A DNA stretch of 64,000 bases from Tolypothrix sp. PCC 7910. Lineage in GTDB: Bacteria; Cyanobacteriota; Cyanobacteriia; Cyanobacteriales; Nostocaceae. The notes beneath the pieces are model-generated. The model was not told the origin of the DNA. It ran no database searches and saw only the letters and a list, made by a program, of their open reading frames with translations. The translations under genes were made by a program, and so were the position numbers. The stretch is from NCBI RefSeq assembly GCF_011769525.1, contig NZ_CP050440.1, positions 4,341,501 through 4,405,500 of the forward strand. Reading direction: 5' to 3'. Shown here piece by piece: positions 1-64,000 of the stretch (positions are counted from its first letter, which is position 1; each line of letters begins with the position of its first letter).

Positions 1-101
1 GGAGTTCTAGACAATAAATTATCCAATTAATTTATTTAGATGATATTTTTCCCTGCTCCCTGCCCCCTTACCAATAAAGCGATAGTATATTGGGAAGTCC
101 C

Positions 102-1673
102 TTACGCCCTTTGTGCGCCTGGTTGCTCGTTTTGCACTACAAAGGAAGCTAGGGTACTAATAGCAGCGGTAGGACTAGTAATAGTTGAGACAACCCGGTA
201 ATCGGTTTGCCAAAGTTTTGGAGTGAGTTTGCAACGAACGTAGCCGCGAGATGCACCATCAAAGAATTTGGTGTGGGGGTTGTCGATTAATGCGGCTTGA
301 ACTGGGGCGATAAATGCGGTGGGGAAGTCTGAGGAAATGGAGGTTCCAACAAATTCTGTACCTACTGTAATGGAAGCGGGGTTGTTGAAGTCGGTTTTGA
401 GGTCATGCACCCAACTAGAATGGATATCGCCAGTAATCACTACTGGGTTGGAAGGTTGGCGTTGTTGCAGAAAGTTTAATAGCCGATTGCGCGCTGCTAC
501 GTAACCATCCCACTGATCGACGTTGAATAATCCGATGTCTGGGCGCGGATCAAAATCATATTCCGCTAGCATAGTTTGTTGAGCAATTACATTCCAGCGC
601 GATCGCGATTTATCTAATCCCTGGAATAACCACTGCTCTTGCTCTTTCCCTGTCATCGTCGCATTGGCATCGAAAGCTTGAACGCAACGGGGTTTAAGTC
701 CATCATTACAAGGTTGATCGGTGCGATACTGGCGGGTATCTAAGACGTTAAACTCTGCTAAATCACCGTAAGTAAAACGGCGATAAAGTTGCATATTTGA
801 CTTGTTGGGTAGGGAAGACTCACGCAATGGCATATGTTCGTAGTATGCTTGGTAAGCATAGGCTCGCCTCGTGATAAATGCTTCCAGGCTTTGATTTTCT
901 TCTGGGATTAAATTAGCGTAGTTATTTTCGACTTCATGATCATCCCAAGTTACTATCCAAGGAAAGGCAGCATGAGCAGCTTGCAGATTGAGGTCTGTTT
1001 TATATAAAGCGTGACGGTTGCGATAGTCAGCAAGGGAGAAGATTTCAGCACTATTATGCTGGCGTGGGCCTCCGGGTTGTGGGCCGTATTCGTAAATATA
1101 ATCACCAAGATGAACTACTAAGTCAATTTCTTCTTTAGCTAAATGTTGAAATGCTGTATAGTAGCCGTTTTGCCAGTCTTGGCAAGAAACAAAAGCGAAG
1201 TTGAGTTGCTTGGTAGAACGATGGAATGCGCTAGCTGTACGAGTCCGCCCAATGGGGCTAAGTTCATTACCTACTTTAAATTGATACCAGTACCAACGCT
1301 CAGGCTCTAAACCACGCACATCAATATGTACTGAGTGTGCTAGTTCTGGAGTTGCTAAGGCTTTGCCTTTTTGTACAACTTTTCTCATATTTTCATCCAA
1401 AGCAACTTCCCAACGCACTACAATGTTTGCCATCGGCATTCCACCACCGTTAAGCGGATCGGGAGCTAGTCGCGTCCATAAAACAACACCATCTGGTAAA
1501 GGATCGCCAGAGGCAACACCAAGATTGAAGGGATAACCAGAAAACTTAGGTTTTGCGATCGCTGGACTCCATTGGCTAGTCATCGCCAACCCTGTTAAGA
1601 ATCCTGCACTTAGCAAAAAACTCCGCCGTCTGCAACGATTGTTTAGCAGTTGATTGCAATGCATGAATTCCAT
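102..1673 (-). CDS. phoD: PhoD-family alkaline phosphatase (Tat-exported)
   Basis: Exported metallo-phosphodiesterase/alkaline phosphatase of the PhoD family, which releases phosphate from organic esters outside the cytoplasm. The N terminus has a twin-arginine-like run (RCRRRSFLLSAGF) followed by a hydrophobic stretch ending near AIA, as in Tat substrates. The PhoD N-terminal domain follows (GVASGDPLPDGVVLWTRL), then metal-site motifs typical of the family: FVSCQDW, HLGDYIYEYG, WDDHEVENNY and ITGDIHSSW. About 523 residues is normal for the family. I chose the ATG at 1673 rather than the GTG at 1679 because GAGGA sits about seven bases before the ATG but only two before the GTG. A Pho-box-like element lies upstream. 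The family call is secure; the substrate is unknown. Confidence 0.93.
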   Translation of the reverse strand: MEFMHCNQLLNNRCRRRSFLLSAGFLTGLAMTSQWSPAIAKPKFSGYPFNLGVASGDPLPDGVVLWTRLAPDPLNGGGMPMANIVVRWEVALDENMRKVVQKGKALATPELAHSVHIDVRGLEPERWYWYQFKVGNELSPIGRTRTASAFHRSTKQLNFAFVSCQDWQNGYYTAFQHLAKEEIDLVVHLGDYIYEYGPQPGGPRQHNSAEIFSLADYRNRHALYKTDLNLQAAHAAFPWIVTWDDHEVENNYANLIPEENQSLEAFITRRAYAYQAYYEHMPLRESSLPNKSNMQLYRRFTYGDLAEFNVLDTRQYRTDQPCNDGLKPRCVQAFDANATMTGKEQEQWLFQGLDKSRSRWNVIAQQTMLAEYDFDPRPDIGLFNVDQWDGYVAARNRLLNFLQQRQPSNPVVITGDIHSSWVHDLKTDFNNPASITVGTEFVGTSISSDFPTAFIAPVQAALIDNPHTKFFDGASRGYVRCKLTPKLWQTDYRVVSTITSPTAAISTLASFVVQNEQPGAQRA

Positions 1674-1679
1674 ATTCAC

Positions 1680-2068
1680 TCCTCGTCAGAAAGTTTCTCG
1701 GCTTTAATAGCCTGTGTTAGGCAACACCAAGAATTTACCGACCTACAATCAAGCCATGATTAAGATATTGTTAACTTTGCTTTTTGGGTATGGGGGATAG
1801 GGGATAGGGCATGGGGAAGAGTCACCAATACTTCATACCCAATGCCCCAAGTGACGGGGAGAATAACCTCGCCCACCCGCAGATAAGAGTTTCCCTTCGC
1901 TTTCTATGAATATTGAGAAATGTTAATAATTCTGATAACTTTTGCAAAATTTATTTGATTTATTAGTGTTATTTATCAGACTATGAGAAAAAGGGTATCA
2001 CCGTGCGATTCGCAATCTATAACAATCCGTGCTAGATACTGAAACCTACCCCACTGAAGTCTAAAGTC
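1680..2068. other. Intergenic region with G-rich and AT-rich stretches
   Basis: Divergent promoter region between phoD and the small gene at 2069. It holds the Pho-box-like element, a short G-rich run near 1787-1820 (repeats of GGGGATAGG type), and an AT-rich stretch at 1915-1990. I see no coding remnant. Confidence 0.5.
1746..1775 (-). promoter_or_regulatory. Pho-box-like triple direct repeat upstream of phoD
   Basis: Read on the minus strand, three octamers follow each other with 3-base gaps: GTTAACAA, CTTAATCA, CTTGATTG. The cyanobacterial PhoB box is described as tandem copies resembling CTTAACCT spaced by 3 bases. The matches here are 5, 6 and 4 of 8, so this is a weak box, but the 11-bp phase and the position about 75 bp before a phosphatase gene make it plausible. 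Confidence 0.35.
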
Positions 2069-2521
2069 ATGGTTCTTCCTATGGAAGCTTTATTTTGTTT
2101 GTCACCACGCTATCGTCTTGATGATGAATTACCTTGGCTCGAAGGAATTGACCCAAGTCGTCACTATTGGGTTGCAGTGAATGGCAACATTAATCTCACC
2201 GTAGCTATTCCAGGGTTAACGGTGTCTAGCAAAAGTGAACTAAAGGAAGTTATTGGGCAATTCCGTTGTCTACAGCCTGGGGAGCAGATGACTTTGACCA
2301 GAATTGCCAGTGATTGTCAGATTCACTGCATTAGCCCTAATTGTTACGCAGTGGAAGATAAAATCAATGGCGCGCCTGTATGGCATTTATTTGATTTAGA
2401 AACTTTAGATAGCTTGTTGATGACAGCACACCCCGATTGGCAATGTGCGCCATCAGATGTTGAATTAGGTAGAAAATTGTTGTTGCGCTCTTTCCAAAGC
2501 GCTGCGGCTGCTAAGAGTTAA
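2069..2521 (+). CDS. Conserved-looking hypothetical protein, 150 aa
   Basis: I do not recognise a named domain. The protein is compact and soluble-looking, without signal peptide or membrane segment. It has a mixed alpha/beta composition with several Cys residues (FRCLQPG, DCQIHCISPNCYAVED) and ends in an alanine-rich tail. Codon use matches the neighbours and the frame is open over its whole length with no competing frame, so it is probably a real cyanobacterial gene. The start is uncertain: no clear ribosome binding site precedes the ATG at 2069, and an in-frame ATG lies 12 bases further. Divergent from phoD, so it may share that promoter region. Confidence 0.7.
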   Translation: MVLPMEALFCLSPRYRLDDELPWLEGIDPSRHYWVAVNGNINLTVAIPGLTVSSKSELKEVIGQFRCLQPGEQMTLTRIASDCQIHCISPNCYAVEDKINGAPVWHLFDLETLDSLLMTAHPDWQCAPSDVELGRKLLLRSFQSAAAAKS

Positions 2522-2676
2522 GGCAATACTACTCGGTTAAGCGTTTTTAACTCAAAACTTGTTTTGGGGAAAGGGTAAAAGGTTAAGGGTTAAAGGTTTT
2601 TTCTTTACCTTTTCCCATTCCCCTTTTTCCCCTTAACCGACAAGTATTGCAACACATCCTACAAACTACAAAATGC

Positions 2677-3102
2677 TTAATCACGACGCATAGCTAGTAA
2701 CTCTTGGGGAGAGGCTAAGAGTTTAATTTTGGTTTCTACAATTTGGCGTTGTTGATTGAGAATAAATAACCAAGTAACATTAACACCACACCAGGATGTA
2801 AAAGCTTTTCCTGCTACCTGGACTTGAATTTGCTCGTTTGGCAAAATCTCAATAATTCCTTGTTGTGGTTCGGCTTTAATACCTTGAGCTTCTTGTTTTA
2901 GATAAGTTGCGATCGCAACTGGCCCCACCAAACCAGATTCAAAGGGTGGATACATAATACCATCCTCAGCAAACAAGGCAGCTGTTGCCGCAAAATCTCC
3001 AGCGTTCAAAGCCTGAAAGTAATTGAGAATAATGGGTTCTGTAATTCCCTCAATGGAGAATTCTTCGATTTGTGTTGTTGCTTTCAATTCAGCAGCTGTC
3101 AT
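2677..3102 (-). CDS. CTDH: homologue of the OCP C-terminal domain (NTF2-like carotenoid carrier)
   Basis: A 141-residue NTF2-fold protein matching the C-terminal domain of the orange carotenoid protein. The diagnostic OCP segments are kept: IILNYFQALNAGDF near the start and the ending LLASPQELLAMRRD. The two residues that hydrogen-bond the carotenoid keto group in OCP (Tyr201 and Trp288) correspond to Tyr28 and Trp111 here. Cys105 in TSWCGVNV sits where the Anabaena CTDH has a cysteine linked to disulfide-dependent dimerisation. Known family members take up carotenoid from membranes and deliver it to helical carotenoid proteins. It lies directly downstream of an HCP gene on the same strand, as in Anabaena PCC 7120, and AAGGT precedes the start. 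I infer carotenoid delivery to one or more HCPs in this window. Confidence 0.93.
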   Translation of the reverse strand: MTAAELKATTQIEEFSIEGITEPIILNYFQALNAGDFAATAALFAEDGIMYPPFESGLVGPVAIATYLKQEAQGIKAEPQQGIIEILPNEQIQVQVAGKAFTSWCGVNVTWLFILNQQRQIVETKIKLLASPQELLAMRRD

Positions 3103-3144
3103 AAAATTACCTTGGTTTAGGCTAGCTGAACATCAATATTCATG

Positions 3145-3175
3145 CCAAAAGCAGCTAAAAGAAAGCTGCTTTTGG
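3145..3175 (-). promoter_or_regulatory. Intercistronic hairpin between HCP and CTDH genes
   Basis: A perfect 12-bp stem (arm CCAAAAGCAGCT) with a 7-base loop lies in the 148-bp gap between the HCP gene and CTDH. On the minus strand no T-tract follows, so it does not look like a complete intrinsic terminator. It could protect or partly end the upstream transcript so that HCP is made in excess over CTDH. The structure is seen in the sequence; the role is inferred. Confidence 0.6.
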
Positions 3176-3250
3176 TATATATTTCTGGCTTTTGCCTAAG
3201 TATTTCTTTAGATGGAGTCCAACAACTCGTAATTACGAATTATTAGAGCC

Positions 3251-3772
3251 TTAGTCAGCAAAAGGGTCAATACCCATATCAGAAACTACCTTGCGGAGAA
3301 CTGTGATTTGTTGACCAAAATCTAAACCTATGATTGTGCTTAATACTTGTGAACCATCACGAGATATTTGATAGCCAGCAGGTACAGGTACAACTATTCC
3401 TTTAACCATTAATTCTGATAATTCATACCAGAAAGCCAACTTAGTATTAATACCCAGAACGCCATAAGAACGAGAAAATTGAGTATTTCTTTTAGCAGCA
3501 AGGTCGCGCATTACTTCTAGCTGCTGTGCATGAGACATTTGTTTAATTTGTTGCAATAAACCTTCTGCAAATTGCAAACGCGCTGCGCCGGTAGCGGCTG
3601 GGGTAATGGAACGTCCCATTTCGGTGTATGCATACCACAGCACTGCTAACTGATCTTCAACACTAAGGCTTTTAAATACAGCAATGCTGGAACTAACGAC
3701 ATCACCCGGTTGGGTGCTGTAATTGAAAGCTGAAGAAAAACTGGTTGAGGCTGAATCAGAAGTGAATGTCAT
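3251..3772 (-). CDS. Helical carotenoid protein, HCP4-like (OCP N-terminal-domain homologue)
   Basis: All-helical carotenoid-binding protein, 173 residues, matching the OCP N-terminal domain along its length. Carotenoid-tunnel residues of OCP are kept: Trp41 and Tyr44 as Trp46 and Tyr49 (LAVLWYAYTEMG), and Trp110 as Trp115 (KLAFWYELSELM). The arginine equivalent to OCP Arg155, needed for phycobilisome docking, is present as Arg160 (QQITVLRKVVSDMG). Together with its position next to CTDH, this is like Anabaena HCP4, the paralogue reported to quench phycobilisome fluorescence. It is the closest of the three HCPs here to OCP. Assignment to the HCP family is firm; the HCP4 subtype is inferred from context and Arg160. 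Confidence 0.92.
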   Translation of the reverse strand: MTFTSDSASTSFSSAFNYSTQPGDVVSSSIAVFKSLSVEDQLAVLWYAYTEMGRSITPAATGAARLQFAEGLLQQIKQMSHAQQLEVMRDLAAKRNTQFSRSYGVLGINTKLAFWYELSELMVKGIVVPVPAGYQISRDGSQVLSTIIGLDFGQQITVLRKVVSDMGIDPFAD

Positions 3773-3989
3773 GATTGCACCGCAGTCAATTTAATAAGTT
3801 TTCTGCAAAATAGATAGGAGGTGTGCATCACTCTGGGTTGCTTGACCTCTTGATGTACATCTTGCAGTATTTCGTAATAAAACGCAAATAAAAGTTACAA
3901 ATGATATGGATAGTAAATTAAATACCAATGTATTGACTGTGTAGAGTACAATTGGAGTGCCGCTGATTGGCAAATTTTAGATAAAAGAA

Positions 3990-4964
3990 ATGAATAACTC
4001 TGGCATAACCACGAGCGATGTGGTAAAGAAAAAAGCGCAGGAGTTGGGATTTCACAAAGTAGGAATTGCGGCTGTAGATGGGGTAGATGAAACAGCAGCG
4101 CAGCGTTTGCAAGCCTGGCTAGCACTGGGTTATCACGCCGAAATGGAATGGATGGCTAACCCCAAGCGTCAGGATATCCGCTTAGTGATGCCACAAGCGC
4201 GATCGCTGATTTGTGTGGCGCTAAATTACTACACACCACATCAACGTCCCCCAGGAGAGGAATATGCCAAGATTTCTCGCTATGGTTGGGGACGAGATTA
4301 TCACAAGGTAATGCATAAGAAACTTAAGGCACTAAATAATTGGGTACAATCACTGAGTGAAAATACTCAGGCGCGTTATTATGCGGATACAGGCCCGGTA
4401 CAAGATAAATTATGGGCGCAAAAATCTGGTATAGGGTGGATTGCCAAGAATGGCAATGTGATTACCAGGGAATATGGTTCTTGGGTATTTTTGGGAGAGA
4501 TTATCACCAATCTGGAACTAGAGTGCGATCGCCCAGCTACAGAACATTGTGGCACCTGTACGCGCTGTCTAGAAGCTTGCCCTACCGATGCAATTACTCA
4601 ACCCTATGTAGTAGATGCTAATCGCTGCATTGCGTATCATACAATTGAAAATCGGGCAGAACAATTACCAGCAAAGGTTCAATCCCACTTACAAGGCTGG
4701 GTTGCAGGGTGTGATATCTGCCAAGATGTCTGTCCGTGGAATCAACGTTTTGCAAAAAGCACAGATGTGAAAGAATTTAATCCTTATCCTGGGAATCTGG
4801 CATCGAAGCTGATAGAATTAGCAGAAATCTCAGATGAGGAGTGGGAGCGACAATTTACAGCCTCAGCCTTGCGACGGATTAAACCAGAAATGTTACGACG
4901 TAATGCCCGTGCTAATCTAGACGCATCTAGGCAACAGAATGACGCAGAAAGTGATTATTTTTGA
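3990..4964 (+). CDS. queG: Epoxyqueuosine reductase QueG
   Basis: Reduces epoxyqueuosine to queuosine in tRNA at the last step of queuosine synthesis, using cobalamin and two [4Fe-4S] clusters. The sequence shows the QueG core with YADTGPVQDK (Asp133 corresponds to the catalytic acid) and the two-cluster ferredoxin segment: Cys187, Cys190, Cys193 and Cys197 (CGTCTRCLEACPTDAI), and Cys241, Cys244 and Cys248 (CDICQDVCPWN). At 324 residues it is slightly shorter than the bacterial enzymes that carry a C-terminal HEAT tail. Its 3' end overlaps the HAD phosphatase gene by 26 bp, so the two are probably co-transcribed. Confidence 0.95.
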   Translation: MNNSGITTSDVVKKKAQELGFHKVGIAAVDGVDETAAQRLQAWLALGYHAEMEWMANPKRQDIRLVMPQARSLICVALNYYTPHQRPPGEEYAKISRYGWGRDYHKVMHKKLKALNNWVQSLSENTQARYYADTGPVQDKLWAQKSGIGWIAKNGNVITREYGSWVFLGEIITNLELECDRPATEHCGTCTRCLEACPTDAITQPYVVDANRCIAYHTIENRAEQLPAKVQSHLQGWVAGCDICQDVCPWNQRFAKSTDVKEFNPYPGNLASKLIELAEISDEEWERQFTASALRRIKPEMLRRNARANLDASRQQNDAESDYF

Positions 4965-5580
4965 TTTTGATGGCACGATTGCAGATACAGTAGACGCTCT
5001 TGTAAGTATTGCTAATCGTTTGGCTGTAGAATTTGGCTATGTCCAAATCAGTCAGGAGGAGCTAGCTCTCCTAAAAAACTTAACCTCTAGGGAAATTATT
5101 AAATACTCAGGTATTTCTGTATTTAAAATACCTTTTTTGGTCAAGAAAGTTAAAGGAGAATTAAAAAATAAAATTCACGAATTCAAACCTATTCCCGGAA
5201 TCAAAGAAGCTTTAATCGAATTAAAAGCTCAGGGTTATAGTTTAGGAATTATTACTTCTAATTCTAAAGATAATGTGACCGAATTTCTTAAAGTTAATGA
5301 GTTAGATAATTTATTCGATTTTATCTACTCAGGGGTCACAATTTTTGGCAAAAAGACAATTATAAATAATGTCTTAAAGCAAAAGCAGCTAAAACCGCAA
5401 CAAGTGATTTATGTTGGTGACGAAACTAGAGATATAGAAGCTTCAAAGAAAGCAAATATTCAAGTAATTGCAGTAACTTGGGGGTTTAATTCCCCAGAAA
5501 TTTTAGCCAAACAAAAACCAGATTTTTTAATTCACCATCCTAGTGAATTATTGACTGTGGTAAATAGGAAAAATTCGTAA
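4939..5580 (+). CDS. HAD-superfamily hydrolase, phosphoglycolate-phosphatase-like
   Basis: Haloacid-dehalogenase-fold phosphatase of the Gph/PGP-like subgroup. Motif I is FDFDGTIADTVDAL with nucleophile Asp9 and acid/base Asp11, motif II is GIITSNSKDN, and motif IV is VIYVGDETRDIEAS. A helical cap lies between motifs I and II. At 213 residues the length fits. The start codon lies inside the last codons of queG, indicating translational coupling. Lower GC than queG (AAA/TTA-rich codons) is noticeable but the frame is intact. The substrate cannot be read from sequence; a small phosphomonoester such as 2-phosphoglycolate is possible. Confidence 0.85.
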   Translation: MTQKVIIFDFDGTIADTVDALVSIANRLAVEFGYVQISQEELALLKNLTSREIIKYSGISVFKIPFLVKKVKGELKNKIHEFKPIPGIKEALIELKAQGYSLGIITSNSKDNVTEFLKVNELDNLFDFIYSGVTIFGKKTIINNVLKQKQLKPQQVIYVGDETRDIEASKKANIQVIAVTWGFNSPEILAKQKPDFLIHHPSELLTVVNRKNS

Positions 5581-5768
5581 TTCGTAGTTAAAGCTGTTAC
5601 TGCCTGAATATAAACATCACACAACAGATTGCAAAGTGTAAGGTTCATGTAATTTTAGGTAACATTGTTTTACCCTACCAAAATACACTACATATTCGTA
5701 ATTACATTCTGTAAATAAAACCTACCATCATGGTGTAACCTTTATAGGTTGAGTGTTTTAATATTTGT

Positions 5769-5801
5769 AATTACGAATTACGAATTACGAATTACGAATT
5801 A
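5769..5801. repeat. Heptamer short tandem repeat (AATTACG)
   Basis: Four perfect copies of AATTACG plus a partial copy, ending immediately before the stop codon of the gene at 5802. Heptameric short tandem repeats of this sort are a known feature of heterocystous cyanobacterial genomes. Confidence 0.85.
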
Positions 5802-6176
5802 TCAACTTTTTGCTTCACCCTTTTCAAAAGCTTTTTGTACTAGATCGTCATCGATGCTAGCAACACCTTCGTTTCTAGAACCTGCAACATCCTTAGCCAT
5901 ATCTGCAAAATCATCAGGATTACCAGTTGCTTGGGTTTCGAGTCTAGTTTCTTCTGGCTTGGAAACTTCATATTTAGGCGCTGTTGCTGCTTCAGCTGCT
6001 TTCGCACCTTCACCTGTGCGATCAATTTCACTTACACTGAGTTTTTGTGCAGCAGCGTAATCAGCTTCAAAATCTACTTGAGGCGCTTTTTCTTCACCAG
6101 CAGCTATATTTTCTGCTGCTAACTGTGCGTCATGGGTAGGTGCTTCATTAACATTAGGCTTTACTTCATCAGGCAT
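5802..6176 (-). CDS. Small acidic, probably disordered protein of unknown function
   Basis: I do not recognise this protein. Its 124 residues are dominated by Ala, Glu, Asp, Lys and Gln, with no hydrophobic core, no signal peptide and no membrane segment. This composition suggests an intrinsically disordered or hydrophilin-like protein. The start has a plausible context and the opposite-strand frames are fragmentary, so I take this strand as coding. It is divergent from an HCP gene with a 215-bp shared promoter region, which could mean co-expression under light or desiccation stress; that link is inference. Confidence 0.6.
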   Translation of the reverse strand: MPDEVKPNVNEAPTHDAQLAAENIAAGEEKAPQVDFEADYAAAQKLSVSEIDRTGEGAKAAEAATAPKYEVSKPEETRLETQATGNPDDFADMAKDVAGSRNEGVASIDDDLVQKAFEKGEAKS

Positions 6177-6391
6177 AATTGACTCCTAGGTATTTTTTCG
6201 CTTGCTGTGGTCATCGTATCAAAGCGCTCTGCAAAATCATTGGCCCCCTGGGAGATATTCTTACTTCTATTAAAAGATAGATAAAAACTGCAAATTGCAA
6301 TAAATAAATCTCTTTCTCCTGGAAGTAGATTATTATTCTGAAACTCTGTTAACCCTTAATTTGATATGTGAAATTGCCTTGGAGATAAATA

Positions 6392-6922
6392 ATGACTGCT
6401 AGTCAAGATAAAAGCGTTCCTCAGGCTTTAAATAATGAAACTCAAAAAGTTGTAGAAGCTTTTAATAAATTAGATACCGATGCTAAATTAGCATGGTTTT
6501 ATTTGGTTTATGAAAAGATGGGAGATTCAATTACTCCAGCTGCACCTGCTGCTGCGGAACCCAACTTAGCACCAATTTTGTTAGGAGATTATTTAGAATT
6601 ATCAGATGAAGAACAATTGGCAATTATGCGCCAAATTGTTAATGGCGAAGCTAGCGATTATTCTCGTGCCTATGGTGCTTTAAAAGAAAATAATCAGCTG
6701 TTAGTTTGGTATGCTTGGGCTGTAGCAATGGGGGATAAAGTAGTTGATTTACCCGACGATTACGAAACTACAGATACAATTGACAATTTACTTTCTCAAC
6801 TCGAGAGATTAGAATTTGAGCAACAAATGTCTGTGCTGCGAACAATTGTAGGCGATATGGGCTACAGTGATGTGCAACCTGTGGAAACTCAAGCACAGAC
6901 TGGTAAAACCTCAAGTTTGTAA
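6392..6922 (+). CDS. Helical carotenoid protein, second paralogue
   Basis: A 176-residue homologue of the OCP N-terminal domain. In alignment with OCP, Tyr44 is kept as Tyr40, Trp110 as Trp106 (LLVWYAWAVAMG) and Arg155 as Arg150 (QQMSVLRTIVGDMG). Trp41 is replaced by Tyr37 (LAWFYLVYEKMG). The C-terminal tail after Tyr158 is polar and rich in Gln, Thr and Ser, and likely disordered. TTGGAG lies eight bases before the ATG. Known HCPs of other clades quench singlet oxygen; whether this one binds phycobilisomes cannot be decided from sequence. It is diverged well beyond a recent duplicate of the HCP at 3251. Confidence 0.9.
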   Translation: MTASQDKSVPQALNNETQKVVEAFNKLDTDAKLAWFYLVYEKMGDSITPAAPAAAEPNLAPILLGDYLELSDEEQLAIMRQIVNGEASDYSRAYGALKENNQLLVWYAWAVAMGDKVVDLPDDYETTDTIDNLLSQLERLEFEQQMSVLRTIVGDMGYSDVQPVETQAQTGKTSSL

Positions 6923-7237
6923 GCTGATATTTGTCATTCGTCATTTGTCCTTTGTCCTTTATGAAAGCAATTGACAGATGACAAATAAATATATGTTTTA
7001 GCGTATCTAGTACAACACGGCGTAAATAAACAGACCATTCAAAATCCGCAAAACGCTTACTGTGTCTTAATTTTGAATTTTGAATTTTGCGTTCGCGAAG
7101 CGTGTCGTTGGCGCAGCCTCTCGTAGAGAAGACAAAAGTTGCGTGCGGGGGTTCCCCCCGTTGAGCAAACTTTTCTTGACGTAGCCTCTCCCTTTGGGAG
7201 AAGACGAATTTTGAATTCCGCCTTGTGGTACTAGTCC
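6923..7237. repeat. Intergenic palindromic repeat cluster
   Basis: No gene. The stretch at about 7088-7205 carries repeats that recur in Nostocales genomes: GCGTTCGCGAAGCGTG, GCGCAGCCTCTCGTAGAGAA, a GGGGGTTCCCCCC palindrome, and GCCTCTCCCTTTGGGAGAAG. The first and last motifs also occur near 34870-34900 in this window. They lie between the 3' ends of two convergent genes and may help end transcription. Confidence 0.7.
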
Positions 7238-7963
7238 CTAAGACACCGCCATCTGATTTAAATCCGCTGGGGTGAGGTGAGAGTGAATAACTTCACCGTC
7301 GCGGAACCAAACTATGCGCGCAGTTTGACGCGCCACATCTGGTTCATGGGTAACCATGACAACTGTAATTCCGCTGGCGTTTAACTCGCTAAAGATATCC
7401 ATGACTTCTTGGGTAGTGCGAGAATCGAGTGCGCCAGTGGGTTCATCTGCTAACAGAACAACGGGACGGTTGACAATGGCACGTGCGATCGCTACTCTTT
7501 GTTGTTGTCCGCCTGATAGTTGTGTGGGTTTGTTATTGAGACGCTTTTCTAAGCCTACTTTAATCAAAGCTTCCATAGCGCGATCGCGTCTTTCTTGAGC
7601 ATTGATTCCCGCATAAGCCATTGGTAACATCACATTTTCTAGGGCTGTCAGTTGGGGTAATAAGTGGAATTGTTGGAAGACAAACCCTAGTTTAATATTA
7701 CGAATATGCGCCAATGCTTTATCATCCATTTGTGCTACATCAACGTTATCTAAATAGTAGCTACCAGAAGTCGGACGATCTAAACAGCCGATAATATTCA
7801 TAGCTGTAGATTTACCGGAACCAGAAGGCCCCATAATTGAACAATATTCCCCTTCATCAATAGCCAAATTCACATTATTAAGTGCTTTGACTTCTGTTTC
7901 ACCGCTACCGTAGATTTTAAATATATTTTCTAATCTAATAATTGAGGATTTGTTATTTGCCAT
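7238..7963 (-). CDS. ABC transporter ATP-binding protein, MacB/LolD/DevA type
   Basis: Stand-alone ATPase of 241 residues from the MacB/LolD-like group, which drives export or lipoprotein-release systems. Walker A is GPSGSGKS at 45-52, the signature LSGGQQQ at 149-155, Walker B LLADEPTGALD near 170-180, and the switch histidine His206 in VVMVTHEP. No permease (FtsX/MacB type) or membrane-fusion gene is nearby, so its partner must be encoded elsewhere. DevA of the heterocyst glycolipid exporter belongs to the same ATPase group, but nothing here links this copy to that role. Confidence 0.9.
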   Translation of the reverse strand: MANNKSSIIRLENIFKIYGSGETEVKALNNVNLAIDEGEYCSIMGPSGSGKSTAMNIIGCLDRPTSGSYYLDNVDVAQMDDKALAHIRNIKLGFVFQQFHLLPQLTALENVMLPMAYAGINAQERRDRAMEALIKVGLEKRLNNKPTQLSGGQQQRVAIARAIVNRPVVLLADEPTGALDSRTTQEVMDIFSELNASGITVVMVTHEPDVARQTARIVWFRDGEVIHSHLTPADLNQMAVS

Positions 7964-8553
7964 TTGTTATTTCTTCTATGCTTCTCATCCTTCTTCTAGG
8001 ATAGTATTTGCATTTACTGATTAACCAAGCAAGACAGTAAATAAGCTGTTACGCATTTAAATTGTATATTCCGCACTGAGGTTGTCAAAAGGAGCCAGTG
8101 CGTTGGGCGGCTTTGCCGACTTGTTCGCTGAAAGCGTTCCCGCAGGGTAGCAACTGGCGTTCAAGAGTCCAAAGTCCAAGCTAGCCTTTGACCCTGGACT
8201 ATTGAGCTTTGACAGTCCTAACGCCAGAATATTCGATTTATGTGCGTATAAGCTTACCTTGTTTTAGTAATTTAGTTAACTTGCTGTTGTGTTCTTTAGA
8301 GAGTAAGCCAGAACACATCTCACTACATATTAAATTTTCTCAATTCCTTGTGGAATAAGCATCTTAGCTGCCGTAATCAAGCAACTTAAGTATTGCTTAA
8401 CTTATCTTCATCTGTCTGACAGCGTAAGTATTCTTTCTATCTTTTGTAGGATTATGCCTCTAGAATCATTCGTTAAGTTATGTGGAGTAACTAAAAGAAA
8501 TTTTTCTTAGTGACTGTGAAAACTAAGAGAAATACGCCTAATTTGGAGTTTTT
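7964..8553. other. 590-bp intergenic region with dispersed repeat and leader hairpin
   Basis: Divergent promoter region of the ABC ATPase and the third HCP. At about 8093-8160 it holds a dispersed repeat with GGCGGCTTTGCCGACTTG and AGCAACTGGCG motifs. At about 8505-8541 an imperfect hairpin (TTTCTTAGT pairing with ACTAAGAGAAA) sits just upstream of the HCP ribosome binding site (TTGGAG) and could affect its translation. I found no coding remnant. Confidence 0.55.
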
Positions 8554-9003
8554 ATGACCTATACAGTTGACGAAAGCACAAGACCAGCTTTAGAAAGATT
8601 TCAAAGCTTTGATGTAGATACTCAACTTGCTTTACTCTGGTACGGTTACCTAGATTTGAAACCACAACTAAAGCCAGCTCCTCCTGACAGCGTGGAAACT
8701 CCTGGTAGAGCAGTGTTTGATCATATCCAGAATTTGTCTCAACAAGAGCAATTACAAGCACAACGTGATCTGATTAAGGGTGGTAATAGTCAGATTAACC
8801 GTTCTTACAAAGCGTTAAGTCCCAACGCCAAGCTAGAGGTTTGGTTGCTGTTAGCACAAGGGATTGAGAATGGAACTATCATTTCAGTACCTTCTGACTA
8901 TCAGCTTCCTAATGGAACAGACGAATTTACAGCACAAGTTAAAAAGCTAGAGTTTGATCAAAGATTGAATTTTATGCTTACTGCTGTGCAAGCAATGGGC
9001 TAA
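8554..9003 (+). CDS. Helical carotenoid protein, third and most diverged paralogue
   Basis: A 149-residue OCP-N-domain homologue, the shortest of the three because both termini are trimmed. Trp29 and Tyr32 ([12 protein letters not shown]) match OCP Trp41 and Tyr44, and Trp97 ([11 protein letters not shown]) matches Trp110. The position of OCP Arg155 is leucine (Leu142, in [14 protein letters not shown]), so the phycobilisome-docking arginine is missing. The proline-rich segment [10 protein letters not shown] replaces the usual helix linker. I infer carotenoid binding with a quencher or storage role rather than phycobilisome docking. A strong terminator follows, so this is a monocistronic unit. 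Confidence 0.9.
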
Positions 9004-9023
9004 CTTGTCTCTTAATTAGTCAG

Positions 9024-9062
9024 AGAGGTGCGTTAAACTTTGTGATAACGCACCTCTTTTAA
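9024..9062 (+). terminator. Intrinsic terminator of the third HCP gene
   Basis: A perfect 12-bp stem (AGAGGTGCGTTA with its complement), 10-base loop and a run of T after the stem, 20 bp after the stop codon. This is a textbook rho-independent terminator. Confidence 0.92.
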
Positions 9063-9238
9063 TGCTTTGGGTGCATTAGGCGTAAGCCATAACCTACCAT
9101 ACATGATAATGATATTTTTTCAGAATTAAAATCCGATTTTAATGTCATATTTTTATCAACCATTAACTGTGTTAGGATGCTAAACTCATTAGTCCCGACA
9201 CTGGAAATGCTACAGTCAAAACAAGCGGAGGTTTTGAT

Positions 9239-9856
9239 ATGGCACAAGCTTTACCTAAACTATTTACTTTTGAAGAATTTATTGCATGGCTTCCAGAAAA
9301 CACTGGAAAACGCTACGAATTACACGATGGGATAATTGTAGAAATGTCTCAACCAACTGGAAAGCATGAAAAAGTTACGGGATTTTTAGCAGGAGAAATT
9401 ACACTTGAATATAAACGCCTGAAATTGCCATACTTTATCCCCAAAACAGCTTTAGTAAAACCACAGAGAAAATCATCGGGTTACTTGCCAGATATTGTAT
9501 TAATCAACGATGCTAATTTGCACAATGAGGAATTGTGGGAAAAAGAATCTACCGTGACTCAAAGTGAATCTATTCCTTTAGTCATTGAGGTTGTCAGTAC
9601 AAACTGGGAAGATGATTATTACACCAAATTAGGGAATTATGAAGCAATGAATATTCCTGAATATTGGATTGTTGATTATGCAGCCTTAGGAGCCAGAAAG
9701 TTTATTGGTAACCCCAAACAACCAACTATTTCTATTTATCAACTCGTTGATGAAGAATATCAAGTTACTCAATTTAGAAATTCCCAACGTATTATATCTC
9801 CTACTTTTCCAGATTTAAACCTAACTGCTAATCAGATTTTTAATGGTGCTTTATAG
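9239..9856 (+). CDS. Uma2-family PD-(D/E)XK endonuclease-like protein
   Basis: A 205-residue member of the Uma2 (DUF820) family, very expanded in cyanobacteria and predicted to have a restriction-endonuclease fold. The core motif is visible: LPDIVLINDANL, then VIEVVSTNWEDDYYTKLGNY, followed by EYWIVDY. The N terminus (FTFEEFIAWLPENTGKRYELHDG) is typical. Function in the cell is not established for the family. It stands alone between two terminators or promoters and has no obvious partner. Confidence 0.9.
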   Translation: MAQALPKLFTFEEFIAWLPENTGKRYELHDGIIVEMSQPTGKHEKVTGFLAGEITLEYKRLKLPYFIPKTALVKPQRKSSGYLPDIVLINDANLHNEELWEKESTVTQSESIPLVIEVVSTNWEDDYYTKLGNYEAMNIPEYWIVDYAALGARKFIGNPKQPTISIYQLVDEEYQVTQFRNSQRIISPTFPDLNLTANQIFNGAL

Positions 9857-10011
9857 GGCATTTTTTGCTCTATATTTCCGGAAAATCAAAATAATCTGCA
9901 ACTTAAATAGTAATTACAGATTATCTTGATGAATAATAGCTATAGATCTGTGTTTCTAATTAAACCTGTTAGGCTTTCGTAATTAACAAATTACGAACTT
10001 AAGAATTATGC

Positions 10012-11376
10012 CTAAACTGAAACAGCTTGGCGCACTTCTATTGGTTCGCCAGTCAAGCTAAAGGCGCGAACTTCGGTAATTTTGACTTTGACTAATTGTC
10101 CTTTGAGTTCTTTGATATCGCCAGTAAAGAAAGTCAGACGATTACCACCTGTGCGTCCCATTACTTGAGTGGGATCTTTGGGGTTTTGGTCTTCCACCAA
10201 AACTTCCTCAATGCGTCCAAAGTAACGTTGCGATCGCTCGGCTGCTTTGATGCCCACTAAATGATTTAATCTTTGTAGGCGATCGCTTTTTACTTCTTCG
10301 CTCAGTTGATTTTCCCATAAAGCTGCAGGTGTACCAGGACGGGGAGAATAAGCTGCTGTATTCAACTGGTCAAAGCCAATATCTTCTACCAATTTCAAGG
10401 TATTCTCAAACTGTGCTTCTGTCTCGCCAGGGAAACCAACAATTGCATCTGCACTAATCGATGCATCTGGCATATAGTGGCGAATTGTGTCAATTATCCG
10501 GCGATATTTCTCATGGGTATAACCCCTTGCCATTGCTTTCAACAATTCATTATCCCCAGATTGAAAGGGAATATGGAAGTGTTCGCAAACCTTGGGTAAT
10601 TCCGCACAAGCCTTAATGAGACGCTCGGTAAAATAACGGGGATGACTAGTAGCAAAACGGATTCTTTCAACCCCAGGTACATCATGCACGTAATACAGTA
10701 AATCTGTGAATGTATGCAGATGTCGCCCTGTAGATGTCACCCCTGGTAAATCACGACCATAAGCGTCAATATTTTGACCAAGTAAGGTAATTTCCTTGTA
10801 ACCTTGCTTGCCTAGCTCTACCATTTCAGCGCGAATAGCTTCCGGCGTACGGGATTGTTCCACACCACGCACATTAGGAACTACGCAATAAGTGCAGCGT
10901 TCGTTACACCCATAAATCACATTCACCCAAGCGGTAACTTTACTATCCCGCCGTGGCTGGGTGATGTCTTCCATAATATGAACAGGCTCAGTAGCCACAA
11001 CTTGATTGCCTTCAAATACCGATTCCAGCAAATCTTTGAGACGGTTAGCGTGTTGTGGCCCCATCACTAAGTCTAATTCCGGGACACGCCGCAATAAGCT
11101 TTCGCCTTCCTGTTGAGCAACACAACCAGCAACAACCAAAGTCAAATCAGGTTGCTCGTGTTTGCGCTTAGCTTGTCTACCCAAATAAGAATATACTTTT
11201 TGCTCGGCATTATCCCGAATCGTGCAGGTATTGTAGAGAATCAGATCTGCATTATTAGGATCTTCAGCAAACTCAAAGCCCATGTCTTCTAAAATGCCAG
11301 CCATGCGCTCTGAGTCGGCTTTATTCATTTGGCAACCAAAAGTAGTAATGTGATAGCGGCGTTTAGAAGTTGTCAT
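10012..11376 (-). CDS. miaB: tRNA-2-methylthio-N6-dimethylallyladenosine synthase MiaB
   Basis: Radical-SAM methylthiotransferase that modifies A37 of tRNAs reading UNN codons. The N-terminal cluster cysteines are Cys15, Cys51 and Cys85. The radical-SAM triad is Cys157, Cys161 and Cys164 ([12 protein letters not shown]). A C-terminal TRAM domain closes the 454-residue protein ([20 protein letters not shown], then [19 protein letters not shown]). Length and motif spacing are normal for MiaB rather than MtaB or RimO. Transcribed alone; the upstream region contains a repeat cluster. Confidence 0.96.
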
Positions 11377-11569
11377 GGGAAATTATGATAAGTCAGCGTA
11401 AATTATATAAGCTTTCTTTCTAATCTATCAAAAACAATACGGAAGGATGATTATAAAGTTTATAGTGGTATTCTCAATTGCTGAGAATACAGATCATTCG
11501 TAGGGCACAGCATTGTTGCCTATGATGTGGTGCATAAACGAAAACAGCCATATATATAACGATAAACAA

Positions 11570-11741
11570 TACAGTTCAGTTAAGAAAATTAATCGACAAC
11601 AAACCTAAAAAACTAGTTACTCAACACAAAACACAAAAAACAGCAACTTAATTTTGGAATTTTGGAGGGGGTTTGGGGGACGCAACCGTCACCCAATCGG
11701 GGGTTTGGGGGAGAATCCCCCAAGTCTTTGCCTTTCAAGCA
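11570..11741. repeat. Dispersed repeat family R, copy 1
   Basis: About 170 bp opening with ACAGTTCAGTTAAGAAAATT and ending in a G-rich block (GGAGGGGGTTTGGGGGACGC, then CAACCGTCACCCAATCGGGG, then GGGAGAATCCCCC). The same blocks recur at 11766, 14795 (inverted) and 33920. The GGGGGATTCTCCCCC core can fold. It is noncoding in all copies. Confidence 0.85.
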
Positions 11742-11765
11742 ACAAACAAATCAATCTCTAAATCC

Positions 11766-11894
11766 CTAAAAAACTAGTTACTCAACAAAAACACAAAAAA
11801 CAGCAACCTAATTTTGGAGGGGGTTTGGGGGACACAACCGTCACCCAATCGGGGGTTTGGGGGAGAATCCCCCAAGTCTTTGCCTTTCAAGCAA
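11766..11894. repeat. Dispersed repeat family R, copy 2 (tandem, 5'-truncated)
   Basis: Direct repeat of the copy at 11570, starting in the CTAAAAAACTAGTTACTCAA block and lacking the first 40 or so bases. It has the same G-rich half and the same trailing TCTTTGCCTTTCAAGCAA. The tandem pair indicates local duplication. Confidence 0.85.
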
Positions 11895-11952
11895 CTAAAT
11901 ACCTGAACCCAAGCGTATTAAGCTATGGAATCTTCCACCTGAAACACAAGGC

Positions 11953-11983
11953 AAAAAAGTGGCTCTGAAAACCAGAACCACTT
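11953..11983 (-). terminator. Intrinsic terminator downstream of gnd
   Basis: An 11-bp stem with one mismatch (AAGTGGCTCTG against CAGAACCACTT), 5-base loop, and on the minus strand a run of six T. It sits about 45 bp past the gnd stop codon. Confidence 0.85.
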
Positions 11984-12027
11984 ACCAAGTAAATATTGAA
12001 GCTTTCTAGACCATTACAGGATGTAGA

Positions 12028-13455
12028 TTATTTTTTCTCATCAATGGGAACCCACTCAGTGTGGAAGCTTCCAGGCTTATCGGTACGTAGGTAGGTATGC
12101 GCGCCGAAGTAGTCGCGTTGTGCTTGAGTGAGGTTTTGAGGCAAGCGATCGCGGCGATAGCTGTCAAAATAATCTAAAGAAGCGCTAAATGCTGGGACTG
12201 GAATCCCCAATTTAGCTGCTGTCATGATTACTTCCCGCCAAGCTGCTTGTCTGTCGAGAATTGTTTGCTTAAATTCTGGAGCTAATAGCAAGTTGGGCAA
12301 TGCTGGATTTTCGTTAAAAGCCTTCTTAATCTTATTCAAGAAGCCAGCGCGAATAATACAGCCACCTTTCCAAATCCGCGCCATTTCGCTCAGGTTCAGA
12401 TCCCATTTATAAGTGTTGGAAGCTGTAGATAGCAACGCCATCCCTTGAGCGTAAGAACAGATTTTTGAGCAATACAGAGCATCACGGACTTTATTGATAA
12501 AGTCTTTGACTTGCCCATCATACTTACCGCTAGGGCCTGTCAAAATCTTCGATGCTGCTACCCGTTCTTCTTTAATAGAAGAGATAATCCGCGCATTAAC
12601 TGCAGCGGTGATGGTAGGAATAGAAACGCCCAATTCCAATGCAGTTTGCACAGTCCAACGTCCAGTTCCCTTTTGACCTGCTGCGTCAACAATCAAATCT
12701 ACTAGTGGTAGATTTGTTTCTGGGTCAATGTAGGGGAAGATATTCTTCGTAATCTCAATCAAAAATGAATCGAGTTCATCAGTGGTGTTCCATTGAGCGA
12801 AGACTTCATGCAGCTGATTATGGTCAAGTCCAGCAGCATTCTTGAGCAAATCGTAGGCTTCAGCAATTAGCTGCATATCGCCATACTCAATGCCGTTATG
12901 CACCATTTTTACGTAGTGACCAGAACCACCAGGCCCAATATAAGTTACACAAGGGCCATCATCGACTTGAGCCGCAATTTTGTTAAAAATTGGTGACAGA
13001 TACTCATAAGAGCTTTTTGTGCCACCAGGCATCAAGGATGGGCCATTGAGTGCGCCTTCTTCGCCACCACTCACACCCATACCCAGATATCGTAAACCTG
13101 TAGGCTCTAATTCCTGGGTGCGTCGTTCTGTATCTTCAAACCAAGAGTTGCCACCGTCGATAATGATATCGCCTTCGTCCAGCAAAGGTCTGAGTTGAGA
13201 AATAACTGCGTCTACTGGCTTACCAGCTTGCACCATCACCAAGATTTTGCGGGGACGTTCTAGTGCAGCTACGAATTCTTCCAGGGTGAATGCGGCTTTA
13301 ACATTCCGTCCTGTAGCGCGTTGAGCCATGAAGGCATCGGTCTTTTCTCTGGAGCGGTTATAAACTGCAATTGGGAAGCCATTACGCTCGACGTTTAGAG
13401 CGATATTTTCGCCCATAACGGCTAAACCAATCACACCAAAGCTTTGTAGGGTCAT
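12028..13455 (-). CDS. gnd: 6-phosphogluconate dehydrogenase, decarboxylating
   Basis: NADP-dependent oxidative decarboxylation of 6-phosphogluconate to ribulose 5-phosphate in the oxidative pentose phosphate pathway, the main NADPH source in the dark and in heterocysts. The N-terminal Rossmann motif is GLAVMGENIALNVERNGF, the substrate signature is GMGVSGGEEGALNGPSLMPG, and the catalytic helix includes KMVHNGIEYGDMQ. At 475 residues it is full length. Monocistronic, with its own terminator. Confidence 0.97.
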   Translation of the reverse strand: MTLQSFGVIGLAVMGENIALNVERNGFPIAVYNRSREKTDAFMAQRATGRNVKAAFTLEEFVAALERPRKILVMVQAGKPVDAVISQLRPLLDEGDIIIDGGNSWFEDTERRTQELEPTGLRYLGMGVSGGEEGALNGPSLMPGGTKSSYEYLSPIFNKIAAQVDDGPCVTYIGPGGSGHYVKMVHNGIEYGDMQLIAEAYDLLKNAAGLDHNQLHEVFAQWNTTDELDSFLIEITKNIFPYIDPETNLPLVDLIVDAAGQKGTGRWTVQTALELGVSIPTITAAVNARIISSIKEERVAASKILTGPSGKYDGQVKDFINKVRDALYCSKICSYAQGMALLSTASNTYKWDLNLSEMARIWKGGCIIRAGFLNKIKKAFNENPALPNLLLAPEFKQTILDRQAAWREVIMTAAKLGIPVPAFSASLDYFDSYRRDRLPQNLTQAQRDYFGAHTYLRTDKPGSFHTEWVPIDEKK

Positions 13456-13863
13456 AAACTATGTTTGGCTAACTCTTGCAGATCCTTTTATCTTTAAGGG
13501 TAGTCCGAGATTTTAGCTTCTCTCCTAAAGAAGATCTTAAGAAAGGATTAATCTAAGAGAGAAAAATCCGCAGCTAACATACGTGATTAATTTTAATTTG
13601 TATCTAAATCAACATTTAGGTTGCAAAATTTGCAAAATTAAAATATCTGATCAAAGGGGCTAGTATCGCTGCGCGGAAGTCAAAAGTCAAAAGACGTGAT
13701 TAATCGCGTCTGTACAACAGTCAAAAGACTTGTCTTATCAGCTTTTGCACCATTTTTAATGGGTACTTTATTTACACGGTGTTGTACTACGGAATAGAGT
13801 GATTTTTCACCCCTCAGCCCTAAAACCTAACCCCTAAACCCTAGTAAAAGGAGAAACCAAATA
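13456..13863. other. Intergenic promoter region with a short REP-like palindrome
   Basis: Divergent promoters of gnd and ycf66. At 13692-13711 lies AGACGTGATTAATCGCGTCT, a near-palindrome of a family found four times in this window. A good Shine-Dalgarno (AAAAGGAG) precedes ycf66. No coding remnant was seen. Confidence 0.55.
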
Positions 13864-14658
13864 ATGCTGGCATTTGTCCTAGCTTTGGCGGTGGGCCTTG
13901 GTAGCTTAGCCATTTATTTAACAGCTTTCTTTTTCCCAGAAATCCATCGGAAGAATGACTTTATCTGGAGTGGCGTAGGGCTATTCTACGCTTTAATGTT
14001 ATGGGTTTTTGCACAACGTATTAATGGCGGTCTTTTGCTGGGTCATGTTGCTAGTGTCGCGCTTTTAGGTTGGTTTGGTTGGCAAACTTTTTCATTACGC
14101 CGACAAGTGACACCAAAGGCCCAACAAACACCAGTTCCCAGTTCCGATGCTGTAAAAACTTCGATTCAGCAACAGGTTACTAACTTGTCTCTCCCAGAAC
14201 GCCTGGCGCAGTTACAACAGGGTGTTGGTAACACCTTGAGCGGTGTTAAAAATAAATTCCAAAAAACTGATAAAAAGACCTCACCAGTTGCCAAAACTAC
14301 AACAACTACCACTACACCCAAAGTTCCGCCTACTGTAGAAATTATTGACAACACCACTGCTAAACCAGAAGCATCACCAGAGGAGGCGATTACAGCTAGC
14401 GAAGCTCCTACTTTAATACTAGAAACACCAGTGAATGAGGTAATCACCACTACCGAAACCACCACGACAAGCGAGACAATACCAGAAGTAATTCCGCCAA
14501 ATCCCCCATCTCCCGAATTAGTGGAAGCTGCACAACCACATACTGAAGCTGAGAATAAAGAACCGATTCCTGTCGAAGAAATTGCGCCGGATGCTGTACT
14601 TGCTCCCCCAGCCGAAGCACCACCAGAACAAATACCACCCAATAATCCAGCTAGTTAA
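13864..14658 (+). CDS. ycf66: Ycf66-family membrane protein
   Basis: Conserved in cyanobacteria and some plastids; role not established. The first 80 residues match Ycf66, with three hydrophobic helices around 1-22, 35-50 and 58-75 (LAFVLALAVGLGSLAIYL, then FALMLWV-like and GHVASVALLGWFG segments). The remaining 180 residues form a low-complexity tail rich in Thr, Pro, Glu and Val (runs of TTTTTT and ETTTTSET type) and probably lie as a disordered cytoplasmic or lumenal extension. The opposite strand also shows open frames over the tail; these are composition artefacts. Confidence 0.9.
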   Translation: MLAFVLALAVGLGSLAIYLTAFFFPEIHRKNDFIWSGVGLFYALMLWVFAQRINGGLLLGHVASVALLGWFGWQTFSLRRQVTPKAQQTPVPSSDAVKTSIQQQVTNLSLPERLAQLQQGVGNTLSGVKNKFQKTDKKTSPVAKTTTTTTTPKVPPTVEIIDNTTAKPEASPEEAITASEAPTLILETPVNEVITTTETTTTSETIPEVIPPNPPSPELVEAAQPHTEAENKEPIPVEEIAPDAVLAPPAEAPPEQIPPNNPAS

Positions 14659-14794
14659 ATCGAGTGAACCCCGATGTTCATCTCACATGATGTTGGGTTT
14701 CACTTAATTTATTTGCATATTTGGCAACAAATTTATAGGCCAATACGCTTGGGTGAAGCTCATTAGGGATTGATTTGTCACTTATTAAAAAAGC

Positions 14795-14941
14795 TCTTTC
14801 AATTGGGGGATTCTCCCCCAAACCCCCGATTGGGTGACGGTTGCGTCCCCCAAACCCCCTCCAAAATTATTGTTCTGTTTTTTTGTTGAGTAACTGGTTT
14901 TTTGGTTTTGTGATCAATTAATTTTCTTAACTGAACTGTAT
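14795..14941. repeat. Dispersed repeat family R, copy 3 (inverted)
   Basis: The same element as at 11570 in reverse orientation: G-rich half first (GGGGGATTCTCCCCCAAACC), then the AT-rich half ending TTAACTGAACTGTATT. It lies between ycf66 and the glycosyltransferase gene in a 424-bp gap otherwise without features. Confidence 0.85.
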
Positions 14942-15082
14942 TTATAGGTATTTCAACCAAGAATAAAACAGATGGGTAGGAGCATAGCAGTTCTATTTCA
15001 GTTATGAAAAATATTCGTTGTGGCAGTCAAGAGTCAACAATTCAGGACTAAATTCCTGAGTGTATAAATATTTTGTTTTTAT

Positions 15083-16672
15083 ATGAATCGTACGTTAAAA
15101 AAATATCTAGAAATTAGATACCATCCGTTAAAGCTACTAATAATAATTTTATTAATTTTAGGTGTTTTCTTTAGATTCATTAATCTTGATAAGAAAATAT
15201 ATTGGCATGACGAAACTTATACATCATTACGAATTGCGGGATACACAACTAAAGAAGTAGTACGGGAAATTTTTACTGGGGAAGAAATCACTATTAATGA
15301 TGTCCAAAAATATCAGGATATCAATAATGGCAGAAAATTAAGTGATACGATTAATTCTTTAGCTCAGGAAGATTCGCAACATCCACCCCTATACTATATT
15401 CTTATTAGATATTGGGTGGAATTATTCGGAAATTCGGTAACTGTCATCAGGAGTTTTTCTGCGATAGTTAGCTTATTGATGTTTCCGGCTATTTATTGGC
15501 TTTGTCTAGAACTGTTTAAATCCTCACTCACCGGATGGATTGCGATCGCACTCATGGCTGTCTCCCCATTTCAACTACTATATGCTCAAGAAGCTCGTGA
15601 ATATTGTTTATGGGGAGTTGCTATTATATTAGCAAGTGCTGCATTTCTCCGAGCCATACAAAGTGATAAAAATTATCTATTAAATTGGTTGGTTTATAGT
15701 TGCAGTATTGCAATTGGGCTTTATATTTATCCATTAACAGCATTAATTGCTATTGAACATGGAATTTATTTGATTTTTATTGAGCAGCTACGATTAAGTA
15801 AAAAATTTATTGCTTATATTCTGGCATTTGGGGGAGGATGTTTAACATTCTTACCTTGGATTATTGTCATGCGAAATAATCCTATCAAAGGGCTAGGATG
15901 GACATCGGAAGCTGTTAGCAAATTCTCTTTAATTAAAACTTGGGCTGGTAATATTAGCAGAATCTTTATAGATTTTAACTTAGATGCTCATGCCCCTCTA
16001 ATTGTTGCTATTCCTATTGCTGCATTTACCGTAATTCTTGTAGGATATGCAATTTATTTTATTTATCACAATACATCTCGAGAAGTTTGGTTATTTATAT
16101 TTATCTTCATTGGCGTAAATGCTCTGTTATTAATTTTGCCAGATTTACTTTTTGGTGGGCGGCGTTCTGGTGTAAATCGATATTTAATTCCCTGCTATTT
16201 ATTTATTCAATTAGCTGTTGCTTACCTGTTTACAACGCAAATATTTACTATTAATTTATTAAAACGTAAGTTCTGTCAGGTAACAATGCTCATCCTGATT
16301 TGCTTGGGTATTGTTTCTTGTAACATGATTGCTTCCGCAGAAACTTGGTGGACAAAAAAACCTAGCAATTACCATCCGCAAATAGCCCAAATAATCAACA
16401 AAGCTAATAGCCCACTTTTAATTAGTGATAATTCGACTTTTAATATCGGTAATTTAATTTCTTTGACTTATTTGTTAGAACCAAAAGTTAAACTTCAGTT
16501 ATTAACTAAGAAAAATATCCCCACAATTTCTGATAATAGTGAAGTATTTTTATTAAATCCTTCTCGTAATTTAAGTTCTAGTATAGAAAAAACATATAAC
16601 TATAAAATGAAGCTAGTTTATCAACCTGGTATGCTCTGGCGTTTAGAGAAAAATGTTACAAGCCAAAAGTGA
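15083..16672 (+). CDS. Family-39-like membrane glycosyltransferase (ArnT/PMT superfamily)
   Basis: Polytopic inner-membrane protein of 529 residues with about ten hydrophobic helices. It carries the family signature near the first periplasmic loop (FRFINLDKKIYWHDETYTS), where the acidic HDE is the catalytic or metal-binding motif, and a later ADDSQHPPLYY-like motif (EDSQHPPLYYILIRYW). Such enzymes move sugars from polyprenyl phosphate donors to lipids or proteins at the outer face of the membrane. Donor and acceptor are not deducible. AT-rich codon use relative to neighbours suggests a cell-surface gene under different constraint. Confidence 0.87.
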   Translation: MNRTLKKYLEIRYHPLKLLIIILLILGVFFRFINLDKKIYWHDETYTSLRIAGYTTKEVVREIFTGEEITINDVQKYQDINNGRKLSDTINSLAQEDSQHPPLYYILIRYWVELFGNSVTVIRSFSAIVSLLMFPAIYWLCLELFKSSLTGWIAIALMAVSPFQLLYAQEAREYCLWGVAIILASAAFLRAIQSDKNYLLNWLVYSCSIAIGLYIYPLTALIAIEHGIYLIFIEQLRLSKKFIAYILAFGGGCLTFLPWIIVMRNNPIKGLGWTSEAVSKFSLIKTWAGNISRIFIDFNLDAHAPLIVAIPIAAFTVILVGYAIYFIYHNTSREVWLFIFIFIGVNALLLILPDLLFGGRRSGVNRYLIPCYLFIQLAVAYLFTTQIFTINLLKRKFCQVTMLILICLGIVSCNMIASAETWWTKKPSNYHPQIAQIINKANSPLLISDNSTFNIGNLISLTYLLEPKVKLQLLTKKNIPTISDNSEVFLLNPSRNLSSSIEKTYNYKMKLVYQPGMLWRLEKNVTSQK

Positions 16673-16816
16673 CGGCAATTATTGCCAAATCGCCTTTACT
16701 CTGGAAATTGTGAGACTATTAGGCGAAATAGCGATCGCAGTTTAGATGCGATCGTTGAGCAGTTACAAGAAAGGTTGCAGAAGCAATGTCGCTGATTAAA
16801 GCAAATTCTCCAGTTG

Positions 16817-17194
16817 CTATTTCAGGATTTCGTCTAGCAAGTTTCTTGCAGGTTGTGCTTTCGCTAGTGCTGCTTGATGATCGCTGTAAACACGCACCAG
16901 CTTTAGCAGTCCATTTACCCCTGATTTGAGTTGCTCAAGTTCTTCACCTACAAGCAGTTCGCCATCTAGCATCCGTACTACCAAAGGTTTGATATCCCCA
17001 ACTTCTTGGCGAACTTTTTGCAACTTTTCTACAGCACTCAGTAAAGCTTTGAGTGAATTCAAGATTTCGTCAATGTCTTGGCTATCCTCAGCAGCTTGAG
17101 GTGTATCTTCAACTGTTGTTGTCTCTTCATTATCTGCAACAGCGGACGATTCCTCTACAGGTGTGTCACTTTGAGCTGCGTTTGTCTTTGCCAT
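16817..17194 (-). CDS. Small helical protein of unknown function, 125 aa
   Basis: I do not recognise a domain. Residues 1-42 are acidic and likely disordered (many Glu, Asp, Thr). Residues 43-125 form predicted amphipathic helices with heptad-like Leu/Val spacing (LNSLKALLSAVEKLQKVRQE, then LLKLVRVYSDHQAALAKA). No signal peptide. The ATG is not preceded by a strong ribosome binding site. It is 180 bp downstream of a sigma-factor gene on the same strand, separated by a short inverted repeat around 17283-17350 (AAAGGGTAAAGGAG against CTCCTTTTTCCCTT), which may be a terminator. Confidence 0.65.
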   Translation of the reverse strand: MAKTNAAQSDTPVEESSAVADNEETTTVEDTPQAAEDSQDIDEILNSLKALLSAVEKLQKVRQEVGDIKPLVVRMLDGELLVGEELEQLKSGVNGLLKLVRVYSDHQAALAKAQPARNLLDEILK

Positions 17195-17374
17195 TAGTCA
17201 TACCTCAAATGATTTTTCCCAGTTTATCGTTAAACTGTTTATTTAATTTGTCAACCACCTTAGAGCAATTTGAGGAAATCAAGGGTAAAGGGTAAAGGAG
17301 AAAGGGAAAGATAATAGCTTTCACCCTTCCCCTTTCTCCTTTTTCCCTTAACCAACAAGTCTTGCGCCCATTGT

Positions 17375-18325
17375 CTAAACTGACAAATACTGTTCAATAG
17401 AAGGTTGTTGACGACGCAGGATATTGATTGCTTGCTGCTGAATTTGGCGGACTCGTTCTCGACTGACATTTAACTTTTGCCCAATCTGAGCCAAACTTAG
17501 TTGTTGATCATCTTCGAGTCCGAAGCGCAAAATCAGTACTTGACGCTGCATCGGTTTAAGAGAAGCTAACAAATTTTCCATATCTTGACGCAACAGCTGT
17601 TGAGTTAGCTGTTCGCTGGGTGAAATACCTTCATCAGCTAGCAGTTCGTTGAGTTCCGTGTCTTGATTGTCTCCCACCTTTAAATCTAGAGAAAATGGCT
17701 GTTTTGAAGCACTGAGATATTCTCGTATTTGGTTGGGTTGAAGATTCAACGCTTCGGCAATTTCTGTAATAGTGGGGAAACGACCAAGTGCTTGAAACTG
17801 TTCTCGCTGTACTTTTTTGATTTGATTGAGTTTTTCGGTGATATGGATTGGTAGCCTTACAGTCCGGGATTTTTCTGCGATCGCTCTTGTAATTGCTTGG
17901 CTAATCCACCAATATGCATAAGTTGAGAACTTATAGCCACGATTTGGGTCGAACTTCTCTGCACCTCGTTGCAAACCTATTGCACCTTCTTGAACTAAAT
18001 CCAAGAATTCTAAATTGCGGCGCTGATATTTTTTGGCAATCGATACTACCAGCCGCAGGTTTGCTGTGACCATCTTTTGTTTTGCACGTTGACCTAGCTT
18101 GAGTATTTGTTTTAACTCAGCTTCACTTTTGTCAACCTCAGCAGCTAATTCACTCAAAGTAGGTTCGCGATTCAATTTTTGGCTGAGCGTATCTTTTTCT
18201 TGCTCGATGGCCATCATTTGCTGTACCTGCCTACCATAAGCAATTTCTTGGTCTGCTGTTAACAAAGGATACTGACCAATTTCTTGCAAATAAACGCGAA
18301 CTGTGTCGGGACTGGGGCTGGACAT
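17375..18325 (-). CDS. Group 2 RNA polymerase sigma-70 factor
   Basis: Alternative sigma factor of 316 residues with region 1.2 (DTVRVYLQEIGQYPLLT), region 2 (NLRLVVSIAKKYQRRNLEFL and YAYWWISQAITRAI), region 3, and region 4 with helix-turn-helix (LSLAQIGQKLNVSRERVRQI). There is no long region 1.1, so it is a group 2 (SigB/C/D/E-type) factor, which cyanobacteria use for responses to light, nitrogen, carbon and stress. The exact orthologue cannot be assigned without a tree. It stands alone, upstream of the 125-residue gene. Confidence 0.93.
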   Translation of the reverse strand: MSSPSPDTVRVYLQEIGQYPLLTADQEIAYGRQVQQMMAIEQEKDTLSQKLNREPTLSELAAEVDKSEAELKQILKLGQRAKQKMVTANLRLVVSIAKKYQRRNLEFLDLVQEGAIGLQRGAEKFDPNRGYKFSTYAYWWISQAITRAIAEKSRTVRLPIHITEKLNQIKKVQREQFQALGRFPTITEIAEALNLQPNQIREYLSASKQPFSLDLKVGDNQDTELNELLADEGISPSEQLTQQLLRQDMENLLASLKPMQRQVLILRFGLEDDQQLSLAQIGQKLNVSRERVRQIQQQAINILRRQQPSIEQYLSV

Positions 18326-18555
18326 ACAACTTTCAAGCTTTTCGATAATCAGACGAATCTAAAAGTATAAATCAAATAAGGAGATCTATTTTCCTGATTT
18401 AAATAGGAAAAAAATATCTGCTTAAGATTTCATCGCATTTCTGGATGATCAGTGATAATTCGGTGCATCTTTGCTGTAAGCAGCAAGAAAATACTCTCTT
18501 GTGCTCCTTTGCATCCGCTGCTCCCGTAATGGTTGGTCTTTAGCTCCAGAGGATA

Positions 18556-20793
18556 TTAATCCCTCTGAATCAACCGCTGTTGCAATCTTGTGTAGCGCTG
18601 TTTATCGTCACTAGAACGGACAGCCAGGGATATTGCTTTTTTAGACCCAATGACAATTGCCAACTGTTTAGCACGAGTTAGTCCAGTGTAGAACAGATTA
18701 CGGGACAGCATCATATAATGCTGCATATAGAGTGGCAAAATCACCACTGGATACTCACTGCCTTGAGATTTATGGATTGTAGTGGCGAATGCAAGGGATA
18801 TTTCATTCAAGTCAGCATAATCGTAAACTACTAGGCGATCGCCATACTGTACTACTACTTCTTGTTCTTCTGTATCAATACTACTGATAATTCCTAAATC
18901 ACCATTAAATACTTCTCGATTGTAGTCGTTCATTTGCTGAATAATGCGATCGCCTACACGCAAAGTCATTCCACCCCTGGTAATCTCCACTTTTTCGGGG
19001 CTAGGCGGATTAATTAGCTGTTGCAATACTGTATTCAAGTTGCGAGTTCCAACAACTCCCCGCGTCATGGGGCAAAGTACTTGCACATCGGTAGCTGGAT
19101 TAAATCCTAAGTGAGGAATTAAATCTGTAATTAACTCACAAATCGCTTGTACTCCATGTTCTGGCTCAAATCCTCCACCATGCCATAAACAATCAGACAC
19201 CGGATGATCGGAAATTGCCTCGATGGTGGGCAATTGTCCGCGATTAATTTGATGTGCGATGGTGATAATTGCGCTTTGCTGGGCTTGCCTAAATACCTGT
19301 GTTAACCGCACTACGGGCACTTGTCGAGAATGTATTAAATCAGCAAGTACCTGTCCTGGCCCTACCGAAGGTAACTGATCGATATCTCCTACTAACAATA
19401 GTTGTGCGCCAGCTGCCACAGCATTGACTAAAGAGTATGCCAAGAATAAATCCAGCATTGATGCTTCATCGGCAATAATTGCGGTGTGGGGCAAAGGATT
19501 ATGATTGTCGCATTTAAAACTCATCGTCTTCGGCTCAAATTCCAGTAAGCGATGGATTGTTTTTGCTTCTAACCCAGTCATTTCACCCAATCTTTGAGCC
19601 GCCCTTCCTGTAGGCGCAGCCACAGCAATCGATTTCCCCATCGCCTTCCATAAGCTGACGATGGTGTAGGTAGTGAAAGTTTTCCCCACACCAGGGCCAC
19701 CCGTCAAAATCATTACAGGAGCATAAGCCGCCATTTCTACAGCTTGTTGCTGCTGTTCTGAAAGCTGAATCTTCTGGCTGCTGGTAAACTTCTCTAGCCA
19801 AGCCCGCACACGGGGGATATCTTGGGCTACCGATTGACGCAAACGCTGAGATATTAGTTGTGCTAAATTTTCCTCAGTGTGGTAGTAAGTTGGCTTATAA
19901 CACAGCAGCGTTTTCTCTGGCGTTTTCTCTCTAATTAAGTCATCTTTGAGCGCCATATTTTTGATAGTTTCAGTAATGGCAGATTCCGTTGGCTGATGCT
20001 CATCGGTGGTGAGTAGTTTGATTACACTCTCAATTAATTCTGGTTGGGGTAAGTAGCAATGTCCTTCCTCTGCGGCTTCGCTCAAAGCATGAATAATCCC
20101 TGAACAGTATCTAAACTCGCTATCGGGGGCAATACCAACATTGCGAGCAATTTTATCGGCAGTCAAAAATCCGATACCATAGATATCGGATGCTAACTGG
20201 TAGGGGTTTTCTGTAACTTTAGCGATCGCCTCATCGCCGTACTGTTTATAAATTTTTACAGCGTAGGTAGTAGAAACACCATGCCCTTGCAAAAATACCA
20301 TCACTTCTTTAATAGCTTTTTGCGTTTCCCAGGCGTTTTTAATTAACTTGATGCGTTTTTTAGCTATACCTGGAACTTCAATCAAACGCTCAATTTGATG
20401 TTCGATAATATCTAAGGTTTCCTGTCCAAAGTGTGCCACAATGCGTTTAGCTGTGACTGGCCCAACACCCTTAATTAGTCCACTACCCAAATATTTCTCA
20501 ATTCCTGTGAGCGTTGCTGGTTTAGTTTCCCTGTAATTGACGACTTGAAACTGGGGGCCATATTGGGGATGATCACGCCAAAATCCTGTGAGTTGCAGTG
20601 TCTGTCCTGGTTGAATGTTAGCAAAGCTACCAGTAATTGTGGTTAAGTCTTTAGCACTGGGACGCATCAGCCGCGCTACAGTATAGCCTGATTCTTCTGA
20701 GTAAAAAGTCAAGCGTTCCACTACTCCCGTAATGGTTTCGTGCTGAGGTGAAGCGTTGATTTGTTGCTGTTGATGGGTAGGGGAAGTGGACAT
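18556..20793 (-). CDS. recD2: RecD2-type SF1 DNA helicase
   Basis: 5'-3' helicase of the RecD2 subgroup, which works without RecBC. The N-terminal OB-like domain (residues 1-90) and helix-hairpin-helix segment (GVGPVTAKRIVAHFG, VPGIAKKRIKLI) precede the motor. Walker A is GGPGVGKT at 365-372, Walker B is IIADEASMLD near 447, and motif VI is near FATTIHKSQGSEYPVVILPL. 745 residues is normal. The downstream neighbour is the NACHT gene; both are on the same strand but 240 bp apart across a repeat-rich gap, so I do not assume an operon. Confidence 0.94.
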   Translation of the reverse strand: MSTSPTHQQQQINASPQHETITGVVERLTFYSEESGYTVARLMRPSAKDLTTITGSFANIQPGQTLQLTGFWRDHPQYGPQFQVVNYRETKPATLTGIEKYLGSGLIKGVGPVTAKRIVAHFGQETLDIIEHQIERLIEVPGIAKKRIKLIKNAWETQKAIKEVMVFLQGHGVSTTYAVKIYKQYGDEAIAKVTENPYQLASDIYGIGFLTADKIARNVGIAPDSEFRYCSGIIHALSEAAEEGHCYLPQPELIESVIKLLTTDEHQPTESAITETIKNMALKDDLIREKTPEKTLLCYKPTYYHTEENLAQLISQRLRQSVAQDIPRVRAWLEKFTSSQKIQLSEQQQQAVEMAAYAPVMILTGGPGVGKTFTTYTIVSLWKAMGKSIAVAAPTGRAAQRLGEMTGLEAKTIHRLLEFEPKTMSFKCDNHNPLPHTAIIADEASMLDLFLAYSLVNAVAAGAQLLLVGDIDQLPSVGPGQVLADLIHSRQVPVVRLTQVFRQAQQSAIITIAHQINRGQLPTIEAISDHPVSDCLWHGGGFEPEHGVQAICELITDLIPHLGFNPATDVQVLCPMTRGVVGTRNLNTVLQQLINPPSPEKVEITRGGMTLRVGDRIIQQMNDYNREVFNGDLGIISSIDTEEQEVVVQYGDRLVVYDYADLNEISLAFATTIHKSQGSEYPVVILPLYMQHYMMLSRNLFYTGLTRAKQLAIVIGSKKAISLAVRSSDDKQRYTRLQQRLIQRD

Positions 20794-21034
20794 TGCTGAT
20801 TTAAAATATGCCGCACATCATTATAGGTTTGAAAGTTTGTTTATTATAGTACATACATACTAAAGCTGGTAAAGAATAATTGAGCCAGCCTGTCAGGGGC
20901 AGGGGCAAGGAGGAAGGGTGCAAGGGCAAGGGGGCAGGGGGCAGGGAGCAGGGAGCAGGGGAGAAATTTCTATTACCAATGACAAATGACAAATGACCAA
21001 TGACCAATTGACAAATGACCAATTACCAATCACT

Positions 21035-24000
21035 TTACTTTTCTTCGCCGTAAGAGCGAATTAATTCTCCTAATTTTTTCTGAGCAAACTCCTTGACTTT
21101 GATGTCTACATCATTACTGACTCTGTCGTGTAACAGTGGTAAGGTTTGAGAATGATCAGGATATTGCTTAATCAAAATATCTAGCGCTACTCGTCGCGGG
21201 TTGGTTTGCCAACTGTTTTGGCGTTGGAAGGGATCGTTCACAGCGCATTTGTAAAATATCTCAAACATCTCGGCTTCATCCTTGAAGTTGCGCGCTAACT
21301 CTTGCACTGCGGTTTGTCTTACTCGCCAACTTTCATCAGCAGTGGCGAAGTATTTCAAGAAATTTATGCTGTCAGCATTATCTTGAAAATTGCGTGCTAA
21401 CTCTTCTGTGGCTGCACGTCGTACCTGCCAATGAGCATCGATAGTAGCACGGCATTTGAGGAAGCTGATAATATCAGCATGATCGTGGCAGTTACGCGCT
21501 AAAGCTTGCACGGCTGCACGTCGTACATAATAATTTGCATCAGCAATCGCGCGGGTTTTGAAAAAGGCAATAATCTCAATATCATCTAGGAACCGCGCTA
21601 ATTCTGCGACAGCTACAAGGCGCACATTCCAACTAGAATCACTAGTGGCGCGATATTGGAGAAAGCTGATAGTTTCAATATCATCTGGAAAGTTGCGCGC
21701 TAATTCTTCCACAGCTACACGGCGCACATCTGCATCTTCATCAACTGTCCCACGAGTTTTGATGACATCTATAATATCTGCATCATTGGGGAAGTTCCTT
21801 GCTAATGCTTGCAATAGGGCTTGTCTAACATCAGCATCATCATCAATAGTCGCACGGGATTGGAGAAAAATAATTATGTCTCTTTTGGCTGGAAAATTGC
21901 ACGCTAATTCTACTACAGCCACACGTCGCACCTGCCAATTTTCATCAGCAGTAGCTAGGGTTTTGAGGAAGCTGATCACAGTATCATCTGCAAAATTTCT
22001 GGCTAATCCTTGAATTGCGGTTTGGCGAACATCGCTATCATTATCAGCAATGATGCGGTATTTGAGAAAGCCTATAGTATCTGCATGATTTTGAAAATGA
22101 CAAGCTAATGCTTCCACAGCTACACGGCGTACATCGGCATCTTCGTCCACATTTGCACGTTCTTTGAGGATGCTCAGGGTATCGCCATCATAGGGAAAGT
22201 TGTGTGCTAATTGTTCAACGGCTACACGGCGCACATCTGCATCTTCATCAACGGTAGCATGGTCTTGGAGAATAGCCATAGTATCAGCATCATCGGGAAA
22301 GTGGCGTGCTAACTGTTCCACGGCAACACGGCGCATATCAGCATCATCATCGGTTATGGCTCTATCTTGTAAAATGCTGATGGTGTCAGTATCATCGGGG
22401 AAGTTACAGGCTAATTCTTCTAAGGCTACACGGCGGATATCAGCATCATCTGCGCTCGCACAGTCTTTGAGAAACTGTACAATACTGCTATCTTCTGGGA
22501 AGTTGCGCGCTAATTCTTCTAAAGCTACACGGCGCACATCTGCATCTCCATCTGCAATCGCTCTATCTTTGAGAAACTGTATTGTACTGCTATCATCGGG
22601 GAAATTGCGCGCTAATTCTTGTACACCTGCGCGGCGCACATTCCAGCTTTCATCAATGATAGTGCGTTGTTTGAGGAAACTAATAGTATCGCTATCATCT
22701 ACAAAGTTACGCGCTAATTCTTGCACAGCCGCACATCGCACGTGCCAATTCTCATCTAAAGTTGCACACTGTTTTAACCAAGATTTGATTTTGAAATCAT
22801 CTTTCCAAGTAGTCGCAATTGCTGTCACGGCTTGGGTACGAATTTCTTCAACGAGTTTTGTTTCTTTATCGTCAAATAATTGATCATAATAATACCAAAG
22901 GTCATACTTGGTTAAATCTTGTAATTGCACTAGTAATTTATTGGCAGTTAACCCAATGACTGAACGTTTTCTCACCTCTGCCAAGCATTTAGCAGCTAAA
23001 AATAGATTAGTGAACTTTTGCTGTTCGCCATTTTGCAACATTAAATATTCAATTAAGGCTGCTACAAATCTTGGCTCAATCATGCCTGCAATTAGCCGCA
23101 ATACTTCATGCCAAGTTTCATCTTGCCAATGTTTACCAAATACTTCTTGCTTTAGTTCAGTTAAGGATAGAGTTTGTGTTTCTTTAAATTGCCACACAAA
23201 TTCCCAAGCACAGAAATACTCTAAAAATGTACGATGGACAAAGCCATAATAATCTGCACCGAGAAAACATAACATAAAGTTACGAGTCCGCAGTTGATTA
23301 ATTAACCGTCTCGCCTTATCTCTTGGTTCACTGATTTCCAGATTTTTCAAATAATCAGTGAATATTTTTTCTAAATTACTTGCACTAATCCAATTACCTG
23401 CTAAACCTTTTTTACTGGTTTGCATATAATAGGCAACTTGCCGCAACATTGCTTGCTTATCTTGATAATCTATGGTTGTGGGTAAATGCTGTTCATGGGA
23501 TAATGCACGTTCAACATCCCATTTATACAGCAATAATTCTGAGGCTTTTTTATACAGTTCAGCTCTATCTCGTGGCAGTTCTTGATTACGATTGATAATT
23601 GCCATCATCGTCAGCAACAGCGGATTACCTGCTAATTCCGTAATCGCTTTGGAAGTATTAATGGCGCGTAATAATCTTTCCTTTTTCCTTTGCTGATCTA
23701 CCTGATATTTAAAAGTTAAATTATGCCAGCGATTAATAAAATCTTGAATTTGCTGGCTATCTAAATCTTGCAGCATAAAATGGCGAAATTGAGCATCGCG
23801 TAAACGTTGGGGTTTATAACCAATGACGCGAGAAGTGACTATTACTTGTACTTGCGGATATTCATTGGTGAAGCGATGAATTGCGGTAATCATATCTTCA
23901 CGCTTACCAGAATCAAATACTTCATCTAAACCATCAAACATTACTAAAGCATTGCCAGTTTTTAACTGTGCTTGTAATTGATGCTGATTGAGATGAGAAA

Positions 24001-25087
24001 TTGCGCCGGGACTTTGATGAAAAAATTCTAAAAAATTCTTGCAATGTCCATCATCATAATTCCGCATATAAGCGCGTAACTCAATCAACAAGGGAATTGG
24101 CGGTAGAAAAACACCTCGCTTACCGATTTGATCGAGAGTTTTTTCTACCCAAGCTAATGCTAAGTATTGCAATAATGTAGACTTACCAGAACCAGGATCA
24201 CCCAGAATCACAATATATTTATAAGTTTGTGGCTGATTAACAATATCCAACACCGAAGCTAGCGGCTGTTCAAAATATACACGTTCGTATTGTTCTAATT
24301 CTTCCCAAGAAATTGCTTCCGCTACTATTTGATTACTGTCGCGCATCCGCCGCAAATGTTCTTTAGGTAATTCGTGAACTTGGGGTAAAACTTGGTGAAC
24401 TTCTCGCACATTAGGAGTGACAAATATACTCCATAATCTCAATTCGTTATAAGCATAACCGCTGGTATCCAAACTATCTAATTTTAAATTGATATAGCGT
24501 TCGCGAATTGCTTCTTGATATTGCTGCAAGTCAAAGTTAGGAATAATTCCCGCAGCTTCTTGGCTATTAATTTGAATTGCTTGTAAGTTACGTGAATTGA
24601 GGATATCGCGTAATTCTGGCGACTCTGTAAGAATTTGTTGACATTTTATAACATAACTATCTGTTACCGCTTGCCAATTAAAATCAACTGGTAACTCTGG
24701 TAAATTGAGACTTTGCCAAATAGTTTCTAAACTTTGATAATCTAAGCGCTTACAATCGCCATCAAAAGCTTTACCTAGTATCTCTTTAACAGGCTTATGG
24801 CAAATAAATCGCTTGAGAGGCTGATTAAATTTATTGATATCATCATCAGCAAGCTGGCAAGACTTTAACTCATTTTCTACGAGTTGTAGAAATTCATTGA
24901 CTGCTTCAGCGACAGCTTTCTGAATTGGTTCTTCTTTAAATATCTTAGTTGTATTCTGCAAACTACTTTTAAAAAAGTCCTTTGCATAATCCTTTGCTAA
25001 ATCCTTAGCAAAATCTTCATTGAGAATAGATTTCACGAGAAATCCTACGGCATTATTTGCTACCCAGCTAACTAACCATTCCATCAT
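21035..25087 (-). CDS. NACHT NTPase with C-terminal HEAT-repeat array (bacterial NLR-like)
   Basis: Large STAND ATPase of 1350 residues. Residues 1-280 form a helical N-terminal effector or signalling region without a recognised enzyme motif. The NACHT module follows: Walker A GDPGSGKS at 296-303, Walker B LVMFDGLDEV at 381-390, a sensor-like VIVTSR near 415, and the conserved post-NACHT motif FVHRTFLEYFCAWEF at 616-630. Residues about 745-1320 are some 16 HEAT-like repeats of 34 residues with core DADVRRVAVEELARNFPDD. The layout (effector, NACHT, repeat sensor) is that of bacterial NLR relatives, several of which are antiphage proteins; related NACHT-HEAT proteins in cyanobacteria may also be regulatory. 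No effector gene is adjacent. Membrane segments are not obvious, apart from a weakly hydrophobic first 20 residues. Confidence 0.9.
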   Translation of the reverse strand: MMEWLVSWVANNAVGFLVKSILNEDFAKDLAKDYAKDFFKSSLQNTTKIFKEEPIQKAVAEAVNEFLQLVENELKSCQLADDDINKFNQPLKRFICHKPVKEILGKAFDGDCKRLDYQSLETIWQSLNLPELPVDFNWQAVTDSYVIKCQQILTESPELRDILNSRNLQAIQINSQEAAGIIPNFDLQQYQEAIRERYINLKLDSLDTSGYAYNELRLWSIFVTPNVREVHQVLPQVHELPKEHLRRMRDSNQIVAEAISWEELEQYERVYFEQPLASVLDIVNQPQTYKYIVILGDPGSGKSTLLQYLALAWVEKTLDQIGKRGVFLPPIPLLIELRAYMRNYDDGHCKNFLEFFHQSPGAISHLNQHQLQAQLKTGNALVMFDGLDEVFDSGKREDMITAIHRFTNEYPQVQVIVTSRVIGYKPQRLRDAQFRHFMLQDLDSQQIQDFINRWHNLTFKYQVDQQRKKERLLRAINTSKAITELAGNPLLLTMMAIINRNQELPRDRAELYKKASELLLYKWDVERALSHEQHLPTTIDYQDKQAMLRQVAYYMQTSKKGLAGNWISASNLEKIFTDYLKNLEISEPRDKARRLINQLRTRNFMLCFLGADYYGFVHRTFLEYFCAWEFVWQFKETQTLSLTELKQEVFGKHWQDETWHEVLRLIAGMIEPRFVAALIEYLMLQNGEQQKFTNLFLAAKCLAEVRKRSVIGLTANKLLVQLQDLTKYDLWYYYDQLFDDKETKLVEEIRTQAVTAIATTWKDDFKIKSWLKQCATLDENWHVRCAAVQELARNFVDDSDTISFLKQRTIIDESWNVRRAGVQELARNFPDDSSTIQFLKDRAIADGDADVRRVALEELARNFPEDSSIVQFLKDCASADDADIRRVALEELACNFPDDTDTISILQDRAITDDDADMRRVAVEQLARHFPDDADTMAILQDHATVDEDADVRRVAVEQLAHNFPYDGDTLSILKERANVDEDADVRRVAVEALACHFQNHADTIGFLKYRIIADNDSDVRQTAIQGLARNFADDTVISFLKTLATADENWQVRRVAVVELACNFPAKRDIIIFLQSRATIDDDADVRQALLQALARNFPNDADIIDVIKTRGTVDEDADVRRVAVEELARNFPDDIETISFLQYRATSDSSWNVRLVAVAELARFLDDIEIIAFFKTRAIADANYYVRRAAVQALARNCHDHADIISFLKCRATIDAHWQVRRAATEELARNFQDNADSINFLKYFATADESWRVRQTAVQELARNFKDEAEMFEIFYKCAVNDPFQRQNSWQTNPRRVALDILIKQYPDHSQTLPLLHDRVSNDVDIKVKEFAQKKLGELIRSYGEEK

Positions 25088-25750
25088 AAAACTCGCGCCT
25101 GTTAAAGCTACTGACTACGAGTATAGACACTAGCATTAATAAATTTCTCAGCTTTAGGGGATATTAACTAAATATCACAATCTGAAAAATGTGATGCTTG
25201 GAAATACTCTTGTTTACATTTACCCAGATGGTTTATTGAAAAGGGAAGTTCCTATTATTTAAAATATAAGTATGCTGATAATTATGGTTGCAAAATAAAC
25301 CAAGATTTTTAATGGTTAAATGATTTTAATTTTGATGCTTAATCACAGATAATCTCTGCTTTAAGCTAATTTGATCTTATTTGCTGTATTGGTTATTTAT
25401 TCTGAGTTACTTGTGTAATGGTTTGATTTTTATTTGGGTATATTCAGTGTAAAAAAATATTTATTATCCTAGACATAGGCACAAATACACCCTAAATAAT
25501 TTAAGTTGACAAATATTACGTGAAAATATAATTTATAAACAAAAGTTGCAATTGCTGGCATTAAAAATTGCAGACTCGTAGGGTGTGTTGTCGCGTAGCG
25601 CAACGCACCGACGCAGCATCAAGCATTCAAGCTGCGATACTGAGAATATTCAATTAATCATGCGATCGCATCATAAATTTGATTGTATTTCTCTACAATG
25701 CAAAATCCAGGCAAGTTAAAATTGTATCTACTGATTATTCCTCAGCCCAA
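25088..25750. other. AT-rich intergenic region, no gene seen
   Basis: Upstream region of the NACHT gene. Very AT-rich from 25120 to 25560. At 25578-25615 lies a GTAGGGTGTGTTGTCGCG-type dispersed repeat with CGTAGCG/CGCTACG-like pairing. No convincing open frame on either strand. Confidence 0.5.
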
Positions 25751-25981
25751 ATGAGCATAGCAGAATTATTCCTGACCTTGCGAAATCTGTCTCGTGCAGA
25801 AAAATTACAGGTGATGCAGTTTTTAGTTCAAGAACTAGCAGATGAAGAAGTATGATCACTGCAACCGGGAATAACTTATCATGTTTGGTCTCCTTTTAAT
25901 TCCCATGATGCTGCTGTGAAGCTAGCTGCACTATTAGAAAAAGACAGAACTTTGCTTTTACCATTCCCAAATGGCATTTGA
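25751..25981 (+). pseudogene. Broken small cyanobacterial gene (in-frame stop), about 75 codons
   Basis: A short frame starts MSIAELFLTLRNLSRAEKLQ and runs to QELADEEV, then meets TGA at 25853-25855. The same frame continues with SLQPGITYHVWSPFNSHDAA and KLAALLEKD up to a TGA at 25979. Together the two halves match the layout of a small protein family common in cyanobacteria (about 70-75 residues, helical start, then a tyrosine-tryptophan-SPY/F motif and an alanine-rich helix). Some members sit beside toxin-like genes. Frame is preserved across the stop, so a single substitution is the simplest cause. I call it a pseudogene; a recoded TGA is very unlikely. Confidence 0.75.
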
Positions 25982-26186
25982 ACTGCGTTCAAAATCATAA
26001 GCTGAGAATATTCAATTAGTAATGCGATCGCACTATCCCATCATCGCATCATCGCACGATCGCAAACTTGAGCTATTGCATCTGCTTGTTATATTAATGC
26101 ATCGAATAGCAATTGAGTTGCATCGGCTGACATTGCGATGTCTACGCATCCAGAAACAATGCATCCCATCGCCTAACAATACGATT

Positions 26187-26214
26187 GTAGGGGCAAGGCA
26201 TGCCTTGCCCCTAC
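26187..26214. repeat. Perfect 28-bp palindrome (dispersed REP type)
   Basis: Arms GTAGGGGCAAGGCA and its exact complement with no loop. A degenerate relative is visible at 50048-50070. This family is common in Nostocales intergenic DNA. The surrounding region 25982-26526 has no convincing gene; an open frame at 26022-26327 is low-complexity His/Arg/Leu and I reject it. Confidence 0.85.
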
Positions 26215-26526
26215 CCGCATACATAATTTACGCGAAATACGCTGTATATGGCATCAAAACGCGAAAACTGCATAAGTCCTCGCTTCTCAGAAATAAATAT
26301 AAGAGAACCGAGGAAAAACCCCCATGAACAGACAAATTATCAAAATATTGTTGCAAAAACTGAAACCAGCCTCATCCAAGTTTCATGCAAGCTTTAAACT
26401 AAATCCCATCTAGCTCAGTAGATACTGAAAATAACTTAATAATCTCCATTATCCCCAATCCAGCGACAGATTGATACCCAAACGCCTGGATAACTTCTCA
26501 TACCTCTTAATTACGAATTACGAACT

Positions 26527-29500
26527 ATGTTGAAGCTTTACACTTTAACCTGCTTGCTGAGTGTTGTTTTATTATCCGAATCAGTGGGAGCAAAAGCCAC
26601 ATTTAAACAGACGCAAATTGCCCAGCAGCCAACCACAACACAGCAAGATGCAACCCGCGCCGCAGCAATGAAAGCAGCTGAAGAAGGGATGGCGCTTTAC
26701 GAACAAGGTTCAGCAGAATTACTGCGACAAGCGATAGAAAAATGGCAACAAGCGCTGGTGTTGTGGCAGAAAGTAGGGGATAAAGAATTGCAAGCTGTTA
26801 CTCTGCTTGCTCTTGGAAGAGTTTACTCTGATTTAGGGGAACAGCAGAAGGCTTTGGAATATTACAACAATGCACTCCCACTGTGGCGGGCAGTGGGCGA
26901 TCGCTCTGGGGAAGCTACTACCCTCAATAATATCGGCTTAGTTTACTCTGATTTAGGGGAAAAGCAGAAGGCTTTGGAATATTACAACAATGCGCTCCCA
27001 CTATATCGGGCGGTGGGCGATCGCTCTGGGGAAGCTAGAACCCTGAATAATATCGGCACAGTTTACGATGCTTTAGGGGAAAAGCAGCAGGCTTTGGCAT
27101 ATTACAACAAAGCACTCCCACTATATCGGGCGGTGGGCGATCGCTCTGGGGAAGCTACTACCCTGAATAATATCGGCTTAGTTTACTCTGCATTAGGGGA
27201 AAAGCAGCAGGCATTGGCATATTACAACAAAGCACTCCCACTAATTCAGGCGGTGGGCGATCGCTCTGGGGAAGCTACTACCCTGAATAATATCGGCTTA
27301 GTTTACTCTGCATTAGGGGAAAAGCAGCAGGCATTGGCATATTACAACAAAGCACTCCCACTAATTCAGGCGGTGGGCGATCGCTCTGGGGAAGCTAGAA
27401 CCCTGAATAATATCGGCGCAGTTTACGGCGATTTAAGGGAAAAGCAGAAAGCTTTGGAATATTACAACAATGCACTCCCACTGTGGCGGGCGGTGGGCGA
27501 TCGCTCTGGGGAAGCTACTACCCTGAATAATATCGGCTTAGTTTACTCTGCATTAGGGGAAAAGCAGCAGGCATTGGCATATTACAACAAAGCACTCCCA
27601 CTAATTCAGGCGGTGGGCGATCGCTCTGGGGAAGCTACTACCCTGAATAATATCGGCGCAGTTTACGATGCTTTAGGGGAAAAGCAGCAGGCATTGGCAT
27701 ATTACAACAAAGCACTCCCACTATATCAGGCAGTGGGAGATCGCTCTGGGGAAGCTACTACCCTGAATAATATCGGCGCAGTTTACGATGCTTTAGGGGA
27801 AAAGCAGCAGGCATTGGCATATTACAACAAAGCACTCCCACTAAGACAGGCGGTGGGCGATCGCTCTGGGGAAGCTACTACCCTGAATAATATCGGCGCA
27901 GTTTACGATGCTTTAGGGGAAAAGCAGCAGGCATTGGCATATTACAACAAAGCACTCCCACTAATTCAGGCGGTGGGCGATCGCTCTGGGGAAGCTACTA
28001 CTCTGAATAATATCGGCTTAGTTTACTCCGATTTAGGGGAAAAGCAGAAGGCTTTGGAATTTTACAACAATGCACTCCCACTAATTCAGGCAGTGGGCGA
28101 CAAAGGTAATGAAGCTAGTCTCCTTAGTAACATCGCCTATCTAGAACGAAGTCGCGGAAATCTCCAAGCAGCCCGCACCAATGTAGAAGCAGCTATCAAA
28201 ATTATCGAACAATTACGCACCAAAATTGACAGCAAAGAACTCCGCACTTCTTACTTCGCCACCAAGCAAGATGTTTACAAATTCTACATCGACTTGCTGA
28301 TGGAACTCCACAAAAAATCCCCATCCCAAGGATACGCTGCATTAGCCCTACACTACAGCGAACGCTCCCGCGCCCGCAGCCTCATCGAATTATTAAACGA
28401 AGCCAACGCCAAAATTATTAAAGGCGCAAACCCCGAACTAGTAGCACAAGAACGGAATTTACGTCAGCAAATTGATGCCAAAGATACACTGCGGCGTAAT
28501 TTAGAAACTTCAGACAATAAAAACGACTTAGTTACTAAAGCCGCTATTCAAGGACTGAGTCAACAAATTAACAATCTCCTGAGTCAATACCAAGAAATAC
28601 AAGCCAAAATCCGTGCTAGTAACCCAGAATATGCAAAATTGACTAATCCAGATCCCGAAAAGGATATTCTCAAATTACCCCAAATCCAACAACAGCTAGA
28701 TCAAGACACGCTGCTATTGCAATATTCCTTGGGAGAAGAACACAGTTATTTATGGGCTGTCACTCCCACATCAATGCAAGTTTACACACTCCCCCCACGC
28801 CAAGAAATAGAAAAACTTACCCAACGATTAAGCCAAGATTTAAAATCACCAATAGCTAACGACGCTACTATTGCCAGTTCCAAAAAACTTAGTCAAATTA
28901 TCCTTACACCCGTTGCCGATAAATTACCAGGAAAGCGTTTAGTAATTGTCGCTGATGGTGCATTGCAAACTCTTCCTTTTGCAGCGTTACCTGATTTAAG
29001 CGCCACTAAATATCAACCACTGATGGTAAACCATGAAATCGTCAATTTACCCTCAGCTTCTACCATTGCCTTTCAACGCCAACAACTTGCTAACCGCAAA
29101 CCCGCACCCAAAGCTTTAGCCATCCTTGCAGATCCAGTATATAGTGCTACCGATGAACGAGTCACAGGTAAACCCGAAAAGACTCAAATCGGTTCAAATT
29201 TAGAACTCGAACGTTCTGCCCTAGAACGTGCCGCCAGAAGCCTCAAACGCAATGGTTGGGATAGGTTAAAAAATACCGCAACCGAAGCCAAAGAAATTTT
29301 GAAATTAATACCAGCATCCAGCAGCTTAGAGGCTTTGAATTTTGATGCAAACTACAACAAAGCAACCAGTAGCGCTTTAAATCAATTCCGCATTTTGCAT
29401 TTTGCTACTCACGGCTTTGTCAACCAAGAACAGCCACAGTTATCCGGAATTGTACTGTCATTAGTTGATAAAAAAGGCAACCCCATCAGCGGCTACTTAC

Positions 29501-29829
29501 GCTTAGCAGATTTATTTAACCAAGATTATCCAGCCGAGTTAATTGTCTTAAGCGCTTGCGAAACCGGATTGGGTAAAAACATCAACGGTGAGGGATTAGT
29601 TGGCTTAACACGCGGCTTAATGTATGCAGGTGCAGCGCGGGTTGCAGTCTCCCTATGGCAAGTTAGCGATGAAGGTACATCTATATTAATGCAGGAATTT
29701 TACAAACAGATGTTGCAGCAAAATAAAACCCCTGCTGCTGCTATGCGTGCAGCGCAAATAAAGTTATGGCAAGACGGGCGTAGCCCTTATGAATGGGCGG
29801 GGTTTACAGTGCAGGGGGAATGGAGGTAG
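26527..29829 (+). CDS. Secreted TPR-CHAT protein (caspase-like peptidase domain)
   Basis: 1100 residues. A signal peptide is likely (LYTLTCLLSVVLLSESVGA, then Lys-Ala). Residues about 89-528 are eleven nearly identical 40-residue tetratricopeptide units (core EATTLNNIGLVYSALGEKQQ), flanked by one degenerate unit on each side. A coiled-coil stretch follows (about 590-700). The C-terminal CHAT domain has the caspase-type dyad His962 (ILHFATHGFVN) and Cys1011 (LIVLSACETGLG), so it should be an active protease. CHAT-TPR proteins are common in cyanobacteria, but targets are mostly unknown. The signal peptide argues for a periplasmic or envelope role rather than cytoplasmic immunity. The DNA encoding the repeats has an exact 120-bp period. 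Confidence 0.93.
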   Translation: MLKLYTLTCLLSVVLLSESVGAKATFKQTQIAQQPTTTQQDATRAAAMKAAEEGMALYEQGSAELLRQAIEKWQQALVLWQKVGDKELQAVTLLALGRVYSDLGEQQKALEYYNNALPLWRAVGDRSGEATTLNNIGLVYSDLGEKQKALEYYNNALPLYRAVGDRSGEARTLNNIGTVYDALGEKQQALAYYNKALPLYRAVGDRSGEATTLNNIGLVYSALGEKQQALAYYNKALPLIQAVGDRSGEATTLNNIGLVYSALGEKQQALAYYNKALPLIQAVGDRSGEARTLNNIGAVYGDLREKQKALEYYNNALPLWRAVGDRSGEATTLNNIGLVYSALGEKQQALAYYNKALPLIQAVGDRSGEATTLNNIGAVYDALGEKQQALAYYNKALPLYQAVGDRSGEATTLNNIGAVYDALGEKQQALAYYNKALPLRQAVGDRSGEATTLNNIGAVYDALGEKQQALAYYNKALPLIQAVGDRSGEATTLNNIGLVYSDLGEKQKALEFYNNALPLIQAVGDKGNEASLLSNIAYLERSRGNLQAARTNVEAAIKIIEQLRTKIDSKELRTSYFATKQDVYKFYIDLLMELHKKSPSQGYAALALHYSERSRARSLIELLNEANAKIIKGANPELVAQERNLRQQIDAKDTLRRNLETSDNKNDLVTKAAIQGLSQQINNLLSQYQEIQAKIRASNPEYAKLTNPDPEKDILKLPQIQQQLDQDTLLLQYSLGEEHSYLWAVTPTSMQVYTLPPRQEIEKLTQRLSQDLKSPIANDATIASSKKLSQIILTPVADKLPGKRLVIVADGALQTLPFAALPDLSATKYQPLMVNHEIVNLPSASTIAFQRQQLANRKPAPKALAILADPVYSATDERVTGKPEKTQIGSNLELERSALERAARSLKRNGWDRLKNTATEAKEILKLIPASSSLEALNFDANYNKATSSALNQFRILHFATHGFVNQEQPQLSGIVLSLVDKKGNPISGYLRLADLFNQDYPAELIVLSACETGLGKNINGEGLVGLTRGLMYAGAARVAVSLWQVSDEGTSILMQEFYKQMLQQNKTPAAAMRAAQIKLWQDGRSPYEWAGFTVQGEWR

Positions 29830-29831
29830 GG

Positions 29832-29884
29832 ATTAGGGACTGGGGATTGGGGACTGGGGACTGGGGATTGGGGACTGGGGAGGA
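29832..29884. repeat. G-rich tandem island (GGGGATT / GGGGACT)
   Basis: Alternating 7-mers GGGGATT and GGGGACT directly after the CHAT gene. The complementary form occurs at 30236-30302, so the two islands bracket the 21-bp tandem array as an inverted pair. Similar islands occur at 31320, 33875, 41880 and 57560. Confidence 0.8.
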
Positions 29885-29970
29885 TTGGCGACAAAGCATA
29901 ATTGAATTTTTTTGCTGGAAGGCGATCGCACCTCTAATAATGTCATTGTATTGAGCGACAATGCGATCGC

Positions 29971-30172
29971 ATCGCCTTACATTGTTAATGTATCGCCTTA
30001 CATTGTTAATGCATCGCTTTACATTGTTAATGCATCGCCTTACATTGTTAATGTATCGCCTTACATTGTTAATGTATCGCCTTACATTGTTAATGTATCG
30101 CCTTACATTGTTAATGTATCGCCTTACATTGTTAATGCATCGCCTTACATTGTTAATGCATCGCCTTGCAAC
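29971..30172. repeat. 21-bp tandem array (nine full copies)
   Basis: Nine head-to-tail copies of a 21-mer (ATCGCCTTACATTGTTAATG plus T or C) from 29971 to 30159, then a degenerate tenth. Variation is limited to the last base (T or C) and one C/T change in copy 3. The length is a multiple of three, so all frames stay open and give false ORFs with SPYIVNV repeats. There are no unique spacers, so it is not a CRISPR array. Confidence 0.93.
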
Positions 30173-30345
30173 TAAGTTGCATCAGTCTACAATTAAATTG
30201 CATTTGGCCTTTGTTATTCCCCTTGTCCCCTTGTCCCCAATCCCCAGTCCCCAATCCCCAGTCCCCAATCCCCAGTCCCCAATCCCCAATCCCCAATCCC
30301 CAGCGCTTCCTGCTAAAATATTTCACCGAGCCGGAAGGAAAACAA

Positions 30346-31254
30346 ATGACAGAGGGAAAGATATTGTTGCAACCTGGCACTTTATGGCAAAGTGTCATAG
30401 AACGTACTGAATCTGCCTTGAAATGTGGGGCGTTGCTGTCGATACCAACGGATTTTGAATATGTTGAGCAGGATGGTGTGCGCTTCTTGGTGAGAATTTT
30501 GGCAAATCTTGTGCGTAAAGATGCAGCCAAGAAAAAGCAGATTCAACAAACCGCCGCATCTGGTAAGGATTTTAATCCTTTTCTGCCATACGAAGAAGAT
30601 TTATTTGTTGCAGATATTTCTGAGACTCATGTTTGTCTCTTAAATAAATTCAACGTTGTTGACCATCATATATTAATTATTACTCGCGCTTTTGAAGAAC
30701 AAGAAAGCATACTGACTTTAGAAGATTTTGCGGCGATGTGGGCTTGTTTAGCGGAATATGATGGTTTGGCATTTTATAACGGTGGTCAAGTTGCAGGGGC
30801 TAGTCAACGACACAAGCATCTGCAAATAGTACCTTTACCGCTAACAACTTCAGGCGATGCAATACCCATTCAGCCGTTGTTAGCAAAAGCAGAATTTCAG
30901 GATGTAATTGCAACTATACCCGGTTTACCTTTTAAACACGCTATTGCAGCTTTAAATCCCCAGTGGGCAGAGTCGCCATTACAAGCTGCAAAAACTACAA
31001 TGGAACTATATAATGCTTTACTCGATGCTGTAGGGATAACTGCGGTTAACGATAATAGACAATCTGGTGCATACAACCTTTTAGCTACACGAGAATGGAT
31101 GTTAATCGTACCGCGATCGCAAGAAGAATACGAGTTAATTTCTGTTAACTCATTAGGGTTTGCAGGTGCGCTATTAGTGCGAAATCAGCAACAAATGCAA
31201 CTCCTCAAAAACCAAGGGCCAATGAATATTCTTAAGAATGTAGGTTTTAATTAG
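30346..31254 (+). CDS. ATP adenylyltransferase (Ap4A phosphorylase)
   Basis: Cleaves diadenosine tetraphosphate by phosphorolysis to ADP and ATP, keeping the alarmone low. The 302-residue protein shows the HIT-related active-site block GASQRHKHLQIVPL and a C-terminal segment SGAYNLLATREWMLIVPRS typical of the class. I start it at the ATG at 30346 because GGAAGGAAA precedes it and homology begins there. The frame is open 180 bp further upstream, but that part is repeat DNA coding for Pro-Gln-Ser repeats. Monocistronic. Confidence 0.92.
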   Translation: MTEGKILLQPGTLWQSVIERTESALKCGALLSIPTDFEYVEQDGVRFLVRILANLVRKDAAKKKQIQQTAASGKDFNPFLPYEEDLFVADISETHVCLLNKFNVVDHHILIITRAFEEQESILTLEDFAAMWACLAEYDGLAFYNGGQVAGASQRHKHLQIVPLPLTTSGDAIPIQPLLAKAEFQDVIATIPGLPFKHAIAALNPQWAESPLQAAKTTMELYNALLDAVGITAVNDNRQSGAYNLLATREWMLIVPRSQEEYELISVNSLGFAGALLVRNQQQMQLLKNQGPMNILKNVGFN

Positions 31255-31478
31255 GGTCATTTGGTGTTTGGTAATTGGTAATGGGTAATTGGTAATTGGG
31301 ATTTTCCCCTTGCTTCCTCATCCCCAATCCCCAGTCCCCAATCCCCAATCCCCATTCCCCAACAAGTGCCGTCCCAAAATTTATATGTTATCTTTTGCAG
31401 CATCACTAATACTGATGTGTCAAAGCCGCTTTAATTCGTAATTCATAACTCATAATTCATAATTTCAGGAGAATCATT

Positions 31479-32840
31479 ATGCATCACTTTGACCTGAAAT
31501 GGATACGCGGCCAGTTTCCCGCACTCACACAAACAATCAACGGTAAGCCTGTAATTTTTTGTGATGGCCCTGGTGGAACTCAAGTACCAGGTGCAGTGCT
31601 TGATGCTATCAGTGATTATTTAGTAAGGTCAAATGCAAATGCTCATGGGGCTTTTGCGACTAGCGCGCGCACAGATGCACTGTTGACGGCGGCGCGTGCG
31701 GCTACGGCTGATTTCCTGGGATGTCATAGTGATGAGGTGGTATTCGGTGCTAATATGACTACCCTTACCTTTAGCGTTAGTCGCGCTATTGGTCGAGAAT
31801 TACAAGCAGGCGACGAAATTATTGTCACACAGCTTGACCATTACGCCAATGTTTCTCCTTGGTATGCGTTGGAGGAAAAAGGCGTGGTTGTCCGTGAGGT
31901 GGGTTTCAATGTAGAAGACTGCACCTTAGATATGGGTGAATTAGAAAGGCTAATTAATGAACGTACAAAGTTAGTTGCAATTGGCTTTGCATCTAATGGA
32001 GTCGGGACAATCAACGATGTTGCTAAAGTTGTGCGTTTGGCTCATGGTGTGGGTGCATTAGTGTTTGTTGATGCTGTTCACTACGCGCCCCATGCGCCTC
32101 TCAATGTTCATGCACTAGATTGTGACTTTCTCGCCTGTTCCGCGTACAAATTCTTTGGCCCCCACGTAGGGGTTTTGTATGGTAAACGCGAGCATCTTGC
32201 TCGATTCACACCATATAAAGTCAAACCCGCCCCTGATGATGTTCCCTCGCGTTGGGAAACTGGAACTTTAAATTATGAAGGCTTGGCTGGGTTAGTAGCT
32301 GCAATAAATTACTTGACAAAATTAGGTTGTCATGTTTCACCTGCCGTTGATAACGAGTTGATTTCTGCCTTAATTGAAGCAGATAAGGAAGGTCTAGAAA
32401 CATTCCACTGTCCCAGCTTCCTCACTTCCTCAGATTCAACAACACCTGCAATTACATCTGCTTATCACAGCAGACGGGCGGCTTTAGTAGCAGCAATGTC
32501 CAGCATTCAACAATACGAAAGGGAATTGAGTCACAAACTGATTCCGGGATTGTTAGCGATTCCGGGCTTAAAGTTATATGGTATTACCGATCCACAGCGC
32601 TTTAATGGGCGAACCCCAACAGTAGGATTTCGCCTAGCTGGACAAACCCCTGCAACTGTTGCCAAAGCATTAGGCGATCGCGGAATATTTTCTTGGCATG
32701 GTCATTTTTATGCGATCGCACTCATCGAAAAACTCGGCATAGAACCTACCAGCGGCTTAGTGCGAATTGGGCTAACACACTACAACACAGCCGAGGAAAT
32801 TGAGCAACTATTGCAAGCCTTACAAGAAATCGCCATTTAG
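31479..32840 (+). CDS. Cysteine-desulfurase-like class V aminotransferase
   Basis: PLP enzyme of 453 residues from the SufS/NifS-related group that is often annotated as cysteine desulfurase-like protein. Lys224 in LACSAYKFFGPHVGVLYG binds PLP, Asp198 in VFVDAVHYAPH pairs with the pyridine nitrogen, and the N-terminal loop FCDGPGGTQVP and RSNANAHGAF contact the cofactor. The mobile cysteine loop of true desulfurases (RxGxHC) is not seen near the C terminus; GIFSWHGHFYA stands there instead. It may therefore act on another substrate. AGGAG lies nine bases before the ATG. A REP-like palindrome follows the stop codon. Confidence 0.9.
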   Translation: MHHFDLKWIRGQFPALTQTINGKPVIFCDGPGGTQVPGAVLDAISDYLVRSNANAHGAFATSARTDALLTAARAATADFLGCHSDEVVFGANMTTLTFSVSRAIGRELQAGDEIIVTQLDHYANVSPWYALEEKGVVVREVGFNVEDCTLDMGELERLINERTKLVAIGFASNGVGTINDVAKVVRLAHGVGALVFVDAVHYAPHAPLNVHALDCDFLACSAYKFFGPHVGVLYGKREHLARFTPYKVKPAPDDVPSRWETGTLNYEGLAGLVAAINYLTKLGCHVSPAVDNELISALIEADKEGLETFHCPSFLTSSDSTTPAITSAYHSRRAALVAAMSSIQQYERELSHKLIPGLLAIPGLKLYGITDPQRFNGRTPTVGFRLAGQTPATVAKALGDRGIFSWHGHFYAIALIEKLGIEPTSGLVRIGLTHYNTAEEIEQLLQALQEIAI

Positions 32841-32848
32841 TATGCCTT

Positions 32849-32873
32849 GTAGAGACGCGATTCATCGCGTCTA
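32849..32873. repeat. Short REP-like palindrome (AGACGCGAT / ATCGCGTCT)
   Basis: Nine-bp perfect arms with a 2-base centre, just after the aminotransferase stop codon. Same family as 13692, 35104 and 55233. It may work as a bidirectional terminator between two convergent genes. Confidence 0.85.
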
Positions 32874-32886
32874 TTTCTATTACCCA

Positions 32887-33582
32887 TTATCCATTACCCA
32901 TTACCCCCTCAACAGATTTGTGATTTACACTATTTGCATAAATCGCAAGTTGTGACCGATTCTTGAGATTGAGACGGTTGAGAATACTCGTCACATGAGT
33001 TTTAACCGTGCCTTCGGTAATATATAGCTTCTGAGCAATTTCGCGATTTGTTGCGCCTACGCCAATTAAATTTAAAACTTCTTGTTCTCGTGCTGTGAGT
33101 TCTGATAACTTTGCTGGTGAGGAATTTTCGCTACTTCCAGCCGCAGATGTTTCCTTCGCTAAAAGTTTATCAAATAACCCTGGGCCAAATTGAGTATAGC
33201 CATAATGCCCAAAGCGAATTGCATTTGCCAACTCACTCGAAGGCATATCTTTGAGCAAATATCCTTTTGCACCTGCGCGCATAGCCCCTGCAAGAGAAGT
33301 ATCATCATCAAAAGTGCTTAAAACCAGAACTTTGATATGGGGAAAATTCTCCACAATTTGTTTTGTTGCAGTTCGTCCGTCCATTTCTGGCATCCGTAGA
33401 TCCATTAACACCACGTCTGGCTGGAGTTGTGCAACCATTTCTAGAGCAATTTTGCCATTCTCAGCATCCCCAACTACCTGTAAATCACGTTCTTGTTCTA
33501 GCATTGCTTTTAATCCTTGACGAATCAGGCTTTGGTCGTCAACAATTAACAGGCGAATTTTAGCAGATTCATCAATTTTCAT
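32887..33582 (-). CDS. NarL/LuxR-type response regulator
   Basis: Two-component response regulator of 231 residues. The receiver domain has acidic pocket Asp15-Asp16 (LLIVDDQSLIRQG), phosphorylation site Asp61 (DVVLMDLRMPEMDG), Thr/Ser switch LVLSTFDDD and Lys in GAKGYLLKDMP. The C-terminal LuxR helix-turn-helix is LTAREQEVLNLIGVGATNRE to EGTVKTHVTSILNRL. I use the ATG at 33582 because AAGAGGTAG precedes it. The frame is open to 33744, but that part is repeat-derived. No histidine kinase is adjacent, so it is an orphan in this window. Confidence 0.94.
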   Translation of the reverse strand: MKIDESAKIRLLIVDDQSLIRQGLKAMLEQERDLQVVGDAENGKIALEMVAQLQPDVVLMDLRMPEMDGRTATKQIVENFPHIKVLVLSTFDDDTSLAGAMRAGAKGYLLKDMPSSELANAIRFGHYGYTQFGPGLFDKLLAKETSAAGSSENSSPAKLSELTAREQEVLNLIGVGATNREIAQKLYITEGTVKTHVTSILNRLNLKNRSQLAIYANSVNHKSVEGVMGNG

Positions 33583-33919
33583 AAGTTCTACCTCTTGGAA
33601 ATATTCATAAATAAAGCTATTCATAATCAAGATTTGGAAATGGGTATTGGTGGTATTCTTTTTTGTAATTAATATTAATTTTGTGAAAAGGGTAAAGGGT
33701 AAGGGTGAAAGGTTATTTCTGCATCCTTTCTCCCTTAACCGCAAACAATCGGGATTGAAGTAGTCAACTTCTTTCTAGGTTTAATTTATCGAAACTAATA
33801 GGTTAGTTCCATCGAATAAATGTCACGACTTAAGGATGATATTTGTCACGTCGTTATATGACATTTGTCATGTTGGGGATTGGGGACTGGGTACTAGGGA
33901 TTGGGGACTGGGTATGAAT

Positions 33920-34062
33920 AAATACAGTTCCGTTAAGAAAATTAATTGATAACAAAATCAAAAAACTAGTTACTCAACAAAAAAACAGAACAATAATTTT
34001 GGAGGGGGTTTGGGGGACGCAACCGTCACCCAATCGGGGGTTTGGGGGAGAATCCCCCAATT
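33920..34062. repeat. Dispersed repeat family R, copy 4
   Basis: Same element as at 11570 (direct orientation): AATACAGTTCCGTTAAGAAA at one end, the CTAGTTACTCAA block, then the G-rich half ending GGGAGAATCCCCC. It fills most of the gap between the NarL-type regulator and the Crp-family regulator; the rest (33583-33919) holds a GGGATTGGGGACTGG island and no gene. Confidence 0.85.
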
Positions 34063-34089
34063 CTTCTGGCTTCTTTAGACAAAATAAGA

Positions 34090-34788
34090 TTACTCCATGC
34101 CACCAAGAGCGATCGCATCTAGTTGATGAGTATCAAGAATTGTAATTTTGCCACCTCGACTGTAGGTAATCATCGAGTTGAGGCTTTTAATTAAACGCAC
34201 GCATTCTTCGTAAGAAATACCAACACTACGAGCCATGCGATAGTAAGATAACTTAACTTTTAAAGTTTCGCCTTCTGTTGTTCTCTCAGTTCCAGATTCG
34301 GCGGCATAATATTGAATTAATCTGGCAAGTCTGACAATAGCTCGCTCAGAAACTAATCCATGTACTGTTTCATGTAATTGCTGAATCCGATTGTTAAAAA
34401 CCATCAACATCTGTAGGGCAATTTCAGGATTTTGTTGTATGGCTTTTAATAAAGCATCTCGCTCTACAGTGAGAATTTCACATTCAGATTCAGCCGTTAC
34501 AGTCGCGGGGGAAATTCCATTTCCTAATAAAGCAGGCGCAGCAAAAATCTCTCCTACAGCTAATGTCCGCAGAATCGTTTCTTTACCTGTGGTTGCTGTT
34601 TTGCTAACTTGAATTGAACCACTAACAACAGCATATAATTTCGCAGGTAAGCGATCGCCTTCATGGAGAATCATCTCTCCCTTACTATAATTTTGCAGTT
34701 GGGTTTGGGGTTGCAAACTAATTTTGTCTGCGGTTGTTAACCCTGCAAACACAGTAATTTGAGAAAGTTGTTCCAATGATGCCTGCAT
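34090..34788 (-). CDS. Crp/Fnr-family transcription regulator
   Basis: 232 residues with an N-terminal cyclic-nucleotide-binding-like beta barrel (residues about 15-120, including GEMILHEGDRLPAKLYAVVS and RTLAVGEIFAAPALL), a long dimerisation helix, and a C-terminal winged helix with YRMARSVGISYEECVRLIKS as recognition part. The phosphate-binding cassette of cAMP receptors (GExxxxxxxRxA) is not conserved, so cAMP binding is doubtful. No Fnr-type cysteine cluster is present. The start codon lies six bases from the end of a MITE-like element, so its promoter and leader must lie within that repeat or overlap it. Confidence 0.9.
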   Translation of the reverse strand: MQASLEQLSQITVFAGLTTADKISLQPQTQLQNYSKGEMILHEGDRLPAKLYAVVSGSIQVSKTATTGKETILRTLAVGEIFAAPALLGNGISPATVTAESECEILTVERDALLKAIQQNPEIALQMLMVFNNRIQQLHETVHGLVSERAIVRLARLIQYYAAESGTERTTEGETLKVKLSYYRMARSVGISYEECVRLIKSLNSMITYSRGGKITILDTHQLDAIALGGME

Positions 34789-34793
34789 GACAT

Positions 34794-35065
34794 TAAGTAG
34801 GTCGGCGAAATTAAAGATAACTGGCTGAGGCTGTCATTCTTACAAAGTTCTGTTCGTCGGAGACGTTGGCGTTCGCGAAGCGTCTCCCCTTGGGAGAAGC
34901 CATCGGAGGAAACCTCCGCTCAACGCCAGTTCGTTCAAGTCGGGAGACCCGCCCACACGACTGGCTCGACTTTGCGCTTTGTCTTTAGTCATGTGTCATT
35001 GGTAAGTATGTCAAACCTATTTACGTTTTTTAACATAGTTGGGTTTATTCACACTGACTTACTTA
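34794..35065. mobile_element. MITE-like element interrupted by a second repeat
   Basis: The outer element has the same ends as the intact 117-bp copy at 52049: TAAGTAGGTCGGCGAAATTA at the left and ACTGACTTACTTA at the right, giving imperfect 14-bp terminal inverted repeats. Here the element is split after the GGCTGAGGCTGTCATT block by about 150 bp containing GCGTTCGCGAAGCGTCTCC, GGGAGAAGCCATCGGAGG and AACGCCAGTTCGTTCAAG motifs of another repeat family. This is a nested insertion. It abuts the start of the Crp-family gene. Confidence 0.8.
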
Positions 35066-35103
35066 TCTTAATAAGGAAACTCAAAACCACTTTTCCCCTT
35101 CTT

Positions 35104-35131
35104 GTAAAGACGCGATTAATCGCGTCTCTAC
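35104..35131. repeat. Short REP-like palindrome (28 bp)
   Basis: GTAAAGACGCGATT pairs with AATCGCGTCTCTAC, a 28-bp near-perfect palindrome 38 bp after the amidase stop codon. Same family as 13692, 32849 and 55233. Confidence 0.85.
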
Positions 35132-35168
35132 CCCTGCCATCCAAGCGATAGAATTAATTCTCGATTTG

Positions 35169-36566
35169 TCAGATCGCCAAGGCTGGACGATGCTGAATCC
35201 AAGGATTTGCAGCCTCTAATTGTGCGGCGAGACTGATGAGTGTTGCTTCTGCGCCGGGTTTGCCTACTAACTGTACGCTAATGGGTAAACCGTTACTATC
35301 AAATCCTACCGGAAGTGCGATCGCAGGTTGTCCGGTTGCATTGGCTGCGGGACAGGGAGCAATCCAGTTAATAATCTCTTTGAGTGTGTCTTCTGGACTT
35401 AAGTCAGCCCATTCGCCTACGCGAATTGGGGAATGCAAATAAACTGGCAATACCAGCACATCAACATTATGGAAAAACCCGACAATTTGTCTGGCGGCGA
35501 TTTGCATTTGTGATACTGCTTGCAGATATTCACCCGCGGAACCAGAACGCGCCAATAGCCAACGGTTCATTGGTTGCAAAGCTTCTGCGGGAATTCCCGA
35601 AGCACCTACCCCAGCTTGCCAGATGATAGGAAATGGTTCAATTAATCCGCTAAAATCTGGCGATTTTTCTATAACTGTGTGTCCTAGTTGCGTTAGTAAC
35701 TTAACAGTTTGCAAAACTCCTTGTTCACAGTTACTATCTGCTTCACCCAAGGGAGGAATAATCGTTGTATAGGCAATTTGCAATTCTTGGGGTGGTTTCT
35801 CGGTAGCAGAGAGGAAGGAAGTTTCCGGATCGGGTAACCAATAAGGATCGCCTACTACGTAACCAGATATAGTATCTAAAAGTGCGGCTGCATCAGCCAC
35901 AGTCCGAGCAATGGGCCCATTGGTGGCAATTCCCGAAAGGCGATCGCCTACAGGTGCATTACTTACCCTGCCTCGTGATGGTTTAATGCCTACCAAACCA
36001 CAACAAGCTGCAGGCCCACGAATTGAGCCACCGCCATCAGAACCTTGAGCGATCGCACTCAAACCTGCGGCTACGGATGCGGCTGCGCCACCACTAGAAC
36101 CGCCTGGTGTATATTCCAAATTCCAGGGATTTCTAGCGGGGGGAAATACCGCAGGTTCGCTGTAAGGAAAAGAACCAACTTCGGAAGTAGCAGTTTTACC
36201 TAGGATAATAAATCCGGCTTGTTTGATGCGGGTGACAATCCCATCATCATAGCTAGGGATATTATTAATTAAAGCCGGATTGCCGTAAGTACAAGGCACA
36301 CCAGCTACCGGGTTCAAATCTTTAATCGAAATTGGCACCCCAAAAAATAGTGGTAACTCGGAATTATTTGCCAGTATTTCTGTTTTAGCTTGAGCATCTG
36401 CGATCGCTAAATCTGCGGTCACCGTAAAATAGCTACCTAATTGGGGATTTAAGCGCTCAATCCTTTCTAGATATACATTTACCAACTCTAGAGGCGACAG
36501 TTCCCGGCGACGGATTAATTGCGCCAACTCCAGTGCTGGGGTAAAAGCTAAATCAGTTTTATTCAT
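35169..36566 (-). CDS. Amidase-signature family hydrolase
   Basis: 465-residue amidase of the AS superfamily. The Ser-cisSer-Lys triad is visible: Lys82 (ISIKDLNPVAG), Ser157 (TPGGSSGGAAAS) and Ser181 in the following GSDGGGSIRGPAA, with the 24-residue spacing of known members. It is not GatA: the neighbourhood has no gatB or gatC and the C-terminal half differs. Such enzymes hydrolyse varied amides. Monocistronic. Confidence 0.9.
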   Translation of the reverse strand: MNKTDLAFTPALELAQLIRRRELSPLELVNVYLERIERLNPQLGSYFTVTADLAIADAQAKTEILANNSELPLFFGVPISIKDLNPVAGVPCTYGNPALINNIPSYDDGIVTRIKQAGFIILGKTATSEVGSFPYSEPAVFPPARNPWNLEYTPGGSSGGAAASVAAGLSAIAQGSDGGGSIRGPAACCGLVGIKPSRGRVSNAPVGDRLSGIATNGPIARTVADAAALLDTISGYVVGDPYWLPDPETSFLSATEKPPQELQIAYTTIIPPLGEADSNCEQGVLQTVKLLTQLGHTVIEKSPDFSGLIEPFPIIWQAGVGASGIPAEALQPMNRWLLARSGSAGEYLQAVSQMQIAARQIVGFFHNVDVLVLPVYLHSPIRVGEWADLSPEDTLKEIINWIAPCPAANATGQPAIALPVGFDSNGLPISVQLVGKPGAEATLISLAAQLEAANPWIQHRPALAI

Positions 36567-36816
36567 GCGTGAACTACTGAGTAGTTTGAGATTTTTTTGC
36601 GATTTTCCACTAAGTTTGTTACTTTAGCAGGATTTTCGGGAAATATATCTCTGTAAATCCGGATATTTGTCATTCAACTAGGATACTAGTACACTTACGT
36701 GAAAGTATGGGCTAGTTTGCAATGGGCGTAGTTATTTTTTTAATCAAACCGTAACTTCGCTGCATCGTAATTTTAATTGTTTGGCATCCACTTGCAACAA
36801 TCCCCAAGGGATATTT

Positions 36817-38265
36817 ATGGCTGAATTAGAAAAGCTACTGAATGAACTGCCAAAACTGGTTGAAGAACTAAAACTGACTGTGGGTAACACTGAAACGATT
36901 CAGCAAGAAGCAGCACGTCTAAACGACGTTCAAGAAAAATTACATCTTCTGCAAGTGGCGATCGCCCAAGAATTAGATGTGGCAAAATCACAGAATGGTC
37001 AATTCAGTGCTATTTCTGCAGTTACAGCTAGAACAGTATTTATCACTGATAATTTTTCTACAGATGATGGATTTATTGCTGAAAAATTTGGCAGTTTTAA
37101 CAAGCAGCTTTTATTAACAGAGTTACAAGCCCAAATTCTGCGCTGGTATGAGTGGGGTGAATTACTTCAGTCTATAGCGACAGATATGTTAAGTGATGAG
37201 AAAATTATTAGCCAGCTCAATTGTAATATTAAGTATCCTAATATCCCAGAAAAATTCCGAGAAATTGAACAAATAGTTCCGATTAATTTAGCATTTGGTA
37301 ATCATAAAAAATTAGAATTTCAAAATCAGCAAATTCTTAATTATCAATCAGAACTATTAGAAATTCAGCAGCGATTAACCATAGTATTTGATAGTATTAA
37401 CAGCGGACAAAACATTTTAGTAATTTTACTAGGTTTATCATTATTCTGCGGACAAAATGGACTAGAGTTGCAATGGTTATCCGATGAATATGGCTTCATT
37501 ATCTCTAGTATGGGCAAGTTTCAACCATTGACAGAGTTTATCAATGATTGTGAATCATATAAAAACAATATAAATACTTTAGTTGAAAATATTAACAGTT
37601 TAAAATCCCAAACAGAACAGGCTATAGTTAATTTACCGCAGAGCAATCCCTTGGAAAAAGCTGCAAAATATTTAGCTAGAAAACGCATCAACTCAATTTT
37701 ATTCATTGCCTCCGGTGTATTAGTTTTAGGTTTTGGTGGTTGGACAATTTATCAGCAAGTTACTCAACTTCAATCAGGAAATTTAAGCAGTAAACAACCA
37801 AAAAATGTTGTAGATAGATTGAAAGCATCTCAAAAACTGGGGTTTGAAGCTTCCTTGATAGTTCAAAAGCCACCTCTCCCTTTAAAAGATTGGCAGCAAG
37901 CAGAAAGCAAATGGCAACAAGCAGTGCAATTATTAGAAAGTATTCCGGAGGGGACATCTGTCTCTCCTCAAGCGAAGAAACAACTTATGAGCTATCGTGC
38001 TAAATATGCTGCTATCAGTCAAAAAGTGGTGAATGAAAAGAAAGCTGCGAGTAACTTAGAATTAGCTCAAAAATTAGCAGTGGAAGCTGATTTTATCACC
38101 AAGAATGCACCGCCGGAATCGGTAATTTTGCAACAAGCAAAAGATAAATTAAAAGAAGCAATTAATTTATTACAAAGCGTTCCCGAAGGTACATCTGTTT
38201 CCAAAGAGGTGCAAGAAAAGCTGACTAGTTATAAAAACAACTATGAGGCTATTAGCAGCAAATAA
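36817..38265 (+). CDS. Coiled-coil membrane protein with two C-terminal repeat domains
   Basis: 482 residues; no named family recognised. Residues 1-290 are mostly helical with coiled-coil stretches (LNELPKLVEELKLTV, ARLNDVQEKLHLLQ). One membrane helix lies near 300-320 (LFIASGVLVLGFGGW). After it come two copies of a domain of about 75 residues that starts with a helix (LGFEASLIVQK / LAVEADFITKN), continues with WQQAESKWQQAVQLLESIPE / LQQAKDKLKEAINLLQSVPE and ends in KLTSYKNNYEAISSK-like helices. This domain is common after membrane helices in cyanobacterial proteins. I start it at the ATG at 36817, with AAGGGA upstream, rather than the TTG at 36781. Orientation is likely N-in with repeats outside, or the reverse; not decidable. 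Confidence 0.75.
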   Translation: MAELEKLLNELPKLVEELKLTVGNTETIQQEAARLNDVQEKLHLLQVAIAQELDVAKSQNGQFSAISAVTARTVFITDNFSTDDGFIAEKFGSFNKQLLLTELQAQILRWYEWGELLQSIATDMLSDEKIISQLNCNIKYPNIPEKFREIEQIVPINLAFGNHKKLEFQNQQILNYQSELLEIQQRLTIVFDSINSGQNILVILLGLSLFCGQNGLELQWLSDEYGFIISSMGKFQPLTEFINDCESYKNNINTLVENINSLKSQTEQAIVNLPQSNPLEKAAKYLARKRINSILFIASGVLVLGFGGWTIYQQVTQLQSGNLSSKQPKNVVDRLKASQKLGFEASLIVQKPPLPLKDWQQAESKWQQAVQLLESIPEGTSVSPQAKKQLMSYRAKYAAISQKVVNEKKAASNLELAQKLAVEADFITKNAPPESVILQQAKDKLKEAINLLQSVPEGTSVSKEVQEKLTSYKNNYEAISSK

Positions 38266-38282
38266 CTAGTACCGCAAGGCGG

Positions 38283-38313
38283 AATTCAAAATTCAAAATT
38301 CAAAATTCAAAAT
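38283..38313. repeat. Heptamer short tandem repeat (AATTCAA)
   Basis: Four copies of AATTCAA plus a partial copy. The reverse-complement family TTTTGAA occurs at 59145. Confidence 0.85.
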
Positions 38314-38535
38314 GAATACAGCGTAAGCGTTTCGTGAGTTTAGAATGGTCTACTTATTTACGCCGTGTTGTTCTAGCGATCTAATAGAGAACTGTATAAA
38401 ATTTTGCAATTTCTCAAGCGTATTAGTCCAGCGATCGCCCATTCATTAGGAACTGGAAAGTGGGGGACAAGAGAACAAGGGACAAATAATTTTTGACTCT
38501 TGACTTTTGACCCTTGACTCTTGACAAATGACAAA

Positions 38536-39333
38536 TTAATTTTTAACGCTGACAATCCCAGACCACTGCACTTTTTTCTGCTGTTCTCGGCGATAGGAGA
38601 AGAAGTGTTCAGGGGTTTGGTAAGTGCAATAAGGCGCGATCGCAATTTGTTCGCCGCTAATTCCTAAGCTTTCTATCTGTAAAGTGTTAACTCGCCGCAC
38701 ATCTACCCGCACTTTCCCTGGATCGGGATCGGGAATCAATGGGGAATTGGGTAGTTCATGTAAAGCATCAACTATTTTTTGTTCGTCTTCATGGGTGACG
38801 ATGCTAGATCCAATTTCTGCGGCTACTTCAATTGAGACTTGGTAAACTTCACCTGCGATCGCAGGGCCCATTGCAATTCGCAAATTTTCCAGCTTGCTAC
38901 CTTGTGCTTTTAATCGCGCGATCGCTTGGGGGACAATTTTTTTCGCTGTACCCCGCCAGCCTGCATGAATGGCTGCGACTTGTCCAGTTTTGACATCACC
39001 AATCAACACAGGGGTACAATCAGCGCTGGCTACCCACACCGCTTGTAAAGGCTGTTCGCTGACTAAACCATCGGCTGATGCTAAAGCTGAATCACCATCC
39101 ACATCATCTCCGCCATTGCTTAACTTATGATCAATTTCTTGCGGGGTGAGAATGGTATTGCCATGAACCTGTTTTAAGCGATAAACTGATGCGTCAGGTT
39201 GCAGTACCTGTGTTAATTCTTGTGGTGAACGTGGCCAAAACGGCTGGGTAAAGAAGCCGTGTTGCCAAGGTTCTAGGATACTACAAGTCAGGTAAGGCAT
39301 TCCTTCCCAATTGCGCCAGTGCCAAGTGTGCAT
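38536..39333 (-). CDS. pgeF: Peptidoglycan editing factor PgeF (YfiH/laccase-domain family)
   Basis: 265-residue purine-nucleoside-phosphorylase-like multicopper-domain protein. Known members hydrolyse misincorporated UDP-MurNAc-L-Ser products or act as purine nucleoside enzymes. The family core is present: ASADCTPVLIGDVKTGQVAA then HAGWRGTAKKIV, with the zinc-binding His/Cys/His positions, and a C-terminal HFFSYRREQ. ATG at 39333 chosen over the TTG six bases upstream. It is divergent from birA. Confidence 0.92.
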   Translation of the reverse strand: MHTWHWRNWEGMPYLTCSILEPWQHGFFTQPFWPRSPQELTQVLQPDASVYRLKQVHGNTILTPQEIDHKLSNGGDDVDGDSALASADGLVSEQPLQAVWVASADCTPVLIGDVKTGQVAAIHAGWRGTAKKIVPQAIARLKAQGSKLENLRIAMGPAIAGEVYQVSIEVAAEIGSSIVTHEDEQKIVDALHELPNSPLIPDPDPGKVRVDVRRVNTLQIESLGISGEQIAIAPYCTYQTPEHFFSYRREQQKKVQWSGIVSVKN

Positions 39334-39414
39334 CGTCAACCAAACCTAAACAGAAACATCAAAATTAGCCAGTCAATTAATGCTAACTTGTACAACGGGA
39401 TTTGGGTTAACTGC

Positions 39415-40227
39415 GTGAAATTAGATCGGCAATATTTAGAAACAGCCCTGAAAGCAGGGCGACAGTATTCATATTTACCATTTTCTCTACACATTTTTGA
39501 TAGTGTAGCTTCAACGAATCAAACCCTCTGGAACTTGCTGGCACAGGGGGCAAAACCAGGATGTGTAGTTATCGCTACCCAGCAAACTGCTGGACGTGGG
39601 CAATGGGGTCGTCAGTGGAGTTCTCCTACCGGAGGATTATATCTTTCGGTTGCAATTCAGCCTAAACTAGATGCTGCTAATAGTTACCAACTAACTTTAG
39701 CTAGTGCTTGGGGAATAGCCTCACAATTAAAAAACTGTGGTGTCACCGTGGGTATTAAATGGCCTAATGATTTAGTTTTGGATGGCCGCAAGCTAGGCGG
39801 AATTTTAACGGAAACGAAAATCAATCAAGGACAAATTACCCAAGCTGTAATTGGTGTTGGCATTAACTGGGCAAACCCTGTACCGGAAACTGGAATTAAC
39901 TTGGAATTGTGGCAAGCCTCACAGCTTAACAAACCAATTCCTTCTCTAGAAATGTTAGCTTCTCAAGTTTTATTGGGAATAGAATCCGGTCTCAAGTGCT
40001 TATTTGAAGAAGGAGTAAACATACTCTTGTCTGATTATCTGAATTTACTGATTAATATGGGCGATCGCATACACGTTAATCAGCTTGTGGGTACTGTAGT
40101 TGGAGTAACCTCTCAGGGTAATTTACGTGTACATTTAGAAACTTATAATACAAAGGAAGTTACCTCACCAGAAATTTACATTGAACCCGGTACAATCAGT
40201 CTGGGTTACAAAAAATCTTCTGTTTAA
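39415..40227 (+). CDS. birA: Biotin--[acetyl-CoA-carboxylase] ligase
   Basis: Attaches biotin to the carboxyl carrier protein of acetyl-CoA carboxylase. The catalytic domain shows FDSVASTNQTLWNLL, the biotinyl-AMP loop GRGQWGRQWSSPTGGLYLSV and KWPNDLVLDGRKLGGILTE. A short C-terminal SH3-like domain follows. There is no N-terminal helix-turn-helix, so it is a monofunctional ligase. The frame is open back to a GTG at 39319 that overlaps pgeF. I prefer the GTG at 39415 (270 residues) because homology starts there and it leaves room for a divergent promoter; the start is uncertain. Confidence 0.9.
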   Translation: MKLDRQYLETALKAGRQYSYLPFSLHIFDSVASTNQTLWNLLAQGAKPGCVVIATQQTAGRGQWGRQWSSPTGGLYLSVAIQPKLDAANSYQLTLASAWGIASQLKNCGVTVGIKWPNDLVLDGRKLGGILTETKINQGQITQAVIGVGINWANPVPETGINLELWQASQLNKPIPSLEMLASQVLLGIESGLKCLFEEGVNILLSDYLNLLINMGDRIHVNQLVGTVVGVTSQGNLRVHLETYNTKEVTSPEIYIEPGTISLGYKKSSV

Positions 40228-40317
40228 CTTTTAGGTTTGTTTACAATTCCGCTCTTTGGGCAAGACAAACCACTAGCATCATCTGTTTACTTTATTTAGA
40301 AAAAACCGAGACAACAA

Positions 40318-41874
40318 ATGACGCAGCTCAATAACTCTGCCCATAAACGTTTGGCAACAACAAAACGCTTTGCTGCAACGCTACCAGCACAGAGTCTCTG
40401 TTGGCTGAGTAGCGTTAGCCTTTTAGCTAACGGCTTCGTGTTAGCGCAAACGGAAACATCTATAGATAACATCGTTCCTACTATTGAAAATCCTCAGCCT
40501 AGTGCTGTCACAGTTCCTGTTAAAAAAGATACTGTAACTCCAGAACCTACTCGCCCACAGGTAGAATTTTCCGAACGGCGAGTCAGACTGAAAAAGAGAT
40601 TAAATCGGGAAAATGTTTCTCAATCATCACAGCCAGTCACACCTGCAAAACCAAAAGTAGAAGCGGCTGAACCTGTGGTAATTAGACGCGCACAACCCCA
40701 AGTTGAAACCAGCACTAGAGAAGAAAAACCCAAAACTACAATCGCCACACCTAAACCTTTACAGACTGTACCGGAAAAACTGCCAGAAGTTGCCACACCA
40801 GCCAACACTTCTAAAAGTCCGGTCGGTAGCACGGAAGTTGAACCAAAACAAGATTACAATAACGCCTATATTGACCCCACCGATTACAAAGTAGGCGGTT
40901 CTAGCTACCAAGCACCCAATTCTGTAATCATCACAGAACGCTCTAGTGGTTGTCGCACTACTTTACCCACAGGACAAGCTATATCAGGTAGTTTTTGTGC
41001 TAAACCTAGCAATCAGCGTGTAGCTGAGGGTAATACCAAAGCAGCACCCTCTTGGCTTAGAAGAAGTCAAAGCTCTAAGTTAGCAACCGCGCCTGTTGTG
41101 AGACCAATTGCCAATACAGCTACCAGCAGATGGCGCAGTCCCCAAGTAGCGGCAGAGAATACTGTAGCGACTCGCATTGCGGCTAGCGTCACCAAGACCG
41201 CTTATCGTCCCAATCGCTTTATTCCTAACCCCAGCGAATTTTCTCCCACCAAAGTTAGCGAAACTGCCATCGCACCCAGTGGTGGCACTTTACCACCGCC
41301 AATGGCAGATGGAAATATTGCACCCCGTCCTAGCATGGTGGCTTACGACTTTCCTTTAGCTTCTACACTACCGCAAATTCCCTTCGCCCCTAGAGTCGCC
41401 TATAACGGTCAGGGAATGATGTTCCCCTTATCCATCCCCGCACCAATTACCTCATTATTTGGCTGGCGGATTCATCCCATCACAGGCGATCGCCGCTTCC
41501 ACGCTGGTACAGATTTAGGTGCGCCGATGGGTACACCAGTTTTAGCCGCCTCTAGAGGTCAAGTAGAAAGTGCTGATTGGATGGGTGGCTACGGTTTAGC
41601 TGTCACCATTAACCACCCTTCTGCTCAACAAACTCTCTACGGTCACTTGTCACAAATCTTTGTGCGACCCGGTCAAATGGTAGAACCAGGAACCGTAATT
41701 GGGCAAGTTGGTAGCACTGGTAACTCCACAGGCCCCCACCTGCACTTTGAAGTCCGCCACCTGACACAAAATGGTTGGGTAGCCACTGACCCAGGCGTAT
41801 ACTTAAACACAGCTTTAAGTCAAATGATTCAACCTGCACAAACAGCGCAGCTGACCAAGGAACCTGGTAGTTAG
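40318..41874 (+). CDS. M23-family (LytM) peptidoglycan metallopeptidase
   Basis: Exported murein hydrolase or activator of 518 residues. The N terminus has a hydrophobic stretch ending FVLAQ that can serve as a signal or anchor. Residues about 45-340 are a proline/threonine-rich low-complexity linker. The C-terminal LytM domain contains the zinc motif His395-x3-Asp399 (FHAGTDLGAPMGTPV) and the His474-x-His476 pair (HLHFEVRH), so it is predicted to be active. It could act in cell separation or septum maturation. Transcribed away from birA on the same strand, 90 bp apart. Confidence 0.92.
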   Translation: MTQLNNSAHKRLATTKRFAATLPAQSLCWLSSVSLLANGFVLAQTETSIDNIVPTIENPQPSAVTVPVKKDTVTPEPTRPQVEFSERRVRLKKRLNRENVSQSSQPVTPAKPKVEAAEPVVIRRAQPQVETSTREEKPKTTIATPKPLQTVPEKLPEVATPANTSKSPVGSTEVEPKQDYNNAYIDPTDYKVGGSSYQAPNSVIITERSSGCRTTLPTGQAISGSFCAKPSNQRVAEGNTKAAPSWLRRSQSSKLATAPVVRPIANTATSRWRSPQVAAENTVATRIAASVTKTAYRPNRFIPNPSEFSPTKVSETAIAPSGGTLPPPMADGNIAPRPSMVAYDFPLASTLPQIPFAPRVAYNGQGMMFPLSIPAPITSLFGWRIHPITGDRRFHAGTDLGAPMGTPVLAASRGQVESADWMGGYGLAVTINHPSAQQTLYGHLSQIFVRPGQMVEPGTVIGQVGSTGNSTGPHLHFEVRHLTQNGWVATDPGVYLNTALSQMIQPAQTAQLTKEPGS

Positions 41875-41880
41875 GTTGGG

Positions 41881-42056
41881 GATTGGGGAACTCGGGGCCC
41901 CCTCTGGGGATAAGGGGTAATGGGGACTGGGGAACTCGGGGCCCCCACGACCGCAGGGAGTGGGGATTAGGGGTAATGGGGATTGGGGATAAGGTAGATG
42001 AGGGGGATGAGGAAGAAATCCCCATTACCAATTACCAATTACCCATTACCCCATGC
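41881..42056. repeat. G-rich repeat island with GAACTCGGGGCCCCC palindromes
   Basis: Two copies of GGGGAACTCGGGGCCCCC, the second followed by ACGACCGCAGGGAGTGGGG, within GGGGATTGG and GGGTAATGG runs. The same composite appears inverted at about 57557-57642. It separates convergent M23 and ribE genes. Confidence 0.8.
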
Positions 42057-42080
42057 CCAATGCCCCATGCCCCATGCCCA

Positions 42081-42761
42081 TTACAAATACCCATGTTCTG
42101 CTAGAAAAGCAGGCGTAATGCTATCAAGAGGTGAATTCTCGACACTATTAGGGTTAGGTTTGCCGGAATAAAGGAATTTTTCGACGTATTTGCCGAGAAT
42201 ATCTCCTTCGAGATTCACTAAACTGCCAGGGACTAAATAGCGAAGATTGGTTTCGGCGTAGGTGAGAGGTATGACCGCCACGGTGAACTGAGAGAGTTCT
42301 GGTTCGTATGCGGCAACTGTGAGGCTAATTCCATTCACGGCAATACTACCCTTGGGCACAATGTACCGCGCGATCGCCTCAGATGCAATAAAGGTCATTT
42401 CCCAAGAAGTCGCTGTTTGTTCTGCTATCACCAACCGACCTGTACCGTCTACATGACCCATGACAAAATGACCGCCAACTTTGCTTCCTACCCGCAACGA
42501 CGCTTCTAGGTTGACATATTTCTGGGGCGTGTCCTCACTTCCTAAAGTCGTGCGGCGCAGGGTCTCTGGTGATGCAGTGGCAATAAAACCATCTTTTAAA
42601 ATCTCTTCTACTGTCAAGCAAACGCCATCAACAGCTATACTATCGCCGTAAGCTATATCCTGCATAATTAAATCAGAGGACTGACTTACACAAGTAATTT
42701 GCCAAGAATCCCCCCCTAAGGGTTTCATCGTTCCCAATGCTTGAATTAATCCTGTAAACAC
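42081..42761 (-). CDS. ribE: Riboflavin synthase alpha chain
   Basis: Dismutation of two 6,7-dimethyl-8-ribityllumazine molecules to riboflavin. Two lumazine-binding half-repeats are visible: MFTGLIQALG with DSIAVDGVCLTVEEI, then LRVGSKVGGHFVMGHVDGTG and GSIAVNGISLTVAAYE. 226 residues is the normal size. I see no FMN riboswitch upstream. Monocistronic. Confidence 0.96.
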   Translation of the reverse strand: MFTGLIQALGTMKPLGGDSWQITCVSQSSDLIMQDIAYGDSIAVDGVCLTVEEILKDGFIATASPETLRRTTLGSEDTPQKYVNLEASLRVGSKVGGHFVMGHVDGTGRLVIAEQTATSWEMTFIASEAIARYIVPKGSIAVNGISLTVAAYEPELSQFTVAVIPLTYAETNLRYLVPGSLVNLEGDILGKYVEKFLYSGKPNPNSVENSPLDSITPAFLAEHGYL

Positions 42762-43102
42762 GGCTTTTTTGCGAAACTAACTCTATTTATTGCCTAATCT
42801 TGCCGAAAATCCACTGGTAATTATCTGTATAAATGTAGCAAAATCTGAGTATATTTTCTGACGGTATTTAGGTTAGGGATAATATCACATTAGCATCCAG
42901 AACAAGGCATACTTGGGTAAGAAGGATATTGTCGAAATAGACAACTTTGACTTACTCTGGTGTTCACATCAAGTTGGGAGTTTAATAGAAGCAATTATAA
43001 AAAACAAATGCCTATGTTTATTCCTGTCCTTAACTTAAACCCTCGAGGGTATTATTTGCTACTACTTAACCAAGTAATTCAAGGAGCGTAGAGGCTGAGC
43101 CA
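42762..43102. other. Divergent promoter region, no gene seen
   Basis: 340 bp between ribE and the bifunctional nuclease gene. Unremarkable mixed sequence; AAGGAG lies about 20 bases before the downstream ATG. No repeat family member, riboswitch or coding remnant recognised. Confidence 0.5.
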
Positions 43103-43600
43103 ATGATTGAAATGAGAGTCGCTGGCATAGCATTAGATGCCATAACCCGCAGCCCAATTGTACTTTTAAAAGATGCATCCGATCGCCGTGCTTTGCCAAT
43201 TTATATTGGACAAGAACAGGCTAGGGCAATTGCGGGAGCTATCGAGAGTCAAAAGCCGCCACGGCCGTTAACTCACGATCTAATGGTGAATATTCTAGAA
43301 ACCTGGAACTTAACTCTAGATAAAGTTATTATTCACTCCTTGCAAAAGGATACATTTTATGCTGCGTTAGTGGTCAAGCAAGGTGAAACCACAAAAGAAA
43401 TTGACGCACGTCCTAGCGATGCGATCGCCATTGCTTTGCGTACCAACGCTCCCATTTGGGTTATGGAAGAAGTAATCGCCGATGCTTCCATCCCCGTGGA
43501 TCGTGATGCTGATGAAGCAGAACAACAAGCCTTCCGGGAATTTATTTCTAATCTCCGTCCTGAAGATTTAATCAAGCGCTTCGGTAATAGCGAAAGTTAG
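43103..43600 (+). CDS. Bifunctional nuclease family protein (DUF151)
   Basis: 165 residues matching the DUF151/BFN family. It has the conserved opening (MIEMRVAGIALDAITRSPIV), LPIYIGQEQARAIAG and the motif RPSDAIAIALRTNAPIWV. Plant and bacterial members show DNase/RNase activity in some reports; the physiological role in cyanobacteria is not settled. A UVR-like acidic C terminus follows. Monocistronic. Confidence 0.92.
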   Translation: MIEMRVAGIALDAITRSPIVLLKDASDRRALPIYIGQEQARAIAGAIESQKPPRPLTHDLMVNILETWNLTLDKVIIHSLQKDTFYAALVVKQGETTKEIDARPSDAIAIALRTNAPIWVMEEVIADASIPVDRDADEAEQQAFREFISNLRPEDLIKRFGNSES

Positions 43601-43813
43601 AAAATTACCAATGTGCTAGGTACTAGCTGGAAAATAGAGGCTAAAAGCTAGGGACTGGAGGCTAGAAAATAAAGATTTTCCCAATCTAGTTGTGTAATTT
43701 ATCACATAAATGTCTGGCTTGAAAATGGTATTTGCTGTTTGGTGTTTGGCGTTTGGGTTTTAGGAAGGCAAATGCCAAATGACAAATAACAAATAACAAT
43801 TGACAAATAACAA

Positions 43814-44938
43814 ATGCAATATCGACGCTTTGGCAAAACTAATTTGCGCTTGTCCGTTTTTTCCTTAGGAACAATGCGCTACCTAGCTGATGCAGAAACT
43901 GCTCGGCAAACTATTGAAAAAGCCTTAGCATTAGGCATTAATCATATAGAAACTGCTAGAGGTTATGGCAAAAGTGAGGAGTATTTGGGTAAAGCACTCC
44001 AAGCTGGTTTGTCAGTTCCCCGTTCTCAACTTCACATCACTACTAAAATTCCGCCTACAGCTGATGCTGATACCATGCGTCGCTATATCGATGAATCTCT
44101 GGAGAAATTGCACCTAGATTATTTAGATTGCTTGGGGATTCATGGGTTAAATACTTGGGAACATCTAGAGATGGTGCAAACTGGTTGTATACAAGCTGTG
44201 CAAGAAGCGATCGCAGATGGTAGGGTAAGGCACGTTGGTTTTTCTACCCACGGATCGTTAGATGTTATTTTAGCGGCTATCAATACAGATTTATTTGAAT
44301 TTGTCAATCTGCACTATTACTATTTTTTCCAGCGTCATGCAGCAGCAATACAGCTAGCAGCCGCCAAGGATATGGGGATATTTATCATTTCTCCTGCGGA
44401 TAAAGGAGGAAGACTTTACACACCACCCCAAACTTTAAAAGATTTGTGCCATCCCTTTTCACCCTTAGAGTTAAATTATCGATTTTTATTGAGTGATTCC
44501 CGTATTACTACCCTCAGTGTTGGGCCAGCAAATCCAGAGGAATTAATTGAACCTTTGCGAGTTGCTGATAATATTCATGAACTTACACAAGAAGAAATTT
44601 CAGCTTTGCAAGGTTTAGAAAATCAAGCAAAAATAGTTTTAGAAACTGATAAATGTAGCCAGTGTTTTGCTTGTTTACCTTGCCCAGAAAATATTAATAT
44701 TCCAGAGGTATTACGGTTACGTAATCTGGCAGTAGCATACGATATGACAGACTATGGCAAATATCGTTATGGAATGTTTGAAAATGCCGGTCACTGGTTT
44801 CCGGGAATGAAAGCCAACCGTTGTACAGAATGCGGTGACTGTTTACCTCGATGTCCCGAAGAGTTAAATATTCCCGCTTTATTAACAGATACCCATGAGA
44901 GATTAAGCGGCAAAGCTGGGAGAAGATTGTGGGGGTGA
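43814..44938 (+). CDS. Aldo/keto reductase with C-terminal 2x[4Fe-4S] ferredoxin domain
   Basis: 374 residues. Residues 1-265 form the aldo/keto reductase barrel (GTMRYLADAETARQTIEKAL, HIETARGYGKSEEYLGKAL with the Asp/Tyr catalytic region, and ITTLSVGPANPEELIEPL). The C-terminal 100 residues hold cysteine clusters CSQCFACLPCPENINIP and CTECGDCLPRCPEELNIP, a ferredoxin-like module. This group is widespread in anaerobes and cyanobacteria, and the substrate is unknown; electrons may pass through iron-sulfur clusters rather than free NADPH only. Confidence 0.92.
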   Translation: MQYRRFGKTNLRLSVFSLGTMRYLADAETARQTIEKALALGINHIETARGYGKSEEYLGKALQAGLSVPRSQLHITTKIPPTADADTMRRYIDESLEKLHLDYLDCLGIHGLNTWEHLEMVQTGCIQAVQEAIADGRVRHVGFSTHGSLDVILAAINTDLFEFVNLHYYYFFQRHAAAIQLAAAKDMGIFIISPADKGGRLYTPPQTLKDLCHPFSPLELNYRFLLSDSRITTLSVGPANPEELIEPLRVADNIHELTQEEISALQGLENQAKIVLETDKCSQCFACLPCPENINIPEVLRLRNLAVAYDMTDYGKYRYGMFENAGHWFPGMKANRCTECGDCLPRCPEELNIPALLTDTHERLSGKAGRRLWG

Positions 44939-44983
44939 GGGCGTTACACTATTCGTTGAGAGCGATCGCTATGCCTTAAAATT

Positions 44984-45595
44984 ATGCAAGTTACACAACA
45001 GCGATATTACACCCCAGAGGAATATCTCGAACTAGAAGCAACTGCTGACTACAAAAGTGAATATATTGATGGGTATATCATTCCGATGGCTGGTGGTACA
45101 TTAAATCACAATCAAATAGCGCTCAACTTAAGTACTGAATTAAATTTTGCCTTCAAAAAGCAAAACTACTGGGTGTATATAGGTGATGTTCGGTTGCGGA
45201 TAGCCCAAAAGCGTAGTTATATTTATCCCGATGTGATGATTCTGGCAGATGAACCAGAGTATTTCAACAACCGCACAGATATAATCGTCAATCCCCAGGT
45301 GATTGTAGAAGTTTTATCACAATCTACCAAAGCATACGATCGCGAAGCTAAATTCCAAGCATACCGCACAATTCCCAGCTTTCAAGAATATCTGTTAATT
45401 GACCAAACCCGGATTCATGTAGAACAATTTTCCAAAACGGGTAAGAAACAATGGACATTGCGTGAGTACGATGAAGAAGATGAAGCGATCGCACTGGTAA
45501 CTGTACCTTTTACTATTTCCTTAAGCGATTTGTACAACAAAGTAAATTTTGAGCTTGTGGAGTCGGAAGTTCAAGAACTTAATGTAGAAGAATGA
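44984..45595 (+). CDS. Uma2-family PD-(D/E)XK endonuclease-like protein, second copy
   Basis: 203-residue DUF820/Uma2 protein. The nuclease core is IYPDVMILADEPE, then VIVEVLSQSTKAYDREAKFQ and QEYLLIDQ. It starts YYTPEEYLELEATADYKSEY and keeps the acidic residue before the central strand. Clearly diverged from the copy at 9239. It follows the aldo/keto reductase by 45 bp on the same strand and might be read through from it. Confidence 0.9.
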   Translation: MQVTQQRYYTPEEYLELEATADYKSEYIDGYIIPMAGGTLNHNQIALNLSTELNFAFKKQNYWVYIGDVRLRIAQKRSYIYPDVMILADEPEYFNNRTDIIVNPQVIVEVLSQSTKAYDREAKFQAYRTIPSFQEYLLIDQTRIHVEQFSKTGKKQWTLREYDEEDEAIALVTVPFTISLSDLYNKVNFELVESEVQELNVEE

Positions 45596-45703
45596 GATAA
45601 AGTACGAGCAATACTTTTTATTTTAGATGTGTGTTTTCCCAGATAATCAAGCGCGAATTTAAATTTAATTGATATTATCGCATTTCCCAATTTAGTTACG
45701 TAG

Positions 45704-45730
45704 GATGCGTTAGCGATAGCGTAACGCATC
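45704..45730. repeat. Intergenic palindrome (GATGCGTTA / TAACGCATC)
   Basis: Nine-bp perfect arms with a 9-base loop; typical dispersed cyanobacterial repeat between convergent genes. Confidence 0.75.
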
Positions 45731-45878
45731 AGCGCCAAAGCTGAGATTTTTGTAGAACCCTAAATCTGTAAGCTGTTACGCATTTAAATTTAACCTTTAA
45801 CCTTTTAACCAAAAACAATTTTGAGTTCAAAACGCTTAACCAATTAGTATTGGGAATTGTGGCATATTGATGAAGAAT

Positions 45879-47708
45879 TTAAAACCTAAATGTAGTGCGA
45901 ATAACGCCTGTATAAATGGTGTCGTTATTGTTGTTATGTTCTGGATTAAAGATGACAATTAATCCGGGCGTAATCGAAAGATTGCTATTGACTTGATAAC
46001 GATATAAAGCCTCTACATGGAAAGATGTACCAGTATCTATACGTCTATCCGGCACAAGATTTGTGGCGCTAACGCTATTGTTGCCAAAGTCGTTACCAGT
46101 TACTTTTGGCGGTTGTCCAAAGATAATACCCCCAAGATTTCCCTTTTTACCTAAGTCAGGGAAGGCGAGAGTCACAGCCCAGTTCCAAATATCTGCCTTA
46201 TCGCCACGATTGACATTCGCACCAGAACTATTTTCTGCGATCGCCTGAGTATATCCCACCCAACCGCCAAGGGTAAATTGGGGACTGAAACGATAATTGG
46301 CTTGGAAACCATAGTTGTTGGTTGTGGTGTTCACCGGAGTAGTAGCAGTTGAGTTGAAGGGATTATTCGCAAATGCACTCCCATAGGAACCAGAAACTAC
46401 CACATCACCATCATTGTTAGAGCCTCTGAGGTAAGAATGAGCATAAGTCAAACCCAAGCTCAAGTTTTGGTTGGGCTGAAATGCTAATTGTGCTAAAGCG
46501 CCATAACTACCGTCAAATAACCCTTTACCGTCACTTGGTTCGCTACCTCTGCGCGCCAGATAACCACCAGATAAGGTGATTGTGTCGCTTAACTTGAAAA
46601 TTGCACTCACACCTGAGCCTGTATTGCTGGCGGAGGAGGTATTACTGGCGCGGTAAATCGGAGAGAAACGACCAAAGCGGGATAAAGAACCAATGGGAGT
46701 GGAAGAAAACAAGGGGTTAAAGGTGTTGAAGTTGTCGTAGAACTCGCCTCCAATCGCATCAACGATGATGTTGAGTTTTTCACCCACAGGAAAACGATAA
46801 TACAACTTGCCTAGTTGAACACTGTTATCGGCATTATTGGTGGTATCCCAGGATGTGCGAGTCATGTTTGTACCTGTGACTGCACCACTAAAAGCTGTAG
46901 TGTTGTTGGCTTCTAAGCGGGTAAATAGTTGGTCTTTACCTGTGAAGCTGGTAATCAAATTGAGTCGGACGCGATCGCTAAATGTGGCTCTATCTTGCAG
47001 CCTCCGTCCACCAGATGCAGCATACTGATTGTTGGCGAAAGTGTCTCTAGTTGCGCCTGCGGGTCTAGCGTTGATTTCGTTCCACACATCTGAGTTTAAT
47101 GCGCGATCGCCACCAAACACGCTACCAAGACTAAAAATTACTTCTCCATTCAACTTGGTAGTAGCAGAAAACTGTTGACTCTCTAAGGTAGCTGTCCGAC
47201 CTTCTAAGCCATCTAACCTACCTCTGAGTTCTACTAGTCCATCAGCAAACTCTTGTTGCAATTTCTGTAAGGTTTCTAAATCTTGCTTTGTGACTAAATC
47301 GGCTGTACCAGTTGCAATCAGTTCGTTAACTCGATTCAAACAAGCATTCAAACCTGCTGCAAATTCATAGCGAGTCAGCGCTCGATTTCCGCGAAAGCTG
47401 CTATCTGGATATCCCGCAATGCAACCATAGCGCTCTACCAAAGACTGCAAAGCACCAAAGGCCCAATCTGTTGGCTGCACATCAGAAAGTTGCGATACTG
47501 ATGTTACCTGCTCCATTGCAGTATTTGGCTGTGCGTTTTCAACTACAACCGACTGGCTGTGTGGCAATATTTCTGTTTGTGACTGATTTATTTGACTATC
47601 AGCTTGTAATTGGTTGGTATTTTCTCCAACTGGAGTTGCTGATGCAGCTTGAGCTAACATCATACTAGCTAGCACTAGTAACAATGAAGACTGTACAAAA
47701 CTTGACAT
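45879..47708 (-). CDS. SLH-domain outer-membrane porin (iron-uptake-porin/OprB type)
   Basis: 609-residue outer-membrane channel. It has a signal peptide (SLLLVLASMMLAQAASA), an SLH domain at about 75-130 (QPTDWAFGALQSLVERYGCI and LTRYEFAAGLNACLNRV) that anchors to the peptidoglycan layer, a short coiled coil (about 140-180), and a C-terminal 16-strand-like barrel ending in aromatic TTFRF. Porins of this type pass inorganic ions. ATG at 47708 chosen because GAGG lies upstream, over the GTG at 47717. Its promoter region shares five ACCAA-N5-TTGGT sites with the divergent modA, so I infer a role in molybdate (or tungstate) entry. Confidence 0.9.
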   Translation of the reverse strand: MSSFVQSSLLLVLASMMLAQAASATPVGENTNQLQADSQINQSQTEILPHSQSVVVENAQPNTAMEQVTSVSQLSDVQPTDWAFGALQSLVERYGCIAGYPDSSFRGNRALTRYEFAAGLNACLNRVNELIATGTADLVTKQDLETLQKLQQEFADGLVELRGRLDGLEGRTATLESQQFSATTKLNGEVIFSLGSVFGGDRALNSDVWNEINARPAGATRDTFANNQYAASGGRRLQDRATFSDRVRLNLITSFTGKDQLFTRLEANNTTAFSGAVTGTNMTRTSWDTTNNADNSVQLGKLYYRFPVGEKLNIIVDAIGGEFYDNFNTFNPLFSSTPIGSLSRFGRFSPIYRASNTSSASNTGSGVSAIFKLSDTITLSGGYLARRGSEPSDGKGLFDGSYGALAQLAFQPNQNLSLGLTYAHSYLRGSNNDGDVVVSGSYGSAFANNPFNSTATTPVNTTTNNYGFQANYRFSPQFTLGGWVGYTQAIAENSSGANVNRGDKADIWNWAVTLAFPDLGKKGNLGGIIFGQPPKVTGNDFGNNSVSATNLVPDRRIDTGTSFHVEALYRYQVNSNLSITPGLIVIFNPEHNNNNDTIYTGVIRTTFRF

Positions 47709-47734
47709 TACCCTCACACCTCAAATCTATTTAA

Positions 47735-47768
47735 ACCAACATAATTGGTGGTTTCCAACTATATTGGT
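47735..47768. promoter_or_regulatory. Two adjoining operator-like sites, porin-proximal
   Basis: Site 1 at 47735-47749 is a perfect ACCAA-CATAA-TTGGT. Site 2 at 47754-47768 is TCCAA-CTATA-TTGGT with one mismatch. They lie 27-60 bp before the porin start codon. Centres are 19 bp apart. The motif recurs at 47841, 47867, 47951 and 51825. Confidence 0.7.
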
Positions 47769-47840
47769 GTGTATTAGCAAGAATTACGTATTTCTAGAAC
47801 TGATTACTTCGTCTTATTGATACATGCAGACTAGATTTCA

Positions 47841-47881
47841 ACCGACTTAGTTGGTATATAATTTATACCAATTAAGTTGGA
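47841..47881. promoter_or_regulatory. Two operator-like sites, middle of the porin-modA gap
   Basis: Site 3 at 47841-47855 is ACCGA-CTTAG-TTGGT and site 4 at 47867-47881 is ACCAA-TTAAG-TTGGA, each with one mismatch. Between them TTGGTATA and TATACCAA form an additional perfect outward inverted repeat (47851-47871). Confidence 0.65.
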
Positions 47882-47948
47882 TAAAATGTAACACTGGTTA
47901 CAAATTTACAAATACCAAGAATTTACAATACAAAAACTAATCGCAAAA

Positions 47949-47967
47949 ATACCAAATAATTTGGTAT
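47949..47967. promoter_or_regulatory. Operator-like palindrome proximal to modA
   Basis: A perfect 19-bp palindrome with arms ATACCAAAT around a single central A, containing site 5 (ACCAA-ATAAT-TTGGT, 47951-47965). It is followed by an inverted half-site to form TTGGTATTCTTGGTAAA (47961-47977), whose complement recurs exactly at 50006-50022. It lies about 70 bp before the modA start. Confidence 0.7.
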
Positions 47968-48034
47968 TCTTGGTAAACTTGTAAGATTCTACCAAGCATC
48001 AATTTAAAAAAATTCTTTGGCTTGCAGCTTTTCT

Positions 48035-48832
48035 ATGAACAGAAGACAAATTCTTAAATTAGTTGGTACAGCAGTTGCTAGCTTTTTGGTAACCAGTAGT
48101 TTACCAGCACTTACTTCTACACCCGTACTAGCACAGTCAAAAGCCAGCCTCCTTGTATCTGCTGCTGCTAGTTTGAAAGAAGCGTTGGAAGAGATTAAGC
48201 CTCTTTACCAACAAACTAATCCGAATACCAACATTAATTATAATTTTGGTGCTTCTGGTGCTTTGCAGCAACAGATTGAGCAAGGTGCGCCTGCAGATAT
48301 CTTTATTTCTGCTGCTAAAAGGCAAGTCGATGCTCTAGAAGGAAAAGGACTCTTGCTAGGAGGAACTCGTTCTGTTTTAGCGAAAAATCGTCTGGTTTTG
48401 ATTGTACCTAGAAATGTTGTGGGCATTACCAGCTTTTATAATCTAAAAGATGACAAAAAAATCAAAAAAATCTCTATTGGCGAACCGAGAAGTGTCCCCG
48501 CAGGACAATATGCAGAGCAAGTCCTTCAGAAACTCAAGATTTTGCCACAAGTCAAATCTAAGTTGGTCTATGCTAACAATGTGCGTCAAGTGCTGGCATC
48601 TGTAGAAAGTGGCAACGCTGATGCAGGTTTAGTTTATATCACTGATGCCAAAATCTCAGATAAGGTAAAAGTCGTGGTGGCGGCTGACGAAAAATATCAT
48701 TCTGCGATTATTTATCCATTTGCAGTCCTCAAAAGCAGCAAAAATGCTGATGCTGCAAAGGAGTTTGCTAAATTTCTATCTAGCAATCAAGCTAAAGCAG
48801 TACTGCAAAAATACGGCTTTATTCTGCCTTAA
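48035..48832 (+). CDS. modA: Molybdate ABC transporter substrate-binding protein, copy 1
   Basis: Periplasmic molybdate/tungstate-binding protein of 265 residues. The signal is twin-arginine-like (MNRRQILKLVGTAVASFLVT) with cleavage near LAQSKA. The ModA ligand motifs are visible: LVSAAASLKEALEEIKPLY, NFGASGALQQQIEQGAPADI, RSVPAGQYAEQVL and VESGNADAGLVYITDAK. It is not followed by permease genes; those are 5 kb away with a second modA. ATG at 48035 chosen over the TTG at 48017. Confidence 0.94.
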   Translation: MNRRQILKLVGTAVASFLVTSSLPALTSTPVLAQSKASLLVSAAASLKEALEEIKPLYQQTNPNTNINYNFGASGALQQQIEQGAPADIFISAAKRQVDALEGKGLLLGGTRSVLAKNRLVLIVPRNVVGITSFYNLKDDKKIKKISIGEPRSVPAGQYAEQVLQKLKILPQVKSKLVYANNVRQVLASVESGNADAGLVYITDAKISDKVKVVVAADEKYHSAIIYPFAVLKSSKNADAAKEFAKFLSSNQAKAVLQKYGFILP

Positions 48833-48916
48833 TTGTTCATAAAAAAGTCACTCGATTTTAGATTTTTAATTTTAGATTAACCTCTTATTTAAGGAGGAGG
48901 TTTTAAATTTACATTG

Positions 48917-48955
48917 TTTAGCTCTCCGACTTATTCAATAAATCAGAGAGCTAAA
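48917..48955 (+). terminator. Hairpin downstream of modA
   Basis: A 10-bp perfect stem (TTTAGCTCTC with GAGAGCTAAA) with a 19-base loop, some 85 bp after modA. There is no clear T-tract, so it may act as a weak or bidirectional terminator. Confidence 0.55.
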
Positions 48956-48984
48956 TCTGCAGAAATTATTTAGTCCTGCTGTTA

Positions 48985-49209
48985 CTACTTTATACGATAC
49001 CAAAAATGCATTTTGGGTGTCAGGTAAAGAAGAGCGATCGCCAACATGACTTCAAGTGGTATCAAAGAAAAAAAGAGGCTGGAACAAAACCAAAACATTG
49101 CAAATAATAGAGCTATTATTTGCAAATAATGATTGGTGACTTTTGTAGTGATGTTCAAACAAAGTAAAGCTAGACCTAGCGCAATCGATGAATAGAAAAA
49201 CGTTAGCAT
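48985..49209 (-). CDS. Possible small membrane protein, 74 aa
   Basis: Seventy-four residues that are almost entirely hydrophobic, with three likely membrane helices (TFFYSSIALGLALLCLNIT, YLQIIALLFAMFWFCSSLFF and LEVMLAIALLYLTP) and a basic C terminus (KMHFWYRIK). No homologue recognised and no good ribosome binding site. A frame on the same strand at 49052-49258 overlaps it and is less protein-like. Convergent with modA. Confidence 0.4.
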   Translation of the reverse strand: MLTFFYSSIALGLALLCLNITTKVTNHYLQIIALLFAMFWFCSSLFFSLIPLEVMLAIALLYLTPKMHFWYRIK

Positions 49210-50343
49210 TGTGCTTGAGTAATAATGTACAGAACCCCAGATGATTGATGAACTGCAAGCAGAACTATGTCTCCCCAGAACTCTAGAACTGCTACCGATC
49301 TATTAACGCCACAATACCTCCAGAACATCGTAGAATCAGATCATCAGTTCATCAAACCATTGGTTCACCCATGTATGGGATTTTGTTACTTCACCAGAGT
49401 TATACGAACATTAATCAACAGATTGTTCATTATTAACAATGGTTGTCCCAACTGTAACTAATTTGATAACTTTTCTGTTGCTGTTTGGTTTGCTAACCTC
49501 GCTTTAGAATCCTTAATCTCCAATCTCAAGATTTATCCATATTTCCCTACCAGCTAAAGCTTTACACTCCAAGGAAAGATGATAATATCTCGGTTTGGTT
49601 TGATAGAGGAGCATCCCAAGTTTCAGTTAAAAAAAGCTACATTGGACTTAATTGTATTTGCCGACGCAAAAGCATAATTTTCGCTTTGGGTTCTACCTAA
49701 TTCCTGTTGGATAATTTTTTGCTTTTGCTGTAAGGATTCCCTATAGATAAATCATAGCATATCAGATCGCCAAATAACTTGCTAACAGACAGAATTCTGG
49801 CTGCTGACGTTCTTGAAATGATTAACTTTCAGTTGTTCTGGTTCTAAAAAGAGTTTAGCAATATCAAATCAAAACCGGATAAATTTTATCGGCTAATTTC
49901 CGGTATTCATTGCCACCGGAGGCGATCGCTCTACAGCTAAAACTGTTAAAATCCAAAACATATTCTAGCTATAAAAAGTTTTTGTCCCAGTCCTCTTGGG
50001 TGGTCTTTACCAAGAATACCAATTTGAAAAAAGAATGCGACAGATTGTAGGGGTAAGCATTGCCTTGCTCTCTAGAATATATTGATATGTCACTAAAGAC
50101 CTCAATTTTTTAGCTAACAGCTAGCAATGCAGACATCTGCAAATACGTTGTGATGATACAGGAATCAGCCTTGATTTCTGAAATTATTTGCGTAGTAAGG
50201 TAACAGGGAGCAGATAAGAAGAAATAATATCATGCCCGTTTGAATACTTATCATATCTGTAAAGGTCGGTAATGGGTAATGGCTAATGGGAAAAAAAATA
50301 TTATGCAGAGTTTCCCAACCAGACAACCAACCACAATTGCAAT
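49210..50343. other. 1.1-kb noncoding region between modA and the regulator
   Basis: I find no convincing gene. At 50006-50022 it contains TTTACCAAGAATACCAA, an exact complement of the sequence at 47961-47977 in the modA promoter. A degenerate copy of the 26187 palindrome lies near 50048. The rest is AT-rich with many stops in all frames. It could hold a small RNA promoter or degenerated coding DNA; nothing in the sequence decides. Confidence 0.5.
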
Positions 50344-51537
50344 TTAATTAATAGTTGCTACAACTTCCCCGATTTTACTAGTGTCATAGCCACCCACTAC
50401 TTCTAATTGTGAATGCACCAACCGATGTCCCAAAGTACCGAGTAGTTGCTGTACAGGCGCTTCTTCAAGATGTTCATTGAGAATAACTAAGTCATAGCGT
50501 GACTGATGTAGAGGAATAAACCCCAATCCAAAGGCAGTAGCTACAGATGCCGTACTGATACCTGCGTCAGCAATTCCTGATGCGACTGCGAAAGCAACAT
50601 CTTGGTGACTTGTGACAATTTGGTCAAATCCTTTAACCTCTTGAGATGGTACTTGCTCTTGTTGAAGTTTTCTCTCCAACAGCATTCGACTACCAGCACC
50701 TAGTTCTCTATTAACAATAGTTGCACCTAATTCTAATAAGTCACTAACTGTTTTTATTCCCATTGGGTTACCAGCTTGGACTAACAGTCCTTCCTCCCAA
50801 ACACCAAGAGTAATCAGAACTGCTTCTTTACCAGCTAAAACATCACGGACAAAAGGAATATTATGTTCTCCAGTTTCCGGATGGTAGAGGTGCATTCCGG
50901 CAATGTGAACCTCTCCTTTACACAGACTGTGCAATGCAGCCATGCTATTAGCGAAATTATATTGAACTCGCAATTGGGGATGCCAGCGTTCAGTAGCTCT
51001 AGCCCAAAGTGAAATTACAGGTGCACAGCCGGCTATCACAACCGTGTTGTACAGGATATCCATATTATCGTCTAATAGCCGGACTTGCAGTTTCTCTGTA
51101 CCAACTTGACTGATAGCTTCTCCCTTCGGGTTCGATAGTTTGCTTATGCCGGGGAACCCGTCCACCGCAACTATCTCACCGTCTGCTGGAATCATATCTT
51201 GGCGAAAAGCATCTTTCCCCATTAAAGGGTAAGCTCTCCATTGTCCGCCAATCCGCGCTAAACTAACTCGCACTTTTTGCCCAGCAGGTACGGTTTTTGC
51301 CAGAAATGCTTCTATTTCAGGTAAATCCTGCTCCAGCCAGAATAGCTCCTCAACTTGACAACCTAATGCCTTGGCTAAACGCAGTGTAATAGCAACAGAA
51401 GGAGCGTATTGTCCTGACTCGACACCACTAATAGTCTGACGGGTAACTCCAGCTATGTTAGCTAAATCCTGCTGGCTCATGCCTAGACGAGTTCTGATTG
51501 ACTTCAAGTTGTTACGGAGGCCACTATCCTGCTTCAT
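50344..51537 (-). CDS. XRE helix-turn-helix regulator fused to a periplasmic-binding-protein-like domain
   Basis: 397-residue one-component regulator. Residues about 10-65 form an XRE helix-turn-helix (MSQQDLANIAGVTRQTISGV and PSVAITLRLAKALGC). The rest, from about 170, is a PBP-like fold (VIAGCAPVISLWARATERWH, RELGAGSRMLLERKLQQEQV, VAFAVASGIADAGISTASVA) of the type found in molybdate-linked regulators and in MoeA-associated proteins. A ligand, presumably molybdate, tungstate or a molybdopterin, would be sensed in the cytoplasm. Its position between modA and modBC and the palindromes nearby support control of molybdenum uptake. Function is inferred, not proven. Confidence 0.85.
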   Translation of the reverse strand: MKQDSGLRNNLKSIRTRLGMSQQDLANIAGVTRQTISGVESGQYAPSVAITLRLAKALGCQVEELFWLEQDLPEIEAFLAKTVPAGQKVRVSLARIGGQWRAYPLMGKDAFRQDMIPADGEIVAVDGFPGISKLSNPKGEAISQVGTEKLQVRLLDDNMDILYNTVVIAGCAPVISLWARATERWHPQLRVQYNFANSMAALHSLCKGEVHIAGMHLYHPETGEHNIPFVRDVLAGKEAVLITLGVWEEGLLVQAGNPMGIKTVSDLLELGATIVNRELGAGSRMLLERKLQQEQVPSQEVKGFDQIVTSHQDVAFAVASGIADAGISTASVATAFGLGFIPLHQSRYDLVILNEHLEEAPVQQLLGTLGHRLVHSQLEVVGGYDTSKIGEVVATIN

Positions 51538-51816
51538 TAGCTTATTTGGCTGAATTTATTCTCTCAATTACAAAAAGCTGTTGCGGATTTAACTGCATCT
51601 AACAAGACAGAAACGCCGTTATTGCATCAACCTGTCTGACAAACTTTGTACGTCTTTGCTGTTTTGATTCCCTATATTTAAACAATATCATAAGCTTTTG
51701 CAAATTTACTTGCGAAGGGAAGAAATTTTTGCGAAAGACAAATCATTACCAACTAGCGATCCATGAAAAGCTTTGATTTATCAACAACATAGGGATTTTT
51801 TTGATTCATTCTTATA

Positions 51817-51847
51817 ATCTTTTTACCAATAAAATTGGTAAAAAGAT
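51817..51847. promoter_or_regulatory. 31-bp operator-like palindrome upstream of the regulator gene
   Basis: Perfect 14-bp arms (ATCTTTTTACCAAT and its complement) around AAA, containing ACCAA-TAAAA-TTGGT (51825-51839). It lies 280 bp before the regulator start and 397 bp before the gene at 52244. This is the longest perfect palindrome of the family here. Confidence 0.75.
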
Positions 51848-52048
51848 ACATATGATACAGTTTCCAGAGATGAACTTAGTCTTTGATGGGTGATAGGCAA
51901 TCAGTATCAGCTGTAGAAAATACCTATAGCGATCGCACCAAATGGGTAGCTGCCATGAACATGAATGAAATTTATTGCATAGCAAATTCATCTCTTGCTA
52001 ACAAAGCGATGCATCGATACCACAGCTATCTCTCAGGTTAGCGGATGT

Positions 52049-52165
52049 TAAGTAGGTCGGCGAAATTAAAGATAACTGGCTGAGGCTGTCATTTGTCATT
52101 GGTAAGGATGTCAAACCTATTTACATCTCTTAAAATAGTTGGGTTTATTTCCACCGACTTACTTA
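52049..52165. mobile_element. Intact 117-bp MITE-like element
   Basis: Terminal inverted repeats TAAGTAGGTCGGCG and its imperfect complement (CACCGACTTACTTA). The interior is GATAACTGGCTGAGGCTGTC then TCATTGGTAAGGATGTCAAA and AATAGTTGGGTTTATTTCC. The split copy at 34794-35065 shares these blocks. No coding capacity, so it depends on a transposase elsewhere. Confidence 0.8.
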
Positions 52166-52243
52166 GTCTGATGTGTTCATCCATCTGTGCAGAAATACCC
52201 AAAATTGCAAATATTAACACCAATCAAATTATTGGAGGAAATC

Positions 52244-52591
52244 GTGATTACGGAAGAAGCCCTGGCCTCTCAGTTTACGGCAATTGTCGAGCAAACTCAC
52301 CCACAAGTATGGGAATTGTTACGTCACTGTTATATCCGAGTGATTAATCCTTACTTAACACGAGCAAGAATTCCCCATCCGCCCTATATTGGCATTTACT
52401 GTCCCGATAAAATGATCGCTGCTTTAGCATCACAGAAAAATGTACTCAAAGAAGTAGCTAGGTTGATAGGATTGGCCGATGTTGTTTGCTTAAACGCCAC
52501 ATATTTAATGAGCGATCCGCTGTCAAAACTTAAAGAAAATCATCCGCAGTTGTGGTTAGATCTGATTTGGATTTCCGCACAACCAGAATGA
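52244..52591 (+). CDS. Hypothetical protein, 115 aa, in the molybdate region
   Basis: I do not recognise this protein. I use the GTG at 52244 because TTGGAGGAAATC, an excellent ribosome binding site, precedes it by the right distance. Upstream ATG frames have none. The product is soluble with a Cys pair (YCPDKMIAALASQ, ADVVCLNATYL) and a helical N half. It is followed by the 119-residue gene at 52626 on the same strand with a 34-bp gap, so they probably form an operon. Their position between the regulator and modBC hints at a molybdenum- or nitrogen-related role; that is inference. Confidence 0.65.
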   Translation: MITEEALASQFTAIVEQTHPQVWELLRHCYIRVINPYLTRARIPHPPYIGIYCPDKMIAALASQKNVLKEVARLIGLADVVCLNATYLMSDPLSKLKENHPQLWLDLIWISAQPE

Positions 52592-52625
52592 GTAACTTAA
52601 CTTCTAAATTTATAGGTATCAGCTA

Positions 52626-52985
52626 GTGCATCCTGATGATTTCCCTTCAGAAAGGACAATAAAACTGAGTGTAATATTACTCAGACAACTTGAAGCTAAA
52701 ATCAAGCAGAGATTTTATCAAAGCTGTGTTCAGGTAACACGGATTGTCTTATCGAATTGTCATTGGTATTTCCGAATTAATTCTGGGGTTTTGATGTTAA
52801 TACTGGTTTGCTATGACATAGAAAGCTATCAGAATATTACGAGCATTATTCCCCAGCTTGTCGAGCAATTAAAACAATTTACTAACACAGCTATGATTAG
52901 TGTCAGCCCTCCTATTGCCAATGGTATACCCTTGATTATTAATGTAGAGCATCTGTTATCCGAAGAAGACTACCCTAGTAATTAA
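52626..52985 (+). CDS. Hypothetical protein, 119 aa, partner of the preceding gene
   Basis: Unrecognised. It starts with GTG (MHPDDFPSERTIKLSVILLR) or possibly a later codon. It has a central hydrophobic strand (INSGVLMLILVCYD) and a polar C terminus (PPIANGIPLIINVEHLLSEE). No signal peptide. It is 34 bp after the 115-residue gene and shares its strand, so translation as a pair is likely. Confidence 0.6.
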   Translation: MHPDDFPSERTIKLSVILLRQLEAKIKQRFYQSCVQVTRIVLSNCHWYFRINSGVLMLILVCYDIESYQNITSIIPQLVEQLKQFTNTAMISVSPPIANGIPLIINVEHLLSEEDYPSN

Positions 52986-53068
52986 CGACGTTGCTCATTG
53001 ATGGGATAATTTTTGTCTTACGCATTCGACGTAGTCGTTCTCGCCTAAAAGGGAGTGGGATGAGCTTG

Positions 53069-53174
53069 GGGACTTCCAAAAATCAATCGCTTTGGCAAGT
53101 AGAGGAAGCAGAGAAAGCAGAGGAGAAAGAATCTACCGCTGTGAAAATGGGATAATTTATTTTCTGGAAGTCCC
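53069..53174. mobile_element. 106-bp MITE-like insertion in an MFS gene remnant
   Basis: Ends GGGACTTCC and GGAAGTCCC are perfect 9-bp terminal inverted repeats, with further similarity inward (CAAAAAT against the complement of TTTTCTG). The inside is G/A-rich and noncoding. It sits immediately after codon 32 of an MFS gene fragment and has no transposase. Confidence 0.65.
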
Positions 53175-53175
53175 T

Positions 53176-53271
53176 AATACTACGCGCACCTTCATAAGTT
53201 GCATCAGCACAGAGGCTAACCAATCCTAATAAAATTACAAACTTTAAAGCGCTTGTTTTTTGCGGCATCAT
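53176..53271 (-). pseudogene. 5' remnant of an MFS transporter gene
   Basis: The first 32 codons (MMPQKTSALKFVILLGLVSL, then CADATYEGARSI) look like the start of a cyanobacterial MFS transporter, where the sequence would continue with a GPYL-type motif. Instead it runs into the MITE-like element and stops. The remaining 350 or so codons are missing downstream, so the gene was truncated by insertion and deletion. Confidence 0.75.
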
Positions 53272-53364
53272 CTGTAGAACAATAAATTTATGCTGTGCTA
53301 TTCATACACAGATTTCTACAAAAAATCAGTAGGCTTTGAAATTTGAATTATAAAATTCCAGCAA

Positions 53365-55179
53365 TTATTCCATCAAAATTAACCGCAGAGGATCTAAACG
53401 CAAATACCAAGGAAAAGGTTGGTCTTTGATTGTTGCCCATTTTTCTTTGAATACTTCTGCTTGCAAATGATAGTCGTGAGGATGATTAGCAGCAGAATGT
53501 AGTTTTAAAAATAAGGTCATGCGGTGGGGTGTTTCACTAGTTCTGGCTAGCCAACAAGGAAAGGTATTTTCCTGGTTAGGGTCTTTGGTAAAGCTGATAT
53601 GATGAGCACGAATACCAACATGAGATATGTTTTCGGGAATTGTATCTATAACTTGGATCTGACAACCCCAATCAGGAGCTTCAACCAAATCCGATCGCAC
53701 TAGATGCGCCATAGAAAAGTTTTTACAACCAGTAATTCGAGCAACACCCATAGTTGTAGGATGCTCAAAAATATCGTATTTAGAACCATATTGAACAGCT
53801 CGACCATGTTCTAAAACCAACAAATTTGGGCACACTCGGTAAGCTTCCTCCATATTATGGGTAACAAACAAAGCCACACCTTTGTAATTAGCTAGAGTCT
53901 CGGTCATTTGCTGTTCTAATTGACTCCGCAGGTGAGTATCAAGTGCAGAGAAAGGCTCATCTAAAAGTAATGCTTCTGGTTGAGAGGCTAATGCTCTGGC
54001 TAAGGCTACTCGTTGTTGTTGACCACCAGAGAGTTGGTGCGGATAGCGATCGCCTAATCCTTGTAATTGCATAGCTAATAATTGCGCTTCTACCTTTACC
54101 CGGATACTGCCGTTAGATAATCCTTTAGGTAAGCCAAAAGCAATATTTTGTACCACAGTCATGTGGGGGAACAGCGCATAATTTTGTACTAAAAAACCGA
54201 TGCGGCGATCGCGGCTGGGTAAATTAATTTTTTGTTCCGAATCAAATAGTACTTTGCCATTGAGGACAATACGCCCTTTCGTTGGTGTTTCTATCCCAGC
54301 AAGACAACGCAGAATCATACTTTTACCTGCGCCTGAACCACCCAATAAGCCTAAAGTTTGTTCATCGGTATTAAAAGCTACTTTAAGATGAAAACTCGAC
54401 AGTATTTTTTCGATATCTAGGCTTAATCCTACGGTCGAGGATAGTTGAGGTAGAACAGACGCTTCATCTGCCGATGTGTTTTGTCCCCATCCTTTTTTTT
54501 CTTTATTTCCTCGCCTCCCTTTCTCTCGCCATTCCTGCCAAAAGTTGACACTAATAATCCCCGATAGCGAAATTGCCATAATTACAATTGACCAAAACCA
54601 GGCCTCATCCATAGCTCCGGCTTCCACAGCAAAATAAATCGCCATTGGAATGGTTTGCGTTTGTCCGGGAATGTTACCAGCCAGCATCAACGTTGCACCG
54701 AATTCACCTAAAGCGCGCGCAAAAGCTAGAGTTGTCGCTGCCAAAATTCCTGGCAATGCTAAAGGTAAACTAATACGCCAAAAAATTGTGGACTCCGTTG
54801 CGCCTAGAGTTCTGGCTACCCGCAGGAGATTACTATCAATTTGTTCAAAAGCTCCTAGCGCTGTTTTATACATTAAAGGGAAAGAAACCACTGTAGCTGC
54901 GATCGCTGCACCGTACCAAGTAAAAACAATGCTGAAGTCAAAAGGCTGCATGAGGTTCCCTACAGGCCCATTCTTCCCAAAAAATATCAACAACAAAAAG
55001 CCAACCACTGTAGGAGGCAAAATCAATGGTGCAACAAAGATACCCTCAATTACTGATTTTGCTTTGCCTCGATATCCCAGCATCCAATAGGCAGCAGCAA
55101 TACCCAAAAAGAAAGTAATAAATGTCGCAAGTAATGAAGTTTTCAGAGATATCCAAAGGGGTGATAAATCCGGTGCCAT
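53365..55179 (-). CDS. modBC: Fused molybdate ABC permease and ATPase (ModBC)
   Basis: 604 residues joining ModB and ModC. The N-terminal half (about 1-230) has the membrane helices and the EAA-like loop GALEQIDSNLLRVARTLGA with GILAATTLAFARALGEFGAT. The C-terminal half is the ATPase: Walker A LLGGSGAGKS, signature LSGGQQQRVALARALASQPE, Walker B LLLDEPFSALD and the switch VTHNMEEAYRV. A regulatory tail follows with GIRAHHISFT. Such modB-modC fusions are known in cyanobacteria. It starts at the ATG at 55179; the open frame extends 14 codons upstream without a ribosome binding site. It lies downstream of modA copy 2 on the same strand, likely one operon. Confidence 0.93.
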   Translation of the reverse strand: MAPDLSPLWISLKTSLLATFITFFLGIAAAYWMLGYRGKAKSVIEGIFVAPLILPPTVVGFLLLIFFGKNGPVGNLMQPFDFSIVFTWYGAAIAATVVSFPLMYKTALGAFEQIDSNLLRVARTLGATESTIFWRISLPLALPGILAATTLAFARALGEFGATLMLAGNIPGQTQTIPMAIYFAVEAGAMDEAWFWSIVIMAISLSGIISVNFWQEWREKGRRGNKEKKGWGQNTSADEASVLPQLSSTVGLSLDIEKILSSFHLKVAFNTDEQTLGLLGGSGAGKSMILRCLAGIETPTKGRIVLNGKVLFDSEQKINLPSRDRRIGFLVQNYALFPHMTVVQNIAFGLPKGLSNGSIRVKVEAQLLAMQLQGLGDRYPHQLSGGQQQRVALARALASQPEALLLDEPFSALDTHLRSQLEQQMTETLANYKGVALFVTHNMEEAYRVCPNLLVLEHGRAVQYGSKYDIFEHPTTMGVARITGCKNFSMAHLVRSDLVEAPDWGCQIQVIDTIPENISHVGIRAHHISFTKDPNQENTFPCWLARTSETPHRMTLFLKLHSAANHPHDYHLQAEVFKEKWATIKDQPFPWYLRLDPLRLILME

Positions 55180-55232
55180 AGTTTTTTGGTAAGGAAGGTA
55201 CTGATACTGCGCGCAACGCAAGTCAATAATTT

Positions 55233-55260
55233 GTAGAGACGCGATTCATCGCGTCTTTAC
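55233..55260. repeat. Short REP-like palindrome inside the end of modA copy 2
   Basis: GTAGAGACGCGATT and ATCGCGTCTTTAC form a near-perfect 28-bp palindrome. Its complement encodes the last codons and the stop of modA copy 2 (VKTR then TGA at 55246-55248). Same family as 13692, 32849 and 35104. Confidence 0.85.
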
Positions 55261-56091
55261 GCTACCAGCTAATGTAAATCCTCGTTTTTCAAACACAGAT
55301 TTGGCTTCATTGCTCGATAAAAATTGCACAAAATCCTTAGCTGTATCGATTTTTTTACTACTTTTGAGTACCGCTATGGGATAGACAATAGGAGAATGAG
55401 TGTTTTCGGATGCAGTAGCCACTATTTTGACTTTTGGCGTACTTTTCGCATCTGAAAAGTAAACTAGCCCCGCATCAGCATTACCTGATTCTACGTAATT
55501 AAGAGCTTGGCGAACGTCTTTCGCGTAAACGGTCTTACCTTTAAGTTGGTTAAGAATTTTTAATGAACTTAAAATCTGTTGAGCGTATTGTCCAGCTGGG
55601 ACACTTTTGGGTTCCCCGAGAGCGATTCTTTTAATGTTTGGTGAAACTAAGTCTTTAAAATCAGTTACAAATGTGGAATTTTGAGGCGCAATCAACACTA
55701 TTTGATTTTTTAGCAAATCCTTGCGAGTACCATCAACTAACAAACCTTTTTGCTGTAAAGCATCTATCTGTTTAGTTGCAGCCGAGATAAAAACGTCAAC
55801 ACCTGCGCCTTGTTCAATCTGTTGTTGTAAAGCACCCGATGAACCAAAATTGTATGTCAAAGAAATATTTGACTTTTCTTTGCTGTACAGAGGCTTGATT
55901 TCATCCATTGCATCTTTGAGGCTAGCCGCTGCTGATATCGTCAAACTTGCTGTTTGGGCTGTCTCTTTACTAGTTAAGGATGAGTTAGGCGCGATCGTTG
56001 GGCTACAGCCAACAATGAGTAGGAACGAAACAAATACCCAACTCACAAAAGTCAGCATGGGTTTATTAATCATTAGCACTCTCTCAAGCAT
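55246..56091 (-). CDS. modA: Molybdate ABC transporter substrate-binding lipoprotein, copy 2
   Basis: 281-residue ModA with a lipobox (SFLLIVGCSP, acylated Cys about residue 29), so this copy is a membrane-anchored lipoprotein, unlike copy 1. Ligand motifs are kept: ISAAASLKDAMDEIKPLY, NFGSSGALQQQIEQGAGVDV, KSVPAGQYAQQIL and VESGNADAGLVYFSDAK. The C terminus runs into a REP-like palindrome which supplies SVKTR and the stop codon. The ATG at 56073 has a better ribosome binding site (GAGAG) than the one at 56091; both are in frame. It precedes modBC by 66 bp in transcription order. Confidence 0.93.
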   Translation of the reverse strand: MLERVLMINKPMLTFVSWVFVSFLLIVGCSPTIAPNSSLTSKETAQTASLTISAAASLKDAMDEIKPLYSKEKSNISLTYNFGSSGALQQQIEQGAGVDVFISAATKQIDALQQKGLLVDGTRKDLLKNQIVLIAPQNSTFVTDFKDLVSPNIKRIALGEPKSVPAGQYAQQILSSLKILNQLKGKTVYAKDVRQALNYVESGNADAGLVYFSDAKSTPKVKIVATASENTHSPIVYPIAVLKSSKKIDTAKDFVQFLSSNEAKSVFEKRGFTLAGSVKTR

Positions 56092-56637
56092 TTTTGCAGA
56101 ATTAATTCATAATTTACCAACCTATTCACCTAGAAACTAAAAAAAGTTGGTAAAAGAATCAGAGATTGTTAGAGTTTTATGACCAAATCAGGCAAAAGAA
56201 AGAAAAAGAATAATGGTCAGCAAGAGGAAAAGGGGCAGGGGGCTGGGAGCGAGGGGGAAGACCGGAGCTTGTACTCCTCCCCAAAGCGCCCTTCGAGGGC
56301 GGGGCTAGTACCTATGTTCCGCTATATTTCAGTAATTACCGTAAAATAATTGACCTTGTTAACCAAAGTCCTTACTTTGCTGGGGATTTCCAGAAAATCA
56401 GTAGACGGGAAAATTGATAACTATGTCATTGCATTAGTGGAACGTCTTCTTGCGGGGTACTTAGCAAGGAAAACTGCGATCGCACACAACCTAAATTCTG
56501 TCTAAAATCAAAAAAGGCGTAGAAGCTTTGCTTCTTGCCTTCGGACATCGCGTTATCTATATGGAATTGAGATAAACTGAGTTACTAGGATTTACCCCAG
56601 TTTTACCCCAGAAGTATTTAACTGCTTGTAATTCTAA
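56092..56637. other. Promoter region of modA copy 2 and repeat DNA
   Basis: At 56113-56153 TTTACCAAC and GTTGGTAAA form an inverted pair about 23 bases apart, half-sites resembling the operator of the porin-modA gap but with wrong spacing. Further on are a G-rich island (56223-56255), a GCGCCCTTCGAGGGCGGGG hairpin and an AGAAGCTTTGCTTCT hairpin near 56522. No gene seen. Confidence 0.5.
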
Positions 56638-56709
<72 letters not shown>

Positions 56710-56873
56710 GCAGTTGCGCTTATCTATATTAACAAGATTCTAGCTAAAAACGCATCCTCTGTTGGGAGAAATTTCTGAGTTTTACAACAATCAAGGAGAA
56801 ATTAAGTTTTTGTACTTAGCGCGATCGCATCTAACTGTATAGAAACCCTGCTAGGAGCGATCGCGTCTTACTG

Positions 56874-57464
56874 TCATAATTTCACTTCATCAGCAAAACT
56901 TTTCCACCGGACAAAGTGAAATGGCCCTGCAACAGATCCCCAGAGATGTTCGTCGGTTTCTGGATCTCGTCCCCTATCGAGGCTCATAAATGTTTCTTCG
57001 GTGATTTCAAATTCATTATCGAGATAGGTTTTTTGCCCTTTACGAAAGACGATGCAACCTTTCCCTGGTTCAACTTTACCTTTGAAGCTATTGCCAGTCC
57101 ATTCCACAATCATGTCACAGCCTGGTAACTTTTCTATGTCATCAATCTTTAAGGTGGCAAGTTTTTCGAGATCGCGGGAAGCACCGTAAAAGTTTTTCTC
57201 TTCTTTAACAGTGTAATTTTCGATGTGAATGCGATCGCCTACAGTCACTAACTTCAATACCCGCAAGCGATATGGGTCATAAAGCGCATAATCATAAGCT
57301 TGTTCCAAAAACAAACTCGCCCCTGATAAAAACTCCACAGGTAGGGGACGCATACACACACGAATATGGGCATAAAGAGGCGGGTTTTCAAAAGCTTGTT
57401 CTTGATTGCTAAAGTCAGCTGCCATCCAACGAGCTAAAGTAGCAATGTCCGTAGAGTGAGTCAT
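56874..57464 (-). CDS. CpcT/CpeT-family phycobiliprotein lyase
   Basis: 196-residue lyase that attaches phycocyanobilin to the beta-155-type cysteine of phycocyanin or phycoerythrocyanin. Family features are the opening LARWMAADFSNQEQAFENPP with HIRVCMRPLP, FLEQAYDYALYDPYRLRVL, and the end LWGSVAGPFHFVRWKSFADEV. Length agrees with CpcT. No phycobiliprotein genes are next to it. Monocistronic, convergent with tRNA-Cys reading direction excepted (same strand, 165 bp apart). Confidence 0.92.
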   Translation of the reverse strand: MTHSTDIATLARWMAADFSNQEQAFENPPLYAHIRVCMRPLPVEFLSGASLFLEQAYDYALYDPYRLRVLKLVTVGDRIHIENYTVKEEKNFYGASRDLEKLATLKIDDIEKLPGCDMIVEWTGNSFKGKVEPGKGCIVFRKGQKTYLDNEFEITEETFMSLDRGRDPETDEHLWGSVAGPFHFVRWKSFADEVKL

Positions 57465-57770
57465 TACAGATAAATAAAGTCCACTGGAAGTATTTTATGT
57501 TATTTGGGGAAGGGGGATTGGTAATTGGTAATTGGTAATTGTTAATTGGTAATAGTTATTTCCCCTCATCCCCAGTCCCCATTACCCCTAATCCCCACTC
57601 CCTGCGGTCGTGGGGGCCCCGAGTTCCCCAGTCCCCAGTCCCCAATCGGGAGAATTACGATCGCTTTATGCGTCCATCAAACTGGTAGTTTAGGTTAGGG
57701 GTTAGGAGATTAGCAGTTGAAAATGAAAGAATGTCACTACAGCAAGCATTGTGGCTGGGGTAAAAGCTTA
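57465..57770. repeat. G/C-rich repeat island upstream of the TPR gene
   Basis: At about 57557-57642 it carries the inverted copy of the composite repeat from 41928 (AATCCCCACTCCCTGCGGTC then GGGGGCCCCGAGTTCCCC). A GGTAATTGG run lies at 57510-57550. The divergent promoters of the lyase and TPR genes must overlap this. Confidence 0.75.
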
Positions 57771-59033
57771 ATGACTCACCATGTAAATTACTCCAAGCCA
57801 AGTAAAGTATCTATGCTACGTCTCTTGAGTGTAATTGTGACTGCAGCTATACTTTGGCAGTTTAGCGGCTCGTTGACTTTGGCGCAGAACCAAAAGCCGA
57901 AACAGCCAGATAAATTTCCACCTAGTCCACTAGAGAATATTATCCCCGATCCCTTACTATCACCTTTGGGTGATCCGACCAAGTTGACTCCTGCACAACT
58001 GCAACAGCTAGAACCGCAACTTGATCAGTTAAATCAGGAAGCGGCGGCTAAGTTGCAAGGTGGAGATGCGTTAGCGGCGTTTGAATTGTGGAATCGAGAA
58101 TTACGTTTACGCCGCTTGTATGGTTCATTAACAGAAGTGCAAGCATTGTCGCGGGTAGGAGGAATAGCGTTTAATCAAAATAATCGCGAGGAAGTGCAAT
58201 ATATTACCCAACGCTTGCAAGCTATCCAACAGCAAACCCTATCTCAGCCACTACTTGATTTACAATTATTGCGATCGCTTGGTGGCGCTTATGAACAAGT
58301 GCGATCGCCTAAACAGGCTCTAGAGGTTTACAATCGCCTTTTGACAGTAGTTCTAGAACAAAAAAATGCTACTGCTATCATCGATACCCTCAAAAGCATT
58401 GGGGAAGTGCATCTGGCTTGGTTTGATTATCCTCAAGCTGCAACTACTTATCAACAATTATTAAGTCTAGCTACTGCTCAAGGTGATAAATTAAACGAAG
58501 TAGCATATTTACAAGAGCTAGCTTATATATACGAACAGGGTAAAGACTTCCAACAATCCATAAAAATACTTAACAAGCTAGAACAAGTTTACACTGCGGA
58601 GAATAATACTACTTCATTACCCAAATTAAAATTGGCGATCGCTTCTAATTACCAAGTATTAGCCAAGGAAAATCCCGCTTTACTACCAGAAGCATTTAAA
58701 AACTATCAACAAGCATATACTACGGCTTGGGAATTAGAGCAATATGTCGATGCTGGTGAAGCTTTGCAGCAGTTAATTACGCTGTACCGTTCTCAAGGTC
58801 AAATTAACGATGCCTTGCAAACTAGCCAGATTTTAATTGAAGCGCAAACAAAAGCCAGTAATTTTTACGGCATGATGCAAGCATACGACCAAATAGGACA
58901 AATTTATCTCGAAGGTAAACAGTACCCTCAAGCACTAGGCGCTTTTCAAAAAGGCTTAGAATTAGCCCAACAACTTAAGTATGATGAAACATACTTTACT
59001 CAGCAAATTGAAAAGCTATCGAAGGCGAATTAA
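57771..59033 (+). CDS. Exported tetratricopeptide-repeat protein
   Basis: About 420 residues with a signal peptide (LRLLSVIVTAAILWQF then SGSLTLAQ). At least five TPR-like helix pairs follow (VRSPKQALEVYNRLLTVVLE, DYPQAATTYQQLLSLATAQG, KDFQQSIKILNKLEQVYTAE, GQINDALQTSQILIEAQTKA, KQYPQALGAFQKGLELAQQL). No enzymatic domain. Likely a periplasmic scaffold. The start is ambiguous: in-frame ATG codons at 57723, 57771 and 57813, none with a strong ribosome binding site; the last would give the shortest signal peptide. No partner gene on the same strand. Confidence 0.85.
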   Translation: MTHHVNYSKPSKVSMLRLLSVIVTAAILWQFSGSLTLAQNQKPKQPDKFPPSPLENIIPDPLLSPLGDPTKLTPAQLQQLEPQLDQLNQEAAAKLQGGDALAAFELWNRELRLRRLYGSLTEVQALSRVGGIAFNQNNREEVQYITQRLQAIQQQTLSQPLLDLQLLRSLGGAYEQVRSPKQALEVYNRLLTVVLEQKNATAIIDTLKSIGEVHLAWFDYPQAATTYQQLLSLATAQGDKLNEVAYLQELAYIYEQGKDFQQSIKILNKLEQVYTAENNTTSLPKLKLAIASNYQVLAKENPALLPEAFKNYQQAYTTAWELEQYVDAGEALQQLITLYRSQGQINDALQTSQILIEAQTKASNFYGMMQAYDQIGQIYLEGKQYPQALGAFQKGLELAQQLKYDETYFTQQIEKLSKAN

Positions 59034-59144
59034 GTTTGTCATTGGTCATTGGTCATTTGTCATTTGGTAATTGCTAATTGGTAATTGGTAATTGCTAATT
59101 GGCTAATAATTTCTCCTTGTCCCCAGTCCCCAGGAGTTCTTTAG

Positions 59145-59179
59145 TTTTGAATTTTGAATTTTGAATTTTGAATTTTGAA
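59145..59179. repeat. Heptamer short tandem repeat (TTTTGAA)
   Basis: Five perfect copies of TTTTGAA in the 165-bp gap between two convergent genes; complement of the AATTCAA family at 38283. Confidence 0.88.
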
Positions 59180-59197
59180 TTGATTTGTCCCCAATCC

Positions 59198-61783
59198 CTA
59201 CTTCACCCGCAATTTCAATGTTGCAGTCGTATTCGCATCGACTTTCTGCTTTTCCCAAAGCATGGGGTGGTATTCAATTTTGCGCCAGGGGTCAATCATG
59301 TCTGTGTAGTGGGTGTGGAAGGCGTGGCCTGATTGACCGGGGGTATGAATGGCTACAGAGTTATCGAGATTTTTTAAGTCTACGACCATGCGGAGGGAGG
59401 GAATATCAGTCACCTCGAAAGATTTATTTGCTTTCCAGCGATTAGCATTTACGCTTTCCCCGTTCCCAGCAGTGGAAAATGCGCCACGATTAAATAAAGC
59501 CTCAATGGGTGCTAAACCAGATTTGCCTAAGGTAGCATTCCGAAAAGTCACGGTATGTAAATCACCCCAGTTCCATGATTTGGGGTCTTTACCTTGAAGT
59601 CGTTCGAGTTCATCCACGGCTTTGGTGAGGGACTGACGCAAAATTTCGTCGCGGTTTTCTACTTTTGGAGTGTTGCGGTTGTCCCACCAGCTACTATTTG
59701 GCTTTTTGACAAGATTTTTTACCACAGCATACCAGCGATCGCCTCCATCAGGATAATATTCTGGGGGTAACTGATCATGGAAAGTGTCGGCTAGTAAGTG
59801 TTTCCAGAATACTTCAAATAAAGCTGCTGCGGGAGATGCCATTTCAAGCTGTAAGTTCCAATCTAGTAGCAGCTGTTTGGCGGCTTCGTATCGCGGGTTA
59901 TTTAGGGAAATATTATTGAATAAAGGTACTAGGGTTTGGGCATTTAAATTCTGGTTGTCACCCTGAATCAACTCTACATCTAGTAGGGAGAGAATTTGCT
60001 GTGATTTGGCAATCATCTCTACAATGCGCTGGGCTCGGTAGCCGTAAACCCAGTCTGTGGTAATTAAATAAGGATAATTATTTTGTACTAAGTTGTTAGC
60101 GGTAGCAATATAACCTTGAGATGGATTAAAACTTGTGGGTAGCTGCTCAAAGTCAATATAGCCTTGCCATTCATATTCATCTGTCCAGCCAGGAACAGGA
60201 TAGCGTCCCTTACCTTTAGCGCGGATGGGGAATTTACCAGGCATTTGGTAGCCAATATTGCCATCCACATCAGCATAAACAAAGTTTTGGGCTGGAACAT
60301 CAAAATTCTCTACAGCTTGGCGAAACTCTTGCCAATTTTGGGCGCGATTAATTAGGGGGATAGCATATCCCAAGGTGGAAGGTTCTAAAGCTGTCCAGCG
60401 TAGCGCTACTGCATATTTTGGCGGAACTTCTACGCCGCCTTGTGTGGGAAACTGCTGAAGTTTAGGTGAGACATCCGAAAGAATTGGGCCATGTCTGGTG
60501 TAGCGGACTGTTTGTACAATTGGCTTACTTCCTGCAACTTGAATTGTCTCTGGTACTAGTTGCATATCTACCCATTTGCCATTTACCTCATATTGGTTAG
60601 GGTTTGCAGGGTTGATTTTCTCGATGTACAAATCCATCACATCCGGTTCAACATTGGTGACACCCCAAGCAATGCGATCGCTATGACCGATAATCACTCC
60701 TAGCATCCCCGCAAAAGAAAAACCTGTAACGTTGTAGGGACATTCACTATTTTTAGGCGTACAGTGCAAACCAACTTCGTACCAAATCGAAGGCATTTGT
60801 ACTGCTAAATGGGGGTCATTTGCTAATATGGGCTTGCCTGTAGTGGTGCGAGAACCAGAGATTACCCAATTATTAGAACCTATACCTATTGCTCTGGAGC
60901 CGATTAACTCTTCTAAAGCTTTCATAGGTTGGGTAATTGTGGCTAAGGCTTGGGTAATGGGTAATTGAGAGTCTGTAAGATGAGCAGCAATTAATTGTGT
61001 TTCGTCAAAATCATCTTGCTCGCCTGTTTTGCGTTTTTGCGAATCGGTTAAGATGACTGGTAAATCTTGGGGGTATGGGGGAAATAGTTCTTCGACTTGA
61101 GCCAAATTTAAGGTTTTCAGCAGAATGGTACGTTCAATTTCGCGCTCAAAGTTTCTCCCCAAGTCGTAAGCCATGACTTTACCCCAAGTCAGGGAATGGA
61201 GCAGTTGCCAAGGTTCTGGCTTATACCCTGGATTAAGTAATTTCAGCACAGCATATTCTAAACTGATAGCACTGCCTTGATGTTCTGCTAAATAAGCGTT
61301 TACACCTTGGGCGTAGGCTTCCAGATATGCCTTCATCTCTGCATTCGCTTGTTGGATTTCTTGCTGCGCTACCCTAGCCCAACCCATTGTCCGCAGATAT
61401 TTGTCAGTGGTTACCTGAGAAGATCCAAACATTTCAGCCAGTCGCCCAGAACCAATGTGTCGCCAAAAGTCCATTTGCCAAAAGCGGTCTTGGGCGTGGA
61501 TATATCCTTGTGCCATAAATAGATCATGGGAATTAGTAGCATAAATGTGTGGTATTCCCCATTGATCTCGTTGGACTGTTACCTCAGCCTTCAGCCCCGC
61601 AAGTGCGATCGCTCCATTTTCTTGGGGAAAGGATTGCCTTACAGTATAGGTGGCAAATCCTACTATTAATAAACCAAATAATAATAGTAAGATAATTGTC
61701 TTTTTGAGTAACTTTTGCAACCAAATCTTCTTGGTTCTTCTCATTGCGCGGGCCGTGGCATATTTAATGAAACCATCGGACAT
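59198..61783 (-). CDS. Penicillin acylase family N-terminal-nucleophile hydrolase
   Basis: 861 residues with one membrane helix near the N terminus (TIILLLLFGLLIVGFATYTV). The alpha part and the beta part of the Ntn fold are in one chain: QRDQWGIPHIYATNSHDLFM, then the autoprocessing site Gly302-Ser303 (IGSNNWVISGSRTTTGKP), whose serine becomes the nucleophile after cleavage. Later DNQNLNAQTLVPLFNN and HTPGQSGHAFHTHYTDM are typical. Members include acyl-homoserine lactone acylases and cephalosporin acylases; substrate is not decidable here. Residue 1 is likely the ATG at 61783; the next in-frame ATG is 13 codons later (61744). Confidence 0.92.
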   Translation of the reverse strand: MSDGFIKYATARAMRRTKKIWLQKLLKKTIILLLLFGLLIVGFATYTVRQSFPQENGAIALAGLKAEVTVQRDQWGIPHIYATNSHDLFMAQGYIHAQDRFWQMDFWRHIGSGRLAEMFGSSQVTTDKYLRTMGWARVAQQEIQQANAEMKAYLEAYAQGVNAYLAEHQGSAISLEYAVLKLLNPGYKPEPWQLLHSLTWGKVMAYDLGRNFEREIERTILLKTLNLAQVEELFPPYPQDLPVILTDSQKRKTGEQDDFDETQLIAAHLTDSQLPITQALATITQPMKALEELIGSRAIGIGSNNWVISGSRTTTGKPILANDPHLAVQMPSIWYEVGLHCTPKNSECPYNVTGFSFAGMLGVIIGHSDRIAWGVTNVEPDVMDLYIEKINPANPNQYEVNGKWVDMQLVPETIQVAGSKPIVQTVRYTRHGPILSDVSPKLQQFPTQGGVEVPPKYAVALRWTALEPSTLGYAIPLINRAQNWQEFRQAVENFDVPAQNFVYADVDGNIGYQMPGKFPIRAKGKGRYPVPGWTDEYEWQGYIDFEQLPTSFNPSQGYIATANNLVQNNYPYLITTDWVYGYRAQRIVEMIAKSQQILSLLDVELIQGDNQNLNAQTLVPLFNNISLNNPRYEAAKQLLLDWNLQLEMASPAAALFEVFWKHLLADTFHDQLPPEYYPDGGDRWYAVVKNLVKKPNSSWWDNRNTPKVENRDEILRQSLTKAVDELERLQGKDPKSWNWGDLHTVTFRNATLGKSGLAPIEALFNRGAFSTAGNGESVNANRWKANKSFEVTDIPSLRMVVDLKNLDNSVAIHTPGQSGHAFHTHYTDMIDPWRKIEYHPMLWEKQKVDANTTATLKLRVK

Positions 61784-62060
61784 TGTACTGCTTAGAGCGC
61801 GCTATTTATTCTCTAGACACGAGATTTAGATTTAATTGTTCAAAGATTTGGTGTTGTGGAGAAGATTTTTACATCTCATCTCTTCCCATTGGGGATAGGT
61901 GAGATTTTTACCGATTACTAGCACCCTGAAAACGCAACCACACAACTTAATCCTTTATTGCTCACCTCAGCTAAAAATTTCTGATGACATTTGCCAAACC
62001 AGAAAATTTTTAGATTTCTATAGCCTTGAGTCTATAGATGGAATAGCGTAACTTCTACCT

Positions 62061-63278
62061 TTAACCAATATCTTCTTTCAGTATCACCTTCTCGTTGACT
62101 ATATTGAGTTCAGTAATTGATTGTACTGGTTGTATAGCAGTTAGATGTGATGACACTTGTGCCCCTAGTTTCCGCAAACAGGTGAGTGTATCAATTGTGC
62201 TGAAATTGAGATTGCTGAAACTATCTTTAGAGACTCTGACTGAGATTAAGTTGGTTGGGATATGCTTTTTTGTGTTGAAGTCCAATTTTTGTACAAAGCC
62301 ATTAAATACAACAAAATCTAGGTGTTGTCCTAGATCTGCTGCAAAAACTTCGCTAATTGTTCGTAAAGTAATGGCAGCTATTAGATTTTGATATAATTCC
62401 TCAATTTCTCTTAACGTTCTCGGAATCCCATAAATCTCATCTTTCCCACCATCGTACCTGACTTCTGCAATTGTAGGAATAATTTTCCAAGTCGGGAGTT
62501 CATAATCAATTACTAATTGTTTTGCTGCAGAGAAATAAGCCACTTGAAATTGCTGAGGAAATGCCACCTTGTTTTCATCTGTATAGGATATGTATTGCAA
62601 ATCCTCTAACAATGGATATTCTGACCTTTCTAATACCATTTCATTGTAAAGAACTACAGCAGCTTCGGCTCTATCTTGATAAGCTTCCTCTAATTCATCA
62701 ACCTCTGCATTGCGCTTTTTAGTTTCTAAAATTGCAGTATGTTTATGCCATTCATAATTAGCTTTTAAGCGTTCTAGTGATAATTGACGACTGGTTTCTT
62801 TTTCTTCATATTTTTGTTTAGCAATTTGATAGTTTGATTCGGCATTTCGCAGCGCCTTCTGATATCTTCGCTCTAAAAAAGGTAGCCGTTGCATCAACCA
62901 ATGAGGTAAAGAAGGTGGTTTTTGAAATTGCGGTTGTGGGGATGCAATGGATAATTGCTGTGGTGTTTCCATTGCGGGAAATGTATCTCGAATTCGTAAG
63001 TTGTCAAATGAAATTGTGTCTTCTACTGCCAGAGTATGTTCTAGGATAGTTTGCAACTCACCGATCCAATCTGCTATTTCTGCATTAATTTCATCAACAT
63101 CAGTTAATCGCTGTTCTAAATAATTTAGCCCACTTTGTTTTTTTCTTGGCTGTAACAATTTGTGGGATTTCTGGGCGGCGCGTTTTTTTGCTATTTCCGC
63201 CTCTCTATGAGCGCGCGCACATTGCTTAGCACTATCTTTCATCAACTGAGATGGTATATTTCGTTTCATCTCTAGCAA
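62061..63278 (-). CDS. Coiled-coil protein of unknown function, 405 aa
   Basis: I do not recognise it with certainty. Residues 1-60 are basic (AHREAEIAKKRAAQK, QPRKKQ). A long coiled coil covers about 130-210 (KALRNAESNYQIAKQKYEEK, KKRNAEVDELEEAYQDRAEA). Residues 240-405 are a globular alpha/beta part (PTWKIIPTIAEVRYDGGKDE, EELYQNLIAAITLRTISEVF, NLISVRVSKDSFSNLNFSTI). This architecture resembles bacterial proteins in which such a region precedes an Mrr-type nuclease, but no nuclease domain is present here. No signal peptide. Alone on its strand near the window end. Confidence 0.6.
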   Translation of the reverse strand: MLEMKRNIPSQLMKDSAKQCARAHREAEIAKKRAAQKSHKLLQPRKKQSGLNYLEQRLTDVDEINAEIADWIGELQTILEHTLAVEDTISFDNLRIRDTFPAMETPQQLSIASPQPQFQKPPSLPHWLMQRLPFLERRYQKALRNAESNYQIAKQKYEEKETSRQLSLERLKANYEWHKHTAILETKKRNAEVDELEEAYQDRAEAAVVLYNEMVLERSEYPLLEDLQYISYTDENKVAFPQQFQVAYFSAAKQLVIDYELPTWKIIPTIAEVRYDGGKDEIYGIPRTLREIEELYQNLIAAITLRTISEVFAADLGQHLDFVVFNGFVQKLDFNTKKHIPTNLISVRVSKDSFSNLNFSTIDTLTCLRKLGAQVSSHLTAIQPVQSITELNIVNEKVILKEDIG

Positions 63279-64000
63279 CTCCTGATGTCTGGGTTCATAA
63301 AAACTTTTATGCTAGCAAGATACATTTTATTTGCCCTCATAGTACTTAACTATTGATTTTGGCTGTGACTATAAATAATCATGCTAGCGTGACAAAGAGA
63401 AACAAACAATATATATTCAAGATTGCTTTTCAGTGAAAATACTGAAAATTTATCTATTAAATTATTGGGCAAAAAAATTGTATGAGCTAGTCTATGTTCT
63501 TAAAGGTTGGTTGATATTGCTACCTGGATTTCACAATTTTTTTACTCTAAAAATAGAATATTTTATGTAACTTTTCTAACTGTATAAAAACGAAAAAACC
63601 TCCAACAAAAATTTATATTATGTCTAGTTAAATACAAGTTGATTGTCAGTAAAGGATGAATCATGAGCATAACTACCCTGAAACTTATAACATTGGGTGA
63701 CAGTGAGCTATTTAATTTATTGCATAAGCATATAGTTATGCATGGTTATAAATAATTAACATCTTAATTCTTGCTGTAATATTTCTTAGAACTTAACTAG
63801 ATGTTTACTGAGATAATTTTTGCAACTCCGAGTTGAAGATAGTTAAATTTCATACTAAGTTTGCACCTTTATGTATCAGTGCTAATTTCTTAGCAAAACT
63901 ATTGATCAGTTGTAGAGTATTTTTTGTCAAAAAAATACTAATAATGACAAAGATGATGCGATCGCTATCCTATAAAATCCCTCCAATTTTCGATGTAACT
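63279..64000. other. 722-bp AT-rich region; one doubtful small ORF at 63663-63755
   Basis: No confident gene. A 30-codon frame at 63663-63755 (MSITTLKLITLGDSELFNLL, then HKHIVMHGYK) has AAAGGA seven bases before its ATG and could be a small protein, but I see no family. The rest is AT-rich without repeats I recognise, apart from a HIP1 GCGATCGC at 63958-63965. Confidence 0.4.

Follow-up and report, generated by a model that had tools for sequence, protein, structure and literature searches.

Molybdenum limits N2 fixation in heterocystous cyanobacteria. For the regulator of their mod genes, a review offers no more than the conjecture that it is probably a modE homolog (PMC4284476). In 64,000 nucleotides of the Tolypothrix sp. 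PCC 7910 genome (the window, i.e. the whole stretch analyzed), inverted repeats of the form ACCAA-N5-TTGGT recur between a porin gene and modA1 and near the gene of an XRE-PBP protein, raising the question whether they are control sites and which protein reads them. A molybdate regulon in heterocyst-forming cyanobacteria, with these palindromes as putative control sites of the molybdenum-uptake genes, is well supported by the genome comparisons described here. We give a probability of roughly 80% to the reading that the palindromes are operators of a molybdate, probably also tungstate, regulon and that their most likely reader is RHH-Mop, a small protein with a ribbon-helix-helix (RHH)-like N-terminus and a molybdate-binding Mop domain that is encoded outside the window.

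Palindromes and genes in the window

All six ACCAA-N5-TTGGT sites listed by the first-pass annotation are present (Table 1), including two perfect and three single-mismatch sites in the porin-modA1 gap. This gap of 320 bp holds 5 sites versus 0.025 expected, and the maximum in 2000 first-order simulations was 2; because of this excess, the palindromes in the gap are not due to chance. Across the whole window, the count of perfect and single-mismatch sites was 11 versus 2.96 expected, a number reached in 0 of 100 shuffles. Five further single-mismatch sites (258, 41854, 43607, 46308, and 53816) were set aside, of which 46308 lies in the porin gene and 53816 in modBC. The gap also contains additional half-sites (TTGGT at 47970, ACCAA at 47914 and 47991). 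The position of the 47735 site is also occupied in the porin promoters of five other loci (L016, L017, L064, L073, L186), and the 47951 site is placed near the usual operator position of most Nostocaceae modA genes.

Table 1. Coordinates of putative operators and neighboring genes in the window
Feature	Position	Strand	Remarks
Porin, SLH and OprB domains	45879..47717	-	NF033921 iron uptake porin; putative regulon member
Putative operator ACCAACATAATTGGT	47735..47749		Perfect core; 18-27 bp upstream of porin starts ATG 47708 and GTG 47717
Putative operator TCCAACTATATTGGT	47754..47768		1 mismatch; in phase with 47735 operator, half-sites 10, 9, 10 bp apart
Putative operator ACCGACTTAGTTGGT	47841..47855		1 mismatch
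Putative operator ACCAATTAAGTTGGA	47867..47881		1 mismatch; best extended match of modA1 promoter (13/16)
Putative operator ACCAAATAATTTGGT	47951..47965		Perfect core; modA1 ATG (48035) 84 bp on
modA1, molybdate-binding protein	48035..48832	+	TIGR01256; putative regulon member
XRE-PBP	50344..51537	-	HTH_3 and PBP_like; VnfR-like; not likely reader of palindromes
Conserved element TTCGCAAGTAAATTTGCAA	51698..51716	-	Second conserved element, over -35 of XRE-PBP gene; candidate XRE-PBP operator
31-bp inverted repeat	51817..51847		Perfect core 51825-51839; adjoins rightward orf134 promoter; conserved in alignment of relatives
orf134 family	52244..52591	+	Likely served by 51825 site
orf119 family	52626..52985	+	Adjoins orf134
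modBC, fused permease and ATPase	53365..55221	-	Permease part TIGR02141 over cut-off
modA2, second molybdate-binding protein	55246..56091	-	TIGR01256
Putative split operator TTTACCAAC...GTTGGTAAA	56113..56154		Precedes modA2-modBC; half-site distance 31 bp

The repeat around 51825 had been described as a 31-bp perfect palindrome. Its core and two 14-bp arms are indeed perfect, but the central AAA between the arms breaks the symmetry, which holds at 28 of 31 positions. The second modA-modBC operon is preceded by a split site (ACCAA 56116-56120, TTGGT 56147-56151). The ATPase part of modBC matched ABC families below their cut-offs. For orf134, whose listed ORF begins at 52187, the GTG at 52244 agrees with relatives; its predicted fold (pLDDT 84.0) gave no PDB match at E < 0.001. 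The porin falls into the class of iron-uptake porins, and its promoter alone points to it as a possible molybdate carrier.

Half-site spacings peaked at about 10, 21, and 29-31 bp. Since two palindromes carry a terminator-like flag, the palindromes in general might be RNA hairpins, i.e. terminators or a riboswitch-like element, instead of DNA operators. This is hardly credible, however: the arm sequence is fixed, with C, C, G, and G at positions 5, 6, 16, and 17 in 84, 84, 85, and 85 of 85 cases, while 45 different spacers occur between the conserved arms, and half-sites also stand 21-31 bp apart. None of the seven inner pairs showed a symmetric double change among these sites, which had been picked for likeness. 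An RNA switch or terminator was rejected as a candidate, as Rfam returned a tRNA as the only match in 45000-57000 and neither a known RNA family nor a covarying stem was found for the palindromes.

Distribution of the sites in the genome and in relatives

In the genome, 38 perfect cores were found, 33 of them within ORFs. The 5 others comprise the two between porin and modA1, the one between the XRE-PBP gene and orf134, one unexplained core, and one that lies 6 bases ahead of the ATG of the RHH-Mop gene, about 1.9 Mb distant.

For the survey of modA promoters, one modA was taken from each of 129 of the 139 Nostocaceae genomes with a modA match; ten genomes were excluded for weaker matches (G127, G152, G159, G167, G186, G196, G199, G242, G250, and G251). 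The extended site TTTACCAA-N5-TTGGTAAA was present at 14/16 or better in 85 of these 129 promoters. Permuted arms gave a mean of 0.3, and the highest control count (10/129) came from the near-identical arm ATTTCCAA. The exact extended pattern occurred 47 times in 40 of 146 Nostocaceae genomes, with a reversed control of 0, and in 2 of 120 genomes across the whole order. Five of the 47 exact sites lie within ORFs of 346-576 aa, two are intergenic without a listed neighbor, and 40 are near listed genes. Because the full gene list was partly taken from site neighbors (hsdRN, LLM, DUF7219, tiaS-like, membrane protein, moco227, and vnf genes), a separate count was restricted to genes selected prior to any viewing of the sites: 32 of the 40 are near modA, modBC, the porin, Mop/RHH-Mop, XRE-PBP, orf134, or orf119. 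The sites are thus conserved at orthologous loci, and random intergenic DNA does not contain the motif as often. The candidate molybdate regulon including porin and modA, as proposed in the first-pass annotation, is supported by these conserved, non-random sites.

Candidate regulators

The nearest regulator to the palindromes is the XRE-PBP protein (Cro/C1 HTH and PBP_like domain), which had been named as their binder and, with molybdate, would repress porin and modA. A perfect site lies about 290 bp upstream of its gene, and 39 of 84 homologue upstream regions contain a site with at most one mismatch. Moreover, half-sites 10 bp apart are compatible with XRE (434-type) dimers, and close homologues resemble VnfR, Mo-dependent repressors of vnf genes. 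However, XRE-PBP is not needed for the sites at modA: among genomes with RHH-Mop, these are as frequent without XRE-PBP (43/58) as with it (37/55; p 0.54), and they occur in 2 of 9 genomes with XRE-PBP only. These assignments come from a search at E 1e-100 and, for the 75 genomes that it left unmatched, a second one at 1e-10, which yielded only fragments, degenerate copies, or the HTH alone in 6; G179 and G209 were scored as without XRE-PBP. In addition, one XRE dimer is unsuited to spacings of 21 and 31 bp. The 51825 site, formerly ascribed to the XRE-PBP gene itself, goes instead with the divergent orf134 promoter, as sites of this type are present at 30 of the 32 loci where an orf134-type gene is divergent, at 9 of 34 loci without such a neighbor, and at 0 of 13 with a same-strand orf134, while a different conserved element covers the XRE-PBP -35. 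XRE-PBP is consequently an unlikely reader of the palindromes.

We also considered that both proteins act, with RHH-Mop at all sites and XRE-PBP competing or cooperating at some. Exact sites are commoner in genomes with XRE-PBP (27 of the 40 with an exact site versus 44/106; p 0.006), which is explained at least in part by the many exact sites adjoining that gene, and the XRE-PBP gene, vnfH, vnfE, and vnfN often adjoin a site. Given that XRE-PBP has no effect on the presence of modA sites, such a joint action is improbable as well.

The preferred candidate, RHH-Mop, has 145 residues (G000:C1:2501163-2501597) with an RHH-like N-terminus and a C-terminal Mop (molbindin) domain. The C-terminus matched TIGR00638 (Mop) with 68.7 bits (cut-off 55) and TOBE (PF03459) over its cut-off, and the protein matched ModG (1h9j) with E 1e-21. 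The RHH fold is a prediction from the pattern GWVTFQxS..RTKTEILRELVRGL, read by eye; a Pfam search of RHH-Mop recognized no RHH domain, and a weak AlphaFold model (mean pLDDT 63.8) has helices at 15-28 and 32-44 but no N-terminal strand, whereas RHH regulators begin with a strand-helix-helix fold of about 45 residues.

RHH-Mop is present in 119 of 146 Nostocaceae genomes. A site at modA was found in 80 of 113 genomes with RHH-Mop and nonetheless in 5 of 16 without it (p 0.0036), and of the 40 genomes carrying an exact site, 39 encode RHH-Mop (p 0.0014), while in G251, the exception, the site is located within an ORF; all p values for sites and regulators are too small because the genomes share kinship. 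In 44 of 129 genomes, the RHH-Mop gene and modA are transcribed divergently, with roughly 100 bp between them. Where the two do not adjoin, 41 of 69 genomes still have a modA site, compared with a mean of 0.1 and a maximum of 2 for permuted arms, although the association is then weak (versus 5/16; p 0.053). The 33 RHH-Mop genomes without a 14/16 modA site include the genome studied here, whose modA1 reaches 13/16 with two perfect cores in the gap. G133 and G179 have a 15/16 site at modA, yet no RHH-Mop match at E 0.01.

The gene's own promoter was inspected in a set of 51 rows, four of them copies of the gene itself; the counts given here cover 30 orthologues (L207-L236), plus eight RHH-only and eight paralogue loci. 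In 23 of the 30, a perfect core begins 21 bp ahead of the start codon, two more have one mismatch, and five have no site there. The 65-residue relatives without Mop domain carry the site at -22 in 8 of 8 cases, and a paralogue 51-55% identical to RHH-Mop at 0 of 8 loci. Outside Nostocaceae, the site adjoins RHH-Mop in 3 of 5 cases (L362, L363, L369) and is missing in L364 and L365; four modA genes next to a lone Mop gene (L366, L371, L372, L383) have no site either.

Proposed mechanism and comparison with known systems

We infer that one RHH dimer would bind each ACCAA half-site and that two to three dimers would be joined through flexible linkers of about 36 residues to an assembly of Mop domains. 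Dimers tethered in this way could sit on the same DNA face at half-sites separated by one, two, or three helical turns. Molybdate-bound RHH-Mop would repress porin, modA1, modA2-modBC, orf134-orf119, and its own gene, and scarce molybdate would lead to derepression. This sign of regulation is proposed by analogy to A. variabilis, in which a gene for Mo transport is repressed by molybdate as well as by tungstate (PMC4284476). More tentatively, this may be a third molybdate-sensing architecture, in which a Mop ring with several linker-borne RHH dimers reads one-, two-, and three-turn spacings and can bridge the porin-modA operator clusters. Sensor-less RHH-only relatives near vanadium genes, each preceded by this operator as well, might compete for sites and thereby couple vanadium and molybdenum supply.

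With a defined operator, a regulon list in which two small proteins join an outer-membrane porin, and a specific candidate sensor whose domain pairing is unusual, the question of the mod regulator becomes directly testable, and a Mop-RHH sensor would be added beside ModE. Among the papers listed for open-licence PMC literature, none described a molybdate-sensing RHH protein or an ACCAA/TTGGT operator.

ModE of E. coli is a Mo-dependent mod repressor with a Mop/TOBE sensor, and the C-terminus of RHH-Mop matches Mop and the ModE DiMop fold. ModE has a winged HTH, however, in place of the RHH-like N-terminus. The winged-HTH family ModE_repress (TIGR00637) had no match in the genome and was not among the NCBIfam matches of RHH-Mop; with the genome lacking this domain, ModE was ruled out as the reader. 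The E. coli ModE operator also differs from the ACCAA/TTGGT motif, as had been noted from the window. NikR, a nickel-sensing repressor, joins an RHH domain to an ACT sensor and binds half-sites two turns apart. RHH-Mop would resemble it in fusing a (predicted) RHH DNA-binding domain to a metal-sensing domain, but its sensor is Mop instead of ACT, and half-site spacings of one and three turns occur here as well.

The A. variabilis proteins VnfR1 and VnfR2 have an N-terminal HTH, are encoded upstream of vupABC or vnfH, and repress vnf genes (PMC4284476). By description, the XRE-PBP genes of relatives are similar in HTH and gene position, and vnfH-like genes follow many of them, whereas neither vnfH nor vupABC was found beside the XRE-PBP gene of the window. 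The molbindins MopII and ModG and the tungbindin Tub share the Mop domain with RHH-Mop, but are storage proteins without a DNA-binding domain. Finally, the authors name as probable regulator in A. variabilis a modE homolog whose gene immediately precedes modA (PMC4284476). Its position and proposed Mo/W response fit RHH-Mop, which suggests that this modE homolog may be RHH-Mop.

Candidate operators in the genome and in the window

Perfect ACCAA-N5-TTGGT cores occur 38 times in the 8.76 Mb genome of Tolypothrix sp. PCC 7910 (reversed pattern: 22). Outside the window there are 35, of which 33 lie within ORFs of at least 90 aa; the two intergenic ones are located 6 bases 5′ of the ATG of a gene for a 145-residue Mop-domain protein, here called RHH-Mop, and at L411, a locus with no evident partner gene. 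All three perfect cores inside the window are intergenic, so that four of the five intergenic cores are found at molybdate-related loci or in the gap between XRE-PBP and orf134.

The six palindromes of the first-pass annotation were all recovered, including its division of those between porin and modA1 into perfect and mismatched ones. For this 320-bp gap with its five sites, the expected number is 0.025, and none of 2000 simulations gave more than 2. The sixth lies in a 31-bp inverted repeat that had been described as a perfect palindrome; the two 14-bp arms of this repeat are indeed perfect, but its centre, AAA, is not palindromic.

Features of the molybdate-related region and the RHH-Mop gene
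Feature	Position	Strand	Description
Porin	45879-47717	-	SLH and OprB domains; NCBIfam iron-uptake porin family match
Sites, porin-modA1 gap	47735, 47754, 47841, 47867, 47951		two perfect, three with one mismatch
Additional half-sites (ACCAA or TTGGT), same gap	47914, 47970, 47991
modA1	48035-48832	+	TIGR01256 match
Region between modA1 and XRE-PBP	48833-50343		about 1.5 kb without any ORF of 80 aa
XRE-PBP	50344-51537	-	Cro/C1 HTH and PBP_like domain
Site, XRE-PBP/orf134 gap	51825
orf134	52244-52591	+	no family match in protein-family profile search
orf119	52626-52985	+	no family match in protein-family profile search
modBC	53365-55221	-	permease and ATPase fused in one gene
modA2	55246-56091	-	TIGR01256 match
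RHH-Mop	G000:C1:2501163-2501597		outside the window

Conservation and spacing of the sites

A search of 146 Nostocaceae genomes for the exact extended pattern TTTACCAA-N5-TTGGTAAA gave 47 occurrences, spread over 40 genomes (reversed control: 0); across the order, 2 of 120 genomes had it. Five of these 47 sites lie in ORFs of 346-576 aa, 40 near listed genes, and two (L140, L182) are intergenic without a listed neighbour; 32 are near genes picked before the sites were inspected. Using one modA promoter per genome, at least 14 of 16 arm positions were matched in 85 of 129 Nostocaceae genomes, usually 92-107 bp upstream of the modA match start, while 40 permuted arms averaged 0.3 and reached at most 10; the sites are thus kept at orthologous loci. 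The core also occurred in promoters of porin and modA genes elsewhere, at the molbindin genes of L024-L026, and at the merely 38-42% identical modA genes of L032 and L054. Upstream of XRE-PBP homologues, 29 of 84 matches (80 loci) had a perfect core, and 39 had one when up to one mismatch is allowed; most of these lie near -290. Overall, there is good support for a molybdate regulon that has a defined operator. At L192, L194, L196, and L197, genes for a TiaS-like protein, a 189-aa membrane protein, and molbindin adjoin a modA-like gene or the site.

The distance from ACCAA to TTGGT in the 129 modA promoters was 10 bp in 77, 21 bp in 19, and 29, 30, and 31 bp in 25, 18, and 13, with a background of at most 0.1. 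Among 16 modA2 promoters it was 21 bp in six and 31 bp in five, the window modA2 having 31 bp; in the other modA2 promoters half-sites were 22, 30, or 17 bp apart. Such whole-helical-turn spacing would suit separate RHH dimers sharing a tether.

RHH-Mop as candidate regulator

Since family profiles and PDB sequence matches (ModG, MopII, Tub) recognise the Mop/TOBE half only, and the AlphaFold model is of low confidence (helices 15-28 and 32-44, disorder 44-80, then an OB-like barrel), we infer the RHH assignment from the N-terminal half MPRKEQGWVTFQTSEEERKILEEFCNQSQRTKTEILRELVRGL, which reads like such a domain. Among 30 orthologues (L207-L236), 23 carry a perfect core beginning 21 bp upstream of the ATG, two a core with one mismatch, and five none. 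All eight 65-residue relatives without a Mop domain (L071, L075, L077-L080, L084, L086) have the site at -22, with vanadium-type genes nearby. A 51-55% identical paralogue (L065, L066, L178, L043, L090, L052, L070, L082) had the operator at its ATG in 0/8 rows. Outside Nostocaceae, the site stands beside RHH-Mop at L362, L363, and L369, is absent beside it at L364 and L365, and was found at 0/4 modA loci with a lone Mop gene.

The first-pass annotation had proposed XRE-PBP as the reader of the sites. XRE-PBP occurs in 71 of 146 Nostocaceae genomes (E 1e-100), a renewed search of the other 75 giving just fragments or HTH in six, and RHH-Mop in 119. In RHH-Mop genomes, XRE-PBP had no effect on modA sites (37/55 with, 43/58 without; p 0.54), which speaks against that proposal; frequencies were 2/9 with XRE-PBP alone and 3/7 with neither protein. 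RHH-Mop did have an effect (80/113 vs 5/16 without; p 0.0036), both p values ignoring genome kinship. The RHH-Mop gene lies divergent to modA in 44 of 129 genomes; there the two are almost always separated by 96-106 bp and are served by a single site. With these pairs excluded, the association is weak (41/69 vs 5/16; p 0.053, likewise ignoring kinship); because 41/69 compares with a permuted mean of 0.1, the modA site is more than an RHH-Mop promoter element. Judged from these sequence comparisons, RHH-Mop is the most likely regulator, with binding, ligand, and sign of control putative.

XRE-PBP neighbourhoods and known systems

A 51825-type site was present at 30 of 32 loci with orf134, orf119, or an hsdR-like gene divergent to XRE-PBP, at 9 of 34 without such a neighbour, and at 0/13 where orf134 precedes XRE-PBP on the same strand. 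An element adjoining the site on the orf134 side is conserved. A second conserved element, TTCGCAAGTAAATTNGCAA, lies closer to XRE-PBP over its -35 and is the better candidate for XRE-PBP's own operator, ahead of the 51825 site. At L188-L190, L198, and L199, a recurrent operon behind the site encodes an HsdR N-terminus-like protein, orf134, a luciferase-like monooxygenase, and orf119, in some cases with added NifH- and NifE-like genes.

XRE-PBP in relatives frequently precedes vnfH-, vnfE-, and vnfN-like genes or a ModBC-like transporter. At L195:4043-9456, L025, L026, L043, and others, NifH-, NifE-, and NifN-like genes follow on the same strand, with no NifD/K-like genes seen between. A tblastn search found no remnants of vnfH, vnfE, or vnfN in the window region between modA1 and XRE-PBP.

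The review PMC4284476 describes mod and vnf genes under molybdate repression; its authors conclude that different regulators are involved and name a modE homolog directly upstream of modA, a position that RHH-Mop fits. XRE-PBP relatives share the neighbourhoods given there for VnfR2 and VnfR1, a likeness in gene place.
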